Source: an uncultured Agathobacter sp. (GTDB taxonomy: Bacteria; Bacillota; Clostridia; Lachnospirales; Lachnospiraceae). Taken from it: DNA of 43,829 nt. The translations under genes were made by a program, and so were the position numbers. The DNA lies in NCBI GenBank assembly GCA_934316545.1, contig CAKRDT010000015.1, forward strand, positions 1-43,829. Direction: 5' to 3'. The notes beneath the pieces are model-generated. The model was not told the DNA's origin, searched no databases, and worked only from the letters and a program-made list of their open reading frames with translations. Of this stretch, positions 1 to 43,829 are shown piece by piece (position 1 is the stretch's first letter; every line of letters begins with the position of its first letter).

Positions 1-76
1 TCGTGTTCAGCGTAGAAGCCCGCCACCGGGTCAGCCCAGCCGGAGCACGCCGCCACAGGAGTTTCGCAATCGCTTA
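1..76 (-). ncRNA. possible 5' part of a leftward structured RNA (SRP RNA-like), cut by window edge
   Basis: This stretch is much more GC-rich than the AT-rich DNA to its right. Read on the minus strand it follows directly after a TATAAT box. It contains short complementary segments (CCGG/CCGG and GGCGG/CCGCC types) of the kind found in stable RNAs. Its composition and a CUUCUACGCUGAAC-like segment recall the 5' arm of small bacterial SRP RNAs, but the diagnostic GUCAGG...GGAA...AGCAG domain would lie outside the window. A minus-strand frame from an ATG at 80 is also open to the edge, so a short coding start is an alternative. The identity is a guess. Confidence 0.27.
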
Positions 77-82
77 ACATCC

Positions 83-114
83 ATTATATCGATTTCCAAT
101 TTTCATCTTGTCAA
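83..114 (-). promoter_or_regulatory. candidate leftward promoter
   Basis: On the minus strand a perfect TTGACA (114-109) and a perfect TATAAT (88-83) face the left window edge. The spacer is 20 bp, longer than the usual 17, which lowers confidence. It would drive the GC-rich leftward segment. Confidence 0.3.
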
Positions 115-186
115 ATAGTGTCGAAAAGTCTCCGGTTTTCATTTGCCTATTTATATAAACCATAACCATTTTGCATAGCAAAGCTA

Positions 187-215
187 TTGACAATTATTTA
201 TCACAGTGCTATTTT
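187..215 (+). promoter_or_regulatory. promoter of the T-box/cstA transcript
   Basis: TTGACA at 187-192, a 17-bp spacer and TATTTT at 210-215 form a good sigma-A promoter. It would start transcription near 222, just before the T-box leader. Confidence 0.55.
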
Positions 216-221
216 CTTTTG

Positions 222-570
222 TAACAAAGAGCAAATGCATAGAACAGAATACGATCTATCAGATGTCGTACTACAGAGAGCCGCCGGTAGGTGTAAGACG
301 GTGTATCCCTTTGATAGACCATCCTCTGCGAGCAGTGCACTGAATTCCATTCGGACACTAGGTGCTACCGGCTTTCCACCGTTATCAGGAAGCTTATTTC
401 ATCCCGGCATGAATCACTGCGTTTCATATCTAGTTATTGATGACAGGTTGAGATGAGACAGAGAGGTCGCAGTATGCGGCAAATAAAGTGGTAACGCGGA
501 AGCAAAAGCCTTCGTCTTTATAGCAACGGAAACGTTCGTTATAAAAACGAAGGCTTTTGGTTTTTATGCA
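222..570 (+). promoter_or_regulatory. T-box leader upstream of cstA
   Basis: The leader shows T-box landmarks in order. An AGAGAG element at 275-280 is followed by a long Stem I whose base pairs GCCGGTAG (283-290) with CTACCGGC (365-372). The T-box core AAAGTGGTAACGCGG lies at 485-499, and the competing terminator follows. The antiterminator bulge reads TGGT, so it expects a tRNA with discriminator base A. The 3' side of the specifier loop reads ACACTAGGTGCTACC; GGU, GUG, GCU and CUA can all be placed there. Glycine is disfavoured because bacterial tRNA-Gly normally carries U73. Uncharged tRNA should promote read-through into cstA. T-box identity is firm; the cognate amino acid is not. Confidence 0.88.
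504..567 (+). terminator. T-box attenuator terminator
   Basis: AAAAGCCTTCGT (504-515) pairs perfectly with ACGAAGGCTTTT (547-558), followed by GGTTTTT. The 5' arm lies just after the T-box core, so antiterminator and terminator are mutually exclusive. Confidence 0.85.
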
Positions 571-595
571 ACTCTTTGAAATTTTAAGAAGGGAG

Positions 596-609
596 CCGCC
601 AATTGGCGG
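596..609 (+). promoter_or_regulatory. palindrome enclosing the cstA start codon
   Basis: CCGCCAATTGGCGG is a perfect 14-bp palindrome directly after the ribosome binding site GGGAG (591-595). The TTG start codon (603-605) sits in its loop and 3' arm. In RNA it can form a 5-bp GC-rich hairpin with an AAUU loop, which could limit initiation. The regulatory role is inferred. Confidence 0.35.
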
Positions 610-2321
610 AAACTACAATGAATGGTTTAGTTATCGTATTAATCGGAATCGTTGCACTCGGTGCCGGCTATCTGTTCTACGGAAAATGGCTTGCAAAGAA
701 ATGGGGCATCGATCCAAACGCAAAGACACCAGCTTACACACATGAGGATGGACAGGATTATGTACCATCTTCCAAATTTACAGTATTCTCACATCAGTTC
801 TCATCCATCGCCGGTGCGGGACCTGTCACCGGTCCAATTCTTGCATCTGTATTCGGATGGGTACCGGTACTGCTCTGGCTGATCATCGGTGGTCTGTTCT
901 TCGGTGCTGTACAGGACTTCGGTGCTTTATATGCATCCGTTAAGAATGAAGGTAAATCCATGGGTATGATCATTGAGAAGTACATCGGCAGAACCGGACG
1001 TAAATTATTTATGTTATTCTGCTGGTTATTCACACTTCTTGTTATCGCAGCATTTACCGACATGGTTGCAGGAACTTTCGTAGGAAAAGGCGTTGAAGGC
1101 ATGACAGATATTACAAGCTATGCAAACTCAGCAGCAGCTTCCATCTCTATGCTTTTTATCGTAGTCGCAGTTATCTTCGGTCTGATCCAGAAGAAAGTCG
1201 GCAAGATGAACGAAGTTGTCCGTGCCGTAGTTGCCATCGCACTTCTCGTTGTTATGTTTGCAATCGGTATGAAACTTCCGATCTACGCAACAAAGAATGC
1301 ATGGATCTACATCATCATGGCTTACCTGTTCCTTGCATCCGTTATGCCAATGTGGCTTCTTATGCAGCCTCGTGATTATATGACAACATTCATGCTCCTC
1401 GGCATGATCATCGGTGCAGTTGTCGGTGTACTCGTTGCACATCCTTCTATGCAGCTGAACGCATTCAACGGATTCTCCGTTGTCGATGCTGCCGGTGCCA
1501 AGAGTTACCTCTTCCCTACACTGTTTGTAACGATCGCCTGTGGTGCCGTATCCGGATTCCACTCACTGGTTTCTTCCGGCACATCATCCAAGACCATCAG
1601 CAACGAGAAAGATATGCCGATGGTAGGTTACGGCGCAATGGTTGTTGAGTCATTACTTGGTGTCGTAGCATTAGTTGTTGTTGGTGCGGTTGCTGTCAAT
1701 GGTACAAAACCGGACGGAACTCCATTCTCAATCTTCTCAAGCGGTGTTGCCGGATTCTTAGAGAAGCTTGGCGTTCCAAACCATGTAGCTACGGTATTCA
1801 TGACAATGTGTGTATCTGCTCTTGCACTTACCTCACTTGACTCTGTCGCACGTATCGGACGTATGTCTTTCCAGGAGTTGTTCTATGGTGATACAACCGA
1901 TCCTGAAAAAATGCCTGCTTGGCAGCGTGTTCTGACAAATAAGTATTTTGCAACGGTTATCACTCTGTTCTTCGGATACTTACTGACACTTGGCGGCTAC
2001 ACCAATGTATGGCCTCTGTTCGGTTCTGCAAACCAGTTACTTGCAGCACTTGTACTGATCGCTTTATCTGTATTCTTAAAAACAACAGGAAGAACCGGCT
2101 GGACACTGTATGCACCAATGTTTGTCATGCTTGCTGTAACATTCACGGCTTTGGTGCAGAAGACGATTGCACTGGTTACAAACATTGTAAACGGTCAGGC
2201 TACACTTCTTGTAGACGGACTTCAGTTTATCGTAGCCATCCTGCTGATGGTACTTGGTGTACTGGTAGCCTTCAGCTGCTTAAAGAAACTCTTTGGTAAG
2301 AAAGCCGAAGCTGCTAACTAG
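603..2321 (+). CDS. cstA: CstA family carbon starvation/peptide-pyruvate transporter
   Basis: This is a 572-residue integral membrane protein of the CstA family. Family members import peptides or pyruvate across the cytoplasmic membrane, often under starvation. The N-terminal helix is followed by the family hallmark HEDGQDYVPSSKFTVFSHQF and SSIAGAGPVTGPI (about residues 47-77), then many hydrophobic segments. It is shorter than the enterobacterial proteins of about 700 residues, as is usual in Firmicutes. The TTG start is chosen because AAGAAGGGAG ends 7 nt upstream; the first ATG (618) would be 22 nt away. The gene stands alone behind a T-box leader, which ties expression to aminoacyl-tRNA supply and favours a peptide or amino-acid uptake role. 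The substrate cannot be read from the sequence. Confidence 0.93.
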   Translation: MAETTMNGLVIVLIGIVALGAGYLFYGKWLAKKWGIDPNAKTPAYTHEDGQDYVPSSKFTVFSHQFSSIAGAGPVTGPILASVFGWVPVLLWLIIGGLFFGAVQDFGALYASVKNEGKSMGMIIEKYIGRTGRKLFMLFCWLFTLLVIAAFTDMVAGTFVGKGVEGMTDITSYANSAAASISMLFIVVAVIFGLIQKKVGKMNEVVRAVVAIALLVVMFAIGMKLPIYATKNAWIYIIMAYLFLASVMPMWLLMQPRDYMTTFMLLGMIIGAVVGVLVAHPSMQLNAFNGFSVVDAAGAKSYLFPTLFVTIACGAVSGFHSLVSSGTSSKTISNEKDMPMVGYGAMVVESLLGVVALVVVGAVAVNGTKPDGTPFSIFSSGVAGFLEKLGVPNHVATVFMTMCVSALALTSLDSVARIGRMSFQELFYGDTTDPEKMPAWQRVLTNKYFATVITLFFGYLLTLGGYTNVWPLFGSANQLLAALVLIALSVFLKTTGRTGWTLYAPMFVMLAVTFTALVQKTIALVTNIVNGQATLLVDGLQFIVAILLMVLGVLVAFSCLKKLFGKKAEAAN

Positions 2322-2363
2322 TTGTAAGCACAATTTACGTTTTCCAAATACATAGTGCTAAAG

Positions 2364-2397
2364 TCTCCGCTGCATGCATTGCAGCGGAGATTTTTTA
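2364..2397 (+). terminator. terminator of cstA
   Basis: TCTCCGCTGC (2364-2373) pairs with GCAGCGGAGA (2381-2390), with a 7-nt loop and a TTTTTT run. It lies 43 bp after the cstA stop. Confidence 0.92.
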
Positions 2398-2495
2398 TCC
2401 GGCTTTATGTTCAAGTGTTGAGGTGTGAATCTTTGCATCACATGCACAACCGGTCTCTTTCTCCGATATTTCTTACATAAAATACAAAATCATAT

Positions 2496-2525
2496 TTGAC
2501 GCCTGCCCTGTCCATCCGTTATTCT
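2496..2525 (+). promoter_or_regulatory. candidate promoter of the antiporter gene
   Basis: TTGACG (2496-2501), an 18-bp spacer and TATTCT (2520-2525) lie 35 bp before the start codon. The -10 match is moderate. Confidence 0.38.
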
Positions 2526-2559
2526 ATAAATACGAAATTTATACGAATGGAGGGCTCAC

Positions 2560-4170
2560 ATGACGAATTATCTTATCATTGTAACCATTGTAATCTTTGC
2601 CTGTGTCTTTTTGAGCCGCGTATCAAATCGACTTGGAATTCCTGCTCTATTGTTTTTCATTGTACTCGGCATGATATTCGGTTCCGATGGCATCTTAAAA
2701 ATTCCGTTTGATAACTATTCTTTTGCGGAGCAGATTTGTTCCATTGCACTCATTTTTATTATGTTCTACGGAGGATTCGGCACCAATTGGAATCAGGCGA
2801 AATCCGTAGCCGTCAAATCCATCCTTTTATCTACCGTTGGCGTTGTGATCACTTCCGGTCTGACCGGCGCATTCTGCCATTTTGCCCTGCATATCGATTG
2901 GACAGAGAGTCTTCTGATTGGTGCATTGATCGGTTCCACCGATGCCGCATCCGTCTTTTCTGTTTTGCGTTCCAGAAAACTAAACTTAAAATACAATACC
3001 GCGTCTCTTCTTGAAGTAGAAAGCGGTAGTAATGATCCGTGTTCATATATGTTGACCGCCACGTTTATCGCAATCGCCCGGGGCAACGCAAGCGGCAGAC
3101 AGATTGGACTTCTGATCACACAGCAGATCCTATTCGGACTTGCATTTGGTGCACTGATCGCCGCGATATCCATCTGGATTCTCGGTCGCATAAAATTTAC
3201 GGTTGCAGGATTTGATACCATCTTCGTTGTCGGTATCGCGCTGTTATCTTACTCGCTTCCATCCCTTGTCGGAGGCAATGGATTTCTTAGTGCCTATATT
3301 GTTGGCATCGTACTCGGCAATACCGAGATTCCCAACAAACGAAATCTCGTGAATTTTTTTGATGGTCTGACCGGACTGATGCAGATGCTGATCTTCTTTT
3401 TACTCGGTCTTCTCGCTTTCCCGTCACAGCTCCCGCATGTTGTCGTCCCGGCGCTGCTTATTGCTGTGTGGCTGACGTTTATCGCGCGTCCCGTTGCTGT
3501 TGCCACTGTGCTGACTCCTTTTAAAAGTAAACTCTCCCAGCAGCTTCTCGTATCCTGGGCCGGTCTGCGTGGTGCCGCTTCCATCGTATTTGCAATTATG
3601 GCAACCATGGCAGTTGAGACAAAAAACGATATCTTTCATATTGTCTTCATGATTGTTTTGTTTTCTATCTTACTGCAGGGTTCTCTCCTTCCTTTTGTAG
3701 CCCGAAAGCTGAACATGATCGACCAGAAATCCGATGTCATGAAAACCTTCAACGACTACTCCGACGAGGTTCCGATTCAATTTATTCAGCTGACAATTCC
3801 CGCCAGCCACAATTGGTGCGGGCAGTCGCTCAAGGATCTGACTCTGCCACCGCAAACACTCATCGTTCTCCTCAAGAGAGACGGCATAAACATCATTCCG
3901 GACGGCAGAACACGACTTCTTGAAGGGGATATTCTCATTCTTAGCGCTACGACACCTGATTTTGTGGAAGGAGTCACTCTTGTAGAAATTCATCTCGATG
4001 CTGAGAGTAAATACACGGGTAAACTACTGTCTGAGATTCCAAAAAAACGTAATGAACTTGTCATAATGATCCAACGCAACAATCAGATTATTATTCCAAA
4101 TGGGAATGTACGGTTAGAAGCCGGAGATCTGCTCGTTATCAATCGGACGGCAAATTTGGGGTTGTCGTAA
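2560..4170 (+). CDS. K+(Na+)/H+ antiporter, CPA1 type with two C-terminal RCK_C-like modules (NhaP2/CvrA-like)
   Basis: This 536-residue protein should exchange K+ or Na+ for protons at the cytoplasmic membrane. Residues 1-380 carry about 12 hydrophobic helices of the Na+/H+ exchanger fold. They include the GALIGSTDAASVFSVLRS segment (about 128-145) with the conserved acidic residue, and SWAGLRGAASIVFAI (about 328-342). Residues 395-536 hold two TrkA-C/RCK_C-like beta modules, each ending in an R-L-EGD or R-LEAGD turn (RLLEGDILIL; RLEAGDLLVI), as in NhaP2/CvrA proteins that sense nucleotides or ions. The ATG has GGAGG 8 nt upstream. It is monocistronic and convergent with the C39 peptidase gene. 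Ion preference is inferred from domain layout. Confidence 0.9.
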   Translation: MTNYLIIVTIVIFACVFLSRVSNRLGIPALLFFIVLGMIFGSDGILKIPFDNYSFAEQICSIALIFIMFYGGFGTNWNQAKSVAVKSILLSTVGVVITSGLTGAFCHFALHIDWTESLLIGALIGSTDAASVFSVLRSRKLNLKYNTASLLEVESGSNDPCSYMLTATFIAIARGNASGRQIGLLITQQILFGLAFGALIAAISIWILGRIKFTVAGFDTIFVVGIALLSYSLPSLVGGNGFLSAYIVGIVLGNTEIPNKRNLVNFFDGLTGLMQMLIFFLLGLLAFPSQLPHVVVPALLIAVWLTFIARPVAVATVLTPFKSKLSQQLLVSWAGLRGAASIVFAIMATMAVETKNDIFHIVFMIVLFSILLQGSLLPFVARKLNMIDQKSDVMKTFNDYSDEVPIQFIQLTIPASHNWCGQSLKDLTLPPQTLIVLLKRDGINIIPDGRTRLLEGDILILSATTPDFVEGVTLVEIHLDAESKYTGKLLSEIPKKRNELVIMIQRNNQIIIPNGNVRLEAGDLLVINRTANLGLS

Positions 4171-4617
4171 TCAGATAGGTTTTCTAAAACGGACGATATT
4201 GGATTCATAAGATAAGATTCGAAAATTAGCAGCAACTTACTTAAAGCCGACGGACTTTGAACGATTTCAATGACCGGATGTTTTTTCAGAGTTACGGCAT
4301 CGAACCATACGATTATTTTGTTCAGGAAAATTTGCAAGTCAACTTCACCAGCGATTTTGGATAGTTGGCTGAGATAGGCGCAATTAGCCATAGGTCATGG
4401 AACGGTGAAGCAGTTGCAAATTTGTCCTGCAAAAATAAGTATGGCTCCGATACCTGTAGCATGAAAAGGTTGGTCATTGAAATCATCCAAAGTCCTGAAC
4501 ATTTAGAATACTACTGCTAATTTTCTTTTTTTATATTTTGGCATCCGGTATCTGTGTATTAAAAAATGCTATCTGATGCACAACAAAAATTTGCCTCATA
4601 GTAAATAAGGAAAAATG

Positions 4618-4662
4618 ACGCGCGGTGTTATTTTACAAGTAAATGTAAGATTTCGCCGCGCG
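4618..4662. repeat. left GC-rich hairpin (inverted partner of 5297-5342)
   Basis: ACGCGCGG pairs with CCGCGCGT around a partly paired AT-rich stem. The same hairpin occurs in inverted orientation at 5297-5342, marking the inner ends of the palindrome arms. Confidence 0.8.
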
Positions 4663-4837
4663 TGATTTATATTATATAAATTAATTCTTCTGAACAAACA
4701 GAATCTCCTAATCATGCTGTTTCCATTTTCTCTATGATCGGGATTTCATTTTTCTCCTGTAGGTCATGACATTTCCTCAAATACAAAAAAGTATCGAACT
4801 ACAGTGAAAATGGTATAGGCAGCGAAAATTCTACTGT

Positions 4838-5107
4838 TATACCCAAATTAAAAGACAAGAAAGGGTATACTGACGAAAAAAACTCGCTGTATACCCAAAT
4901 TAAAAGATGCAAAAGGGTATACTGACGGAAAAAACTCGCTGTATACCCAAATTAAAAGATGCAAAAGGGTATACTGACGGGAAAAACTCGCTGTATACCC
5001 AAATCAAAAGACTAGAAAGGGTATACTGACAGGAAAATCCCGCTGTATACCCAAATTGAAGTATGCGACAGGATATAGGTCTGAAAAAGTCTGCTGCATA
5101 CCCAAAA
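4838..5107. repeat. tandem array of 52-bp hairpin units
   Basis: Five head-to-tail units start at 4838, 4890, 4942, 4994 and 5046. The first four are exactly 52 bp and the fifth is 51 bp and more diverged. A partial unit starts at 5097 and a degenerate one precedes 4838. Each unit starts TATACCCAAATTAAAAG and contains TATACCC...GGGTATA, an internal inverted repeat with an 18-nt loop, followed by a CTGACGG(A)n CTCGCTG linker. Copies 2 and 3 are nearly identical. The units have no variable spacers and encode no evident peptide. The array sits in the centre of the larger palindrome. Confidence 0.9.
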
Positions 5108-5296
5108 TTGTTATGGTCAAGTACAACTTAAGTCAAAAAATATATGTAGCATGTTATCTTCAGATAGTATTGGGGATGTAGTGGAGAATATTTGCGTGTA
5201 GCGCCCCGCTTAGCAAAATTTGTTAGAGATTGTCCCGCCTGCGGGACACCCCATCCTTATTCCGCTTGTTCGATAATAATTTGTATAAAACAAATC

Positions 5297-5342
5297 ACGC
5301 GCGGCGAAATTTTACATTGGCTTGTAAAATAACACCGCGCGT
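5297..5342. repeat. right GC-rich hairpin (inverted partner of 4618-4662)
   Basis: ACGCGCGG (5297-5304) pairs with CCGCGCGT (5335-5342). It is the inverted counterpart of the left hairpin, sharing the TTTTAC/GTAAAAT flanks. Confidence 0.8.
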
Positions 5343-5706
5343 CAATTTTTATTATCTACTATGAGGCAAATTTTGACGTGCATCAGATATGATATTTCCA
5401 ATCCACAGATACCGGATGCCAAAATATAAAAAAGAAAATTAGCAGCAAACGTATTCAACCAACAGGATTTTGGACGGTACACTTTATCGAAGTTCTTTTC
5501 TGCGACTGCTCCTGCGTTCCATTGTTTCGGATAATTGCATTCATGTTTCATGAGATCAAAAACTATCCAAAATCGTTGCAGGAGTTAACTCGCAGAAAAA
5601 GCTGAGAGAAAGTCGGTATCGTTCAAAGTCCGTCGGCTACAAAAACTTGCTGTTAATTTTCTATCGTCACTTAATCATCCGGTATCGTCCGTTTTAGAAC
5701 ACCATC

Positions 5707-6636
5707 TTATTTTGTGAACCCCCATAAATTCTTAATCTGTCCCTCTAACGTATCATAATCCCACAATATCTTACTCCGGCTCTTACTGTTTGGATCGTTC
5801 ACCATGATCTTTCCGTCAACCTCTTTGACAAGCACGATAAAGTGTCCGGCAGTCGTAAAGTTGCCCGAACGCATGCTGCAGATGATTGGCTCGCCTGCAT
5901 CAAGATGTTTCATGATCACATTGCGGTCCAGGCTGAGTTCCTGTCCGTGAATGCCATAATGTTCGCATCCCTCCGTCATAATCGACCAGGATGTGCCGGT
6001 TCCTTTCTGATAATAACCTGCCTCTTCGGCATATTCTGCCACCGCTGCCGGAGTTGCCTCTGTGTTTCCGGTCAATCCTACGGCCACCATCGACAGGCAC
6101 GTCGGTGCACATCCGGAGATTGCCACATCGCTGTTGCCATACGTCGCATAGCCCCAGCGCTTGTCCCACTGGATCAGAAGCGGAATGTCCGCCTTGCATT
6201 CTTCTCTCGTCAAGCCTCCACTTGCCACATGCTCCGTGCTAAGATATCCTTTCACGAAATCAAGCATCTCCGAATTGTTCGATAAAGCGAGCATCAAGCT
6301 CTCCGGATATTCATCATAATGATCATAGATTTCCTGATAATCGCTATCCTTTTTCGCCAGCTTGTGGATCTGTTCCCTTAGTGCATCTCCCTCTCGAAAT
6401 ACCGGCACATCCGGCGACGTATCCGCTTCATTCACATATCCTGTCGGTATTCCCGACGACTTTCCTGCCCAGGTCAGACCTCCCAAATTCAATTTTGAAA
6501 TCTGCTTGGCAAACACAATAAGTGCAACCAGCACGACTGTCATACAAATGAGCCGAAGTACCGCACGGATGCGTTTTCTTCTCCGACGTATTTTTCGTCT
6601 CTGCTGTATTCTCCTTCTCTGTGCATATTCATCCAT
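5707..6636 (-). CDS. membrane-anchored C39-like (papain-fold) cysteine peptidase
   Basis: The 309-residue protein starts with a very basic segment (RRR/KR-rich, 7-24) and a single membrane helix (about 25-43), so the rest should face outside. Residues 150-309 form a Peptidase_C39_2-type domain. The likely catalytic residues are Cys176 in SGCAPTC, His265 in AGHFIVL and Asp281 in NDPNS. The motif IPLLIQWDKRWGYATYG is typical of this family of putative surface or peptidoglycan-associated thiol peptidases. There is no ABC transporter part, so it is not a bacteriocin exporter. AGGGAG lies 10-15 nt before the ATG. Substrate is unknown. It is flanked by the palindromic element downstream and a terminator upstream, so it is probably transcribed alone. 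Confidence 0.85.
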   Translation of the reverse strand: MDEYAQRRRIQQRRKIRRRRKRIRAVLRLICMTVVLVALIVFAKQISKLNLGGLTWAGKSSGIPTGYVNEADTSPDVPVFREGDALREQIHKLAKKDSDYQEIYDHYDEYPESLMLALSNNSEMLDFVKGYLSTEHVASGGLTREECKADIPLLIQWDKRWGYATYGNSDVAISGCAPTCLSMVAVGLTGNTEATPAAVAEYAEEAGYYQKGTGTSWSIMTEGCEHYGIHGQELSLDRNVIMKHLDAGEPIICSMRSGNFTTAGHFIVLVKEVDGKIMVNDPNSKSRSKILWDYDTLEGQIKNLWGFTK

Positions 6637-6712
6637 TCTAATCTTCTCCCTCTATTCCATAAGCGCTACGTCAGTTTTGGCCTATTCCTTCCCTGTCCAT
6701 ATCTCTGTTCAC

Positions 6713-6762
6713 AAAAAAAGAATCAGACCTGACACCATTACTGTATCAGATCTGATTTCTTT
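6713..6762 (-). terminator. hairpin with T-run between two minus-strand genes
   Basis: AATCAGACCTGACA (6721-6734) pairs imperfectly with TGTATCAGATCTGATT (6742-6757). On the minus strand it is followed by seven T (complement of 6713-6719). It would terminate transcription arriving from the diguanylate cyclase side. Confidence 0.6.
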
Positions 6763-6847
6763 TTGTTTTCACATTCAATTACGATTCTATTATGACTTTA
6801 TTAATTTTCAAATCACACCCCAACACTTGGGCATAGCGCCAATTTTA

Positions 6848-6880
6848 TAAGAGCCCCTGCACAACATTGTGCAGAGGCCC
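6848..6880 (-). terminator. hairpin after the diguanylate cyclase gene
   Basis: GCCCCTGCACAA (6853-6864) pairs with TTGTGCAGAGGC (6868-6879), 24 bp after the stop codon. The following T tract is weak, so termination may be partial. Confidence 0.55.
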
Positions 6881-6903
6881 TCATTCTTCGATACATTACA
6901 AAA

Positions 6904-8388
6904 TTACTGTGCCCGGTTCAATAGCAGACGAACACTTAAATATTCACCGAGCATATGAATCAAAGCAGAATCCTCAATATGCTTGCGCGGATTAATGACC
7001 TGAATCATGCCAATCGATCTATTGCCATCAAAAAGCCGGGCAAGCATCACCGACCAGATTCTCTTGTCTGCAAAATGCGCATAAAGCTTCGGATTCGACT
7101 CCCTGATACTCTTGAGATTATGCACAAAAATATCTTCCTGCTCTCCGAGAAGTTCCGCGAAAGCCTCCGCCTGACTCTTCTCAATTTCTCCTGCAATCAG
7201 CTTCGCCATCATATCCGCACTCTCTTTATGATATTCGGAAGCGATACAGCTTTCATTTTCATAACGTTCCACAATCGTGACCACGTCTGCATCATAAAAC
7301 ACACAAAGAGCCTGTTTTACGTGCATCATCGCATCCTCAAAAGACTCAATGCCAAAATAATCCAGACATTCTTTCAACTGCGTCAGGATCGCCCGCTCGT
7401 CTGCATCCTGTGCCATCTCAGACGGATTCTCGATCATGGCTTCTGTCTCTTCGTCCGAGACCTTCTGCTCCATGTCATTGTAAAAAATAATCTGATTCTT
7501 ACCATGATGCTTGGCCGCATACACCGCCTGATCCGCTTCAAAGTACATATCTTTAAACGTAAGCGGGCGATCTGAATCCAATACCCCGACACCGATGGAA
7601 GCAGAATATTCCATATCAAAAATAATGGTCTTTAAATTATCCCGCAGCTTAGCAACGAATTCATGCATCTGTTCAATGCTTCCAAGATTCCACACAAACG
7701 CTGCAAACTCATCGCCGCCCAATCGTCCTGCAAGTCCACGTCCGTTGACAGCCTCATTCAGGATTGCACCGGTCTGGCTCAGAACAAGATCTCCAACATT
7801 ATGTCCCTGTGTATCATTGATCAGCTTAAAATCATCAACATCCATCATCAGAAAAATCGCGTTTGCTTTTCCTTTTGCGAGTTCTTTTTCACATTTTTCC
7901 TCAAACGCTTTATGATTATACACATTCGTAAGTGCATCAATTTCCGCTCTGCGCCGAATCTTCTCGTTTGCCATTTTGTCCTTTTGAACCGACATCAGCC
8001 GGCCGACAATACGGACGATTTCACCTTTGTCATCTGTCAAACTGTTTAAATAAGCCCGATACCATTCATCCTGCGCTCCCTTGTCATGGTAACGCACATC
8101 CACGAGCTGGCTGCACGGCTCGGTAAGACAGACTTCCAGTGCCTTGCGATAATTATCAATGTCCTCCGGATCAATAAAATACTTGCCGAATCCATCCCCT
8201 TTTATATAGTCAGGAACCTCATGCAAAGTTTTGAACTGACCATCCACGATACAATAGATTTTAACCGTATCCTTATCCACATCATAATCTAAGATACGTT
8301 CCCGGTTTTGCTCCGTAACGACTTTAAGCAGATAACACTTTTCGTTCATCTGCTCAGGCGCCTTACTCTTTTGTTTTTGCTTTCCCAT
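6904..8388 (-). CDS. diguanylate cyclase with N-terminal PAS-like and C-terminal GAF-like regions
   Basis: The 494-residue soluble protein should make cyclic di-GMP from two GTP. A PAS-like sensor covers about 20-135, with WYRAYLNSLTDDKGEIVRIVG at its end. The GGDEF domain runs from DALTNVYNH (151) through DVDDFKLIND (183-192) to an intact GGDEF at 224-228. The RxxD inhibitory site expected nine residues before GG is absent (N215...G218), so product inhibition at that site is unlikely. Residues 330-494 resemble a GAF domain. There is no membrane segment. It starts 8 bp after the HAD phosphatase stop and is the last gene of the nucleotide cluster. The ribosome binding site is poor, so translation may depend on coupling. 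Confidence 0.88.
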   Translation of the reverse strand: MGKQKQKSKAPEQMNEKCYLLKVVTEQNRERILDYDVDKDTVKIYCIVDGQFKTLHEVPDYIKGDGFGKYFIDPEDIDNYRKALEVCLTEPCSQLVDVRYHDKGAQDEWYRAYLNSLTDDKGEIVRIVGRLMSVQKDKMANEKIRRRAEIDALTNVYNHKAFEEKCEKELAKGKANAIFLMMDVDDFKLINDTQGHNVGDLVLSQTGAILNEAVNGRGLAGRLGGDEFAAFVWNLGSIEQMHEFVAKLRDNLKTIIFDMEYSASIGVGVLDSDRPLTFKDMYFEADQAVYAAKHHGKNQIIFYNDMEQKVSDEETEAMIENPSEMAQDADERAILTQLKECLDYFGIESFEDAMMHVKQALCVFYDADVVTIVERYENESCIASEYHKESADMMAKLIAGEIEKSQAEAFAELLGEQEDIFVHNLKSIRESNPKLYAHFADKRIWSVMLARLFDGNRSIGMIQVINPRKHIEDSALIHMLGEYLSVRLLLNRAQ

Positions 8389-8396
8389 ATTTTCTC

Positions 8397-9035
8397 TTAA
8401 CCCTCGAATACCTTGTCCACTGCTTCAACAAGATCTTCAAACTTATGAATTTCCGGAACCTTCTCACGAATCGTTCCAAAACCATAAGCAGCATGAATAA
8501 ACTTCACTCCCGCCTTCATGCTTTCATCATAATCACCCTGTATGTCACCAACATAGACAGCATCATCAAGTCCGTTGCGTTCATACAATAATGCGATATT
8601 GACTCCTTTGGGTTTATCATTATCCCCATAACAGGCAAAATCCTCAATCAGATCATGAAAATGATAATAATCCAAAAAAGCCTCAATATATCCAGACTGA
8701 CAATTACTTACAATGTACAAATGGTACGTTGCCTTCAAACGTTCCATTGTTTCTCTTATATTAGAATACAACACTCCACCATGTTTGCGCAAGTAGTCAT
8801 TTTCTAATTGGTAACATAAATTTGATACTTTTTCCTGAAGTTCTTTATCCGGATTAGGAAATAAAATATCTGCTATCTCCTCCATGGTCTTACCCATAAC
8901 AGACTGAATATCTTTGGCCGTCAGCGGCGTACGATCATATCCGATTCTCCGCATCGCTTCATTCCAGGATTCTGCCACCCCCGCAGCAGAATCCCACAAT
9001 GTACCATCCATATCAAAAATTATGCCTTTTTTCAT
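8397..9035 (-). CDS. HAD-superfamily hydrolase, phosphoglycolate phosphatase-like
   Basis: This 212-residue protein is a subclass I HAD phosphatase. Motif I is FDMDGT with nucleophile Asp8 and acid/base Asp10. A helical cap follows (about 20-85). Motif II is the Ser in IVSNC, motif III the Lys in NDKPKG, and motif IV is YVGDIQGDYDESMKAG. It resembles Gph/PGP and 5'-nucleotidase-like HAD enzymes; the substrate is unclear. Its ATG overlaps the purD stop (ATGA), implying translational coupling. A role with phosphorylated sugars or nucleotides of the purine pathway is plausible but only contextual. Confidence 0.85.
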   Translation of the reverse strand: MKKGIIFDMDGTLWDSAAGVAESWNEAMRRIGYDRTPLTAKDIQSVMGKTMEEIADILFPNPDKELQEKVSNLCYQLENDYLRKHGGVLYSNIRETMERLKATYHLYIVSNCQSGYIEAFLDYYHFHDLIEDFACYGDNDKPKGVNIALLYERNGLDDAVYVGDIQGDYDESMKAGVKFIHAAYGFGTIREKVPEIHKFEDLVEAVDKVFEG

Positions 9036-10306
9036 GCTTCATCAATCGCCTTTCCGATGTCATGTCTCATATACTTATTTTCGAAAGTAATCCACTCGGT
9101 GGCCTCGTATGCCTTGGCTCTGGCTTCCTTTAAATTCTTACCGGTCGCGGTAATTCCAAGTACACGTCCACCGTTTGTCACGATACGTCCGTCCTTGTCA
9201 AACGCGGTACCTGCATGGAAACAGTAATAATCGTCTTTGCCCTCGAAATTCTCAAATCCGCTGATTGGGAATCCTTTCTCGTAGGCAACCGGATATCCGT
9301 CGGATGCCAGTACAACGCAGACTGCCGCATTATCCTCAAACTGTAAATCAATCGCGTCCAGCTTTCCGTCCACACACGCCTCCATGACATCAATGATGTC
9401 GTTCTTCATACGAGGAAGCACAACCTGTGCCTCCGGATCTCCGAATCTTGCGTTGTATTCAAGAACCTTCGGACCATCCTCCGTCAGCATCAGTCCAAAG
9501 AAGATCACACCGGTAAACGGTCTTCCTTCTGCCGCCATCGCATCAACCGTCGCCTGATAAATGTACTTCTTGCAGAAATCATCCACTTCCTTTGTATAGA
9601 AAGGACTCGGTGAGAAGTTTCCCATACCACCGGTATTGAGTCCCTGATCTCCATCCTTTGCACGCTTGTGATCCTGTGCGGAAGACATGATCTTGATCGT
9701 CTTTCCGTCTACAAAAGAGAGAACGGACACTTCGCGTCCGGTCATGAACTCCTCGATAACCATTGTGTTACCGGCAGAACCGAATTTCTTGTCCTCCATA
9801 ATTGTGCGGACACCCTCTTGCGCCTCAGCAAGCGTATTGCAGATGAGCACGCCTTTGCCCAATGCAAGTCCGTCGGCTTTCAGTACGATTGGCATCTTAG
9901 CCGTCTCAAGATAAGCGAGTGCTTCCTGAGGATCCGTGAAATTCTCATAAGCAGCTGTAGGAATATGGTACTTCTTCATAAGATCCTTGGAAAAAGCCTT
10001 TGATCCCTCTAGTATTGCTGCATTCTTACGAGGACCGAATACCTTAAGCCCTTCCGCCTCAAACACATCGACAATGCCGCCAACGAGCGGATCATCCATT
10101 CCTACGATTGTAAAATCAATCTCTTTTGCTTTTGCAAATGCAACGAGTTTATCAAACTCCATCGCCTGAATCGGCACACACTCTGCCAATGCAGCGATAC
10201 CGGCATTACCAGGTGCACAATAGATTTTGTCCACTTTCGGGCTTTTTGATACACTCGTTACGATTGCATGCTCACGTCCGCCGCTTCCAACTACAAGAAC
10301 TTTCAT
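9032..10306 (-). CDS. purD: phosphoribosylamine-glycine ligase (GARS)
   Basis: PurD joins glycine to 5-phosphoribosylamine using ATP, the second step of purine synthesis. The 424-residue protein opens with MKVLVVGSGGREHAIV. It carries the ATP-grasp signatures PIVLKADGLALGKGV, VIEEFMTGREVSVLSF and the family signature LEYNARFGDPEAQ (about residues 280-292). The frame is open 19 codons further upstream. The ATG at 10306 is preferred because AGGAGGAG lies 8 nt before it and the protein then begins at the Rossmann-like glycine motif. It follows purN by 85 bp and overlaps the HAD phosphatase gene by 4 bp. Confidence 0.97.
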   Translation of the reverse strand: MKVLVVGSGGREHAIVTSVSKSPKVDKIYCAPGNAGIAALAECVPIQAMEFDKLVAFAKAKEIDFTIVGMDDPLVGGIVDVFEAEGLKVFGPRKNAAILEGSKAFSKDLMKKYHIPTAAYENFTDPQEALAYLETAKMPIVLKADGLALGKGVLICNTLAEAQEGVRTIMEDKKFGSAGNTMVIEEFMTGREVSVLSFVDGKTIKIMSSAQDHKRAKDGDQGLNTGGMGNFSPSPFYTKEVDDFCKKYIYQATVDAMAAEGRPFTGVIFFGLMLTEDGPKVLEYNARFGDPEAQVVLPRMKNDIIDVMEACVDGKLDAIDLQFEDNAAVCVVLASDGYPVAYEKGFPISGFENFEGKDDYYCFHAGTAFDKDGRIVTNGGRVLGITATGKNLKEARAKAYEATEWITFENKYMRHDIGKAIDEA

Positions 10307-10391
10307 GATCTGTCTCCTCCTGTTATTAAACACCAGCCACTCAAATCGTTCTGCATCAAGCATCCCGATTCCGTGGCTGAATCATTTCTCA

Positions 10392-11018
10392 CTACTTATG
10401 AATGGTTACTTTATGATCGGTCACAGACACTTTCCCATTCGCAATCAGATTGATTGCCTGTGGCATAATGATCCACTCTGCCTGTTCCATAACTCTTCTC
10501 TGTAAAATTTCCGGGGTATCTCCCTCTTCGACAGCCACCGCCTTCTGTAAGATAATCGGACCCGTGTCCGTTCCCTCATCCACAAAATGCACCGTCGCAC
10601 CGGTCACCTTGACGCCTCGTGCGAGTGCGCCTTCATGCACCTTCAATCCGTAATAACCGGTTCCGCAGAAAGACGGAATCAGTGACGGATGAATGTTGAT
10701 GATACGATTGCGGTACTTTACAATCATCTGAGGTGGAATCACAACAAGAAAGCCTGCCAGAACCACCAGATCCACGTTATAAGAATCCAGTTTTGCAAGG
10801 AAATCCTCATTGAATGCAGCTCTGCACTCATAGTCCTTCGGGCTGATGCAGACAGCCTCGATTCCGTGCTGCGTGGCACGTTCCAAAGCATACGCATTCT
10901 TATTGTTACTGATCACAACTTTAATTTCAGCATTTGTGATCGTGTGATTTTCGATTCCATCGATAATTGCCTGAAGGTTTGTTCCTCCGCCGGATACACA
11001 TACTGCAATCTTTAGCAT
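10392..11018 (-). CDS. purN: phosphoribosylglycinamide formyltransferase (GAR transformylase)
   Basis: PurN transfers a formyl group from 10-formyl-tetrahydrofolate to GAR, step three of purine synthesis. The 208-residue length is typical. It shows the phosphate-binding start [13 protein letters not shown], the catalytic Asn and His in [11 protein letters not shown] and the Asp of [13 protein letters not shown]. Its ATG lies inside the end of purM (7-bp overlap, stop TAA of purM at 11014-11012), so translation is probably coupled. It sits between purM and purD in pathway-consistent context. Confidence 0.97.
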
Positions 11019-12037
11019 AATGTAACACCCTTCTCTCCATCTGTGATCTTTCCGACTACGTATGGAGTATCACCGGCTGCCTTGATGGCTTCCATGGTCT
11101 TGTCCACATCCGCAGGATCCACTGCAACGATCATTCCGAGTCCCATGTTGTATGTATTGTACATCATCTGCTCCTCGACGTTTCCTTCCTTTGCCATCAA
11201 AGTAAAGATTGGCGGGATCGGATAGCTGTTTTTCTCGATGACCGCATGCTTTCCTTCCGGTAACATACGAGGGATATTCTCGTAGAATCCACCACCGGTA
11301 ATGTGGCTGCATGCCTTCACACGGACGCCTGCATCCTTAATGGATTTCATAGCACCGACATAGATTCTTGTAGGTGCAAGCAGTGCCTCACCAAGCGTCT
11401 TTCCAAGCTCGTCCACATAAGTATTTAACGTTTCCTTATCCATCTTAAAGATTTTACGGACAAGAGAGAAGCCATTGGAATGTACACCAGAACTTGCCAT
11501 GCCAATCAGTACATCTCCGGCCTTAAGATTCTCTCCGGTAATGATATCTTTCTTATCTACGACACCTACGGTAAATCCGGCCAGATCATACTCTTCCTCC
11601 GGCATCAGTCCCGGATGCTCCGCGGTCTCACCACCGATCAGTGCACATCCGGACTGCTTACAGCCTTCTGCGACACCGCTTACGATCGTTGCGATCTTTT
11701 CCGGATAGTTCTTGCCACATGCAATATAATCAAGGAAAAATAATGGTTCTCCACCTGCACATGCAACATCATTTACACACATAGCAACGCAATCAATACC
11801 GATTGTATCATGCTTATCCAGCAGGAAAGCAAGCTTTACTTTCGTTCCGCAGCCGTCCGTTCCGGACAGGAGAACAGGTTCCTCCATGTTTTTGATCGCA
11901 GCCAGAGAGAACGCGCCGGAGAAGCCGCCGAGTCCGCCTAATACTTCTGATCGCATGGTTTCCTTCACATACTTCTTCATCAATTCAACTGACTTGTAAC
12001 CAGCCTCGATGTCAACACCGGAATTCTTGTAATCCAT
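11012..12037 (-). CDS. purM: phosphoribosylformylglycinamidine cyclo-ligase (AIR synthetase)
   Basis: PurM closes the imidazole ring of FGAM with ATP to give AIR. The 341-residue protein begins [21 protein letters not shown] and has the AIRS-family motifs [22 protein letters not shown] (about 58-72), [25 protein letters not shown] and [19 protein letters not shown] lies 10 nt before the ATG. A 100-bp gap separates it from purE upstream; that gap contains a short TACTAT/ATAGTA inverted repeat but no clear terminator. Confidence 0.97.
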
Positions 12038-12137
12038 TTATTTTTCCTCCTAATATCTGTATTTAAACATATTACTATACCTTATAGTATATCTTTGAAC
12101 AGATAAACTTTCCAATAGAATATCATAATATTAGTAA

Positions 12138-12638
12138 TTAGTAGTTCTTATATCCAACTTCCTTAAGGCGTGCGTCCTTTGCCTCTACCTGTTCCTTTAA
12201 GTTCTTAGAGTAATCCTTTAATCTTGCAAGTAATGCATCATCACTTGTAGCAAGAATCTTTGCCGCAAGAATTCCTGCATTTGCTCCACCGTTGATTGCT
12301 ACAGTCGCAACCGGAATTCCGGTCGGCATCTGCACAATACTGTAAAGGGAATCTCTTCCGCCGAGAGAAGTTGTATGCATAGGAATTCCGATCACCGGCA
12401 TCGGGAAAATCGCCGCGCACATACCCGGCAGATGAGCGGCCATACCGGCACCCGCGATAATTACCTTAAAGCCCTTCGCCTCAGCACTCTTTGCATACTC
12501 AAAAAATACATCAGGCTCACGATGCGCAGAGATGATCGTCATCTCATAACTTACCCCAAGCTTGTCCAAAATGTCTGCCGCCTTTGCCATGATCGGCATA
12601 TCCGAGTCACTACCCATTACAATTCCTACCTGTGCCAT
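12138..12638 (-). CDS. purE: class I N5-carboxyaminoimidazole ribonucleotide mutase
   Basis: PurE rearranges N5-CAIR to CAIR in purine synthesis. The 166-residue protein contains GSDSDMPIMAKAADILDKLGV (start about residue 8), SAHREPD (about 40-46) with the catalytic His, and the late motif TSLGGRDSLYSIVQMPTGIPVATVAI of class I enzymes. Class I enzymes normally work with PurK, which is not in this window. AGGAGG precedes the ATG by 8 nt. It starts 36 bp after the aminopeptidase stop, consistent with one transcript. Confidence 0.96.
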   Translation of the reverse strand: MAQVGIVMGSDSDMPIMAKAADILDKLGVSYEMTIISAHREPDVFFEYAKSAEAKGFKVIIAGAGMAAHLPGMCAAIFPMPVIGIPMHTTSLGGRDSLYSIVQMPTGIPVATVAINGGANAGILAAKILATSDDALLARLKDYSKNLKEQVEAKDARLKEVGYKNY

Positions 12639-12674
12639 TGTCTTATCCTCCTGCTTATGCTTGAAATCTATCGG

Positions 12675-14723
12675 TTACGCCTGTGCATCAAGTTCATCGA
12701 GCGGCTCATTGAGCTTCTCCGTTCCCGGTACAACAAAACGTCCGTTTACAATAATATCTTCTGTCGATCCATCCTTACGGATCACCGTAATTCTTCCAAG
12801 TTCATCGTAAGGAATGGTAATGTCCGTGTGACAGTTAAAATATGCCTTTGATACATCTTCCCTGCGAAGCAGCGAGATCTCATTATCGCGGGCAACAATC
12901 GCCTTGCCGTCCGGATTGTATGTGATATTGTCCTCATCGTAGGTATAGCATGTATCACCCACCGCAAAATGCGGTCCGGTCTTCTCTGCGATCAGGATCG
13001 GCAGCTTATCTGCGATATCAAATTTACGCGCCATCACATAGGCAGTTGTATTCGTTCCGATTGCAAATTCTCCCATCGGAAGCGTCTTGTGATGGAATAA
13101 TACATTATCCTCGATATACTTGCGGTTTTCCTCCTCGGAGTCAAAGTTTGTACAAGTATAGGAAGCAATACATCCGTCTGCAAAATCCAATTCAAGATTC
13201 TTATAATTTAACTCATTCAAATAAACCTGACTGACATGAAGTTTTCCCTCCGTGCCTTTTAACACAGGGGATGTAAACACCTCACCGACCGGAATATTGA
13301 CATCTGCCACGCAATTTTCAAAAGCGGTCTCCTTCGCCGGATCCGCAAGCGGATAAATTTTCACATACAGATCCGTCTTATTTCCGTTTGTTCCCTGAAT
13401 ATGCACACGGTCTGCCGTATCAAGTACATCAATCATACGCTGCTGCATATCGCGATACAGCACATAATCGAGCGTATTGATACGAACGGTCTCCGCAAAG
13501 ATTTCACGGAATTTCTCCCCGATTGCCGGTACCGGATATGCAATGATCGTAAAGCTGCGCTCCTCACCGTGAATATACTGATTGACCAGCTGACTGACCT
13601 GGCTGCGCTCATATACGCTTAACTCCTGCTGGCGGTTCGTAAATTTCACATTTTGTTCCTTTTGCTCCGGGGCAAAAGGCTCCGTACCGAAGATATCAAT
13701 AACCGCCGGTCCTCCATATCCAGGTGCTATTTCTTTTAACTTTTCCCAAACGGTTCGTTCCACTTCAAGGCGGCGCTCAATAAACGGCTTATCCAGCCAC
13801 AAACCCCTGTCCTCACGATGATCATACTCATACTGCTTATTCAGAGAAATCGAAAATGGCCTGAGCGTTGCTTTTAATCCGATTTTTTCAAAATTCTTTA
13901 CAGCCAGACGGATCATCCGCTCAAAACCGATCGGATAACGGATCTCTGCCATACGCTTCAAAGAAATATCCTTATTGCAGGTCGCAAATCCAATACGGTA
14001 TCCTTCCGTAAATGTATCCGCCATGCTCTGCATCTCTTCCTCAGAAATCGTATTCAAAAAGCGCGCCGACTCCATCTCATCCTTCCCGACACATCTTCCA
14101 TAACGATACAAATAAGCCGGATCCGCCAGATCCGAATCCATTACAACGGAACGCTCATAATCATATTCCGGCATGACCATCCGGCGAAGCCGCAAGGTCT
14201 CAAACACTTCCGTATTATCATGCATAAAGGAGTAAATGATATTTCTCAGTTCCTTCTCATTTAATTCTTCCGCATCTTCAAAACAATTGAAAATCTCTAC
14301 AAACAATTCCGCAAAAAGACACAGGTTCTGTAAATTCCCCTGTGCACATTCCGGCGCGATCTTATGAAACTGATCGATAATCATGGAAAGAATCTGTCCG
14401 TATTCCTTTCCCAATTGATCACATGCATATGCAGGATTGGCATAACTTGTCTCATATCCCGGCATCTGTACATCCGAATAAAGCTGTTCATTAAACGCAG
14501 CCGCCTCCTCCCCGGAAACAGCAGCCAAAGAACCTTCCGCTGCCTTACTTCCGACTTCATCCAAAACAAGAAGGTACTCCGCTGCCTGCGTAAAATATAC
14601 GCGATAATCTTTTACCACACTTGCGGCCTTCTCTTCTGCAATCTGACGGATGCGTTCCATCACAAGTTCCAAACGCTCCTTCACAAGCGCGTTGGATTCT
14701 TCATACAATTTGCCGTAACTCAT
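12675..14723 (-). CDS. M29-type aminopeptidase with a long N-terminal extension
   Basis: The 682-residue protein has a C-terminal half (about 320-670) like the M29 thermophilic aminopeptidase family of metalloexopeptidases. Conserved acidic and His positions appear in GEVFTSPVLKGTEG, MGEFAIGTNTTAY and EKTGPHFAVGDTCY. Known M29 enzymes are about 400 residues. Here some 300 extra N-terminal residues of helical character have no recognised domain. No signal peptide or membrane helix is seen, so it should be cytosolic. The ATG at 14723 overlaps the preceding stop (ATGA) and has GGGAG 10 nt upstream; a 13-codon longer frame exists but overlaps more. It sits inside the nucleotide cluster just before purE. 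Activity is inferred from family. Confidence 0.82.
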   Translation of the reverse strand: MSYGKLYEESNALVKERLELVMERIRQIAEEKAASVVKDYRVYFTQAAEYLLVLDEVGSKAAEGSLAAVSGEEAAAFNEQLYSDVQMPGYETSYANPAYACDQLGKEYGQILSMIIDQFHKIAPECAQGNLQNLCLFAELFVEIFNCFEDAEELNEKELRNIIYSFMHDNTEVFETLRLRRMVMPEYDYERSVVMDSDLADPAYLYRYGRCVGKDEMESARFLNTISEEEMQSMADTFTEGYRIGFATCNKDISLKRMAEIRYPIGFERMIRLAVKNFEKIGLKATLRPFSISLNKQYEYDHREDRGLWLDKPFIERRLEVERTVWEKLKEIAPGYGGPAVIDIFGTEPFAPEQKEQNVKFTNRQQELSVYERSQVSQLVNQYIHGEERSFTIIAYPVPAIGEKFREIFAETVRINTLDYVLYRDMQQRMIDVLDTADRVHIQGTNGNKTDLYVKIYPLADPAKETAFENCVADVNIPVGEVFTSPVLKGTEGKLHVSQVYLNELNYKNLELDFADGCIASYTCTNFDSEEENRKYIEDNVLFHHKTLPMGEFAIGTNTTAYVMARKFDIADKLPILIAEKTGPHFAVGDTCYTYDEDNITYNPDGKAIVARDNEISLLRREDVSKAYFNCHTDITIPYDELGRITVIRKDGSTEDIIVNGRFVVPGTEKLNEPLDELDAQA

Positions 14724-15052
14724 AAAATATACACTCCCATCGCATAAGTGCCGATCCAGCACCCCATGCTCAATATTGATAATCCAAGACCAAGTCTCGG
14801 AAAAAGTTTAAACGAATCTTCTTCCCTCAGGCTGGTAACTGCGGTCACTGCTGCTGCAACAGATACAAGTATCGCCATCACACCAACGCTTCCGTAATAC
14901 ATCGAAAGATTTCCATCCGCCCGGAAGGCAAGATTGACAAAAATAATATATATAAGCAACAGAACCGCAGCAAGTCCGGTTGCAGCCATCCCTCTTTTGG
15001 AATGTTTCTTCTCTGTAAACTTGTAGGAACTGTGTCTTCTTCGATTCCTCAT
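14720..15052 (-). CDS. small membrane protein, DUF6142-like
   Basis: The 110-residue protein has a basic, Ser-rich N-terminus (MRNRRRHSSYKF, then KKHSKRG) and three hydrophobic segments (about 22-42, 51-70 and 82-106). It resembles the DUF6142 family of small clostridial membrane proteins, which has no known function. It starts 7 bp after the VanZ-like gene and overlaps the aminopeptidase start by 4 bp, so the three genes are probably co-translated. Confidence 0.72.
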   Translation of the reverse strand: MRNRRRHSSYKFTEKKHSKRGMAATGLAAVLLLIYIIFVNLAFRADGNLSMYYGSVGVMAILVSVAAAVTAVTSLREEDSFKLFPRLGLGLSILSMGCWIGTYAMGVYIL

Positions 15053-15059
15053 CTGTTAT

Positions 15060-15512
15060 CTATCCTTCCCGTTTCACCCACGTTTGAAACACATAATATA
15101 AAATTACCCCGAGCAGACCGCCCAGCGTATTCAATAAGAGATCATCCACATCAAAGCAGCCGATCTTAAACACAAGCTGAATTGTCTCAACAAGAAGGCT
15201 GACAATGAAGCAGTTCAATACGATAAGACCGCCGCGCAGCTGTTTATCACTAAGAAACGGTTGCAGAAATCCCATCGGCATGAACGCGATCACATTGCCA
15301 AATACATTGATAAAAAATGCCTTATTACCAAGAATATGACGATACCGGTAGAATCGCATAATCTCCCGAAACGGTTGCAGATTATAACGATATTCTGCCG
15401 AAGCTCCTATTCTCCCGAATCCTTCCGAAAAGAACAGAAAATAAAAAAGCAGGCATACATACAGCACATACAATATCGCCAATATTCTTTTATGCCGCTT
15501 AATTGCAGCCAT
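15060..15512 (-). CDS. VanZ-like membrane protein
   Basis: From ATG 15512 this is 150 residues with about four membrane segments. Family features are NLQPFREIMRFYRYR in the first loop, the NVFGNVIAFMPMGFLQP helix and the end FDVDDLLLNTLGGLLGVILYY, which matches the VanZ signature (D-D-N-GxxxG). VanZ proteins give low-level teicoplanin resistance in Enterococcus, but most homologues have no known function. The chosen ATG overlaps pyrE by 14 bp; an earlier ATG at 15557 would overlap more. The ribosome binding site is weak at both, so the start is uncertain. Confidence 0.8.
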   Translation of the reverse strand: MAAIKRHKRILAILYVLYVCLLFYFLFFSEGFGRIGASAEYRYNLQPFREIMRFYRYRHILGNKAFFINVFGNVIAFMPMGFLQPFLSDKQLRGGLIVLNCFIVSLLVETIQLVFKIGCFDVDDLLLNTLGGLLGVILYYVFQTWVKREG

Positions 15513-16179
15513 ACTGCTTGTAATATTCGTCGATTGCAGCCTTAATCGTATCGTCAATTACCACTCTGCCCTGACACTCATGATCATACAGATGTTCTAC
15601 CACTTCCTCCATATTAACGATCGCTTTGCCCTCAAATCCATATTTCTCGCGGATTTCGTCCAATGCACTCATCTTTCCGCCCTGACCGACTTCCATACGA
15701 TTTAAGCTGACCATCAATCCTACAATTGTCACATCGGCAGCTCCACGTACCTTTGGAACCGTCTCTTCCATGGACTTTCCGGATGTGGTTACATCCTCGA
15801 TCATAACAACACGGTCACCGTCTCTTAAACTGCTTCCAAGGAAACCTCCCTTGTCTGCACCGTGATCCTTTGCCTCCTTACGGTCGCTGCAGTAACGGAC
15901 TTCCTTCCCATACAACTCACTGTATGCGATTGCCGTAACCACAGCAAGCGGAATACCCTTGTAAGCCGGTCCGAACAGCACATCGAAATCATCCCCGTAA
16001 TTATCGTGGATTGCCTTAGCATAGTACTCGCCGAGCTTTTTCAGCTGGGAACCGGTCACATACGCTCCCGCATTCATAAAAAAAGGCGATTTTCTTCCGC
16101 TTTTTAACGTAAAATCGCCAAATTTGAGCACATCGCTCTCTACCATAAACTCTATAAATTCACTCTTGTAAGCTTCCAT
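15499..16179 (-). CDS. pyrE: orotate phosphoribosyltransferase
   Basis: PyrE converts orotate and PRPP to OMP. The 226-residue protein starts MEAYKSEFIEFMVESDVLKFGDFTLKSGRKSPFFMNAG. It has the catalytic-loop region KEAKDHGADKGGFLGSSL and the PRPP-binding motif VVMIEDVTTSGKSM (about 124-137). The upstream-extended frame is rejected because AGGAGG followed by TAGG lies just before ATG 16179. A terminator and a promoter separate it from pyrD, so pyrE appears to head the transcript that continues into vanZ-like, DUF6142, aminopeptidase and pur genes. Confidence 0.96.
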   Translation of the reverse strand: MEAYKSEFIEFMVESDVLKFGDFTLKSGRKSPFFMNAGAYVTGSQLKKLGEYYAKAIHDNYGDDFDVLFGPAYKGIPLAVVTAIAYSELYGKEVRYCSDRKEAKDHGADKGGFLGSSLRDGDRVVMIEDVTTSGKSMEETVPKVRGAADVTIVGLMVSLNRMEVGQGGKMSALDEIREKYGFEGKAIVNMEEVVEHLYDHECQGRVVIDDTIKAAIDEYYKQYGCN

Positions 16180-16226
16180 AATTCCTAGATCCTCCTGATT
16201 TCTATGCAAAACACCATTTCTCAATA

Positions 16227-16255
16227 ATCTTAGCATATCGCAAGCCTGTTTTCAA
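16227..16255 (-). promoter_or_regulatory. promoter of the pyrE-headed transcript
   Basis: On the minus strand TTGAAA (16255-16250), a 17-bp spacer and TAAGAT (16232-16227) lie about 48 bp before the pyrE start and downstream of the pyrD terminator. Confidence 0.5.
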
Positions 16256-16303
16256 TGAAAACAAACACCTTCAGAAAGATGATTCATAGATAACCATAAC
16301 AAC

Positions 16304-16346
16304 AAAAAGAAATAGCATCCCACCGCCTAAAGTGAATGCTATTTCT
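16304..16346 (-). terminator. terminator after pyrD
   Basis: AGAAATAGCAT (16309-16319) pairs perfectly with ATGCTATTTCT (16336-16346). On the minus strand the stem is followed by TTTTTGTTGTT. It ends the pyrC-F-K-D transcript about 60 bp after pyrD. Confidence 0.82.
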
Positions 16347-16404
16347 GTTGCCTCGAAATTATTAATTACTAATTTTATTTTTTGTACAATTACTGTATCT
16401 TCTA

Positions 16405-17307
16405 TTATTCCACAGCACCGATCAATTCATTAATATCCTCTACATGATACTGCTTCATATACGTTTCGATGCCATCCACGATTTCCATCGTTGCTTTTGG
16501 ATTCACAAAGTTGGCTGTACCGACCGAAATTGCAGTCGCTCCTGCAAGAATCATTTCGATTGCATCCTCAGCCGTCATAATTCCGCCCATTCCGATGATA
16601 GGAATATTTACAGCCCGTGCCGTCTGATACACCATGCGCACCGCTACCGGATGCACAGCAGGACCGGACATGCCGCCTGTCTTATTTGCCAGAACAAATT
16701 TGCGCCGATGCACATCGATTTTCATGCCGGTAATCGTATTAATCAAAGATAATGCATCTGCTCCTCCGGCTTCTGCCGCGCGTGCCATCTCGGTAATATC
16801 CGTCACGTTCGGACTCAGCTTCATGATGACCGGCTGCTTCGCATATTTCTTCATCTCGCTGGTAATTGCCTCGACAGCCTTTGGATCCTGACCGAAAGCG
16901 ATACCGCCTTCCTTTACATTCGGACAGGAAATATTGATTTCCAACATATCAACCGGTTCATCGGCAAGTCTCTTTACGACTTCCACATATTCCTCGGTCG
17001 AATGCCCGCAGACATTGACAATGATCTTCGTATCATATTGCTTTAAGAACGGAATATCACGTTTACAAAACAGTTCAATTCCCGGATTCTGCAAACCGAC
17101 GGCATTGAGCATGCCCCCATACACTTCCGCAACACGCGGCGCCGGATTACCGCTCCATGGAACATTTGCAACGCCTTTGGTAGTAACCGCACCAAGCTGA
17201 TTCAAATCTGTGAACTCACTGTACTCCGCACCGGATCCAAAGGTTCCGGAGGCAACCGTTACCGGATTCTTCCACTCGACCCCGGCAATATTTACTGACA
17301 TATTCAT
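16405..17307 (-). CDS. pyrD: dihydroorotate dehydrogenase, class 1B catalytic subunit
   Basis: PyrD oxidises dihydroorotate to orotate using FMN; the class 1B enzyme pairs with PyrK to use NAD+. The 300-residue protein has the FMN-site start PVTVASGTFGSG, AVGLQNPG, the active-site Cys in EINISCPNVKEGG (class 1B uses Cys as base), SLINTITGMKID and the phosphate loop IIGMGGI...AGATAISVGTA. The ATG overlaps the pyrK stop by one base (TAATG), with AGGAGG 11 nt upstream. Adjacency to pyrK fits the heterotetrameric complex. Confidence 0.97.
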   Translation of the reverse strand: MNMSVNIAGVEWKNPVTVASGTFGSGAEYSEFTDLNQLGAVTTKGVANVPWSGNPAPRVAEVYGGMLNAVGLQNPGIELFCKRDIPFLKQYDTKIIVNVCGHSTEEYVEVVKRLADEPVDMLEINISCPNVKEGGIAFGQDPKAVEAITSEMKKYAKQPVIMKLSPNVTDITEMARAAEAGGADALSLINTITGMKIDVHRRKFVLANKTGGMSGPAVHPVAVRMVYQTARAVNIPIIGMGGIMTAEDAIEMILAGATAISVGTANFVNPKATMEIVDGIETYMKQYHVEDINELIGAVE

Positions 17308-18098
17308 TACAGTTCTACCTCCTTTGCATTGAATACAGGACCCTCTTTGCAGATACGCTTATTCTTTACATTCGAATGAGCGTCCTTTTCCGTAGAATTG
17401 CAGACACACGCAAGGCATGCCCCGATTCCACACGCCATACGTTCCTCCATGGACACATAGCACTCCATGCCCTGCTCCTCGGCATAATTCTTTAAAGCCC
17501 GAAGCATCGGTGTCGGTCCACATGCATAGATCACATCCGCCGTAAGATTCAAGGCACGGATTGCATCGATGACATTTCCCTTTGTTCCAACGCTTCCATC
17601 CTCTGTAGCCGCAAAAGCCTCGCCCTGCTCCTGAAACTCATCCAAAAGAAATGTCTCTGCATTGCGATATCCCATAATTGTCTGGAATTTTGCAACACCG
17701 GATGCCTTGATTTCCTTTGCCAGCTGCAGCATCGGAGGAACTCCGATACCTCCACCGATCAAAAATGCTTTCCTGCCCGGCTCCACAGTGAATCCATTCC
17801 CAAGCGGTCCCATAATCCTGATCGTATCTCCCGCCTGAAGCTTCGAGAATTCTTCCGTTCCGGTTCCTTCTCCGGTCACGCGATACACCAGACGAAGTGT
17901 TCCCGCCTCCCGGTCAATGCCACACAAACTGATCGGACGCGGAAGAAGCTTGCTCGCATCATGACTGTATACCGACACGAACTGTCCCGCCTTCGCATTT
18001 GCCGCGATTTCCTTCGTCTGTAAAACCATATCAAAGATGCCGACCGCAATCTGCTTTTGTGATACAACCGTCACATTTTCCTGAAATTTTCCACTCAT
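17307..18098 (-). CDS. pyrK: dihydroorotate dehydrogenase electron transfer subunit
   Basis: PyrK carries FAD and a 2Fe-2S cluster and passes electrons from PyrD to NAD+. The 263-residue protein has the FAD-binding LLPRPISLCGID (about 51-62), the NAD-binding GPLGNGF and LIGGGIGVPPMLQLAKE. Its C-terminal cluster ligands are Cys in ACGIGACLACVC (C-x4-C-x2-C) plus a further Cys about 20 residues on in KRICKEG. The ATG has GGAG 6 nt upstream. It follows pyrF after about 95 bp and overlaps pyrD. Confidence 0.96.
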   Translation of the reverse strand: MSGKFQENVTVVSQKQIAVGIFDMVLQTKEIAANAKAGQFVSVYSHDASKLLPRPISLCGIDREAGTLRLVYRVTGEGTGTEEFSKLQAGDTIRIMGPLGNGFTVEPGRKAFLIGGGIGVPPMLQLAKEIKASGVAKFQTIMGYRNAETFLLDEFQEQGEAFAATEDGSVGTKGNVIDAIRALNLTADVIYACGPTPMLRALKNYAEEQGMECYVSMEERMACGIGACLACVCNSTEKDAHSNVKNKRICKEGPVFNAKEVEL

Positions 18099-18193
18099 AC
18101 TTTACTCCATCATTATACTCCAAAAGCAGCTCAATTGGAGCATTATTATATTTTAATTTAACTTATCGCATTCATAAATAAGGAACGTTCACA

Positions 18194-19126
18194 TTACTTG
18201 GCAGCAAGAGCTCCTGCGATATCTGCGATCATATCCTGCACGGCAAGTCTGGATGCATCCGCAAAGTTTTCCGGTGCAATTCCCTGTTCTTTATACTTAT
18301 CCTGCTTATAGGCAGCGATAATTCCACGGGAAGAATTGATGATTGCTCCAAGTCCGTCCTCATTGAAGAAGTGAACCAGATCCTTACCCTGTCCGCCCTG
18401 TGCACCGTAGCCCGGCACAAGGATAAAGGATTTCGGCATAATCTTACGGAGGATCTTTCCCTGCTCCGGATAAGTCGCTCCGACAACGGCTCCGACATAA
18501 CTGTAAGAATCACCCATGCAGTCAGCTCCCCACTCGGCGACCTTTTCACCGACGATCTCGTACAGAGGGCGACCATCGATCAGGCGGTCCTGAAACTCTC
18601 CGCTGGATGGGTTGGAAGTCTTAACCAGAATAAAGATTCCCTTCTTCTCTTCCTTGCACACATCAACAAACGGCTTGATTCCGTCTGTTCCAAGATACGG
18701 ATTTACGGTTGCAAAATCTTCATTAAAAGTAGAATAGCTCTTGCTTCCGATCTGTACTTTTCCAAGATGTCCGGTTGCATAGGCTGCAGATGTCGATCCG
18801 ATATCGCCACGCTTGACATCGCCAATGACCACAAGATCCTTCTCGTGACAGTAATCAACGGTTTTCTGAAAAGCTTTCACGCCTTCGATCCCAAACTGTT
18901 CATACATCGCAATCTGTGGCTTTACTGCCGGAATCAGATCATAGGTTGCATCTACGATTGCTTTATTATACTGCCAGATTGCTTCCGCAGCACCTGCCGG
19001 TGTCTCTCCGAACTCTGCGAACGCAGCTTTCTGAATATGCTCCGGCACATAAGATAACATTGGATCGAGCCCAACCACGATCGGTGCATTTGTTTTCTTG
19101 ATCTTGTCTGTTAATTTGTTAATCAT
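18194..19126 (-). CDS. pyrF: orotidine-5'-phosphate decarboxylase, type 2
   Basis: PyrF decarboxylates OMP to UMP. The 310-residue length and motif spacing match the longer type 2 subfamily. The protein starts MINKLTDKIKKTNAPIVVGLDPML. It has AVKPQIAMYEQFG and the catalytic Asp-Lys array in VVIGDVKRGDIGSTSAAY (about 101-118), and ends with GYGAQGGQG...INSSRGII, the phosphate site. ATG 19126 is preferred over an earlier one at 19156 because AAGGGAAG lies just upstream. It lies about 100 bp after pyrC. Confidence 0.96.
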   Translation of the reverse strand: MINKLTDKIKKTNAPIVVGLDPMLSYVPEHIQKAAFAEFGETPAGAAEAIWQYNKAIVDATYDLIPAVKPQIAMYEQFGIEGVKAFQKTVDYCHEKDLVVIGDVKRGDIGSTSAAYATGHLGKVQIGSKSYSTFNEDFATVNPYLGTDGIKPFVDVCKEEKKGIFILVKTSNPSSGEFQDRLIDGRPLYEIVGEKVAEWGADCMGDSYSYVGAVVGATYPEQGKILRKIMPKSFILVPGYGAQGGQGKDLVHFFNEDGLGAIINSSRGIIAAYKQDKYKEQGIAPENFADASRLAVQDMIADIAGALAAK

Positions 19127-19227
19127 ATTCTTCCCTTTCTCTATAAATGCCGGCAACCAATATCCTGTATTTTTCAGTCGCCATTACATTTGTTGTCATT
19201 TTTTGTTCCTTATTATTAAATATAAGT

Positions 19228-20559
19228 TTAATTATTTATATCATATACGATATTTCCGTCACAGATTGTCATCTTTACGCGTCCGGTCACTTCTCTGCCG
19301 TCGAACGGTGTATTTCGTCCCTTGGATGCAAACGTGTTTTTATCAATCTTATACATCTCGTTCGGATCAAAAATCACCACATCTGCCTTCTTTCCCGGCT
19401 GAATATCACCTTTGTCGATTCCGATGATACGCGCAGGATTATAACTCATTTTCTCTGCCATCTGCATCGGCGTCAGATATCCACCGAGCACCAATTCCGA
19501 ATAAGTCAGGCATGCGGCTGTCTCAAGTCCGACGATTCCAAACGGCGCCTTCTTCATAGAAGTGTTCTTATCATCAAAGGTATGCGGTGCATGATCCGTA
19601 GAGATCACATCCATGATTCCATCACGCAGTCCCTCTCTTAAGGCCTCGACATCCTTCTTCGTGCGAAGCGGCGGATTCATCTTGTAGTTGGTATCAGCAT
19701 CTGTCTCATGCGGAATCAGAATTCCGTTTTCAATCTGCGGTACAAACTTCTTAATATCATCGGAAGTCAGGGTAAAATGATGCGGACAGACTTCCGCGCT
19801 GACTTTCAAGCCCTCTTCTTTTGCGATCCTGACCATCTTGACAGAATCCTCCGTTGAACAATGGCATAGGTGAAGCTGCGCACCGGTTTCTTTACTAAGC
19901 ACGATATCTCTCGCAATAATGACATCCTCGACCGAATTCGTGATTCCCGGCATATCAAGTTCCTTTGCCTTCGCATCCGCATTCATGACGCCGCCGCAAA
20001 CCATATTGATATCTTCACAATGCGCCAATACCGGAATCCCATACTTTGCTGCCTCAAGCATTCCCTCACGATACACCTCGGCATTCATGACAGACTTTCC
20101 ATCCTCACTGATCGCCGGGATTCCGGCTTCCACCATCCCCCTGATGTCGGCAAGTTCCTGTCCCTTTTGTCCCTTGGTCACAGCTCCGACCTGCAATACA
20201 TGGATACAGTGTCCGCTTTCTGCCTTCGTATGAACATACTCTACCACATTGGCATTATCCACAACCGGCTTCGTGTTCGGCATCGTAAGCACAGTTGTAT
20301 ATCCACCATGTGCGGCTGCTGCCATACCTGTGAAAATATCTTCCTTCTGTTCAAATCCCGGATCGCGAAAATGCACATGCATATCAATAAATCCCGGCAT
20401 CACATAGCATCCCTTAGCATCAATCGTACGATCCGTTTTCTTTGCCTTTAATTTCTTCCCGATTGCAGCGATCTCATCCTCTTCAATTCTCACATCGGCA
20501 ACTTCATCCATCTTCGCTGCCGGATTGATCACGCGGCCACCCTTAATCAATATAGCCAT
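19228..20559 (-). CDS. pyrC: dihydroorotase, type I
   Basis: PyrC cyclises carbamoyl aspartate to dihydroorotate. The 443-residue protein is of the long type I class. It shows the metal-binding DMHVHFRDPGFEQKEDI (about 58-74), the substrate segment NTKPVVDN, ISEDGKSV, two later His ligands in LAHCED and LHLCHCSTE, and the catalytic Asp of STDHAPHT. AAAGGAAA lies 5 nt before the ATG. It begins 36 bp after the secreted peptidase stop with no terminator between, so it may be expressed by read-through from that gene's strong promoter. No PyrR-type leader was recognised. Confidence 0.96.
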   Translation of the reverse strand: MAILIKGGRVINPAAKMDEVADVRIEEDEIAAIGKKLKAKKTDRTIDAKGCYVMPGFIDMHVHFRDPGFEQKEDIFTGMAAAAHGGYTTVLTMPNTKPVVDNANVVEYVHTKAESGHCIHVLQVGAVTKGQKGQELADIRGMVEAGIPAISEDGKSVMNAEVYREGMLEAAKYGIPVLAHCEDINMVCGGVMNADAKAKELDMPGITNSVEDVIIARDIVLSKETGAQLHLCHCSTEDSVKMVRIAKEEGLKVSAEVCPHHFTLTSDDIKKFVPQIENGILIPHETDADTNYKMNPPLRTKKDVEALREGLRDGIMDVISTDHAPHTFDDKNTSMKKAPFGIVGLETAACLTYSELVLGGYLTPMQMAEKMSYNPARIIGIDKGDIQPGKKADVVIFDPNEMYKIDKNTFASKGRNTPFDGREVTGRVKMTICDGNIVYDINN

Positions 20560-20595
20560 ATATCCGTTTCCTTTCTATTTTATTAAATAAGCATT

Positions 20596-22275
20596 TTATT
20601 TTATCTTAGCTGATACCGTTGCAGACAAAGCTCCTGATACGATATTCTTTCCGTTTGTTTTGTACGCCCGGACTCTGTAGTAATACTTGTGTTTTGACGC
20701 AAGCTTTGTATCCCGGAACGAAGTCGTCTTTGTCGTCTTAATCTTCTTATAGGTTCCATTCTTGCTCGTAGCACGATACACTTCGTATCCACTTGCACCG
20801 GATACTTTCGACCAGCTCACTTTTGCAGCGTTCTTTGTAATCCCGCCGACTTTTACTTTCGATACCTTTGCAATACTTGCGCCGGACTTATCCGTGAAAG
20901 CTTTCACGCAAAGATTACCTGTCTGATAGATTGCTCCGGCTTCTGCCAGATCCTGCCACGCACCGTATCGATACAGAAAACTTTGGTTGTAGTCAATATA
21001 TGCAACCGTTTGATAATGTGGATTGCTCCCGGATCTCTCAATATCGATACCGGCCTGGGCATCTCCCAGCTCCACAACAACCGAATAACAGGTTCCCTTT
21101 GCAAGCGATACTGCCTTCCTTAACGGAATGGTATAATTGCCCTCATATGTGGTTGTCCCACTTATGGTTGCCGCCAGAATGCCGCTGCGCGGATTCGAAC
21201 GGTTGACGATATTCGTGTATACCTTTATGACATACGGAACATTTTCATCTTCATTTAACGCAAACGATACGGCTTTCAGCTGCTCATTCGCAGCGCCTTT
21301 TACCTTAAATACATTTGCACAGACCGGTGTCGCCCAGGTCTTCGCCACCAGCGCACAACCATCATACTGATAATTAAAGTCATAATTATCTGCTGATTCA
21401 AAATCAAGAATCCATGCATCGTCCTCGATTCCTTTATCATAGTAGGAAATCCAAAAATAACTCTTGTAATCATTCCCCGTCTGATCCGACCAGCTGTTGC
21501 GCACCAGCCACGCACCATCTCCTTCCGGTCTGGTTTTAAAATTCTCCGCCGGAAAATGATCATCCCATCCTACAACATTCACCGCATGATCCGCAGCATT
21601 GTCTGTCGGACAATAAAAAGTGGCTACCGTTTCATTGGTCTTCTCATAGAAAGCAGTCGTATCATAGATTCCAAGTCTCTGCCCCGTATAAAGCGAAATG
21701 CCTGCCGCGCCATGCGTCATAATTTCTTTTTTTAATGCCTGTGGCTGTTTATGAATATTTAGAATATAAACATTCTGAAGATGCGCGGCATCCTTACGAA
21801 ACGCATAGGAAGAATCCAATCGTTTCAGGGTCGCAGCCTCGCTGTAGGGCAAGTCGGCTTCTGGGATCAATCCCTGCCACTGCAGCAGCGCCCTCGTACA
21901 TAAGCTCAGATTTCCTCCGCTCTGCAGATACTGGCTCGTCTTAAGTAAATCTGCATACGTTCCTCCAAGCGGATCCTCCTCATTATGATAGGTATAATAA
22001 GCCAGTTGCAATTCACTGAAATCAACATTCTTATCCGCGATCCTGTCATCGTGAATCAGATCAAACTCAGCCAATCCCACAACCGAAAACGCCCAGCACG
22101 TATTATAGATCCCCTGCGATCTCGTTCCCGGATATTCCTGCTGCAATGCCGCCACATCATATTGGTATGCTGCCGGAATGGCTGCGGCTTCCACGGCTTC
22201 AGCCGACACCGTCGATAGAAGCATTGTAGCGGCAATCCCTATAAAGACTTTCGAAACAAATCTGTTCATATTCAC
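20596..22275 (-). CDS. secreted papain-like (C1A) peptidase with lectin-like and fibronectin III-like domains
   Basis: The 559-residue protein has a cleavable-looking signal peptide (residues 1-31: basic start, hydrophobic core, AEA-VEA). The C1A catalytic domain (about 35-285) has Cys60 in GIYNTCWAFS, His230 in AADHAVNVVGWDD and Asn260 in LVRNSWS. The Gln before the Cys falls in TRSQG. Residues 290-465 look like the lectin-like domain that accompanies this bacterial C1 group. Residues 470-559 form a fibronectin III-like module (KVSWSKVSGASGYEVYRATSKNG...YYYRVRAYK). There is no LPXTG or membrane anchor. Two ATGs are possible; the second (22269) has better spacing from AGAGGTG. It probably acts on extracellular protein. 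Confidence 0.9.
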   Translation of the reverse strand: MNMNRFVSKVFIGIAATMLLSTVSAEAVEAAAIPAAYQYDVAALQQEYPGTRSQGIYNTCWAFSVVGLAEFDLIHDDRIADKNVDFSELQLAYYTYHNEEDPLGGTYADLLKTSQYLQSGGNLSLCTRALLQWQGLIPEADLPYSEAATLKRLDSSYAFRKDAAHLQNVYILNIHKQPQALKKEIMTHGAAGISLYTGQRLGIYDTTAFYEKTNETVATFYCPTDNAADHAVNVVGWDDHFPAENFKTRPEGDGAWLVRNSWSDQTGNDYKSYFWISYYDKGIEDDAWILDFESADNYDFNYQYDGCALVAKTWATPVCANVFKVKGAANEQLKAVSFALNEDENVPYVIKVYTNIVNRSNPRSGILAATISGTTTYEGNYTIPLRKAVSLAKGTCYSVVVELGDAQAGIDIERSGSNPHYQTVAYIDYNQSFLYRYGAWQDLAEAGAIYQTGNLCVKAFTDKSGASIAKVSKVKVGGITKNAAKVSWSKVSGASGYEVYRATSKNGTYKKIKTTKTTSFRDTKLASKHKYYYRVRAYKTNGKNIVSGALSATVSAKIK

Positions 22276-22338
22276 CTCTGTTTACTGGTTTGCCAAGTGA
22301 ATCCTGTTATCTGCGAATCACATCGCAATTCTACTCAC

Positions 22339-22368
22339 ATTATAGTGTGCCGGAACGTATACTGTCAA
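22339..22368 (-). promoter_or_regulatory. strong promoter of the secreted peptidase gene
   Basis: On the minus strand a perfect TTGACA (22368-22363) and a perfect TATAAT (22344-22339) are separated by 18 bp, about 64 bp before the start codon. It may also serve the downstream pyr genes. Confidence 0.75.
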
Positions 22369-22376
22369 CCAGACAC

Positions 22377-22424
22377 GACAAAAGACAGAGACAAATTCCT
22401 TTGCGGAATTCCATCTCTGTCTTA
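22377..22424 (-). terminator. terminator of the dapA-dapB operon
   Basis: AAGACAGAGA and TCTCTGTCTT form the base of the stem, with AATTCC/GGAATT further up the same hairpin (22382-22424). Minus-strand reading ends in TTTTGT. It lies just after the dapB stop. Confidence 0.85.
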
Positions 22425-22433
22425 CTCACTTCA

Positions 22434-23195
22434 TTATTTTGCAGCGATCACATCTGCCATATCATAATGTCCTGCGCTTTTTCCATTTAAGAACTTTGCA
22501 GCTTCCACCGCTCCTTTGGCAAACACCGCCTTGGAATATGCGGTATGCTTGAACTCAATGACTTCATCCTGTCCGGCAAAGATCACTTCATGCTCACCGA
22601 CAATATTTCCGCCTCGAACGGCGGAGATTCCGATTTCATATTTATCTCTCTTCTTGCGCTCCTGGCTTCTGTCATACTTGTAAGTATACGCATCGTCCAA
22701 TGCTTCGTTCATCGAATCCGCCAACGCAAGTGCCGTACCGCTCGGCGCATCCAGTTTCTGGTTATGATGCTTCTCAACAATCTCCATATCAAAGCCCGCC
22801 GGTGCAAATACCATTGCCGCTTTCTTTAACAATTCCATCAATGTATTGATGCCGAGGGACATATTCGCAGATTTTAAAATTGCCACTTTTTCGTATGCCT
22901 TCTCTACTTTCGTAAGCTGTTCTTCTGACAAGCCTGTTGTACAAAGCACAACAGGAATCTGCTTCTCCACACAATGATCGATCAGTGCATCCACAGCCTT
23001 CGCATTGGAAAAATCAATAATTACATCAGCCTTAACATCGCATTCCGCCAGGCTTGTGAATACCGGATAATCGTTCTTGATTCCGTCATAGGTGTCGATT
23101 CCTGCTACGATCTCGATGTCCGGATCCTGTGCACAGATACCGGTAATGCACTGTCCCATTTTACCGTTGCAGCCATTCATAATCGCTCTTGTCAT
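22434..23195 (-). CDS. dapB: 4-hydroxy-tetrahydrodipicolinate reductase
   Basis: DapB reduces the DapA product to tetrahydrodipicolinate with NAD(P)H, toward lysine and meso-diaminopimelate for the cell wall. The 253-residue protein has the dinucleotide-binding NGCNGKMGQCI (about 7-17), VVLCTTGLSEEQL, the catalytic EKHHNQKLDAPSGTAL (about 142-157) and the late IGISAVRGGNIVGEHEV. A 17-codon upstream extension is rejected because it lies before the conserved start; AAAGGA lies 12 nt before ATG 23195. It is about 83 bp downstream of dapA in the riboswitch-controlled operon. Confidence 0.96.
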   Translation of the reverse strand: MTRAIMNGCNGKMGQCITGICAQDPDIEIVAGIDTYDGIKNDYPVFTSLAECDVKADVIIDFSNAKAVDALIDHCVEKQIPVVLCTTGLSEEQLTKVEKAYEKVAILKSANMSLGINTLMELLKKAAMVFAPAGFDMEIVEKHHNQKLDAPSGTALALADSMNEALDDAYTYKYDRSQERKKRDKYEIGISAVRGGNIVGEHEVIFAGQDEVIEFKHTAYSKAVFAKGAVEAAKFLNGKSAGHYDMADVIAAK

Positions 23196-23228
23196 CTCTA
23201 TCTTTTGTCCTTTCTTTTCTTTTTCATG

Positions 23229-23265
23229 TTCGAAAGTCTCCCACATCCGTTTATCGACTTTCGAA
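23229..23265 (-). repeat. intercistronic hairpin between dapA and dapB
   Basis: TTCGAAAGTC (23229-23238) and GACTTTCGAA (23256-23265) form a perfect 10-bp stem with no T-run. It could influence processing or relative expression of the two genes; the role is not known. Confidence 0.6.
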
Positions 23266-23278
23266 AAGTCCCTTTCAT

Positions 23279-24163
23279 TTACAGAATTCCATATGCCTTC
23301 ATGACTTCTGCAAGTTTTGCGGCATTTGCCTCTCCCATCTCACACAGTGGGGAACGAAGCGGTCCTGCTTCCTTGCCCATCAGGTTTAATGCTTTCTTAA
23401 CCGGAATCGGATTTACTTCCGAGAATAACGCATCAACAAGCGGGAGTCCTTCTCTCTGGATCCGTCTTGCAGTCTCAATGTCACCCTTAAAGAAGCTGTC
23501 ACACATCTGATGAACCTTTGCAGGTGCCACATTACTCCATACAGAGATGACACCGATTGCACCGATCGACATAAGAGGAACAACAAGTCCATCCTCTCCG
23601 GAATACATATCAATCCTGCCGTCGGTCAGATACATCGTCTGGGAAGCCTGTGCCAGATTGCCTGTTGCTTCCTTTAAACCAACAATATTTTCTTTTGTCT
23701 TAAACAATTCTGCTACTGTTTCCGGAAGAAGATTGCATCCGGTTCTTCCGGGTACATTATACATGATGATCGGGCACTTCGTATTGTCCGCGATCTGTGA
23801 ATAATGTCCGACGAGTCCCTGCTGCGTAGCCTTATTATAATAAGGAGTTACGACCAACAGTCCGTCCACACCGACCTCTTCCGCTTCCTGTGACAGCTGA
23901 ATTGCTGTGCGGGTACAGTTCGAACCGGTTCCGGCAACCACCGGAATACGATGCTTCGTGAACTCAACAGCTGCCTTGATCACATCACGATGCTCTTCCA
24001 TTGTAAGTGTTGAGCTCTCTCCGGTCGTTCCGGCGATCACGATCGCGTCTGTTCCTGCTGCGATCTGCTCATTGATCATTTCCTCTAATTTGTCATAATT
24101 TACATCCTGATTGTCCTTCATCGGTGTTACGATAGCAACACCGGCTCCCTTAAATATAGCCAC
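23279..24163 (-). CDS. dapA: 4-hydroxy-tetrahydrodipicolinate synthase
   Basis: DapA condenses pyruvate with aspartate semialdehyde, the first committed step to lysine and DAP. The 294-residue TIM-barrel protein has AIVIAGTTGESSTLT (about 40-54), TPYYNKATQQGL with the catalytic Tyr, IMYNVPGRTG, and the Schiff-base Lys in IVGLKEATGNL (about 160-170). The start codon is GTG, with AAAGGAG 6 nt upstream. It lies directly behind the lysine riboswitch and its terminator, so excess lysine should shut it off. Confidence 0.97.
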   Translation of the reverse strand: MAIFKGAGVAIVTPMKDNQDVNYDKLEEMINEQIAAGTDAIVIAGTTGESSTLTMEEHRDVIKAAVEFTKHRIPVVAGTGSNCTRTAIQLSQEAEEVGVDGLLVVTPYYNKATQQGLVGHYSQIADNTKCPIIMYNVPGRTGCNLLPETVAELFKTKENIVGLKEATGNLAQASQTMYLTDGRIDMYSGEDGLVVPLMSIGAIGVISVWSNVAPAKVHQMCDSFFKGDIETARRIQREGLPLVDALFSEVNPIPVKKALNLMGKEAGPLRSPLCEMGEANAAKLAEVMKAYGIL

Positions 24164-24215
24164 TTTGTTCTCCTTTCGTTATGTAAACGTGTTCTAACAT
24201 AAATTTCCTATGATT

Positions 24216-24243
24216 CAAAAAACCAGCTCAAAATGAGCTGGTC
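24216..24243 (-). terminator. lysine-riboswitch expression-platform terminator
   Basis: GACCAGCTCA pairs with TGAGCTGGTT around a short loop, followed on the minus strand by a TTTTTT run. It lies between aptamer and dapA, about 53 bp before the start codon. Confidence 0.88.
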
Positions 24244-24275
24244 AATCTACAAAGAAAATCGTATATCATAGATTT

Positions 24276-24460
24276 GATAGCTCTCCAACTCACCAGGTAA
24301 CCGTGCAGCACAGTTACAGTTGACAGTCATGCGGCTCTTAACCTCATGCCCAGAAAACGGTTCGCAGCTTCCGTCCTCTTCGGCGTTCATCCCTTTCTTT
24401 CTGCATTCCCCTGTGCCTGCCACATCCTGCAGAATACTCTTGATTCACGCGACCTCTATC
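24276..24460 (-). promoter_or_regulatory. lysine riboswitch (L box) aptamer
   Basis: Read on the minus strand, the segment opens with GATAGAGGTCGCG and ATCAAGAGTA. It continues with GAAAGAAAGGGATGAACGCCGAAGAGG in pieces typical of the L box, then CTGGGCATGAGGTT, GCATGACTGTCAACT, and closes with GTTGGAGAGCTATC. The first and last GATAG/CTATC pair as P1. These conserved blocks and their order match the lysine riboswitch. With the terminator downstream, lysine binding should stop transcription before dapA. Confidence 0.95.
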
Positions 24461-24470
24461 ACATGAGTTA

Positions 24471-24533
24471 ACTTCTTCCAGAAGTTAACTTGTAGCGTCC
24501 GGCCTTCGCGAAGCGAACTTTCATGGCCGGATG
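24471..24533 (-). repeat. two hairpins between promoter and lysine aptamer
   Basis: AGTTAACTTCT and AGAAGTTAACT form a near-perfect stem at about 24476-24491. Next to it TCCGGCC (about 24499) pairs with GGCCGGA (about 24530) around an arm holding TTCGCGAA. Neither has a T-run. They lie in the 5' leader before P1 and are not part of the standard L box. Function is unknown. Confidence 0.6.
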
Positions 24534-24557
24534 TTCCATATATATGTTCTATTTTTG

Positions 24558-24586
24558 ATAATAGCATGTGACACTTTATTCGTCAA
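24558..24586 (-). promoter_or_regulatory. promoter of the riboswitch-dapA-dapB operon
   Basis: TTGACG (24586-24581), a 17-bp spacer and TATTAT (24563-24558) on the minus strand. The -35 begins 3 bp after the end of the upstream cobO-like gene. Confidence 0.65.
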
Positions 24587-24589
24587 TGC

Positions 24590-25075
24590 TTATTTTTCCG
24601 GTGCAATATTATAAATTTCATCCGCGCACTCACGAATACTGTCGTCCAGCACACGCCCCGTGCACACCAGAGTCATATCATCCGGTTTACTTTCAAATAA
24701 TTCCTTAAGTTCTTCCGGTGCAATCACTTTCTCGTCCATAATGCCAAGCACTTCGTCAAGCACCAGCATATCACACGCTTCCGTTGTTATGACCTTCTTG
24801 CCGTAATTAAATCCATTGCGCAGATTCATGATTTCTTCCTGCTTTTCGTTTTCCGGCAGCTCGTCAAAACATTCATCCGACTTTGCGAAACGGAACACCT
24901 TAATTTCAGGTTCCAATCGATTTAAAAAAGCCAGTTCGTTCTCATTCCTGCCTTTTAAAAACTGAATGATAATCACACTTTTGCCTTCACTGGCAAAATG
25001 AATCGCATTACCAATTGCAGCTGTTGATTTACCATGACCTTCTCCATAGTAAATCTGTATTACACCTTCACTCAT
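24590..25075 (-). CDS. cobO: cob(I)alamin/corrinoid adenosyltransferase, CobO/BtuR type
   Basis: This 161-residue protein matches the CobA/CobO/BtuR P-loop adenosyltransferases, which transfer the 5'-deoxyadenosyl group of ATP to reduced corrinoids. It has the Walker A YGEGHGKSTAAIGNA (about 9-23), IIIQFLKGR and the Asp-Glu of ACDMLVLDEVLG (about 100-111), then TGR near the end. It is slightly shorter than the 170-200 residues usual for the family. AAGGAGG lies 6 nt before the ATG. No other cobalamin gene is nearby, so it probably serves B12 salvage or a dependent enzyme elsewhere. Confidence 0.85.
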   Translation of the reverse strand: MSEGVIQIYYGEGHGKSTAAIGNAIHFASEGKSVIIIQFLKGRNENELAFLNRLEPEIKVFRFAKSDECFDELPENEKQEEIMNLRNGFNYGKKVITTEACDMLVLDEVLGIMDEKVIAPEELKELFESKPDDMTLVCTGRVLDDSIRECADEIYNIAPEK

Positions 25076-25183
25076 AACTGCCTCCTTAAGAACCGGTCCA
25101 TCCCAATTCTCTCAAAACATGATACAAAGAATCCTATGTAACATACCACAATCCGGTCAAATAATCAAGTCTGCCGCCAGGGA

Positions 25184-25816
25184 CTACTCGATGAACTCAA
25201 TCTTGCTCACTGAAACCTCGTAAGCGACGCGTTGCTCAACCTCCGTCTCACTAAGCTTTTTCACATACTCTCTGCTTTGGATTCTGCCCCAGATCTGCAC
25301 ATGTGCCCCCACTTCAAAGCTCGCGGCAAAACGTGCGTTTCTTCCCCAACAGATACATGGAATATAATCCGATTTCCCGTATGAGCGATTGACCGCGACA
25401 AGCAGATCCGCGATTTCCCTTCCAAGTGGCGTCTTGCGATAAACCGACTCCTTGCATATAAATCCGTCAAGAAAAATTTCGTTTGTTGCGATTTCTTCCT
25501 GCTCCTGCACCTCCCCGACCAATTCAAATTCTCTTGCAAACACAGACAATACCAATCGGTTCTTGTGCTCCTCGTGTCGATTAAACGAGCGGAACTGTCC
25601 TGTCACAAACACATTTTTTCCTTGCAGGCTTTCGCCCACATCCACCAGGCGTTCCGACACCATAACCGGTATGTAATCTACGAAATTGGATAAGCGGTTA
25701 ACGGATACTTCTACCATATAGAAGCCTTCTCCATACACTTCGTGGCTAAACACGAAATCCGATACGATTTCCCCCATAATAGTTACCTGATTGTTTTCAA
25801 ACATTTTATCTGCCAT
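25184..25816 (-). CDS. SSB-like protein with two OB-fold segments
   Basis: The 210-residue protein contains two SSB-like halves. Residues 6-100 run NNQVTIMGEIVSDFVFSHEVYGEGFYMVEVSVNR to LVLSVFAREF. Residues 112-208 run ATNEIFLDGFICKESVYRKTPLGREIADLLVAVNRSYGKSDYIPCICWGRNARFA to YEVSVSKIEFIE. The second half carries the canonical SSB pattern (PLGREI, D-Y-IP-I-WG, G-V--WGRIQSREY). The acidic C-terminal tail used by housekeeping SSB to recruit partners is lacking. It may bind single-stranded DNA in a specialised setting. GGGAG lies 6 nt before the ATG. It is divergent from typA. Confidence 0.75.
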   Translation of the reverse strand: MADKMFENNQVTIMGEIVSDFVFSHEVYGEGFYMVEVSVNRLSNFVDYIPVMVSERLVDVGESLQGKNVFVTGQFRSFNRHEEHKNRLVLSVFAREFELVGEVQEQEEIATNEIFLDGFICKESVYRKTPLGREIADLLVAVNRSYGKSDYIPCICWGRNARFAASFEVGAHVQIWGRIQSREYVKKLSETEVEQRVAYEVSVSKIEFIE

Positions 25817-25951
25817 GAATCTGCTCCCTTCCTTTTGTGGAAATATTTGTTCGGACTCCGTTTTACCATTTTGGTGTTGTTAGAAATCATCAAAGCATGT
25901 CGATAAGGGAATTGAAAAAATATGCAAAACTCTTAAAACCTTGAAAAAACC

Positions 25952-25979
25952 TTGCCAAACTGCGCATGTGTGCTATAAT
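25952..25979 (+). promoter_or_regulatory. promoter of typA
   Basis: TTGCCA (25952-25957), a 16-bp spacer and a perfect TATAAT (25974-25979) with an extended TG motif (TGCTATAAT). The 5' UTR would be about 100 nt. Confidence 0.6.
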
Positions 25980-26084
25980 GTGACATGCTGACATTTACGC
26001 GTTCTTTCTATAATAATGTAACGCATTATATTTCTCAGTAAAAATTGTCGACACACAATTAATTTCATAAAAAGAAGGTAAAAT

Positions 26085-27929
26085 ATGATTACAACAAGAG
26101 ATGATATTCGTAATATTGCAATTATCGCCCATGTCGATCACGGTAAGACGACACTCGTGGACGAGTTGTTAAAGCAAAGCGGTGTATTCCGCGAGAATCA
26201 GGAAGTACAGGAACGTGTCATGGACTCCAACGATATCGAGCGTGAGCGTGGAATCACAATTCTTTCCAAAAACACTGCTGTATTTTATAAAAATACCAAG
26301 ATCAACATTATTGATACTCCCGGTCACGCAGACTTCGGTGGCGAGGTTGAACGAGTTCTTAAGATGGTAAACGGTGTCGTTCTCGTGGTTGATGCGTTCG
26401 AAGGAACCATGCCACAGACAAAATTCGTATTAATGAAGGCACTCGCCTTAAATCTTCCGGTTATCGTCTGCATCAACAAGATTGACCGCCCGGAGGCAAG
26501 ACCTGCAGAGGTGATTGATGAAGTATTAGAGTTGTTTATGGATCTGGATGCTTCTGACGAGCAGCTTGACTGTCCGTTCATCTATGCATCCGCAAGAGAT
26601 GGATATGCAATGTACAATCTCGACGATGAAAAGAAGGATATGACTCCTCTCTTTGAAACAATCGTAAACTATATTCCGGCTCCTACCGGTGACCCGGACG
26701 CTCCTACACAGGTACTGATCAGTACGATCGATTACAATGAGTATGTCGGACGTATCGGCATCGGTAAAGTCGACAACGGAAGTCTTAAGGTCAATCAGGA
26801 GGCTGTCGTTGTCAACCACCATGATCCGGACAAATTAGAAAAAGTCCGTATCAGCAAATTATATGAGTTCGACGGATTAAATAAAGTAGACGTTGCGGAA
26901 GCCAAAATCGGATCGATCGTAGCGGTATCCGGTATCGCAGATATCCACATCGGAGATACGATCTGCTCGCCGGAGAATCCACAGGCGATTCCGTTCCAGA
27001 AGATTTCCGAGCCTACGATTTCTATGAATTTTATCGTGAATGACAGCCCGCTTGCCGGACAGGAAGGTAAATACGTGACTTCCCGCCACATTCGTGACCG
27101 CCTTTTCCGTGAGCTGAACACCGACGTGTCGCTTCGTGTCGAGGAAACGGACAGCCCGGACAGCTTAAAAGTATCCGGACGTGGAGAGCTTCACCTATCC
27201 GTATTGATTGAGAATATGCGCCGCGAGGGTTACGAATTCGCTGTCAGCAAAGCAGAGGTGCTCTACCACTACGATGAGAACGGCAAAAAACTTGAGCCTA
27301 TGGAGCTGGCTTATGTCGATGTTCCGGACGAGTTTACCGGTGCCGTCATCTCGAAACTGCAGCAGCGTAAAGGTGAGCTTCAGAATATGGGTTCCATCGC
27401 CGGCGGCTATACAAGACTTGAGTTTAAGATTCCATCCCGTGGACTGATCGGATATCGTGGCGAATTCATGACCGATACCAAGGGTAACGGAATTATCAAT
27501 ACGATCTTTGACGGCTACGAGCCGTTCCGCGGTGAGATCGCATACCGTTCGACCGGATCCCTGATTGCGTTCGAGACAGGTGAATCCGTGACTTACGGTC
27601 TCTTCTCCGCACAGGAGCGTGGTACACTCTTCATCGGACCTGGCGAGAAGGTTTACTCCGGTATGGTCATCGGACAGAGTGCCAAAGCAGAGGATATCGA
27701 GCTTAACGTATGTAAGAAGAAGCATCTGACCAATACCCGTTCTTCTTCTGCCGATGAAGCTTTAACGCTTGTTCCGCCACGTAAGTTAAGCCTTGAGCAG
27801 GCACTTGATTTCATCGATACAGACGAGCTTCTTGAGGTCACTCCGGAAAGTCTTCGTATCCGTAAAAGAATTCTTGATCCGACGCTTCGTAAGAGAGCCT
27901 CCATCGCACGTAAAAATGCAATGAAGTAA
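26085..27929 (+). CDS. typA: translational GTPase TypA/BipA
   Basis: The 614-residue GTPase binds the ribosome and helps 50S assembly and stress adaptation. The G domain has IAHVDHGKTTLVDELL (about 13-28), the switch I RERGITI, DTPGHADFGGEVERVL (about 74-89) and the NKID motif (about 128-131). EF-G-like domains follow, then the TypA C-terminal region with GRGELHLSVLIENMRREGYE, SRGLIGYRGEFMTDTKG and the basic end LRKRASIARKNAMK. The length is standard. AGAAGG lies 7 nt before the ATG. It is monocistronic, with its own promoter and terminator. Confidence 0.98.
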   Translation: MITTRDDIRNIAIIAHVDHGKTTLVDELLKQSGVFRENQEVQERVMDSNDIERERGITILSKNTAVFYKNTKINIIDTPGHADFGGEVERVLKMVNGVVLVVDAFEGTMPQTKFVLMKALALNLPVIVCINKIDRPEARPAEVIDEVLELFMDLDASDEQLDCPFIYASARDGYAMYNLDDEKKDMTPLFETIVNYIPAPTGDPDAPTQVLISTIDYNEYVGRIGIGKVDNGSLKVNQEAVVVNHHDPDKLEKVRISKLYEFDGLNKVDVAEAKIGSIVAVSGIADIHIGDTICSPENPQAIPFQKISEPTISMNFIVNDSPLAGQEGKYVTSRHIRDRLFRELNTDVSLRVEETDSPDSLKVSGRGELHLSVLIENMRREGYEFAVSKAEVLYHYDENGKKLEPMELAYVDVPDEFTGAVISKLQQRKGELQNMGSIAGGYTRLEFKIPSRGLIGYRGEFMTDTKGNGIINTIFDGYEPFRGEIAYRSTGSLIAFETGESVTYGLFSAQERGTLFIGPGEKVYSGMVIGQSAKAEDIELNVCKKKHLTNTRSSSADEALTLVPPRKLSLEQALDFIDTDELLEVTPESLRIRKRILDPTLRKRASIARKNAMK

Positions 27930-27946
27930 ATACGGATTTTGCCAGA

Positions 27947-27998
27947 CGGGGAGAAGAGAGAATCGTGTAACCGTTTTTCTCTTCTCCCCGCTTGTTTA
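27947..27998 (+). terminator. terminator of typA
   Basis: CGGGGAGAAGAGAG (27947-27960) pairs with CTCTTCTCCCCG (27979-27990), followed by CTTGTTTATT. The stem is long and GC-rich. The minus-strand side lacks a T-run, so it mainly serves typA. Confidence 0.75.
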
Positions 27999-28763
27999 TT
28001 GCTCACGGTGTCCCTTTCGTGCAATTCTGTGATACTGCGGACATATGGTGATATCCGGCACCACAACCCCCTCCCTTTGGTCTAACAGATAGCGCACGGC
28101 AGCTGCCACATCTGTGCTCCACAACGAGCAGCCGGCTGCATCGCTGCATGTGAAATCGGCATCCCGGTAGAGATTCGTATCCGTCATGTCCGGGTGAAGA
28201 TTCGTCACTTTCACGCCATATTTTCTTGCTTCCTCAAACAGACTTTTACCGAAACCTGTAAGCCCGGCCTTAACCGCTCCATATGCGCAGCCATGCGGAT
28301 TTGTCTTCTTCGCTGTAACAGACGATACATTGATAATGTATCCATGGTTCTCCTTTAATGTCCGGAGCAATCGATTGGTCAAAAGCATCGGTACCTCCAG
28401 ATTGGTACGCACAAGCGTCTGGATCTGCCTGACGGACAATTCCTCATGAAGTCCGTAATGCCCAACCCCTGCTGCATTTACAAGAATCCTGACGGTATCT
28501 TTTTTCCGGATTGCATTCACCTCATCACACATCCGCGCCGTGTCAAGCAGATCGCACACGATCGGCTGAAAGTTTGTATTCTTTTGTTGCAGTGCCAGCG
28601 CTTCCTCCCGCTCAAAATTTCTGCCAAATCCATAGACCTGATAGCCAAGCTCACACAATGCGTCCGCAATCGCCAGACCGATTCCCGAACTGGCACCGGT
28701 CACAATTGCCGCATAAACGCCTTGTTCCCCGTTATGCAATTTTTTTACCTTCTTACCTTCCAT
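27996..28763 (-). CDS. short-chain dehydrogenase/reductase (SDR)
   Basis: This NAD(P)-dependent oxidoreductase of the classical SDR fold has the cofactor motif TGASSGIG (about 22-29 of 255), ILVNAAG, a catalytic Ser in NVSSVTAK, and Tyr/Lys in CAYGAVKAG (YxxxK). The substrate is not predictable. Start choice is uncertain: ATG 28763 has AAAAGAG upstream, while a TTG six codons earlier is also in frame. It lies downstream of the SPL-type gene (37 bp), possibly in the same transcript. Confidence 0.85.
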   Translation of the reverse strand: MEGKKVKKLHNGEQGVYAAIVTGASSGIGLAIADALCELGYQVYGFGRNFEREEALALQQKNTNFQPIVCDLLDTARMCDEVNAIRKKDTVRILVNAAGVGHYGLHEELSVRQIQTLVRTNLEVPMLLTNRLLRTLKENHGYIINVSSVTAKKTNPHGCAYGAVKAGLTGFGKSLFEEARKYGVKVTNLHPDMTDTNLYRDADFTCSDAAGCSLWSTDVAAAVRYLLDQREGVVVPDITICPQYHRIARKGHREQ

Positions 28764-28800
28764 ACACTCAACTCTTTTCAACTTTATTTATCTGCCGGCT

Positions 28801-29835
28801 TTACGCCTCAACATCCCGGTATACACGCTCCGGCGGCATACGCTTATGCAGTTCGCTCAAAACATAGTTTTCCATTTTATTAAGCAGTTCCGGAGGATAT
28901 TGGTATACACCCTCCACATTGACATACGGAAACTGTACAATCGGAGAGTCCGGCTCCACCCGGCGTATTTTCTTCATATACTCCTTTGAAATACGAAATC
29001 CGCCAACGCTGACTGCATCCAGCTGCTCCCAACTGCAATGTGCTTTAGCGAAAGCCTGATCCATATGGACAAACAGCTCACGGTACAAATTTTCCCATCC
29101 CGGCAGGTACAGGATCGGATCCAGACAGAATCGTACAGGAAATCCCCGTCGGATTCCCTCCACCGCACAGTCAATCCTCGCCTGTTCCGAAGGCGTATTA
29201 TGCTCACTTGCCGCGATGAGTTTCTGTGGCGATACCGTAAATGCATACACCACATTCGGAAGAACCGGAAGTTCCTCCCACATTCCTTTTCGCGCACTTT
29301 TCGTCCGGATTTCCAGCTTTAAACCGGAATGCTTCGCCGCATATTCCGCCCATGCATATGCATACCCCATCCACGCTTCAAGTGCCAGCAGATCCGCGTC
29401 ATATGACACACACACATACATAGACTGTGTCTCAAGCAAGGCATCCAGCCTGGCAAAGTAATCCTCAAGATTGACAAACACAACCAGATTTCCCGACGGA
29501 TACATTCCCTTCAGATAACAATAGCTGCAATCATAAATACAATTCATCATCGTCGAGCAATAATAAAAATTGGAATTGCCAAAATTCTGGCATGGCTTTG
29601 CACCCTCGTAGAAGAAATGATCCGTCTTTGCTGCAAGAATCAGGCTCTGCGACCGGTGCTGCGCTTCGTACTGCTGCCCGCGCCGATTAAACACATCCTT
29701 GTAATGCGCGATCCCGACCACCTGCGCCTGCGGAAAGTGCGATAAAATCTGCTTCGTCCGCGCATGCTCCCGCACTCCCTGCTCCACATAGATATGGGAA
29801 AAAGCATTGTTATAACCACTTGTTTTGCAACTCAT
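28801..29835 (-). CDS. SPL-type radical SAM protein (spore photoproduct lyase family)
   Basis: The 344-residue protein belongs to the spore photoproduct lyase family, whose best-known member repairs thymine dimers in germinating spores by radical SAM chemistry. The 4Fe-4S/SAM motif is C99-x3-C103-x2-C106 (CIYDCSYCYLKG). The preceding CQNFGNSNFYYCSTMMN and the later VSVGGFRISKEY match the family. ATG 29835 is chosen because GGAAGGAG lies 8 nt upstream; the longer frame adds 21 unrelated residues. It overlaps the end of the nucleosidase-like gene by 26 bp, implying coupled expression. Whether it repairs spore photoproduct or another lesion cannot be told. Confidence 0.85.
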   Translation of the reverse strand: MSCKTSGYNNAFSHIYVEQGVREHARTKQILSHFPQAQVVGIAHYKDVFNRRGQQYEAQHRSQSLILAAKTDHFFYEGAKPCQNFGNSNFYYCSTMMNCIYDCSYCYLKGMYPSGNLVVFVNLEDYFARLDALLETQSMYVCVSYDADLLALEAWMGYAYAWAEYAAKHSGLKLEIRTKSARKGMWEELPVLPNVVYAFTVSPQKLIAASEHNTPSEQARIDCAVEGIRRGFPVRFCLDPILYLPGWENLYRELFVHMDQAFAKAHCSWEQLDAVSVGGFRISKEYMKKIRRVEPDSPIVQFPYVNVEGVYQYPPELLNKMENYVLSELHKRMPPERVYRDVEA

Positions 29836-30790
29836 CGAGCAATCTCCTTCCCGCACGCTTATCCTTACAAGGCAGCATTCCCCTGGCATAATATTCATCC
29901 ATCACAGCCCCGGCATCCACCCCCGTCAGTCTCCAATAGGTAAGAAGTTGTGTCAGTTCCACGCGCATAGCAACCGAACAATGCAGTTCTTCTGCAAGAC
30001 GATCCACATGTTCTTTGATATTCTCTTGCATTTGTGCTTCTTCCTGCCGCGTCATCGCCAGAAGACCGTCTAAGAATTCCGCGGCTTTCGCCCCCGCCCC
30101 CTGCATGATCTGCGCAAATGCTTCCCGGTCAATTGTGTCCATCGTTTCATTTACAGGCATTCCATGATCCGTAACGACCTTAAGAAACATCATCTGATGC
30201 GGTCCGTAAAAGAAATTTCCCGCTTCATAGAAAGCTGCAGCTTCCATGTCATGCACGATCAATTGCTCAGAGGTCTGCTCCTTTTGCAGCCCCCTGTCAT
30301 CTTCCAATGGATACACATGCACGGAAGTTTCCACTTCCCCCTCAAAAAACGGGTGCCGGTAGATCATATCCGGATAAAATGTGCGCCCGCTCTCCACATC
30401 CGTCAGTTTATTGACCATAATCATGCTTCCCAATGCCGCAAACGCTCCACTGCCATGTTTCCCATCCGTGACCATATCCCGGTTTTCACCCGCACAGCTT
30501 CCGTAATTTAGCATAATATCCTCCTGCGCAGGAGGATAGATCATAGAAATCTCCGCCACAGCAACCGCTGCATTCGTCCTGCCCACACCTGTGATCACAA
30601 GGCGAACCCCTTTTTCTTCGCTGGCAAACACCTGAAAATGCCGGCTGACGGATGCCTTTTTCAATTCATAATGCTGTATCAGATATTGCGCCTCCATATA
30701 CAGCGCACAGTAAATCGTAATCAAATTCGTTTCCTCGTTTTTCTGTTTTACACATGAAATCATATCACTCTTTTTGGGTTTTTTGAACAT
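29810..30790 (-). CDS. nucleoside phosphorylase/MTAN-superfamily protein with C-terminal extension
   Basis: Residues about 25-240 (from ATG 30790) resemble the PNP_UDP/MTA-SAH nucleosidase fold: LITIYCALYMEAQYLIQHY, VITGVGRTNAAVAVAEI, LNYGSCAGE, then VHDMEAAAFYEAG (the family ME-x-A substrate motif) and VVTDHGMP. A helical C-terminal part (about 245-326) follows, without a recognised domain. The start is uncertain: a GTG at 30841 and ATGs at 30823, 30790 and 30763 are in frame and none has a strong ribosome binding site. It heads a transcript with the SPL-type gene, which it overlaps by 26 bp. A link through clearance of 5'-deoxyadenosine or SAM by-products is an inference. Confidence 0.75.
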   Translation of the reverse strand: MFKKPKKSDMISCVKQKNEETNLITIYCALYMEAQYLIQHYELKKASVSRHFQVFASEEKGVRLVITGVGRTNAAVAVAEISMIYPPAQEDIMLNYGSCAGENRDMVTDGKHGSGAFAALGSMIMVNKLTDVESGRTFYPDMIYRHPFFEGEVETSVHVYPLEDDRGLQKEQTSEQLIVHDMEAAAFYEAGNFFYGPHQMMFLKVVTDHGMPVNETMDTIDREAFAQIMQGAGAKAAEFLDGLLAMTRQEEAQMQENIKEHVDRLAEELHCSVAMRVELTQLLTYWRLTGVDAGAVMDEYYARGMLPCKDKRAGRRLLDELQNKWL

Positions 30791-30913
30791 ACATTCCGTG
30801 ACTTTTCCATTGTTTTTCGTCATTTTCCGTTTTATGATCACGGATTTTGGATTCTTCGTACAAGATCTCTCTTCCCGGTTCGACTTACCATACTTTCATC
30901 AGCCAATCCTATC

Positions 30914-30942
30914 TTGACGCTATAGCAAGCTTATTTTACAAT
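30914..30942 (+). promoter_or_regulatory. promoter of the Cof-type HAD gene
   Basis: TTGACG (30914-30919), a 17-bp spacer and TACAAT (30937-30942), 33 bp before the start codon. Confidence 0.65.
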
Positions 30943-30974
30943 AGTGGAAAAAACCAAAACAGAAAGGCATCCAA

Positions 30975-31769
30975 ATGATAAAACTGATAGCATCCGATAT
31001 TGACGGAACTCTTGTCAAAGACGGAACACTTATGATCAATCCTGAATATATGACAGTAATCAACAAGCTTGTGGACCGGGGCATCCTCTTTGTTGTCTGC
31101 TCCGGCAGGCAGTTTGTCAGCGAGCGCAAACTTTTTGCACCGATTGCGGATAAGCTTTATTACATCTCGGATGGAGGAACGGTCGTACGCACCCCAAAAG
31201 AGATTTTAAAAACATATCCTATGGATGAAAAATTATGGAAAGGCATGTGCCGTATGGTTCGCGATACTCTGCCAAGCTGCGACTATTTTGTTGGGACACC
31301 GGACTATGGTTTCGCAGAAGATGCCGGAAGCGGGATGTTCCACTGGCTCCGCGATTCCTACGGCTTCGATATGCGCGAGACAAGCGATGTGCTGTCGATT
31401 CAGAAGGAAGATGTGATCAAATTCACCGTCTATCATCCGAGCGAGTGTGAAGAACTCTGCGCACAGGAATTCATTCCCTATTGGAAACAGCAGGCGCAGA
31501 TTGCAGCCGCCGGCAAAGAATGGGTGGATTGCAATGCACTCGGTGTCAGCAAGTGGACCGCCATCTCTTATCTTATGGAACAGTTCGGAGTTTCAGAGGA
31601 TGAGGTATGTGTCTTTGGGGATAATTTAAACGATATTGAAATGCTTGAGCATGCAGGAACAAGCTACGCCGTAGCCAACGCGCGCCCGGAAGTGATCAAG
31701 GCTGCAAAATACACCTGTGCCCCTTATTGGGAATCCGGTGTCCTGCAGATTCTCAAGAAATTCCTATAA
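30975..31769 (+). CDS. Cof-type HAD-IIB phosphatase
   Basis: The 264-residue protein is a Cof/YidA-type HAD hydrolase acting on small phosphorylated metabolites. Motif I is LIASDIDGTLV (nucleophile in DID), motif II the Ser of VVCSGRQF, motif III a Lys in LGVSKWTAI, and motif IV VFGDNLNDIEML (about 217-228). The large C2B-type cap lies between (about 85-190). The substrate is unknown. AGAAAGG lies 8 nt before the ATG. It is monocistronic and divergent from the nucleosidase-like gene. Confidence 0.88.
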   Translation: MIKLIASDIDGTLVKDGTLMINPEYMTVINKLVDRGILFVVCSGRQFVSERKLFAPIADKLYYISDGGTVVRTPKEILKTYPMDEKLWKGMCRMVRDTLPSCDYFVGTPDYGFAEDAGSGMFHWLRDSYGFDMRETSDVLSIQKEDVIKFTVYHPSECEELCAQEFIPYWKQQAQIAAAGKEWVDCNALGVSKWTAISYLMEQFGVSEDEVCVFGDNLNDIEMLEHAGTSYAVANARPEVIKAAKYTCAPYWESGVLQILKKFL

Positions 31770-31849
31770 TATCAGGCATTGCGGCATTTGCCACATGACC
31801 CGGTTTGTAAGAAGAACGCATCTGCAACGATTCCGAGCATAAAAGAGAG

Positions 31850-31882
31850 CGGACCACCGCGTTTGCGGTGGTCCGGATTTAC
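31850..31882 (+). terminator. hairpin after the Cof-type HAD gene
   Basis: CGGACCACCGC (31850-31860) pairs perfectly with GCGGTGGTCCG (31865-31875) around GTTT. The T-rich tail is short, so efficiency is uncertain. The remaining DNA to 32038 shows no gene. Confidence 0.6.
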
Positions 31883-32038
31883 ACTAGGAGCAAAGTTTCC
31901 TTTGCGGAGATTTTATATAGAAAACGACTCGCGTCGGTTCTACCTATTTTATACATTTCTCAAAGAAACGATTCCATATTCTATTGTGTAGAGAATTCGT
32001 TTTGTGTAGAGTTCGTCTTGCAATCAATACCAGACTTA

Positions 32039-32470
32039 CTATACTGTGGCAAGTGCCTTGCCAAGTGCTTCGCACGCTGCGATTGCATCTGCATCCGGTG
32101 TCTCCTGACAGATGACACCTTCACCACCGGAAATTGTTGCTCCGGCACCTCTCATACGATCTTCCCAATCGCGCATCCACTGTCCATCGCCCCATCCATA
32201 AGAACCAAACAGGCCAACTGTTTTGCCACCGCAGATACCTTCGACATCTGCTACAAACGGTTCCATTTCCGACTCTTCAAGCACCTCTGCACCCATCGCC
32301 GGACAACCGAGTGCAAAAGCCTTACATTCCTTAAGGTCATTGACCGAAGCATCTCCCACATAGACAACCGATACCTCTGCGCCGGCATCTGCGGCACCTT
32401 TCCCGACCGCCTCTGCCATGGCCTGTGTATTTCCTGACTGTGACCAATATACCACACTTACTTTACTCAT
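32039..32470 (-). CDS. flavodoxin
   Basis: The 143-residue protein is a short-chain flavodoxin, a soluble FMN electron carrier that can replace ferredoxin when iron is scarce. The phosphate loop is VVYWSQSGNTQAMAEAV (about 6-22). The FMN loops are FALGCPAMGAEVLEE (about 52-66) and LFGSYGWGDGQWMRDWED (about 86-103), typical of clostridial flavodoxins. AGGAGGAAG precedes the ATG. It lies 108 bp after DUF3793 on the same strand, so both probably share the operator-bearing promoter near 33260. That fits iron-responsive control. Confidence 0.93.
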   Translation of the reverse strand: MSKVSVVYWSQSGNTQAMAEAVGKGAADAGAEVSVVYVGDASVNDLKECKAFALGCPAMGAEVLEESEMEPFVADVEGICGGKTVGLFGSYGWGDGQWMRDWEDRMRGAGATISGGEGVICQETPDADAIAACEALGKALATV

Positions 32471-32578
32471 TCTTTCTTCCTCCTATTTGATAACGCGACT
32501 CACATATTTGTGATCACGCATAATATCTTTTCTTATATATCTTCATCGGCTTCAAACCGACATGACCATTCACACGTC

Positions 32579-33214
32579 TTAAGAAACTCTTGCGATCATT
32601 TCTCCATACTGATTTGACGAGTTCTTCTTATAAATCTCATAGATCAACCGGATTCCGATATCATTGGCCAGAAGCCGGATCAGCGTTTCGCGCGCCTCAT
32701 CGTATCGCACGAAGATCTGCTTCTTAGCCGGAACATTCTCGTACACTTTCCAATATCCGGAATACAGATACTCTTTGCCGGAATGTTCCATGAAACCAAC
32801 CACATCTTCAATCGGATATCCAAGGAGCAGCCCCATCTCATGCGGGAACTGCATCCCCTGGTTCATATGCGCCTCGTAACGTTTGCGAAACATCGGTAAT
32901 ACATATTCCAAAGAAAAATCCTTGTATCCAAGTCTTTTCAGCAGCTGTCTGACATCCCGGTTTCCAAGATACATTTCCAGTTCTGCTTTGCGATACAGAA
33001 GGAAGGCGGTCTTCTTTGGCGAACTCATCACACAAAAGCAGTATAGATCAGAACCTTCCAGAAGATTCCTCACGGCGTCCTCGCGCCTGCCACAAACCAT
33101 AAGCAGATTCGAAATCTTAATTCCAGTAATGAGTGGGGCACACTGTAAGGCAAGCTGAAATTCGAGTCCATCCTGATTCATCATTCTCATCATGTGATAA
33201 ATTTCCTGGCACAT
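32579..33214 (-). CDS. DUF3793 family protein
   Basis: The 211-residue protein matches DUF3793, a Firmicutes family of unknown function often near iron genes. Visible family segments are LQCAPLITGIKISNLL (about 23-38), FLLYRKAELEMYL (about 71-83), and FPHEMGLLLGYPIEDVVGFMEHSGKEYLYSGYWKVY (two parts, about 123-158). There is no signal peptide or membrane helix. AAGGAG lies 6 nt before the ATG. Its promoter carries TTAG/CTAA half-sites like those of the feo promoter, so it is probably repressed by iron together with flavodoxin. The biochemical role is unknown. Confidence 0.85.
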   Translation of the reverse strand: MCQEIYHMMRMMNQDGLEFQLALQCAPLITGIKISNLLMVCGRREDAVRNLLEGSDLYCFCVMSSPKKTAFLLYRKAELEMYLGNRDVRQLLKRLGYKDFSLEYVLPMFRKRYEAHMNQGMQFPHEMGLLLGYPIEDVVGFMEHSGKEYLYSGYWKVYENVPAKKQIFVRYDEARETLIRLLANDIGIRLIYEIYKKNSSNQYGEMIARVS

Positions 33215-33236
33215 ATCATTCTCCTTATGTGTTTGG

Positions 33237-33288
33237 TTAGTTATCTCTAACGTAAATTAAATATAACTAATTGTTAGATAAAAGTCAA
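33237..33288 (-). promoter_or_regulatory. promoter of DUF3793-flavodoxin with DtxR-like half-sites
   Basis: On the minus strand TTGACT (33288-33283), a 17-bp spacer and TATATT (33265-33260) form the promoter. TTAG at 33237 and CTAA at 33247 make a TTAG-N6-CTAA inverted repeat just downstream. TTAA at 33257 and CTAA at 33267 continue the 10-bp phasing through the -10 and spacer. TTAG-N6-CTAA is the core found twice in the DtxR/IdeR consensus box. Binding here would block transcription. Confidence 0.62.
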
Positions 33289-33338
33289 TATCTTATTTGA
33301 TAACATATTCTCATTTACTCATTTTTTTATTTTGCTTT

Positions 33339-33386
33339 TGCTGTATAGGCAATTTCAAAGTAATTACTATTACCTATACAGCAAAA
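33339..33386. repeat. hairpin overlapping the feoB-side terminator
   Basis: TGCTGTATAGGC (33339-33350) pairs with TACCTATACAGCA (33371-33383), a long stem with one mismatch. Its right arm abuts the poly-A run that forms the U-tract of the neighbouring terminator. Confidence 0.6.
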
Positions 33387-33430
33387 AAAGCCAGCCCATA
33401 CAGTATTTTTTACTGCATGGACCGGCTTTA
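33383..33430 (-). terminator. terminator of the feoA-feoA-feoB-fur-like operon
   Basis: On the minus strand AAAGCCGGTCCATGCAGTA pairs with TACTGTATGGGCTGGCTTT, followed by TTTTTTT (complement of 33383-33389). It lies 25 bp after the Fur-like stop. Confidence 0.9.
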
Positions 33431-33454
33431 TTCTACTTATTCTTTTGACAGAGC

Positions 33455-33709
33455 TTATACGCTGATCTTGTACATATTCTTTCGGCTGATCGCGCCGATT
33501 TCCTCCAGCGTATTGATCATTCGGTACACCGTAGCGGTTCCGATCGTCGGATCCTTCTTCGTTGCCCGATAATAGATCTCTTTACAGCTGCTGCACTCAT
33601 CCTCAAGGATGATGTCAAGAAGCATGAGTCGTTGCTTGGTAATACGACAGCCATCTTCTTTCAGCCGATTTATGATGATCTGTTTCTGTTCCAGTTGTTC
33701 TGCTGACAT
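33455..33709 (-). CDS. mini Fur-like winged-helix protein lacking the metal/dimerisation domain
   Basis: At 84 residues this is about half a normal Fur protein. Residues 8-80 match the Fur N-terminal winged helix: GCRITKQRLMLLDIILEDECSSCKEIYYRATKKDPTIGTATVYRMINTLEEIGAI. The recognition helix carries the T-A-TVYR motif of Fur. The protein then stops after NMYKISV, so the C-terminal metal-binding and dimerisation domain is missing. The frame is intact, with AAGGAGG 6 nt before the ATG and a proper terminator after it, so it does not look like decay. It directly follows feoB (27 bp), the place and size of FeoC in enterobacteria, but it is Fur-like in sequence. Its target is unknown. Confidence 0.8.
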   Translation of the reverse strand: MSAEQLEQKQIIINRLKEDGCRITKQRLMLLDIILEDECSSCKEIYYRATKKDPTIGTATVYRMINTLEEIGAISRKNMYKISV

Positions 33710-33736
33710 AGCCGCCTCCTTACATAACTCTGATAC

Positions 33737-35893
33737 TTATTTTGCTTTTGCCATCTTAATATTTACATTAAGTGTCTCGCTCTCCTTGTATGGACGGAAA
33801 AGCATATAGATGAATCCAATGATGATTGCTATCGCAACGATGGTCCAGAAACCGAATGTTGCTGCGCCTGTGAACAGTCCACCGATCTGGAAGATACATA
33901 AGCCTACTAAGTAAGCCAGACCACACTGGTATCCGATTGCGAACCAGAACCACTTCGCACTGTTCATCTCACGCTTGATTGCTCCCATTGCTGCGAAGCA
34001 AGGTGCACAGAGAAGGTTGAATACCAGGTAAGAGTAAGCTGCGATTGCTGACATATTTGCTGCCAGAGTTCCCCAGATTTCTTCGCCGGTCTCTCCGACT
34101 TCACCAAAGTGGAACAGGATACCGAATGTACCTACTACGTTCTCTTTTGCAACTAAACCTGTAACAGCTGCCACTGCTGACTTCCAGTCTCCCCATCCGA
34201 GTGGAATGAAGATCCATGAAATGCATTTTCCGATAGCAGCAAGGATACTGTAATCGATTTCCTCCTCGGAAAGCATACGGAATGTTCCGTCTACAACTCC
34301 GAAGTAAGTTGTGAACCATACAACGATTGTTGATAAAAGGATGATGGTTCCTGCCTTCTTGATGAAGGACCATCCACGCTCCCACATGCTGCGGAGAACG
34401 CTTCCTACGGTTGGAAGATGGTATGCCGGAAGCTCCATTACGAATGGTGCCGGATCTCCTGAGAACATCTTTGTCTTCTTTAAGATAATACCGGAACAGA
34501 TGATTGCCGCGATACCAACAAAGTAAGCGGACCATGCAACCCATCCTGCATTTCCGAAGAATGCACCGGCGATCAATCCGATGATCGGGATCTTAGCTCC
34601 ACATGGGATAAAGGTCGTTGTCATGATTGTCATACGGCGGTCACGCTCGTTCTCGATCGTACGGCTCGCCATAATTCCCGGAACACCACATCCTGTACCG
34701 ATCAGCATAGGAATGAATGATTTTCCTGATAAACCGAACTTACGGAAAATACGGTCCATGATGAAGGCAACTCGTGCCATGTATCCACATCCCTCTAAGA
34801 AAGCGAGGAAGATGAATAATACAAGCATCTGCGGTACGAAACCAAGTACGGCACCGACACCGGAGATAATACCATCAACGATCAGTCCTGTTAACCAGTC
34901 TGCACATCCGATATTCTCAAAGAATGACTGTGCACCAGGGATGATCCACTCTCCGAAGAGAGTATCGTTCGTCCAGTCTGTTAAGAAACCACCCACGGTC
35001 GTGACGGAAACATAATATACAATAAACATAACAAGAGCAAAGATCGGCAGTGCCAAGATTCGGTTTGTAACGATACGGTCAATCTTGTCGGATACCGTTA
35101 ACTTCTCGCTGCCTGCAGCTTTCTGGACGCATTTTCCGATGATGGATGTAATGTATGTATAACGCTCGTTTGTGATGATACTCTCGGTATCGTCATCAAA
35201 CTTATCCTCTAAAGCCTTCACTTCTGCGCTGACATCAGGAATTGTTGTAAGCTGCTCAGAGATCTTAGAATCTTTCTCAAGAAGCTTGATCGCAAAGAAT
35301 CGCTTCTGCGTCTCAGGAACGGAACTTCCAAGCTTATCCTCAACGATGGCGATCGTATCTTCCACATCCTGAGCAAAAGCGTGAACACGGTCAACGGCCT
35401 TCTTCTGCTGAGCGGCTGCTACTGCCTTCTCAGCTGCCTTCTTGACACCGGTTCCCTTTAATGCGGAAATCTCAACGACTTCGCATCCTAATGCATCGCC
35501 CAAAGCTTTAATGTTGATCTTGTCACCATTTTTTGCGACAAGATCCATCATATTGACAGCCATAACAACCGGGATACCAAGCTCGATGATCTGGGTTGAC
35601 AGATATAAGTTACGCTCGATATTGGTTCCGTCGATGATGTTGATGATTGCATCCGGTTTCTCACCGATGAGATAATTTCTTGCTACGACTTCCTCCAATG
35701 TGTATGGAGATAAAGAATAGATACCCGGAAGGTCCATGATCACAACATCTTTGTGACCCTTGAGCTTTCCTTCCTTCTTCTCGACTGTTACACCTGGCCA
35801 GTTACCAACAAACTGGTTTGCACCGGTCAAGGCATTAAAAAGCGTTGTTTTACCGCAGTTTGGGTTACCTGCGAGTGCAATTTTAATTGCCAT
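33737..35893 (-). CDS. feoB: ferrous iron transporter FeoB
   Basis: FeoB imports Fe2+ across the cytoplasmic membrane. The 718-residue protein has an N-terminal G domain: G1 GNPNCGKTT (about 8-16), switch FVGNWPGVTVE, G3 MDLPGIYSL, G4 NMMD and a G5-like SALKG. A helical GDI-like linker follows (about 160-260). The membrane core has two Gate repeats; features include GCGVPGIMASRTI and SFIPMLIGTG. The C-terminus is short and lacks an added winged helix. The start is placed at the second in-frame ATG (35893), which has AAGGAGA at proper spacing; the first is too close. It sits 35 bp after feoA. Confidence 0.97.
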   Translation of the reverse strand: MAIKIALAGNPNCGKTTLFNALTGANQFVGNWPGVTVEKKEGKLKGHKDVVIMDLPGIYSLSPYTLEEVVARNYLIGEKPDAIINIIDGTNIERNLYLSTQIIELGIPVVMAVNMMDLVAKNGDKINIKALGDALGCEVVEISALKGTGVKKAAEKAVAAAQQKKAVDRVHAFAQDVEDTIAIVEDKLGSSVPETQKRFFAIKLLEKDSKISEQLTTIPDVSAEVKALEDKFDDDTESIITNERYTYITSIIGKCVQKAAGSEKLTVSDKIDRIVTNRILALPIFALVMFIVYYVSVTTVGGFLTDWTNDTLFGEWIIPGAQSFFENIGCADWLTGLIVDGIISGVGAVLGFVPQMLVLFIFLAFLEGCGYMARVAFIMDRIFRKFGLSGKSFIPMLIGTGCGVPGIMASRTIENERDRRMTIMTTTFIPCGAKIPIIGLIAGAFFGNAGWVAWSAYFVGIAAIICSGIILKKTKMFSGDPAPFVMELPAYHLPTVGSVLRSMWERGWSFIKKAGTIILLSTIVVWFTTYFGVVDGTFRMLSEEEIDYSILAAIGKCISWIFIPLGWGDWKSAVAAVTGLVAKENVVGTFGILFHFGEVGETGEEIWGTLAANMSAIAAYSYLVFNLLCAPCFAAMGAIKREMNSAKWFWFAIGYQCGLAYLVGLCIFQIGGLFTGAATFGFWTIVAIAIIIGFIYMLFRPYKESETLNVNIKMAKAK

Positions 35894-35928
35894 TGTCATT
35901 CTCCTTTATATGTTATTCTCTGGTTCAA

Positions 35929-36147
35929 CTACTGTACCTCGATCATTTCTGCGTCCGCCTTACGGAGCGAAAGCTCGTACCCTCTTACGGTTACTTCGAC
36001 CGGATCGCCAAGTGGTGCAACCTTGCGGATGTATACTTCCACGCCCTTGGTAATACCCATGTCCATGATTCTTCTCTTGACAGCACCCTCACCTGTGAGT
36101 TTTTTCACCGTGACGGTCTGACCAATTTTGGCTTCTCTTAAAGTCAT
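35929..36147 (-). CDS. feoA: FeoA, SH3-like partner of FeoB (copy next to feoB)
   Basis: The 72-residue cytosolic FeoA domain protein has MTLREAKIGQTVTVKKLTGEGAVKRRIMDMGITKGVEVYIRKVAPLGDPVEVTVRGYELSLRKADAEMI in family order: a beta-rich SH3-like fold with the conserved R--DMG-TKG turn and the P-GDP-EV-VRGYELSLR strand pair. FeoA proteins assist FeoB-dependent uptake. GAGGAG lies 7 nt before the ATG. It is the second of two feoA genes in the operon. Confidence 0.93.
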   Translation of the reverse strand: MTLREAKIGQTVTVKKLTGEGAVKRRIMDMGITKGVEVYIRKVAPLGDPVEVTVRGYELSLRKADAEMIEVQ

Positions 36148-36265
36148 GATCTTACTCCTCTTTTCTTAATTTGTTTTATATATATGAACTCCACCATATC
36201 ATTCACAAAACCGCACGATACATCGTGCCTGCTCGTTGCCGGAGCTCAAATAGTCACTCTGTCTG

Positions 36266-36478
36266 TTAGATAAAAATATGATTTGCCATCTCTCGCCCAA
36301 TCGCAATACGAGCGCCCTTCACATTCACAATCATATTTCCGGCAGCTTCTGATACGACAGTAACAAGCCCACCTGTCACGAATCCAAGTTCCTCCAAGTG
36401 TCTCTTCACTTCATCCTTGCCTCCGATTCGTACAATTTTTACTTCCTGTCCCTTTGGTGACATTGTAAGCGGCATCAT
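36266..36478 (-). CDS. feoA: FeoA-like protein (promoter-proximal copy)
   Basis: The 70-residue protein is a second FeoA domain, diverged from its neighbour: KGQEVKIVRIGGKDEVKRHLEELGFVTGGLVTVVSEAAGNMIVNVKGARIAIGREMANHIFI. It keeps the LEELGFV-GG turn and the N-IVNVKGARIA-GR strand but lacks the GDP segment. Two different FeoA paralogues before feoB are common in Clostridia and may have different roles. AGAAGG lies 6 nt before the ATG. A 118-bp gap separates it from the next feoA. Its promoter lies within the operator array. Confidence 0.9.
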   Translation of the reverse strand: MMPLTMSPKGQEVKIVRIGGKDEVKRHLEELGFVTGGLVTVVSEAAGNMIVNVKGARIAIGREMANHIFI

Positions 36479-36520
36479 ATTGACCTTCTTTCTGATAAAG
36501 TTTCTCGGTTCTTACGTTCG

Positions 36521-36767
36521 TTAGTATACGCTAACCAGCATTAGTTGTCAACCACTTATTTATATTTTTGCTAACCATGATTAGTGTTATCGTCTAAAAC
36601 TTCTATATCTCTAATCCATATCAGTTACACATACACGTTCTTATCAAATACTAACTTTTATTAGTTTTATGTTTTGCATTTTTGTGCCATGTAACTTCAA
36701 TTAGTCATTGATGTTTTTCTATTTATCCTGCTAAGCTGCGTAAGCGTTTACTAATTTGCACTTATTA
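36521..36767. promoter_or_regulatory. 40-bp-phased array of CTAA-N6-TTAG operator-like boxes
   Basis: CTAA (or a one-base variant) occurs at 36531, 36571, 36611, 36651, 36691 (GTAA) and 36731. TTAG or a near match stands exactly 10 bp later at 36541, 36581, 36621 (TCAG), 36661, 36701 and 36741 (TAAG). The six inverted repeats are therefore spaced exactly 40 bp apart while the DNA between them is unrelated. An extra TTAG at 36521 pairs with CTAA 36531 as TTAG-N6-CTAA. The first boxes lie inside the feoA promoter. The half-sites resemble the DtxR/IdeR box. The array spans the divergent feoA/efflux intergenic region. Confidence 0.75.
36523..36551 (-). promoter_or_regulatory. promoter of feoA-feoA-feoB-fur-like operon
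   Basis: On the minus strand a perfect TTGACA (36551-36546), a 17-bp spacer and TATACT (36528-36523). CTAA/TTAG half-sites occupy the spacer and overlap the -10, so a bound repressor would block RNA polymerase. Confidence 0.8.
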
Positions 36768-36787
36768 TGGTGCAAGGTGCAATTTTA

Positions 36788-36817
36788 TTGCTTTTTTTGC
36801 ATAGAATGGTGTATGAT
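36788..36817 (+). promoter_or_regulatory. candidate promoter of the cation-efflux gene
   Basis: TTGCTT (36788-36793), an 18-bp spacer and TATGAT (36812-36817), just beyond the operator array. The 5' UTR would be about 155 nt. Confidence 0.4.
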
Positions 36818-36835
36818 ATATGGCATGAATAAAAT

Positions 36836-36869
36836 ACATATTCCGATAAAAATGGTTGCTGGAATATGT
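36836..36869 (+). repeat. leader hairpin 1 of the cation-efflux gene
   Basis: ACATATTCC (36836-36844) pairs with GGAATATGT (36861-36869), a perfect 9-bp stem with a 16-nt loop. Confidence 0.6.
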
Positions 36870-36886
36870 ACAAAAATGTTGCACAG

Positions 36887-36924
36887 ATGACAGTTCAACC
36901 AAAACGTTTTGGTCGAACTGTCAT
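36887..36924 (+). repeat. 38-bp palindrome in the leader of the cation-efflux gene
   Basis: ATGACAGTTC...ACCAAAA CG TTTTGGT...GAACTGTCAT is an almost perfect palindrome centred on ACGT, broken by one mismatched pair. It lies 57 bp before the start codon. There is no T-run after it, so it is either a dyad operator or a stable leader hairpin. Confidence 0.75.
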
Positions 36925-36980
36925 TTCATAAATGCAGCAAAACAGATTTCGCTTATGTTCAAGCAAAAGGGGGAACTATT

Positions 36981-37865
36981 ATGGAACAGGATTTTCAGAA
37001 GACAGCCAACCGGGTAACCTCGGTCAGCATCATTGGTAATCTCGTTTTATCAGCTTTTAAATTTGTCGCCGGAGTTGTTGCAAATTCCGGTGCCATGATC
37101 TCAGATGCCGTACACTCCGCTTCGGATGTATTCAGCAGCATCGTCGTCATCATCGGTATTCATGTATCAAGCAAAGAATCCGATAAGGAACATCCATACG
37201 GTCATGAACGTCTGGAATGTGTTGCCGCCATCATCCTGGCAACGATCCTCTGTATCACCGGTCTATCGATTGGTATCTCTGCAGTACGGACCATTCTTGC
37301 CGGAGACTATAAGCACCTTGCGGTACCCGGAATTCTTGCACTTGTAGCCGCGCTTGTTTCGATCCTGTGCAAAGAAGCAATGTTCTGGTACACAAAAGTA
37401 AATGCTCAGAGGATTGACTCTGCAGCCTTGATGGCTGATGCATGGCATCATCGTTCGGATGCACTCTCTTCCATCGGTGCTCTCATCGGTATCGCCGGTG
37501 CAAGACTCGGTTTTCCAATCGCTGATTCCGTTGCCAGTCTTGTGATCTGCTTCTTTATTGTGAAAGCCGCATACGATATCTTCCACGATGCCGTTGACAA
37601 GATGGTTGATCACGCTTGCGATGCCAGTGACGAGGAGATGATCCGCGACTGCATTAAGGCAGAAGACGGAGTCCTTCGTGTCGATGAACTTCGCACTCGC
37701 GAATTTGGCAACAAGATCTATGTGGATGTGGAGATTGCATGCGATCCAAATTGTACCCTCACCGAAGCCCATGAGATTGCAGAACGCGTCCATGACCATA
37801 TCGAGTTCCATTTTTCCAAGGTGAAACATGTTATGGTTCATGTAAATCCTTACTCCGAAACCTAG
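36981..37865 (+). CDS. cation diffusion facilitator (CDF) family metal efflux protein
   Basis: The 294-residue CDF protein exports divalent metal in exchange for protons. Membrane helices cover about 15-205. Helix 2 carries His45-x3-Asp49 (DAVHSASD) and helix 5 the second HxxxD pair (ADAWHHRSD), an HD-HD site typical of zinc-type CDFs; Fe2+ or Mn2+ cannot be excluded. HPYGHERLE is the conserved cytosolic loop. A ferredoxin-like C-terminal domain (about 210-294) ends in KHVMVHVNP. ATG 36981 is preferred over the 24-codon-longer frame because GGGGGA lies 7 nt upstream. It is divergent from the feo operon across the shared operator array, suggesting a role in iron or metal balance. Confidence 0.92.
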   Translation: MEQDFQKTANRVTSVSIIGNLVLSAFKFVAGVVANSGAMISDAVHSASDVFSSIVVIIGIHVSSKESDKEHPYGHERLECVAAIILATILCITGLSIGISAVRTILAGDYKHLAVPGILALVAALVSILCKEAMFWYTKVNAQRIDSAALMADAWHHRSDALSSIGALIGIAGARLGFPIADSVASLVICFFIVKAAYDIFHDAVDKMVDHACDASDEEMIRDCIKAEDGVLRVDELRTREFGNKIYVDVEIACDPNCTLTEAHEIAERVHDHIEFHFSKVKHVMVHVNPYSET

Positions 37866-37932
37866 CTGCGTCAGACTTTTCGGATGCCGCAGATAGATAT
37901 TTCTGCAAGTTACATGTTTTTATAAGTTTTAC

Positions 37933-37961
37933 TTTTCAATAATATAAGTTTGTGCTATAAT
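37933..37961 (+). promoter_or_regulatory. promoter of the COG2509-type flavoprotein gene
   Basis: TTTTCA (37933-37938), a 17-bp spacer and a perfect TATAAT (37956-37961) with an extended TG motif. The -35 is weak. Confidence 0.45.
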
Positions 37962-38026
37962 TAATCGGTTTATGATGCGAAACGACTCATATAGTAACAA
38001 ATAATGTTAATTAGGGAGGTAATACC

Positions 38027-39397
38027 ATGTATGATGTGATTATTATCGGTGCCGGACCGGGCGGTATCTTTTCGGCATACGAGCTGATGCAGAAAAAAAG
38101 CGATCTCAGGATTGCCGTATTTGATGCAGGACATTCTCTTGAGAAACGCCACTGTCCGATCGATGGTGACAAAGTGAAAAGCTGTATCAAATGTAAGACT
38201 TGTGCCATCATGAATGGATTTGGTGGAGCAGGCGCTTTTTCCGACGGAAAATACAATATTACCAATGATTTTGGCGGAACTTTATATGAATATATCGGAC
38301 GTAAGCAGGCGTTTGATCTCATGGAATATGTGGACCATATCAACATGACGCACGGCGGTGAAGGGACAAAGATGTACTCTACTGCCGGTACCGCTTTAAA
38401 AAAAGTCTGCCTGCAGAATAAATTGAAGCTTCTGGATGCTTCGGTGCGCCACTTAGGAACCGACATCAACTATGTGGTTCTTGAGAATCTGTACAACGAA
38501 ATGAAGGATCACATGGATTTCTTCTTCGATACACCAATTGAGAAAATCGAAGTCCTTGAAGACGGATACCGTGTTTATGCAAAGGACGAATCTTACGACT
38601 GTAAGAAATGTGTGATCTCTGTCGGACGCAGCGGAAGCAAGTGGATGGAGACGGTTTGCGGCGATCTGGACATCCCGACCAAGTCCAACCGCGTGGATAT
38701 CGGAGTGCGTGTGGAGCTGCCTGCTGTCATCTTCTCTCATCTTACCGATGAACTGTATGAGAGCAAGATCGTATACCGCACCGAAAAATTTGAGGATAAT
38801 GTGCGAACCTTCTGTATGAATCCATACGGAATCGTCGTAAATGAAAATACAAACGGAATCGTAACGGTAAACGGACATAGCTACGAGAGCGCGGATCTCC
38901 GTACCGAAAATACGAACTTTGCGCTCCTGGTTGCCAAGCATTTTTCTGAGCCGTTCAAGGACAGCAACGGCTACGGTGAAAGTATCGCCCGTCTCTCCAA
39001 CATGTTAGGCGGCGGCGTCATTGTCCAGCGCTTCGGCGATCTGGTTCGCGGACGGCGGAGCAACACCAAGCGTATCGAGGAAGGACTTGTTACTCCTACC
39101 CTTGCGGCAACCCCAGGCGACTTAAGCCTTGTTCTTCCGAAACGTATCTTAGACGGAATCATCGAGATGATCTATGCCCTCGATAAAATTGCTCCGGGTA
39201 CGGCCAACGATGACACGCTGCTCTATGGCGTAGAAGTCAAATTCTACAACATGGAAGTAGAGATCGACGAGCACTTACAGAGCAAATACGATGGACTCTA
39301 TATCATCGGTGACGGAAGCGGTGTGACACATTCTCTTTCCCACGCTTCTGCTTCCGGGGTATATGTCGCACGACATATTGCCGAAAATATGCAGTAA
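38027..39397 (+). CDS. FAD-dependent oxidoreductase, COG2509 type
   Basis: The 456-residue protein has an N-terminal FAD-binding motif, VIIIGAGPGGIFSAYEL (about 4-20). A Cys-rich segment with CPIDG...CIKCKTCAIMNGFGGAGAFSDGKYN (about 45-85) is characteristic of the COG2509 group of uncharacterised FAD-dependent dehydrogenases. The C-terminal FAD contact is GLYIIGDGSGVTHSLSHASASG (about 424-445). Such proteins act in the cytosol; the substrate is unknown. GGGAGGT lies 6 nt before the ATG. It is monocistronic. The Cys cluster may bind metal or act as a redox centre, which is not established. Confidence 0.87.
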   Translation: MYDVIIIGAGPGGIFSAYELMQKKSDLRIAVFDAGHSLEKRHCPIDGDKVKSCIKCKTCAIMNGFGGAGAFSDGKYNITNDFGGTLYEYIGRKQAFDLMEYVDHINMTHGGEGTKMYSTAGTALKKVCLQNKLKLLDASVRHLGTDINYVVLENLYNEMKDHMDFFFDTPIEKIEVLEDGYRVYAKDESYDCKKCVISVGRSGSKWMETVCGDLDIPTKSNRVDIGVRVELPAVIFSHLTDELYESKIVYRTEKFEDNVRTFCMNPYGIVVNENTNGIVTVNGHSYESADLRTENTNFALLVAKHFSEPFKDSNGYGESIARLSNMLGGGVIVQRFGDLVRGRRSNTKRIEEGLVTPTLAATPGDLSLVLPKRILDGIIEMIYALDKIAPGTANDDTLLYGVEVKFYNMEVEIDEHLQSKYDGLYIIGDGSGVTHSLSHASASGVYVARHIAENMQ

Positions 39398-39416
39398 CTA
39401 TATGATCTCAACAGGT

Positions 39417-39460
39417 AAAAAACAAGCGCTTCGAGAAACATGATTTCTCGGAGCGCTTTG
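39417..39460. terminator. bidirectional terminator between convergent genes
   Basis: AAGCGCTTCGAGAAA (39424-39438) pairs with TTTCTCGGAGCGCTT (39443-39457) around a short loop. The minus-strand side is followed by six T, serving the large surface protein gene. The plus-strand side ends in TTTG and serves the flavoprotein gene less strongly. Confidence 0.85.
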
Positions 39461-39487
39461 TCTACAGTAATTGTTCTATTTCGCCGG

Positions 39488-42400
39488 TTACTTTGAGCGA
39501 ACACTAAACTTCATGCTGACAACCTTCTTCTTGCCGTTCTTAAGTGTCACGGTTGCTTTCAGTGTAACTTTACCAGCCTTCTTTGCAGTAATCTTACCAT
39601 TCTTGCCAATCTTCGCAATCGAATTATCGGTAGAGGAATAAGTAATCTTGGAAACATTCGCGATATCAAGTTCCTTGCTCCATGCGAAGCTTGCTGCATT
39701 TCCTTCCTTTACCGTTTTGGATTTCTTCGCAGGTTTCACCGTTGCAAGAATCTCCTTCACAAGCTTGGCCGCATCTGCCTCACTGATGAGCTGATAAGAA
39801 CCCGAATCCTTAATTGTCAGACTCACTCCTGCATCGATTACTTTGTAAATCTTCTTATTACAAAGTGTGTACTTTCCGGTCTTCTTATTGTATTTCACTA
39901 CGATGAACTTCTCACCGGAAGTCAGATCCTTTGCATTTACACTTACGGCATATGCTGTCTTTCCGTTCTGATCCACAACCTTCTGTGTGATTACAACATC
40001 GGTCGTTCCAGCCGCCTCTGTAATCTGTGCAACCACATCGGAAGAAATCGTTCCCTTCGTTCCTGCAGCAGACTTTGTACCGGTCTTGACAACTTCCGCT
40101 TTCATAGATGTTTTTCCCTCACCATCAGTAACCGAAGTAACTGTAACAGATGTATCCTTTGCCGCATCGACAATTTCTTTCGTTTGAACGGTACTGATCA
40201 CCTTACCAGATGCATCTTTTCTGACGGTTGTTGTCACAGAGACACTCTTACCTGCCGCATTTGTTTCGGTTCTATTGGTAACCGTCTCTTCATTACTGCT
40301 ATCCGGCTTCGTGGTATCACTTGAAATGTATGGGAGCTTCTCGATGATTTCTGTCACAACGATAGCTTTGCATACACTGCACTCCTTATGTCTGCTGCCT
40401 TCTTCTGTGACCGTCGATGGTCTGTCCACGATCCAGTCGCCCGGCATGTGTCCGGCAGCTTCCTTGGTCTGTACTTTCTTTTTCTGCACTGCAAATGTCT
40501 CACTGGTAAATGTCGCTGTATAGGTGGTAAGCTCCGGTGCTGTGCAGGACTGGGACTGAGTTACACTTGAAGTACTGTTCACTTTTTCTGTTGCATTTAC
40601 TGTATCACAGTTATTGCACTTTTGTACTGCGGTACAGGTGGTATAATCCTCACTCCAGGTATAGACTAGATCGGCATAGTCATGTCCGCTGGCCGGAATG
40701 ATCATATCGCCTTCCATAACTTCCGTTGTTGCCGCTTCATCTGCAAAGAAATGTCCGCATGTTTCACACTTATAATATTCTTGATTTCCTTCTGTGGTAC
40801 AGGTAGCTTCCGTCGCTTCTATTTTTTGAAGCGTATGTTCATGGCTTTTCTTAGGCGCGATGATATATCCACAGACGGTACATTTCTGATCTGTATCATC
40901 CGTCGGCACCGGTATATTCGGTGTATGAGCCGCTTTGTCTTCTTTCTTGGTACAGCCATCATTCTGGCACGCATGCCAGTGACCGGAAGCATCTTTCGTC
41001 CAGGAATCACTCCAGTTGTGCACTTTTGCATCTTTAATTACAGCTTTACATCTTTCACAAATTACCGCTGTAGTACAGTCGCCGTCATCCTCCGGCTCCA
41101 CATGACCTAAGGCAGCTACCGTCACCTTTTCCGTCTGGTTTACATATGCACTGCCCTTCGAAAAGGCTGCGGTATAGGTTATTTCTCCTTCTTCCGTACA
41201 GTTGGCTTCCTTTGTTGTCTCAGAACTTATGATACCCTTTGCTTCGTCTATCACTTTACCACAATTTTTGCATTTGATGACTGCAGTACAGGTGGTATGC
41301 TTCTCATTCCAGGTATAGACTACCGGCTCAGCACCTTCATGATATTTTTTTGCAATCTTCGTTGCATCTTCCGTGAGCGGCTCTGTTCCATCACTGTTTT
41401 TAAAGCAAAGCCCACATTCGCTGCACTTGTAATACGCTATATTACCCTCGTCCGTACAGGTAGCGGCTTTCGCATTTACTTTTTGCAGCTTATGACTTGC
41501 GGGAGCTGTTTCTACCCTCTCCTTTACTTGATTCTGAAATCCATCCCTCTCAAATTTCGCTGTATAGGTAATAAGCTCCGGCTTAGTGCAGGACTGCTTC
41601 TGCACGATAGTTTCTGTTATACCATCATCAACGGTAACTGTCTCTTTTACTTCTTGTTTACAAGAACTACAAATTGTACTTGCGGTACAGCTGATGATTC
41701 TGCCTGTCGCATCTTTCTTCCAATCATAACTCACAGTTCCAAAATAATTGGAATTATGCTCGCAGCTGACTACACATACCTCGATGGATCTGCTGTTCCC
41801 TAGCTTATCGTAGACACTGATTGTATACCAGCCATTTATTTCTGCCAGTCTGTAAGTGTCAGCAGATTCAGCAGTAAGATCCTTCGTTACATTTGAATTT
41901 TTCTGTGTAGCTGTTACCTTTTCGACTCCGCTTCCTTCATCTGTTACATTAAATGTTACATCCTGGTTATAATATGTCTTTTCATTTTCGAGTCCATTGA
42001 TAACCGGTCCTTCCTGATCCAGTGTAAAATCCAGATTTATCGTTCCTGTATATACTTTTTCAGTCGATTTATTCTTTATCCAAATATCATAATTCCCCGA
42101 TGAGAAATTCAGGGCATCCTTATAATTCTTATTTTCTACATTTGTAAGCTGATATCCATCTGCCGCGCTGACAAGCACGTTTCCCTTCGCCCATTTTTTC
42201 CCATTGCTTTCTACAAGGCCCTCCATGGTGTACAGATCGTCTGTCAAGGTACCATACCCGATCGTGAATTTCCAGCTCTCATCTTGGAGCGTTGTTGCTG
42301 CATAAGACGAACTTCCGGTCACATTGAGCTCAAACTTATAATCTCCCAGCGCTGTCGGTTTTCTACTATACATTGATGCATAAGTACCGTTATTCTTATT

Positions 42401-43489
42401 ATACCTATAATATTTCACCGTCACCGCACCGCAGTTAATTCCTGCTTTCGGTGTTACCGTGAATTCCTGTTCCTTTCCGTTATAGATCCCGTCCGGTTGG
42501 GTAATGGTAAAATCACTCGCTTTCAGTACACTCGCTTTTGTCCACGTAATGTTCTTCTCGTTTGTCTGTTCACTATCACTTCTTCCCGTAATCTTATATG
42601 CTCTTGTATTTCCCTCAAGCGTTAATGTATCTCCTTCAAACTTTATACCTGCAGCTTTCAGACCAATTTTTTCGCCATCGCTACCCGCATACAGATTATT
42701 TGAGGTAGCCTCCACTTTCCCATCTGTCTGGGTATATATGCCATCACACTCAATTCCACAGTTCTTTTTAGAGTTTTCATTTTGACTTCCTATGGCTCTA
42801 AGCTTACCACTTGTGATCGTGATAGCCTTCTTCGCATAGAGTCCGGTTCCATACGTGTTATCGCTGTTTGAGATGGTCATCACGTCCCCACCGTTCTGCT
42901 CATATGTGCCTCCACAAAAAATTCCTTTATTTCCTGTGGCACTCACCGAACCCCCATTGATTGTGATATCTCCAGTTGCAGAGATTCCTGCGCCAGCCCC
43001 GCTATTTTTTCCGATTGCTACAATACTGCCGCCGTTTATAACCAGTTTTCCACTAACATCGATTCCATAGCAACTAGCATCACTTTCTCCCTGAACTTCC
43101 AAGCTTCCTTCTCCGCTGATGGTAAGTGTTCCTTGCACCAAAATTCCCATCTGTTGTTTACGATCTTGAGAATTGTTCTCGACTTTGTTCGTATTCTTCA
43201 AAAACAGGTTGAGTTTCTGACGCGAATAGATTGCAGCATCACTTTCTGTTGGCATGTAACTCCTATTAAAGTTATTTAACGTAAGTGTATTCGTCTCCGG
43301 CTCATAACTCCAACCGTTTCCAGACAGATTCTCACTGGTCACCTGCTCCCCACAAACCCATATATCATCCTGGGTAGCCGCCTCCGTCTTCATACTTCCG
43401 CCCGGTAGCAGCAGTACGGTCAGCAGACAGGCCACAAGCAGCAATCCAAACATAACAAGTCCACAACCCAATTTCTTCCATATCTTCAT
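39488..43489 (-). CDS. large secreted surface protein: beta-helix-like, CxxC repeats, Ig-like (Big_2) end
   Basis: From ATG 43489 (AAGGAGG 8 nt upstream) the protein is 1,333 residues. Residues 1-38 form a signal peptide or N-terminal anchor (MKIWKK, long hydrophobic core, TEAA). About 39-300 has repeated GxxxINGGS/AxG strands like a parallel beta-helix. About 300-560 looks like Ig/MBG-type modules. About 560-1010 holds repeated units rich in CxxC pairs (YKCSECG, IKCKNCG, ICERCK, CTVCG, YKCETCG, QKCNNCD, CSVCK) with ATCT-EGN and YTWSEDYTTCTA motifs. About 1010-1250 is Thr/Ser/Val-rich. The last 75 residues resemble a Big_2 domain (STDNSIAKIGKNGKITAKKAGKVTL). No LPXTG is present. The 90-codon longer frame covers transposase debris and is rejected. 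Function is unknown; adhesion or wall structure is plausible. Confidence 0.82.
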   Translation of the reverse strand: MKIWKKLGCGLVMFGLLLVACLLTVLLLPGGSMKTEAATQDDIWVCGEQVTSENLSGNGWSYEPETNTLTLNNFNRSYMPTESDAAIYSRQKLNLFLKNTNKVENNSQDRKQQMGILVQGTLTISGEGSLEVQGESDASCYGIDVSGKLVINGGSIVAIGKNSGAGAGISATGDITINGGSVSATGNKGIFCGGTYEQNGGDVMTISNSDNTYGTGLYAKKAITITSGKLRAIGSQNENSKKNCGIECDGIYTQTDGKVEATSNNLYAGSDGEKIGLKAAGIKFEGDTLTLEGNTRAYKITGRSDSEQTNEKNITWTKASVLKASDFTITQPDGIYNGKEQEFTVTPKAGINCGAVTVKYYRYNKNNGTYASMYSRKPTALGDYKFELNVTGSSSYAATTLQDESWKFTIGYGTLTDDLYTMEGLVESNGKKWAKGNVLVSAADGYQLTNVENKNYKDALNFSSGNYDIWIKNKSTEKVYTGTINLDFTLDQEGPVINGLENEKTYYNQDVTFNVTDEGSGVEKVTATQKNSNVTKDLTAESADTYRLAEINGWYTISVYDKLGNSRSIEVCVVSCEHNSNYFGTVSYDWKKDATGRIISCTASTICSSCKQEVKETVTVDDGITETIVQKQSCTKPELITYTAKFERDGFQNQVKERVETAPASHKLQKVNAKAATCTDEGNIAYYKCSECGLCFKNSDGTEPLTEDATKIAKKYHEGAEPVVYTWNEKHTTCTAVIKCKNCGKVIDEAKGIISSETTKEANCTEEGEITYTAAFSKGSAYVNQTEKVTVAALGHVEPEDDGDCTTAVICERCKAVIKDAKVHNWSDSWTKDASGHWHACQNDGCTKKEDKAAHTPNIPVPTDDTDQKCTVCGYIIAPKKSHEHTLQKIEATEATCTTEGNQEYYKCETCGHFFADEAATTEVMEGDMIIPASGHDYADLVYTWSEDYTTCTAVQKCNNCDTVNATEKVNSTSSVTQSQSCTAPELTTYTATFTSETFAVQKKKVQTKEAAGHMPGDWIVDRPSTVTEEGSRHKECSVCKAIVVTEIIEKLPYISSDTTKPDSSNEETVTNRTETNAAGKSVSVTTTVRKDASGKVISTVQTKEIVDAAKDTSVTVTSVTDGEGKTSMKAEVVKTGTKSAAGTKGTISSDVVAQITEAAGTTDVVITQKVVDQNGKTAYAVSVNAKDLTSGEKFIVVKYNKKTGKYTLCNKKIYKVIDAGVSLTIKDSGSYQLISEADAAKLVKEILATVKPAKKSKTVKEGNAASFAWSKELDIANVSKITYSSTDNSIAKIGKNGKITAKKAGKVTLKATVTLKNGKKKVVSMKFSVRSK

Positions 43490-43568
43490 AAGCAATACCT
43501 CCTTATTTATAAAAATGATACTACGCTTTCGACTCTTTGCGACTTTATATGCGCGAATTACACTTATT

Positions 43569-43829
43569 TCAGCATGAACGACTTGCAAATTCGATTTTGC
43601 CATGATCAGTGTATTTTTCCATGCCGTGTTCTTCGCAATAAAGATAATTATTGTAAGAACCGTATCCGGCATCAGCAACCGGATATTTCGGATATGCATC
43701 ATGGTCTGTTTTCGAATAACTGTTTCTTTCTTCTCCGCAGGTCTCGATGTGATATGCATAGGATTTTAAACGTTCCAGATATTCATTCAGTTCTTCGTAT
43801 TGCTTTTGCCGAATGCTTTTTCTATGACC
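43569..43829 (-). pseudogene. transposase fragment (IS1182-like), internally deleted and cut by the window edge
   Basis: The minus-strand frame is open from the window edge to a TGA at 43571-43569. It reads ...NEYLERLKSY, ETCGEERNSYSKTDHDAYPKYPVADAGYGSYNNYLYCEEHGMEKY... TDHDA followed by ADAGYGSYNNYLYCEEHG resembles IS1182-type DDE transposases. In intact members some tens of residues lie between TDHDA and the ADAGYGS segment, so an internal deletion is likely, and the C-terminal part is missing. It lies directly upstream of the surface protein gene and may have supplied upstream DNA to it. Confidence 0.7.

Follow-up and report, generated by a model that had tools for sequence, protein, structure and literature searches.

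Between the ferrous iron uptake genes and a divergent metal exporter gene, the window (the whole stretch of DNA that was analysed, 43,829 nucleotides from an uncultured Agathobacter sp.) carries six inverted repeats of the form CTAA-N6-TTAG. The locus raises three questions: whether this regularity goes beyond chance, which protein would bind the boxes, and which of the two flanking genes they would control.

The array and its setting

The features of the locus are collected in Table 1. The intergenic region between feoA1 and the exporter gene is 502 bp long, and the analyses used 503 bp (one extra base). A preliminary description of the locus had announced six inverted repeats at 40-bp spacing; positions and spacing are correct, every step being exactly 40 bp, whereas the boxes are not all intact, three of them having one mismatch.

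Table 1. Coordinates of the features of the feo/exporter locus in the window.
Feature	Position	Strand	Basis or remark
84-aa ORF after feoB, N-terminal part of Fur domain only	33455..33709	-	domain match
feoB, ferrous iron transporter	33737..35899	-	domain match
feoA2, FeoA domain	35929..36147	-	domain match
feoA1, FeoA domain	36266..36478	-	domain match
Core operator CTTA-N6-TTAG-N6-CTAA-N6-TTAG, then reverse of -35	36511..36551	-	built into feoA promoter
feoA promoter TTGACA-17-TATACT	36551..36523	-	promoter scan; -35 36551-36546, -10 36528-36523
Box 1, CTAACCAGCATTAG, 0 mismatches	36531..36544		in -35/-10 spacer of feoA
Box 2, CTAACCATGATTAG, 0 mismatches, +40	36571..36584		one mismatch in G416
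Box 3, CTAATCCATATCAG, 1 mismatch, +80	36611..36624		perfect in G416
Box 4, CTAACTTTTATTAG, 0 mismatches, +120	36651..36664		pattern scan
Box 5, GTAACTTCAATTAG, 1 mismatch, +160	36691..36704		pattern scan
Box 6, CTAAGCTGCGTAAG, 1 mismatch, +200	36731..36744		overlaps one-mismatch TTAG-N6-CTAA at 36741-36754
Candidate exporter promoter TTGCTT-18-TATGAT	36788..36817	+	picked by eye; absent from promoter-scan output
Exporter leader, two predicted hairpins (36835-36870, 36885-36926)	36825..36980	+	structure prediction
CDF exporter gene (Cation_efflux + ZT_dimer)	36981..37865	+	domains; best solved-structure matches are FieF-type pumps

The number of boxes is unremarkable, with 11 matches at no more than one mismatch in the window against 13.1 expected. 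With the pattern fixed and spacings of 15-100 bp allowed, 2000 shuffled versions of the 503-bp region (dinucleotide composition kept) yielded no run longer than two. A free search over 256 tetramers, arm gaps of 0-12 and spacings of 20-60 returned the same solution as the best one (CTAA, gap 6, spacing 40, six members), and among 2164 shuffles searched in this way none reached five and one reached four. Because the count is near expectation and a run of six is absent from the shuffles, the array is special for its regular spacing and not for the number of its boxes. The shuffle test thus favours the array, no shuffled sequence having given comparable regularity.

The whole 40-bp unit was also considered as a tandem repeat and rejected, the similarity of the six units outside the boxes being at chance level in the window (identity 0.321 vs 0.310 expected, p = 0.30). 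The earlier statement that this is not a simple tandem duplication is therefore true of the present sequence. In the relative G416, which carries the same array, the corresponding value is slightly above chance (0.381 vs 0.332 expected, p = 0.012). The placing of all boxes on one face of the DNA did not survive: at 10.5 bp per turn 40 bp are 3.8 turns, each box is rotated by about -69 degrees relative to the one before and the six boxes circle the helix nearly once, so that face alignment is a poor explanation. Two 20-bp dimer steps account better for the spacing, and contact of neighbouring dimers would likewise be the better explanation.

The core operator is built into the feoA promoter, a strong one, with half-sites every 10 bp (CTTA at 36511, TTAG at 36521, CTAA at 36531 and TTAG at 36541). 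Box 1 lies inside this promoter, as had been described, and occupies its 17-bp spacer. A perfect TTAG-N6-CTAA at 36521 overlaps box 1 and sits on the -10, and a one-mismatch box, CTTA-N6-TTAG, is found at 36511. At the other end the last box does approach the divergent promoter, ending 43 bp before the candidate -35 (by eye).

Rfam searches returned a lysine riboswitch alone over the window (24270-24466, 103 bits), away from the array and upstream of a gene reading like dapA (by eye), and over 36480-37000 even relaxed thresholds brought up no credible match; the array is therefore no known RNA element. The hairpins of the exporter leader match no Rfam family, and 4 of their 38 predicted pairs have changed on both sides with pairing kept (window vs the G416 locus L104, two sequences). 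Just upstream of the exporter promoter, at 36756-36782, TTGCAC-N8-GTGCAA is followed by another GTGCAA. This element is alike in L104 and partly so in L177, the other feo/exporter locus of G416 (by eye), and is possibly the site of a second regulator.

Conservation and occurrence in other genomes

The locus L104 of G416 shares the intergenic region, 503 bp being aligned without a gap at 80.5% identity, with all six boxes in register. Between the window and G416 half-site bases changed at 2 of 48 positions, against 54 of 159 for inner N6 and gaps (Fisher p = 7.6e-6), and the array gaps differ by 34%. When the half-site mask was slid by 1-39 bp the mean difference was 25% vs 4% in register, and only a shift of 1 equalled the latter. 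The 40-bp spacing is thus kept while the sequence between boxes varies, as had been predicted, in this one relative; by the comparison with a single relative, the half-sites are apparently kept by selection. The columns of low change are the four half-site bases with the next inner base (CTAAC, ATTAG) and two bases, mostly TT, 10 bp before CTAA. In units 2-5 the four outer bases that precede CTAA by 10 bp changed at 1 of 16 positions against 44 of 112 (p = 0.006, tested post hoc). Because these columns change little, every unit resembles a weak version of the core triple TTAG-N6-CTAA-N6-TTAG.

The locus looks mosaic, since the exporter gene differs by 3.4% and feoA1 by 11%. The exporter has 98% identical protein and 96.6% identical DNA (third positions 9.5% different), feoA1 has 88.7% identity (third positions 24% different), and the stretch with the candidate exporter promoter (36745-36819) has 5 differences in 75 positions. 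The divergence of the array gaps is nearer the feoA background than the exporter background. In G416 the array occurs at one place; the locus L177 is without it and has the core and one weak box at +40.

Three adjacent 40-bp boxes (at most 3 mismatches) were found in 2 of 397 family genomes, which is read as chance because a reversed control pattern matched 5 genomes. The only match among 62 genus genomes (at most 3 mismatches) and among 391 class genomes (at most 2 mismatches) was G416 itself; this search misses weaker or shorter arrays, and the three sets partly overlap. The genus set of G416 includes G443, G447, G458 and the Roseburia sp. records G002, G003, G004 and G009 (loci L002, L003, L004 and L010), and the window, close as it is to G416, probably falls there too. 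The core operator, with at most 3 mismatches in 22 specified bases, was found in 48 of the 72 feo promoters scored, where about 10 of the 22 are promoter bases and the match is not all operator. These promoters come from the best 80 of 590 FeoB loci, 8 being left out (6 without a feoA1 found and 2 with too little upstream sequence). In the feoA upstream regions of relatives, then, the core operator is widespread, whereas the six-box array is not shared across the family, as far as the searched genomes show. The array is real, apparently selected and lineage-specific, and it apparently extends an operator common in related feo promoters.

A second box (at most 2 mismatches) stands at +40 in 6 of 67 other core promoters, one of the six being weak, whereas any other offset between 21 and 130 is occupied in 0.29 promoters on average and in 2 at most (Poisson p about 8e-5, corrected for the 110 offsets and with the promoters taken as independent). 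The set was formed from 73 core promoters (at most 3 mismatches) less the window, L104, L109 (duplicate) and L001 (short), leaving 69, and less L169 and L171, leaving 67; four entries (L131-L134) are not feo promoters but stand next to the regulator gene. A box at +20 was found in 7 of the 67, a count inflated because five of the eight +20 loci (L151, L152, L153, L158 and L169) came from a search for 20-bp pairs. Without the pair-search loci, a hand count gave +20 in 3 of 57 (L039, L045 and L061) and +40 in 5 of 57 (L011, L027, L076, L113 and L177). The 20-bp pair pattern matched 34 of 62 genus genomes with the reversed control commoner overall, and it therefore served only to fetch loci, not for counts.

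A one-mismatch box pair 40 bp apart was found in only one of the best 80 FeoB loci, the more distant feo locus L073, where it belongs to a 20-bp run: three box-like sites at 4431-4484, in 20-bp steps and with 1, 2 and 1 mismatches, stand just before feoA and after a promoter-like stretch (a single case, found afterwards). There are no boxes at the half-phase (20-bp) positions of the array in the window or in G416, the mean match of 3.5 of 8 and 3.2 of 8 being only slightly above the 2.3 and 2.4 of other offsets (sd 0.7). The sites seem to prefer 20-bp steps, and the window lineage has five further steps of 40 bp.

The candidate regulator

A homologue of a short DtxR-family regulator is divergent from feoA within 1.5 kb in 31 of the 72 loci, 26 of them with the core. 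Four genomes (G416, G443, G447 and G458) show another arrangement. Within the stretches covered there, the regulator gene has no feoA next to it; a small ORF runs divergently from it, with the core operator in the space between the two. The small ORF is FeoB_associated (PF12669) in the three tested (L179 of G416, L180 of G443 and L131 of G458), and the fourth (L132 of G447) was judged by eye. These two kinds of neighbourhood, feoA and the FeoB-associated ORF, therefore tie the regulator to the core operator and to ferrous iron uptake.

The candidate is known from the genomes of relatives. The protein of G416 has 125 aa and matches Fe_dep_repress (35.2 bits, cutoff 26) and Fe_dep_repr_C (55.0 bits, cutoff 27) of Pfam. 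Two Fe_dep_repress matches exceed the cutoff in G416, the candidate regulator with 35.6 bits and, with 26.9 bits, an ORF that is GntR-like by eye. The nearest solved structure is MntR (2h09, E 1.7e-12), but the NCBIfam cutoffs are missed for MntR (79.4 bits vs 153 and 66.5 vs 138) and for DtxR (31.1 bits vs 290), so that the metal of the regulator is not certain. In the structure-match alignment the MntR motif DVEGIEHH reads DACRIEHV. Cys at that motif position is a DtxR feature, and an iron-type metal site is possible. Of the MntR contact residues (numbering by eye), Tyr22 is replaced by Val, Glu55 and Arg58 are not kept and Arg24 and Asp27 are kept; Tyr22 is needed for the contact between MntR dimers (PMC11275975). 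The short DtxR-family regulator is the likely binder of the boxes, and indirect evidence supports the iron-linked DtxR-family regulator and multi-box operator of the preliminary description.

Mechanism, rival readings and known systems

The array is probably an extended operator of a short DtxR-family metal regulator, in which repression of feo at the core is joined to a cooperative lattice of dimers. The inferred elements, namely the binding protein, the dimer lattice, the cooperativity and the repression, would combine as follows. Metal-loaded dimers of the regulator of about 125 aa would occupy the core operator over the feoA -35 and -10, and the bound core would block transcription of feoA-feoA-feoB in iron excess; repression of feo is likely because of the position of the core on the -35 and -10. 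The outer boxes would carry the same lattice upstream, with half-sites on a 10-bp grid and dimers every 20 bp. Each 40-bp unit would represent two neighbouring dimers sharing one well-conserved CTAA/TTAG junction, their outer half-sites being weak. Contacts between dimers side by side would fill about 240 bp cooperatively and give a steep response to the metal. The length of the array may serve a steeper response, or may bring the complex closer to the exporter promoter. Least certain of all is whether this complex also turns on the divergent exporter, and such activation can be proposed only tentatively. In its fullest form the proposal is a lattice of about 240 bp, with around twelve iron-loaded DtxR-family dimers reaching from the feoA promoter towards the exporter promoter, as an all-or-none nucleoprotein switch that closes uptake and opens export, arisen in one lineage by extension of a short operator whose 20-bp grid is common to relatives. 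So complete a scheme is rather unlikely to hold in all its parts.

The exporter would matter most if the array served chiefly to activate the divergent CDF gene and the core alone repressed feo, a possible but doubtful arrangement. It has a precedent in MntR, which represses uptake and activates CDF exporters via adjoining dimers (PMC11275975, PMC9993123). The CDF gene and feoA are divergent in seven loci (the window, L104, L108, L109, L110, L113 and L177). NiCo riboswitches are found upstream of exporter homologues away from feo (L081, L082, L083, L085, L114 and L115) and are absent from the window and from seven feo-adjacent exporter loci, which suggests a change of regulator. However, the 14 exporter homologues examined without feo in the flanks covered have no TTAG-N6-CTAA at one mismatch or less within 450 bp upstream (319 bp in L114), and a single CTAA-N6-TTAG box precedes only one of them. 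In addition, L108, L109 and L110 lack the array in spite of their divergent exporter, +40 boxes are likewise present in L011, L027 and L076, loci retrieved through FeoB only, and the array stops well short of the candidate exporter -35, whereas at mneP an MntR site overlaps the -35. The joint control of uptake and efflux first proposed is thus not borne out on the efflux side, given these homologues and the 43 bp left before the -35. A Clostridiales-1 RNA (RF01699) was observed at L112:1113-1311, upstream of a CDF exporter homologue.

Boxes 2-6 could instead form no lattice at all but bind single dimers independently, acting as a sponge and so setting the level at which feo repression begins. 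The boxes are indeed separate and perfect or nearly so, and the half-phase positions are without sites, but a sponge has no need of a spacing fixed at 40 bp, the 503 bp are free of indels despite the wide divergence of the gaps, and other core promoters share the +40 preference; such titration is quite improbable. Still less credit is due to an operator for Fur/PerR or for the Fur-domain protein encoded next to feoB. The best match to a TGATAATNATTATCA-type Fur/PerR box in the intergenic region of the window has 4 of 14 mismatches, the same as in shuffles. Of 71 other core promoters, 25 do have a Fur-like box (at most 3 of 14 mismatches) downstream of the core -10, yet these boxes stand beside the CTAA/TTAG core and not in it, and the Fur reading of the array is very improbable. 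In those relatives Fur and a DtxR-type regulator may both control feo. A Fur-like box was seen in L030, L013, L036, L051, L150, L153 and others and not in the window, and Fur-like reading frames similar to the 84-aa ORF were seen upstream of feoA in L028 and L050 (by eye). Finally, a copied 40-bp unit in decay, with the boxes as functionless leftovers, would leave exact spacing and agrees with the slight excess of unit similarity in G416, but not with the chance-level similarity in the window or with half-sites conserved against a background of 34%. Duplication may explain the origin of the boxes but not their upkeep, and as a full account it is scarcely to be believed.

The reading preferred here, an extended operator of a short DtxR-family regulator, can be set beside systems already described. 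The operator consensus of DtxR/IdeR is TTAGGTTAGNCTAACCTAA, with 19 bp for two overlapping dimers. The likeness noted at the outset between the half-sites and this box holds for TTAG/CTAA and the 6-bp arm gap, whereas the 19-bp box itself is absent, the best match to the consensus having 6 of 18 mismatches and thus being no better than shuffles (mean 7.0, lowest 5). The regulator has 125 aa, compared with 226 for the DtxR chains among its structure matches. Iron-responsive control of feo is also known from Fur boxes, and the boxes here are not Fur boxes. A literature search on a DtxR-family regulator and feo in Lachnospiraceae, Roseburia or Clostridia, with most subscription journals outside its coverage, found no paper.

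The closest parallels are cooperative metalloregulators (PMC11275975). SloR of Streptococcus mutans is a metal repressor that binds three adjoining sites with positive cooperativity, and differs in that number and in its metal, manganese, from the six-box array. At mneP of Bacillus subtilis four MntR dimers bind cooperatively to four sites of 18 bp, each separated from the next by 1 bp, and activation needs this binding. The arrays of mneP and mneS resemble the present one in being adjoining palindromic sites of the DtxR superfamily upstream of a CDF exporter gene, and MntR also represses uptake genes, like the regulator proposed here. The dimer step is 19 bp at mneP against an inferred grid of 20 bp; mneP has four sites over 84 bp, with a recognisable site at every step, against six strong boxes over 214 bp, where conserved boxes recur every 40 bp only. 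The G416 regulator lacks Tyr22, a contact residue of MntR. Some 240 bp could accommodate about 12 dimers here, and the array starts inside the uptake promoter, between iron uptake and metal export genes.

Cooperative metalloregulator arrays are therefore known in shorter form, and the six-box 40-bp array is probably a longer variant with a little-studied regulator. For many Lachnospiraceae the analysis points to the likely regulator of ferrous iron uptake and to its operator. As a natural operator of unusual length and regularity, the array also lends itself to asking how many dimers, and at which spacing, a steep DtxR-family response takes.
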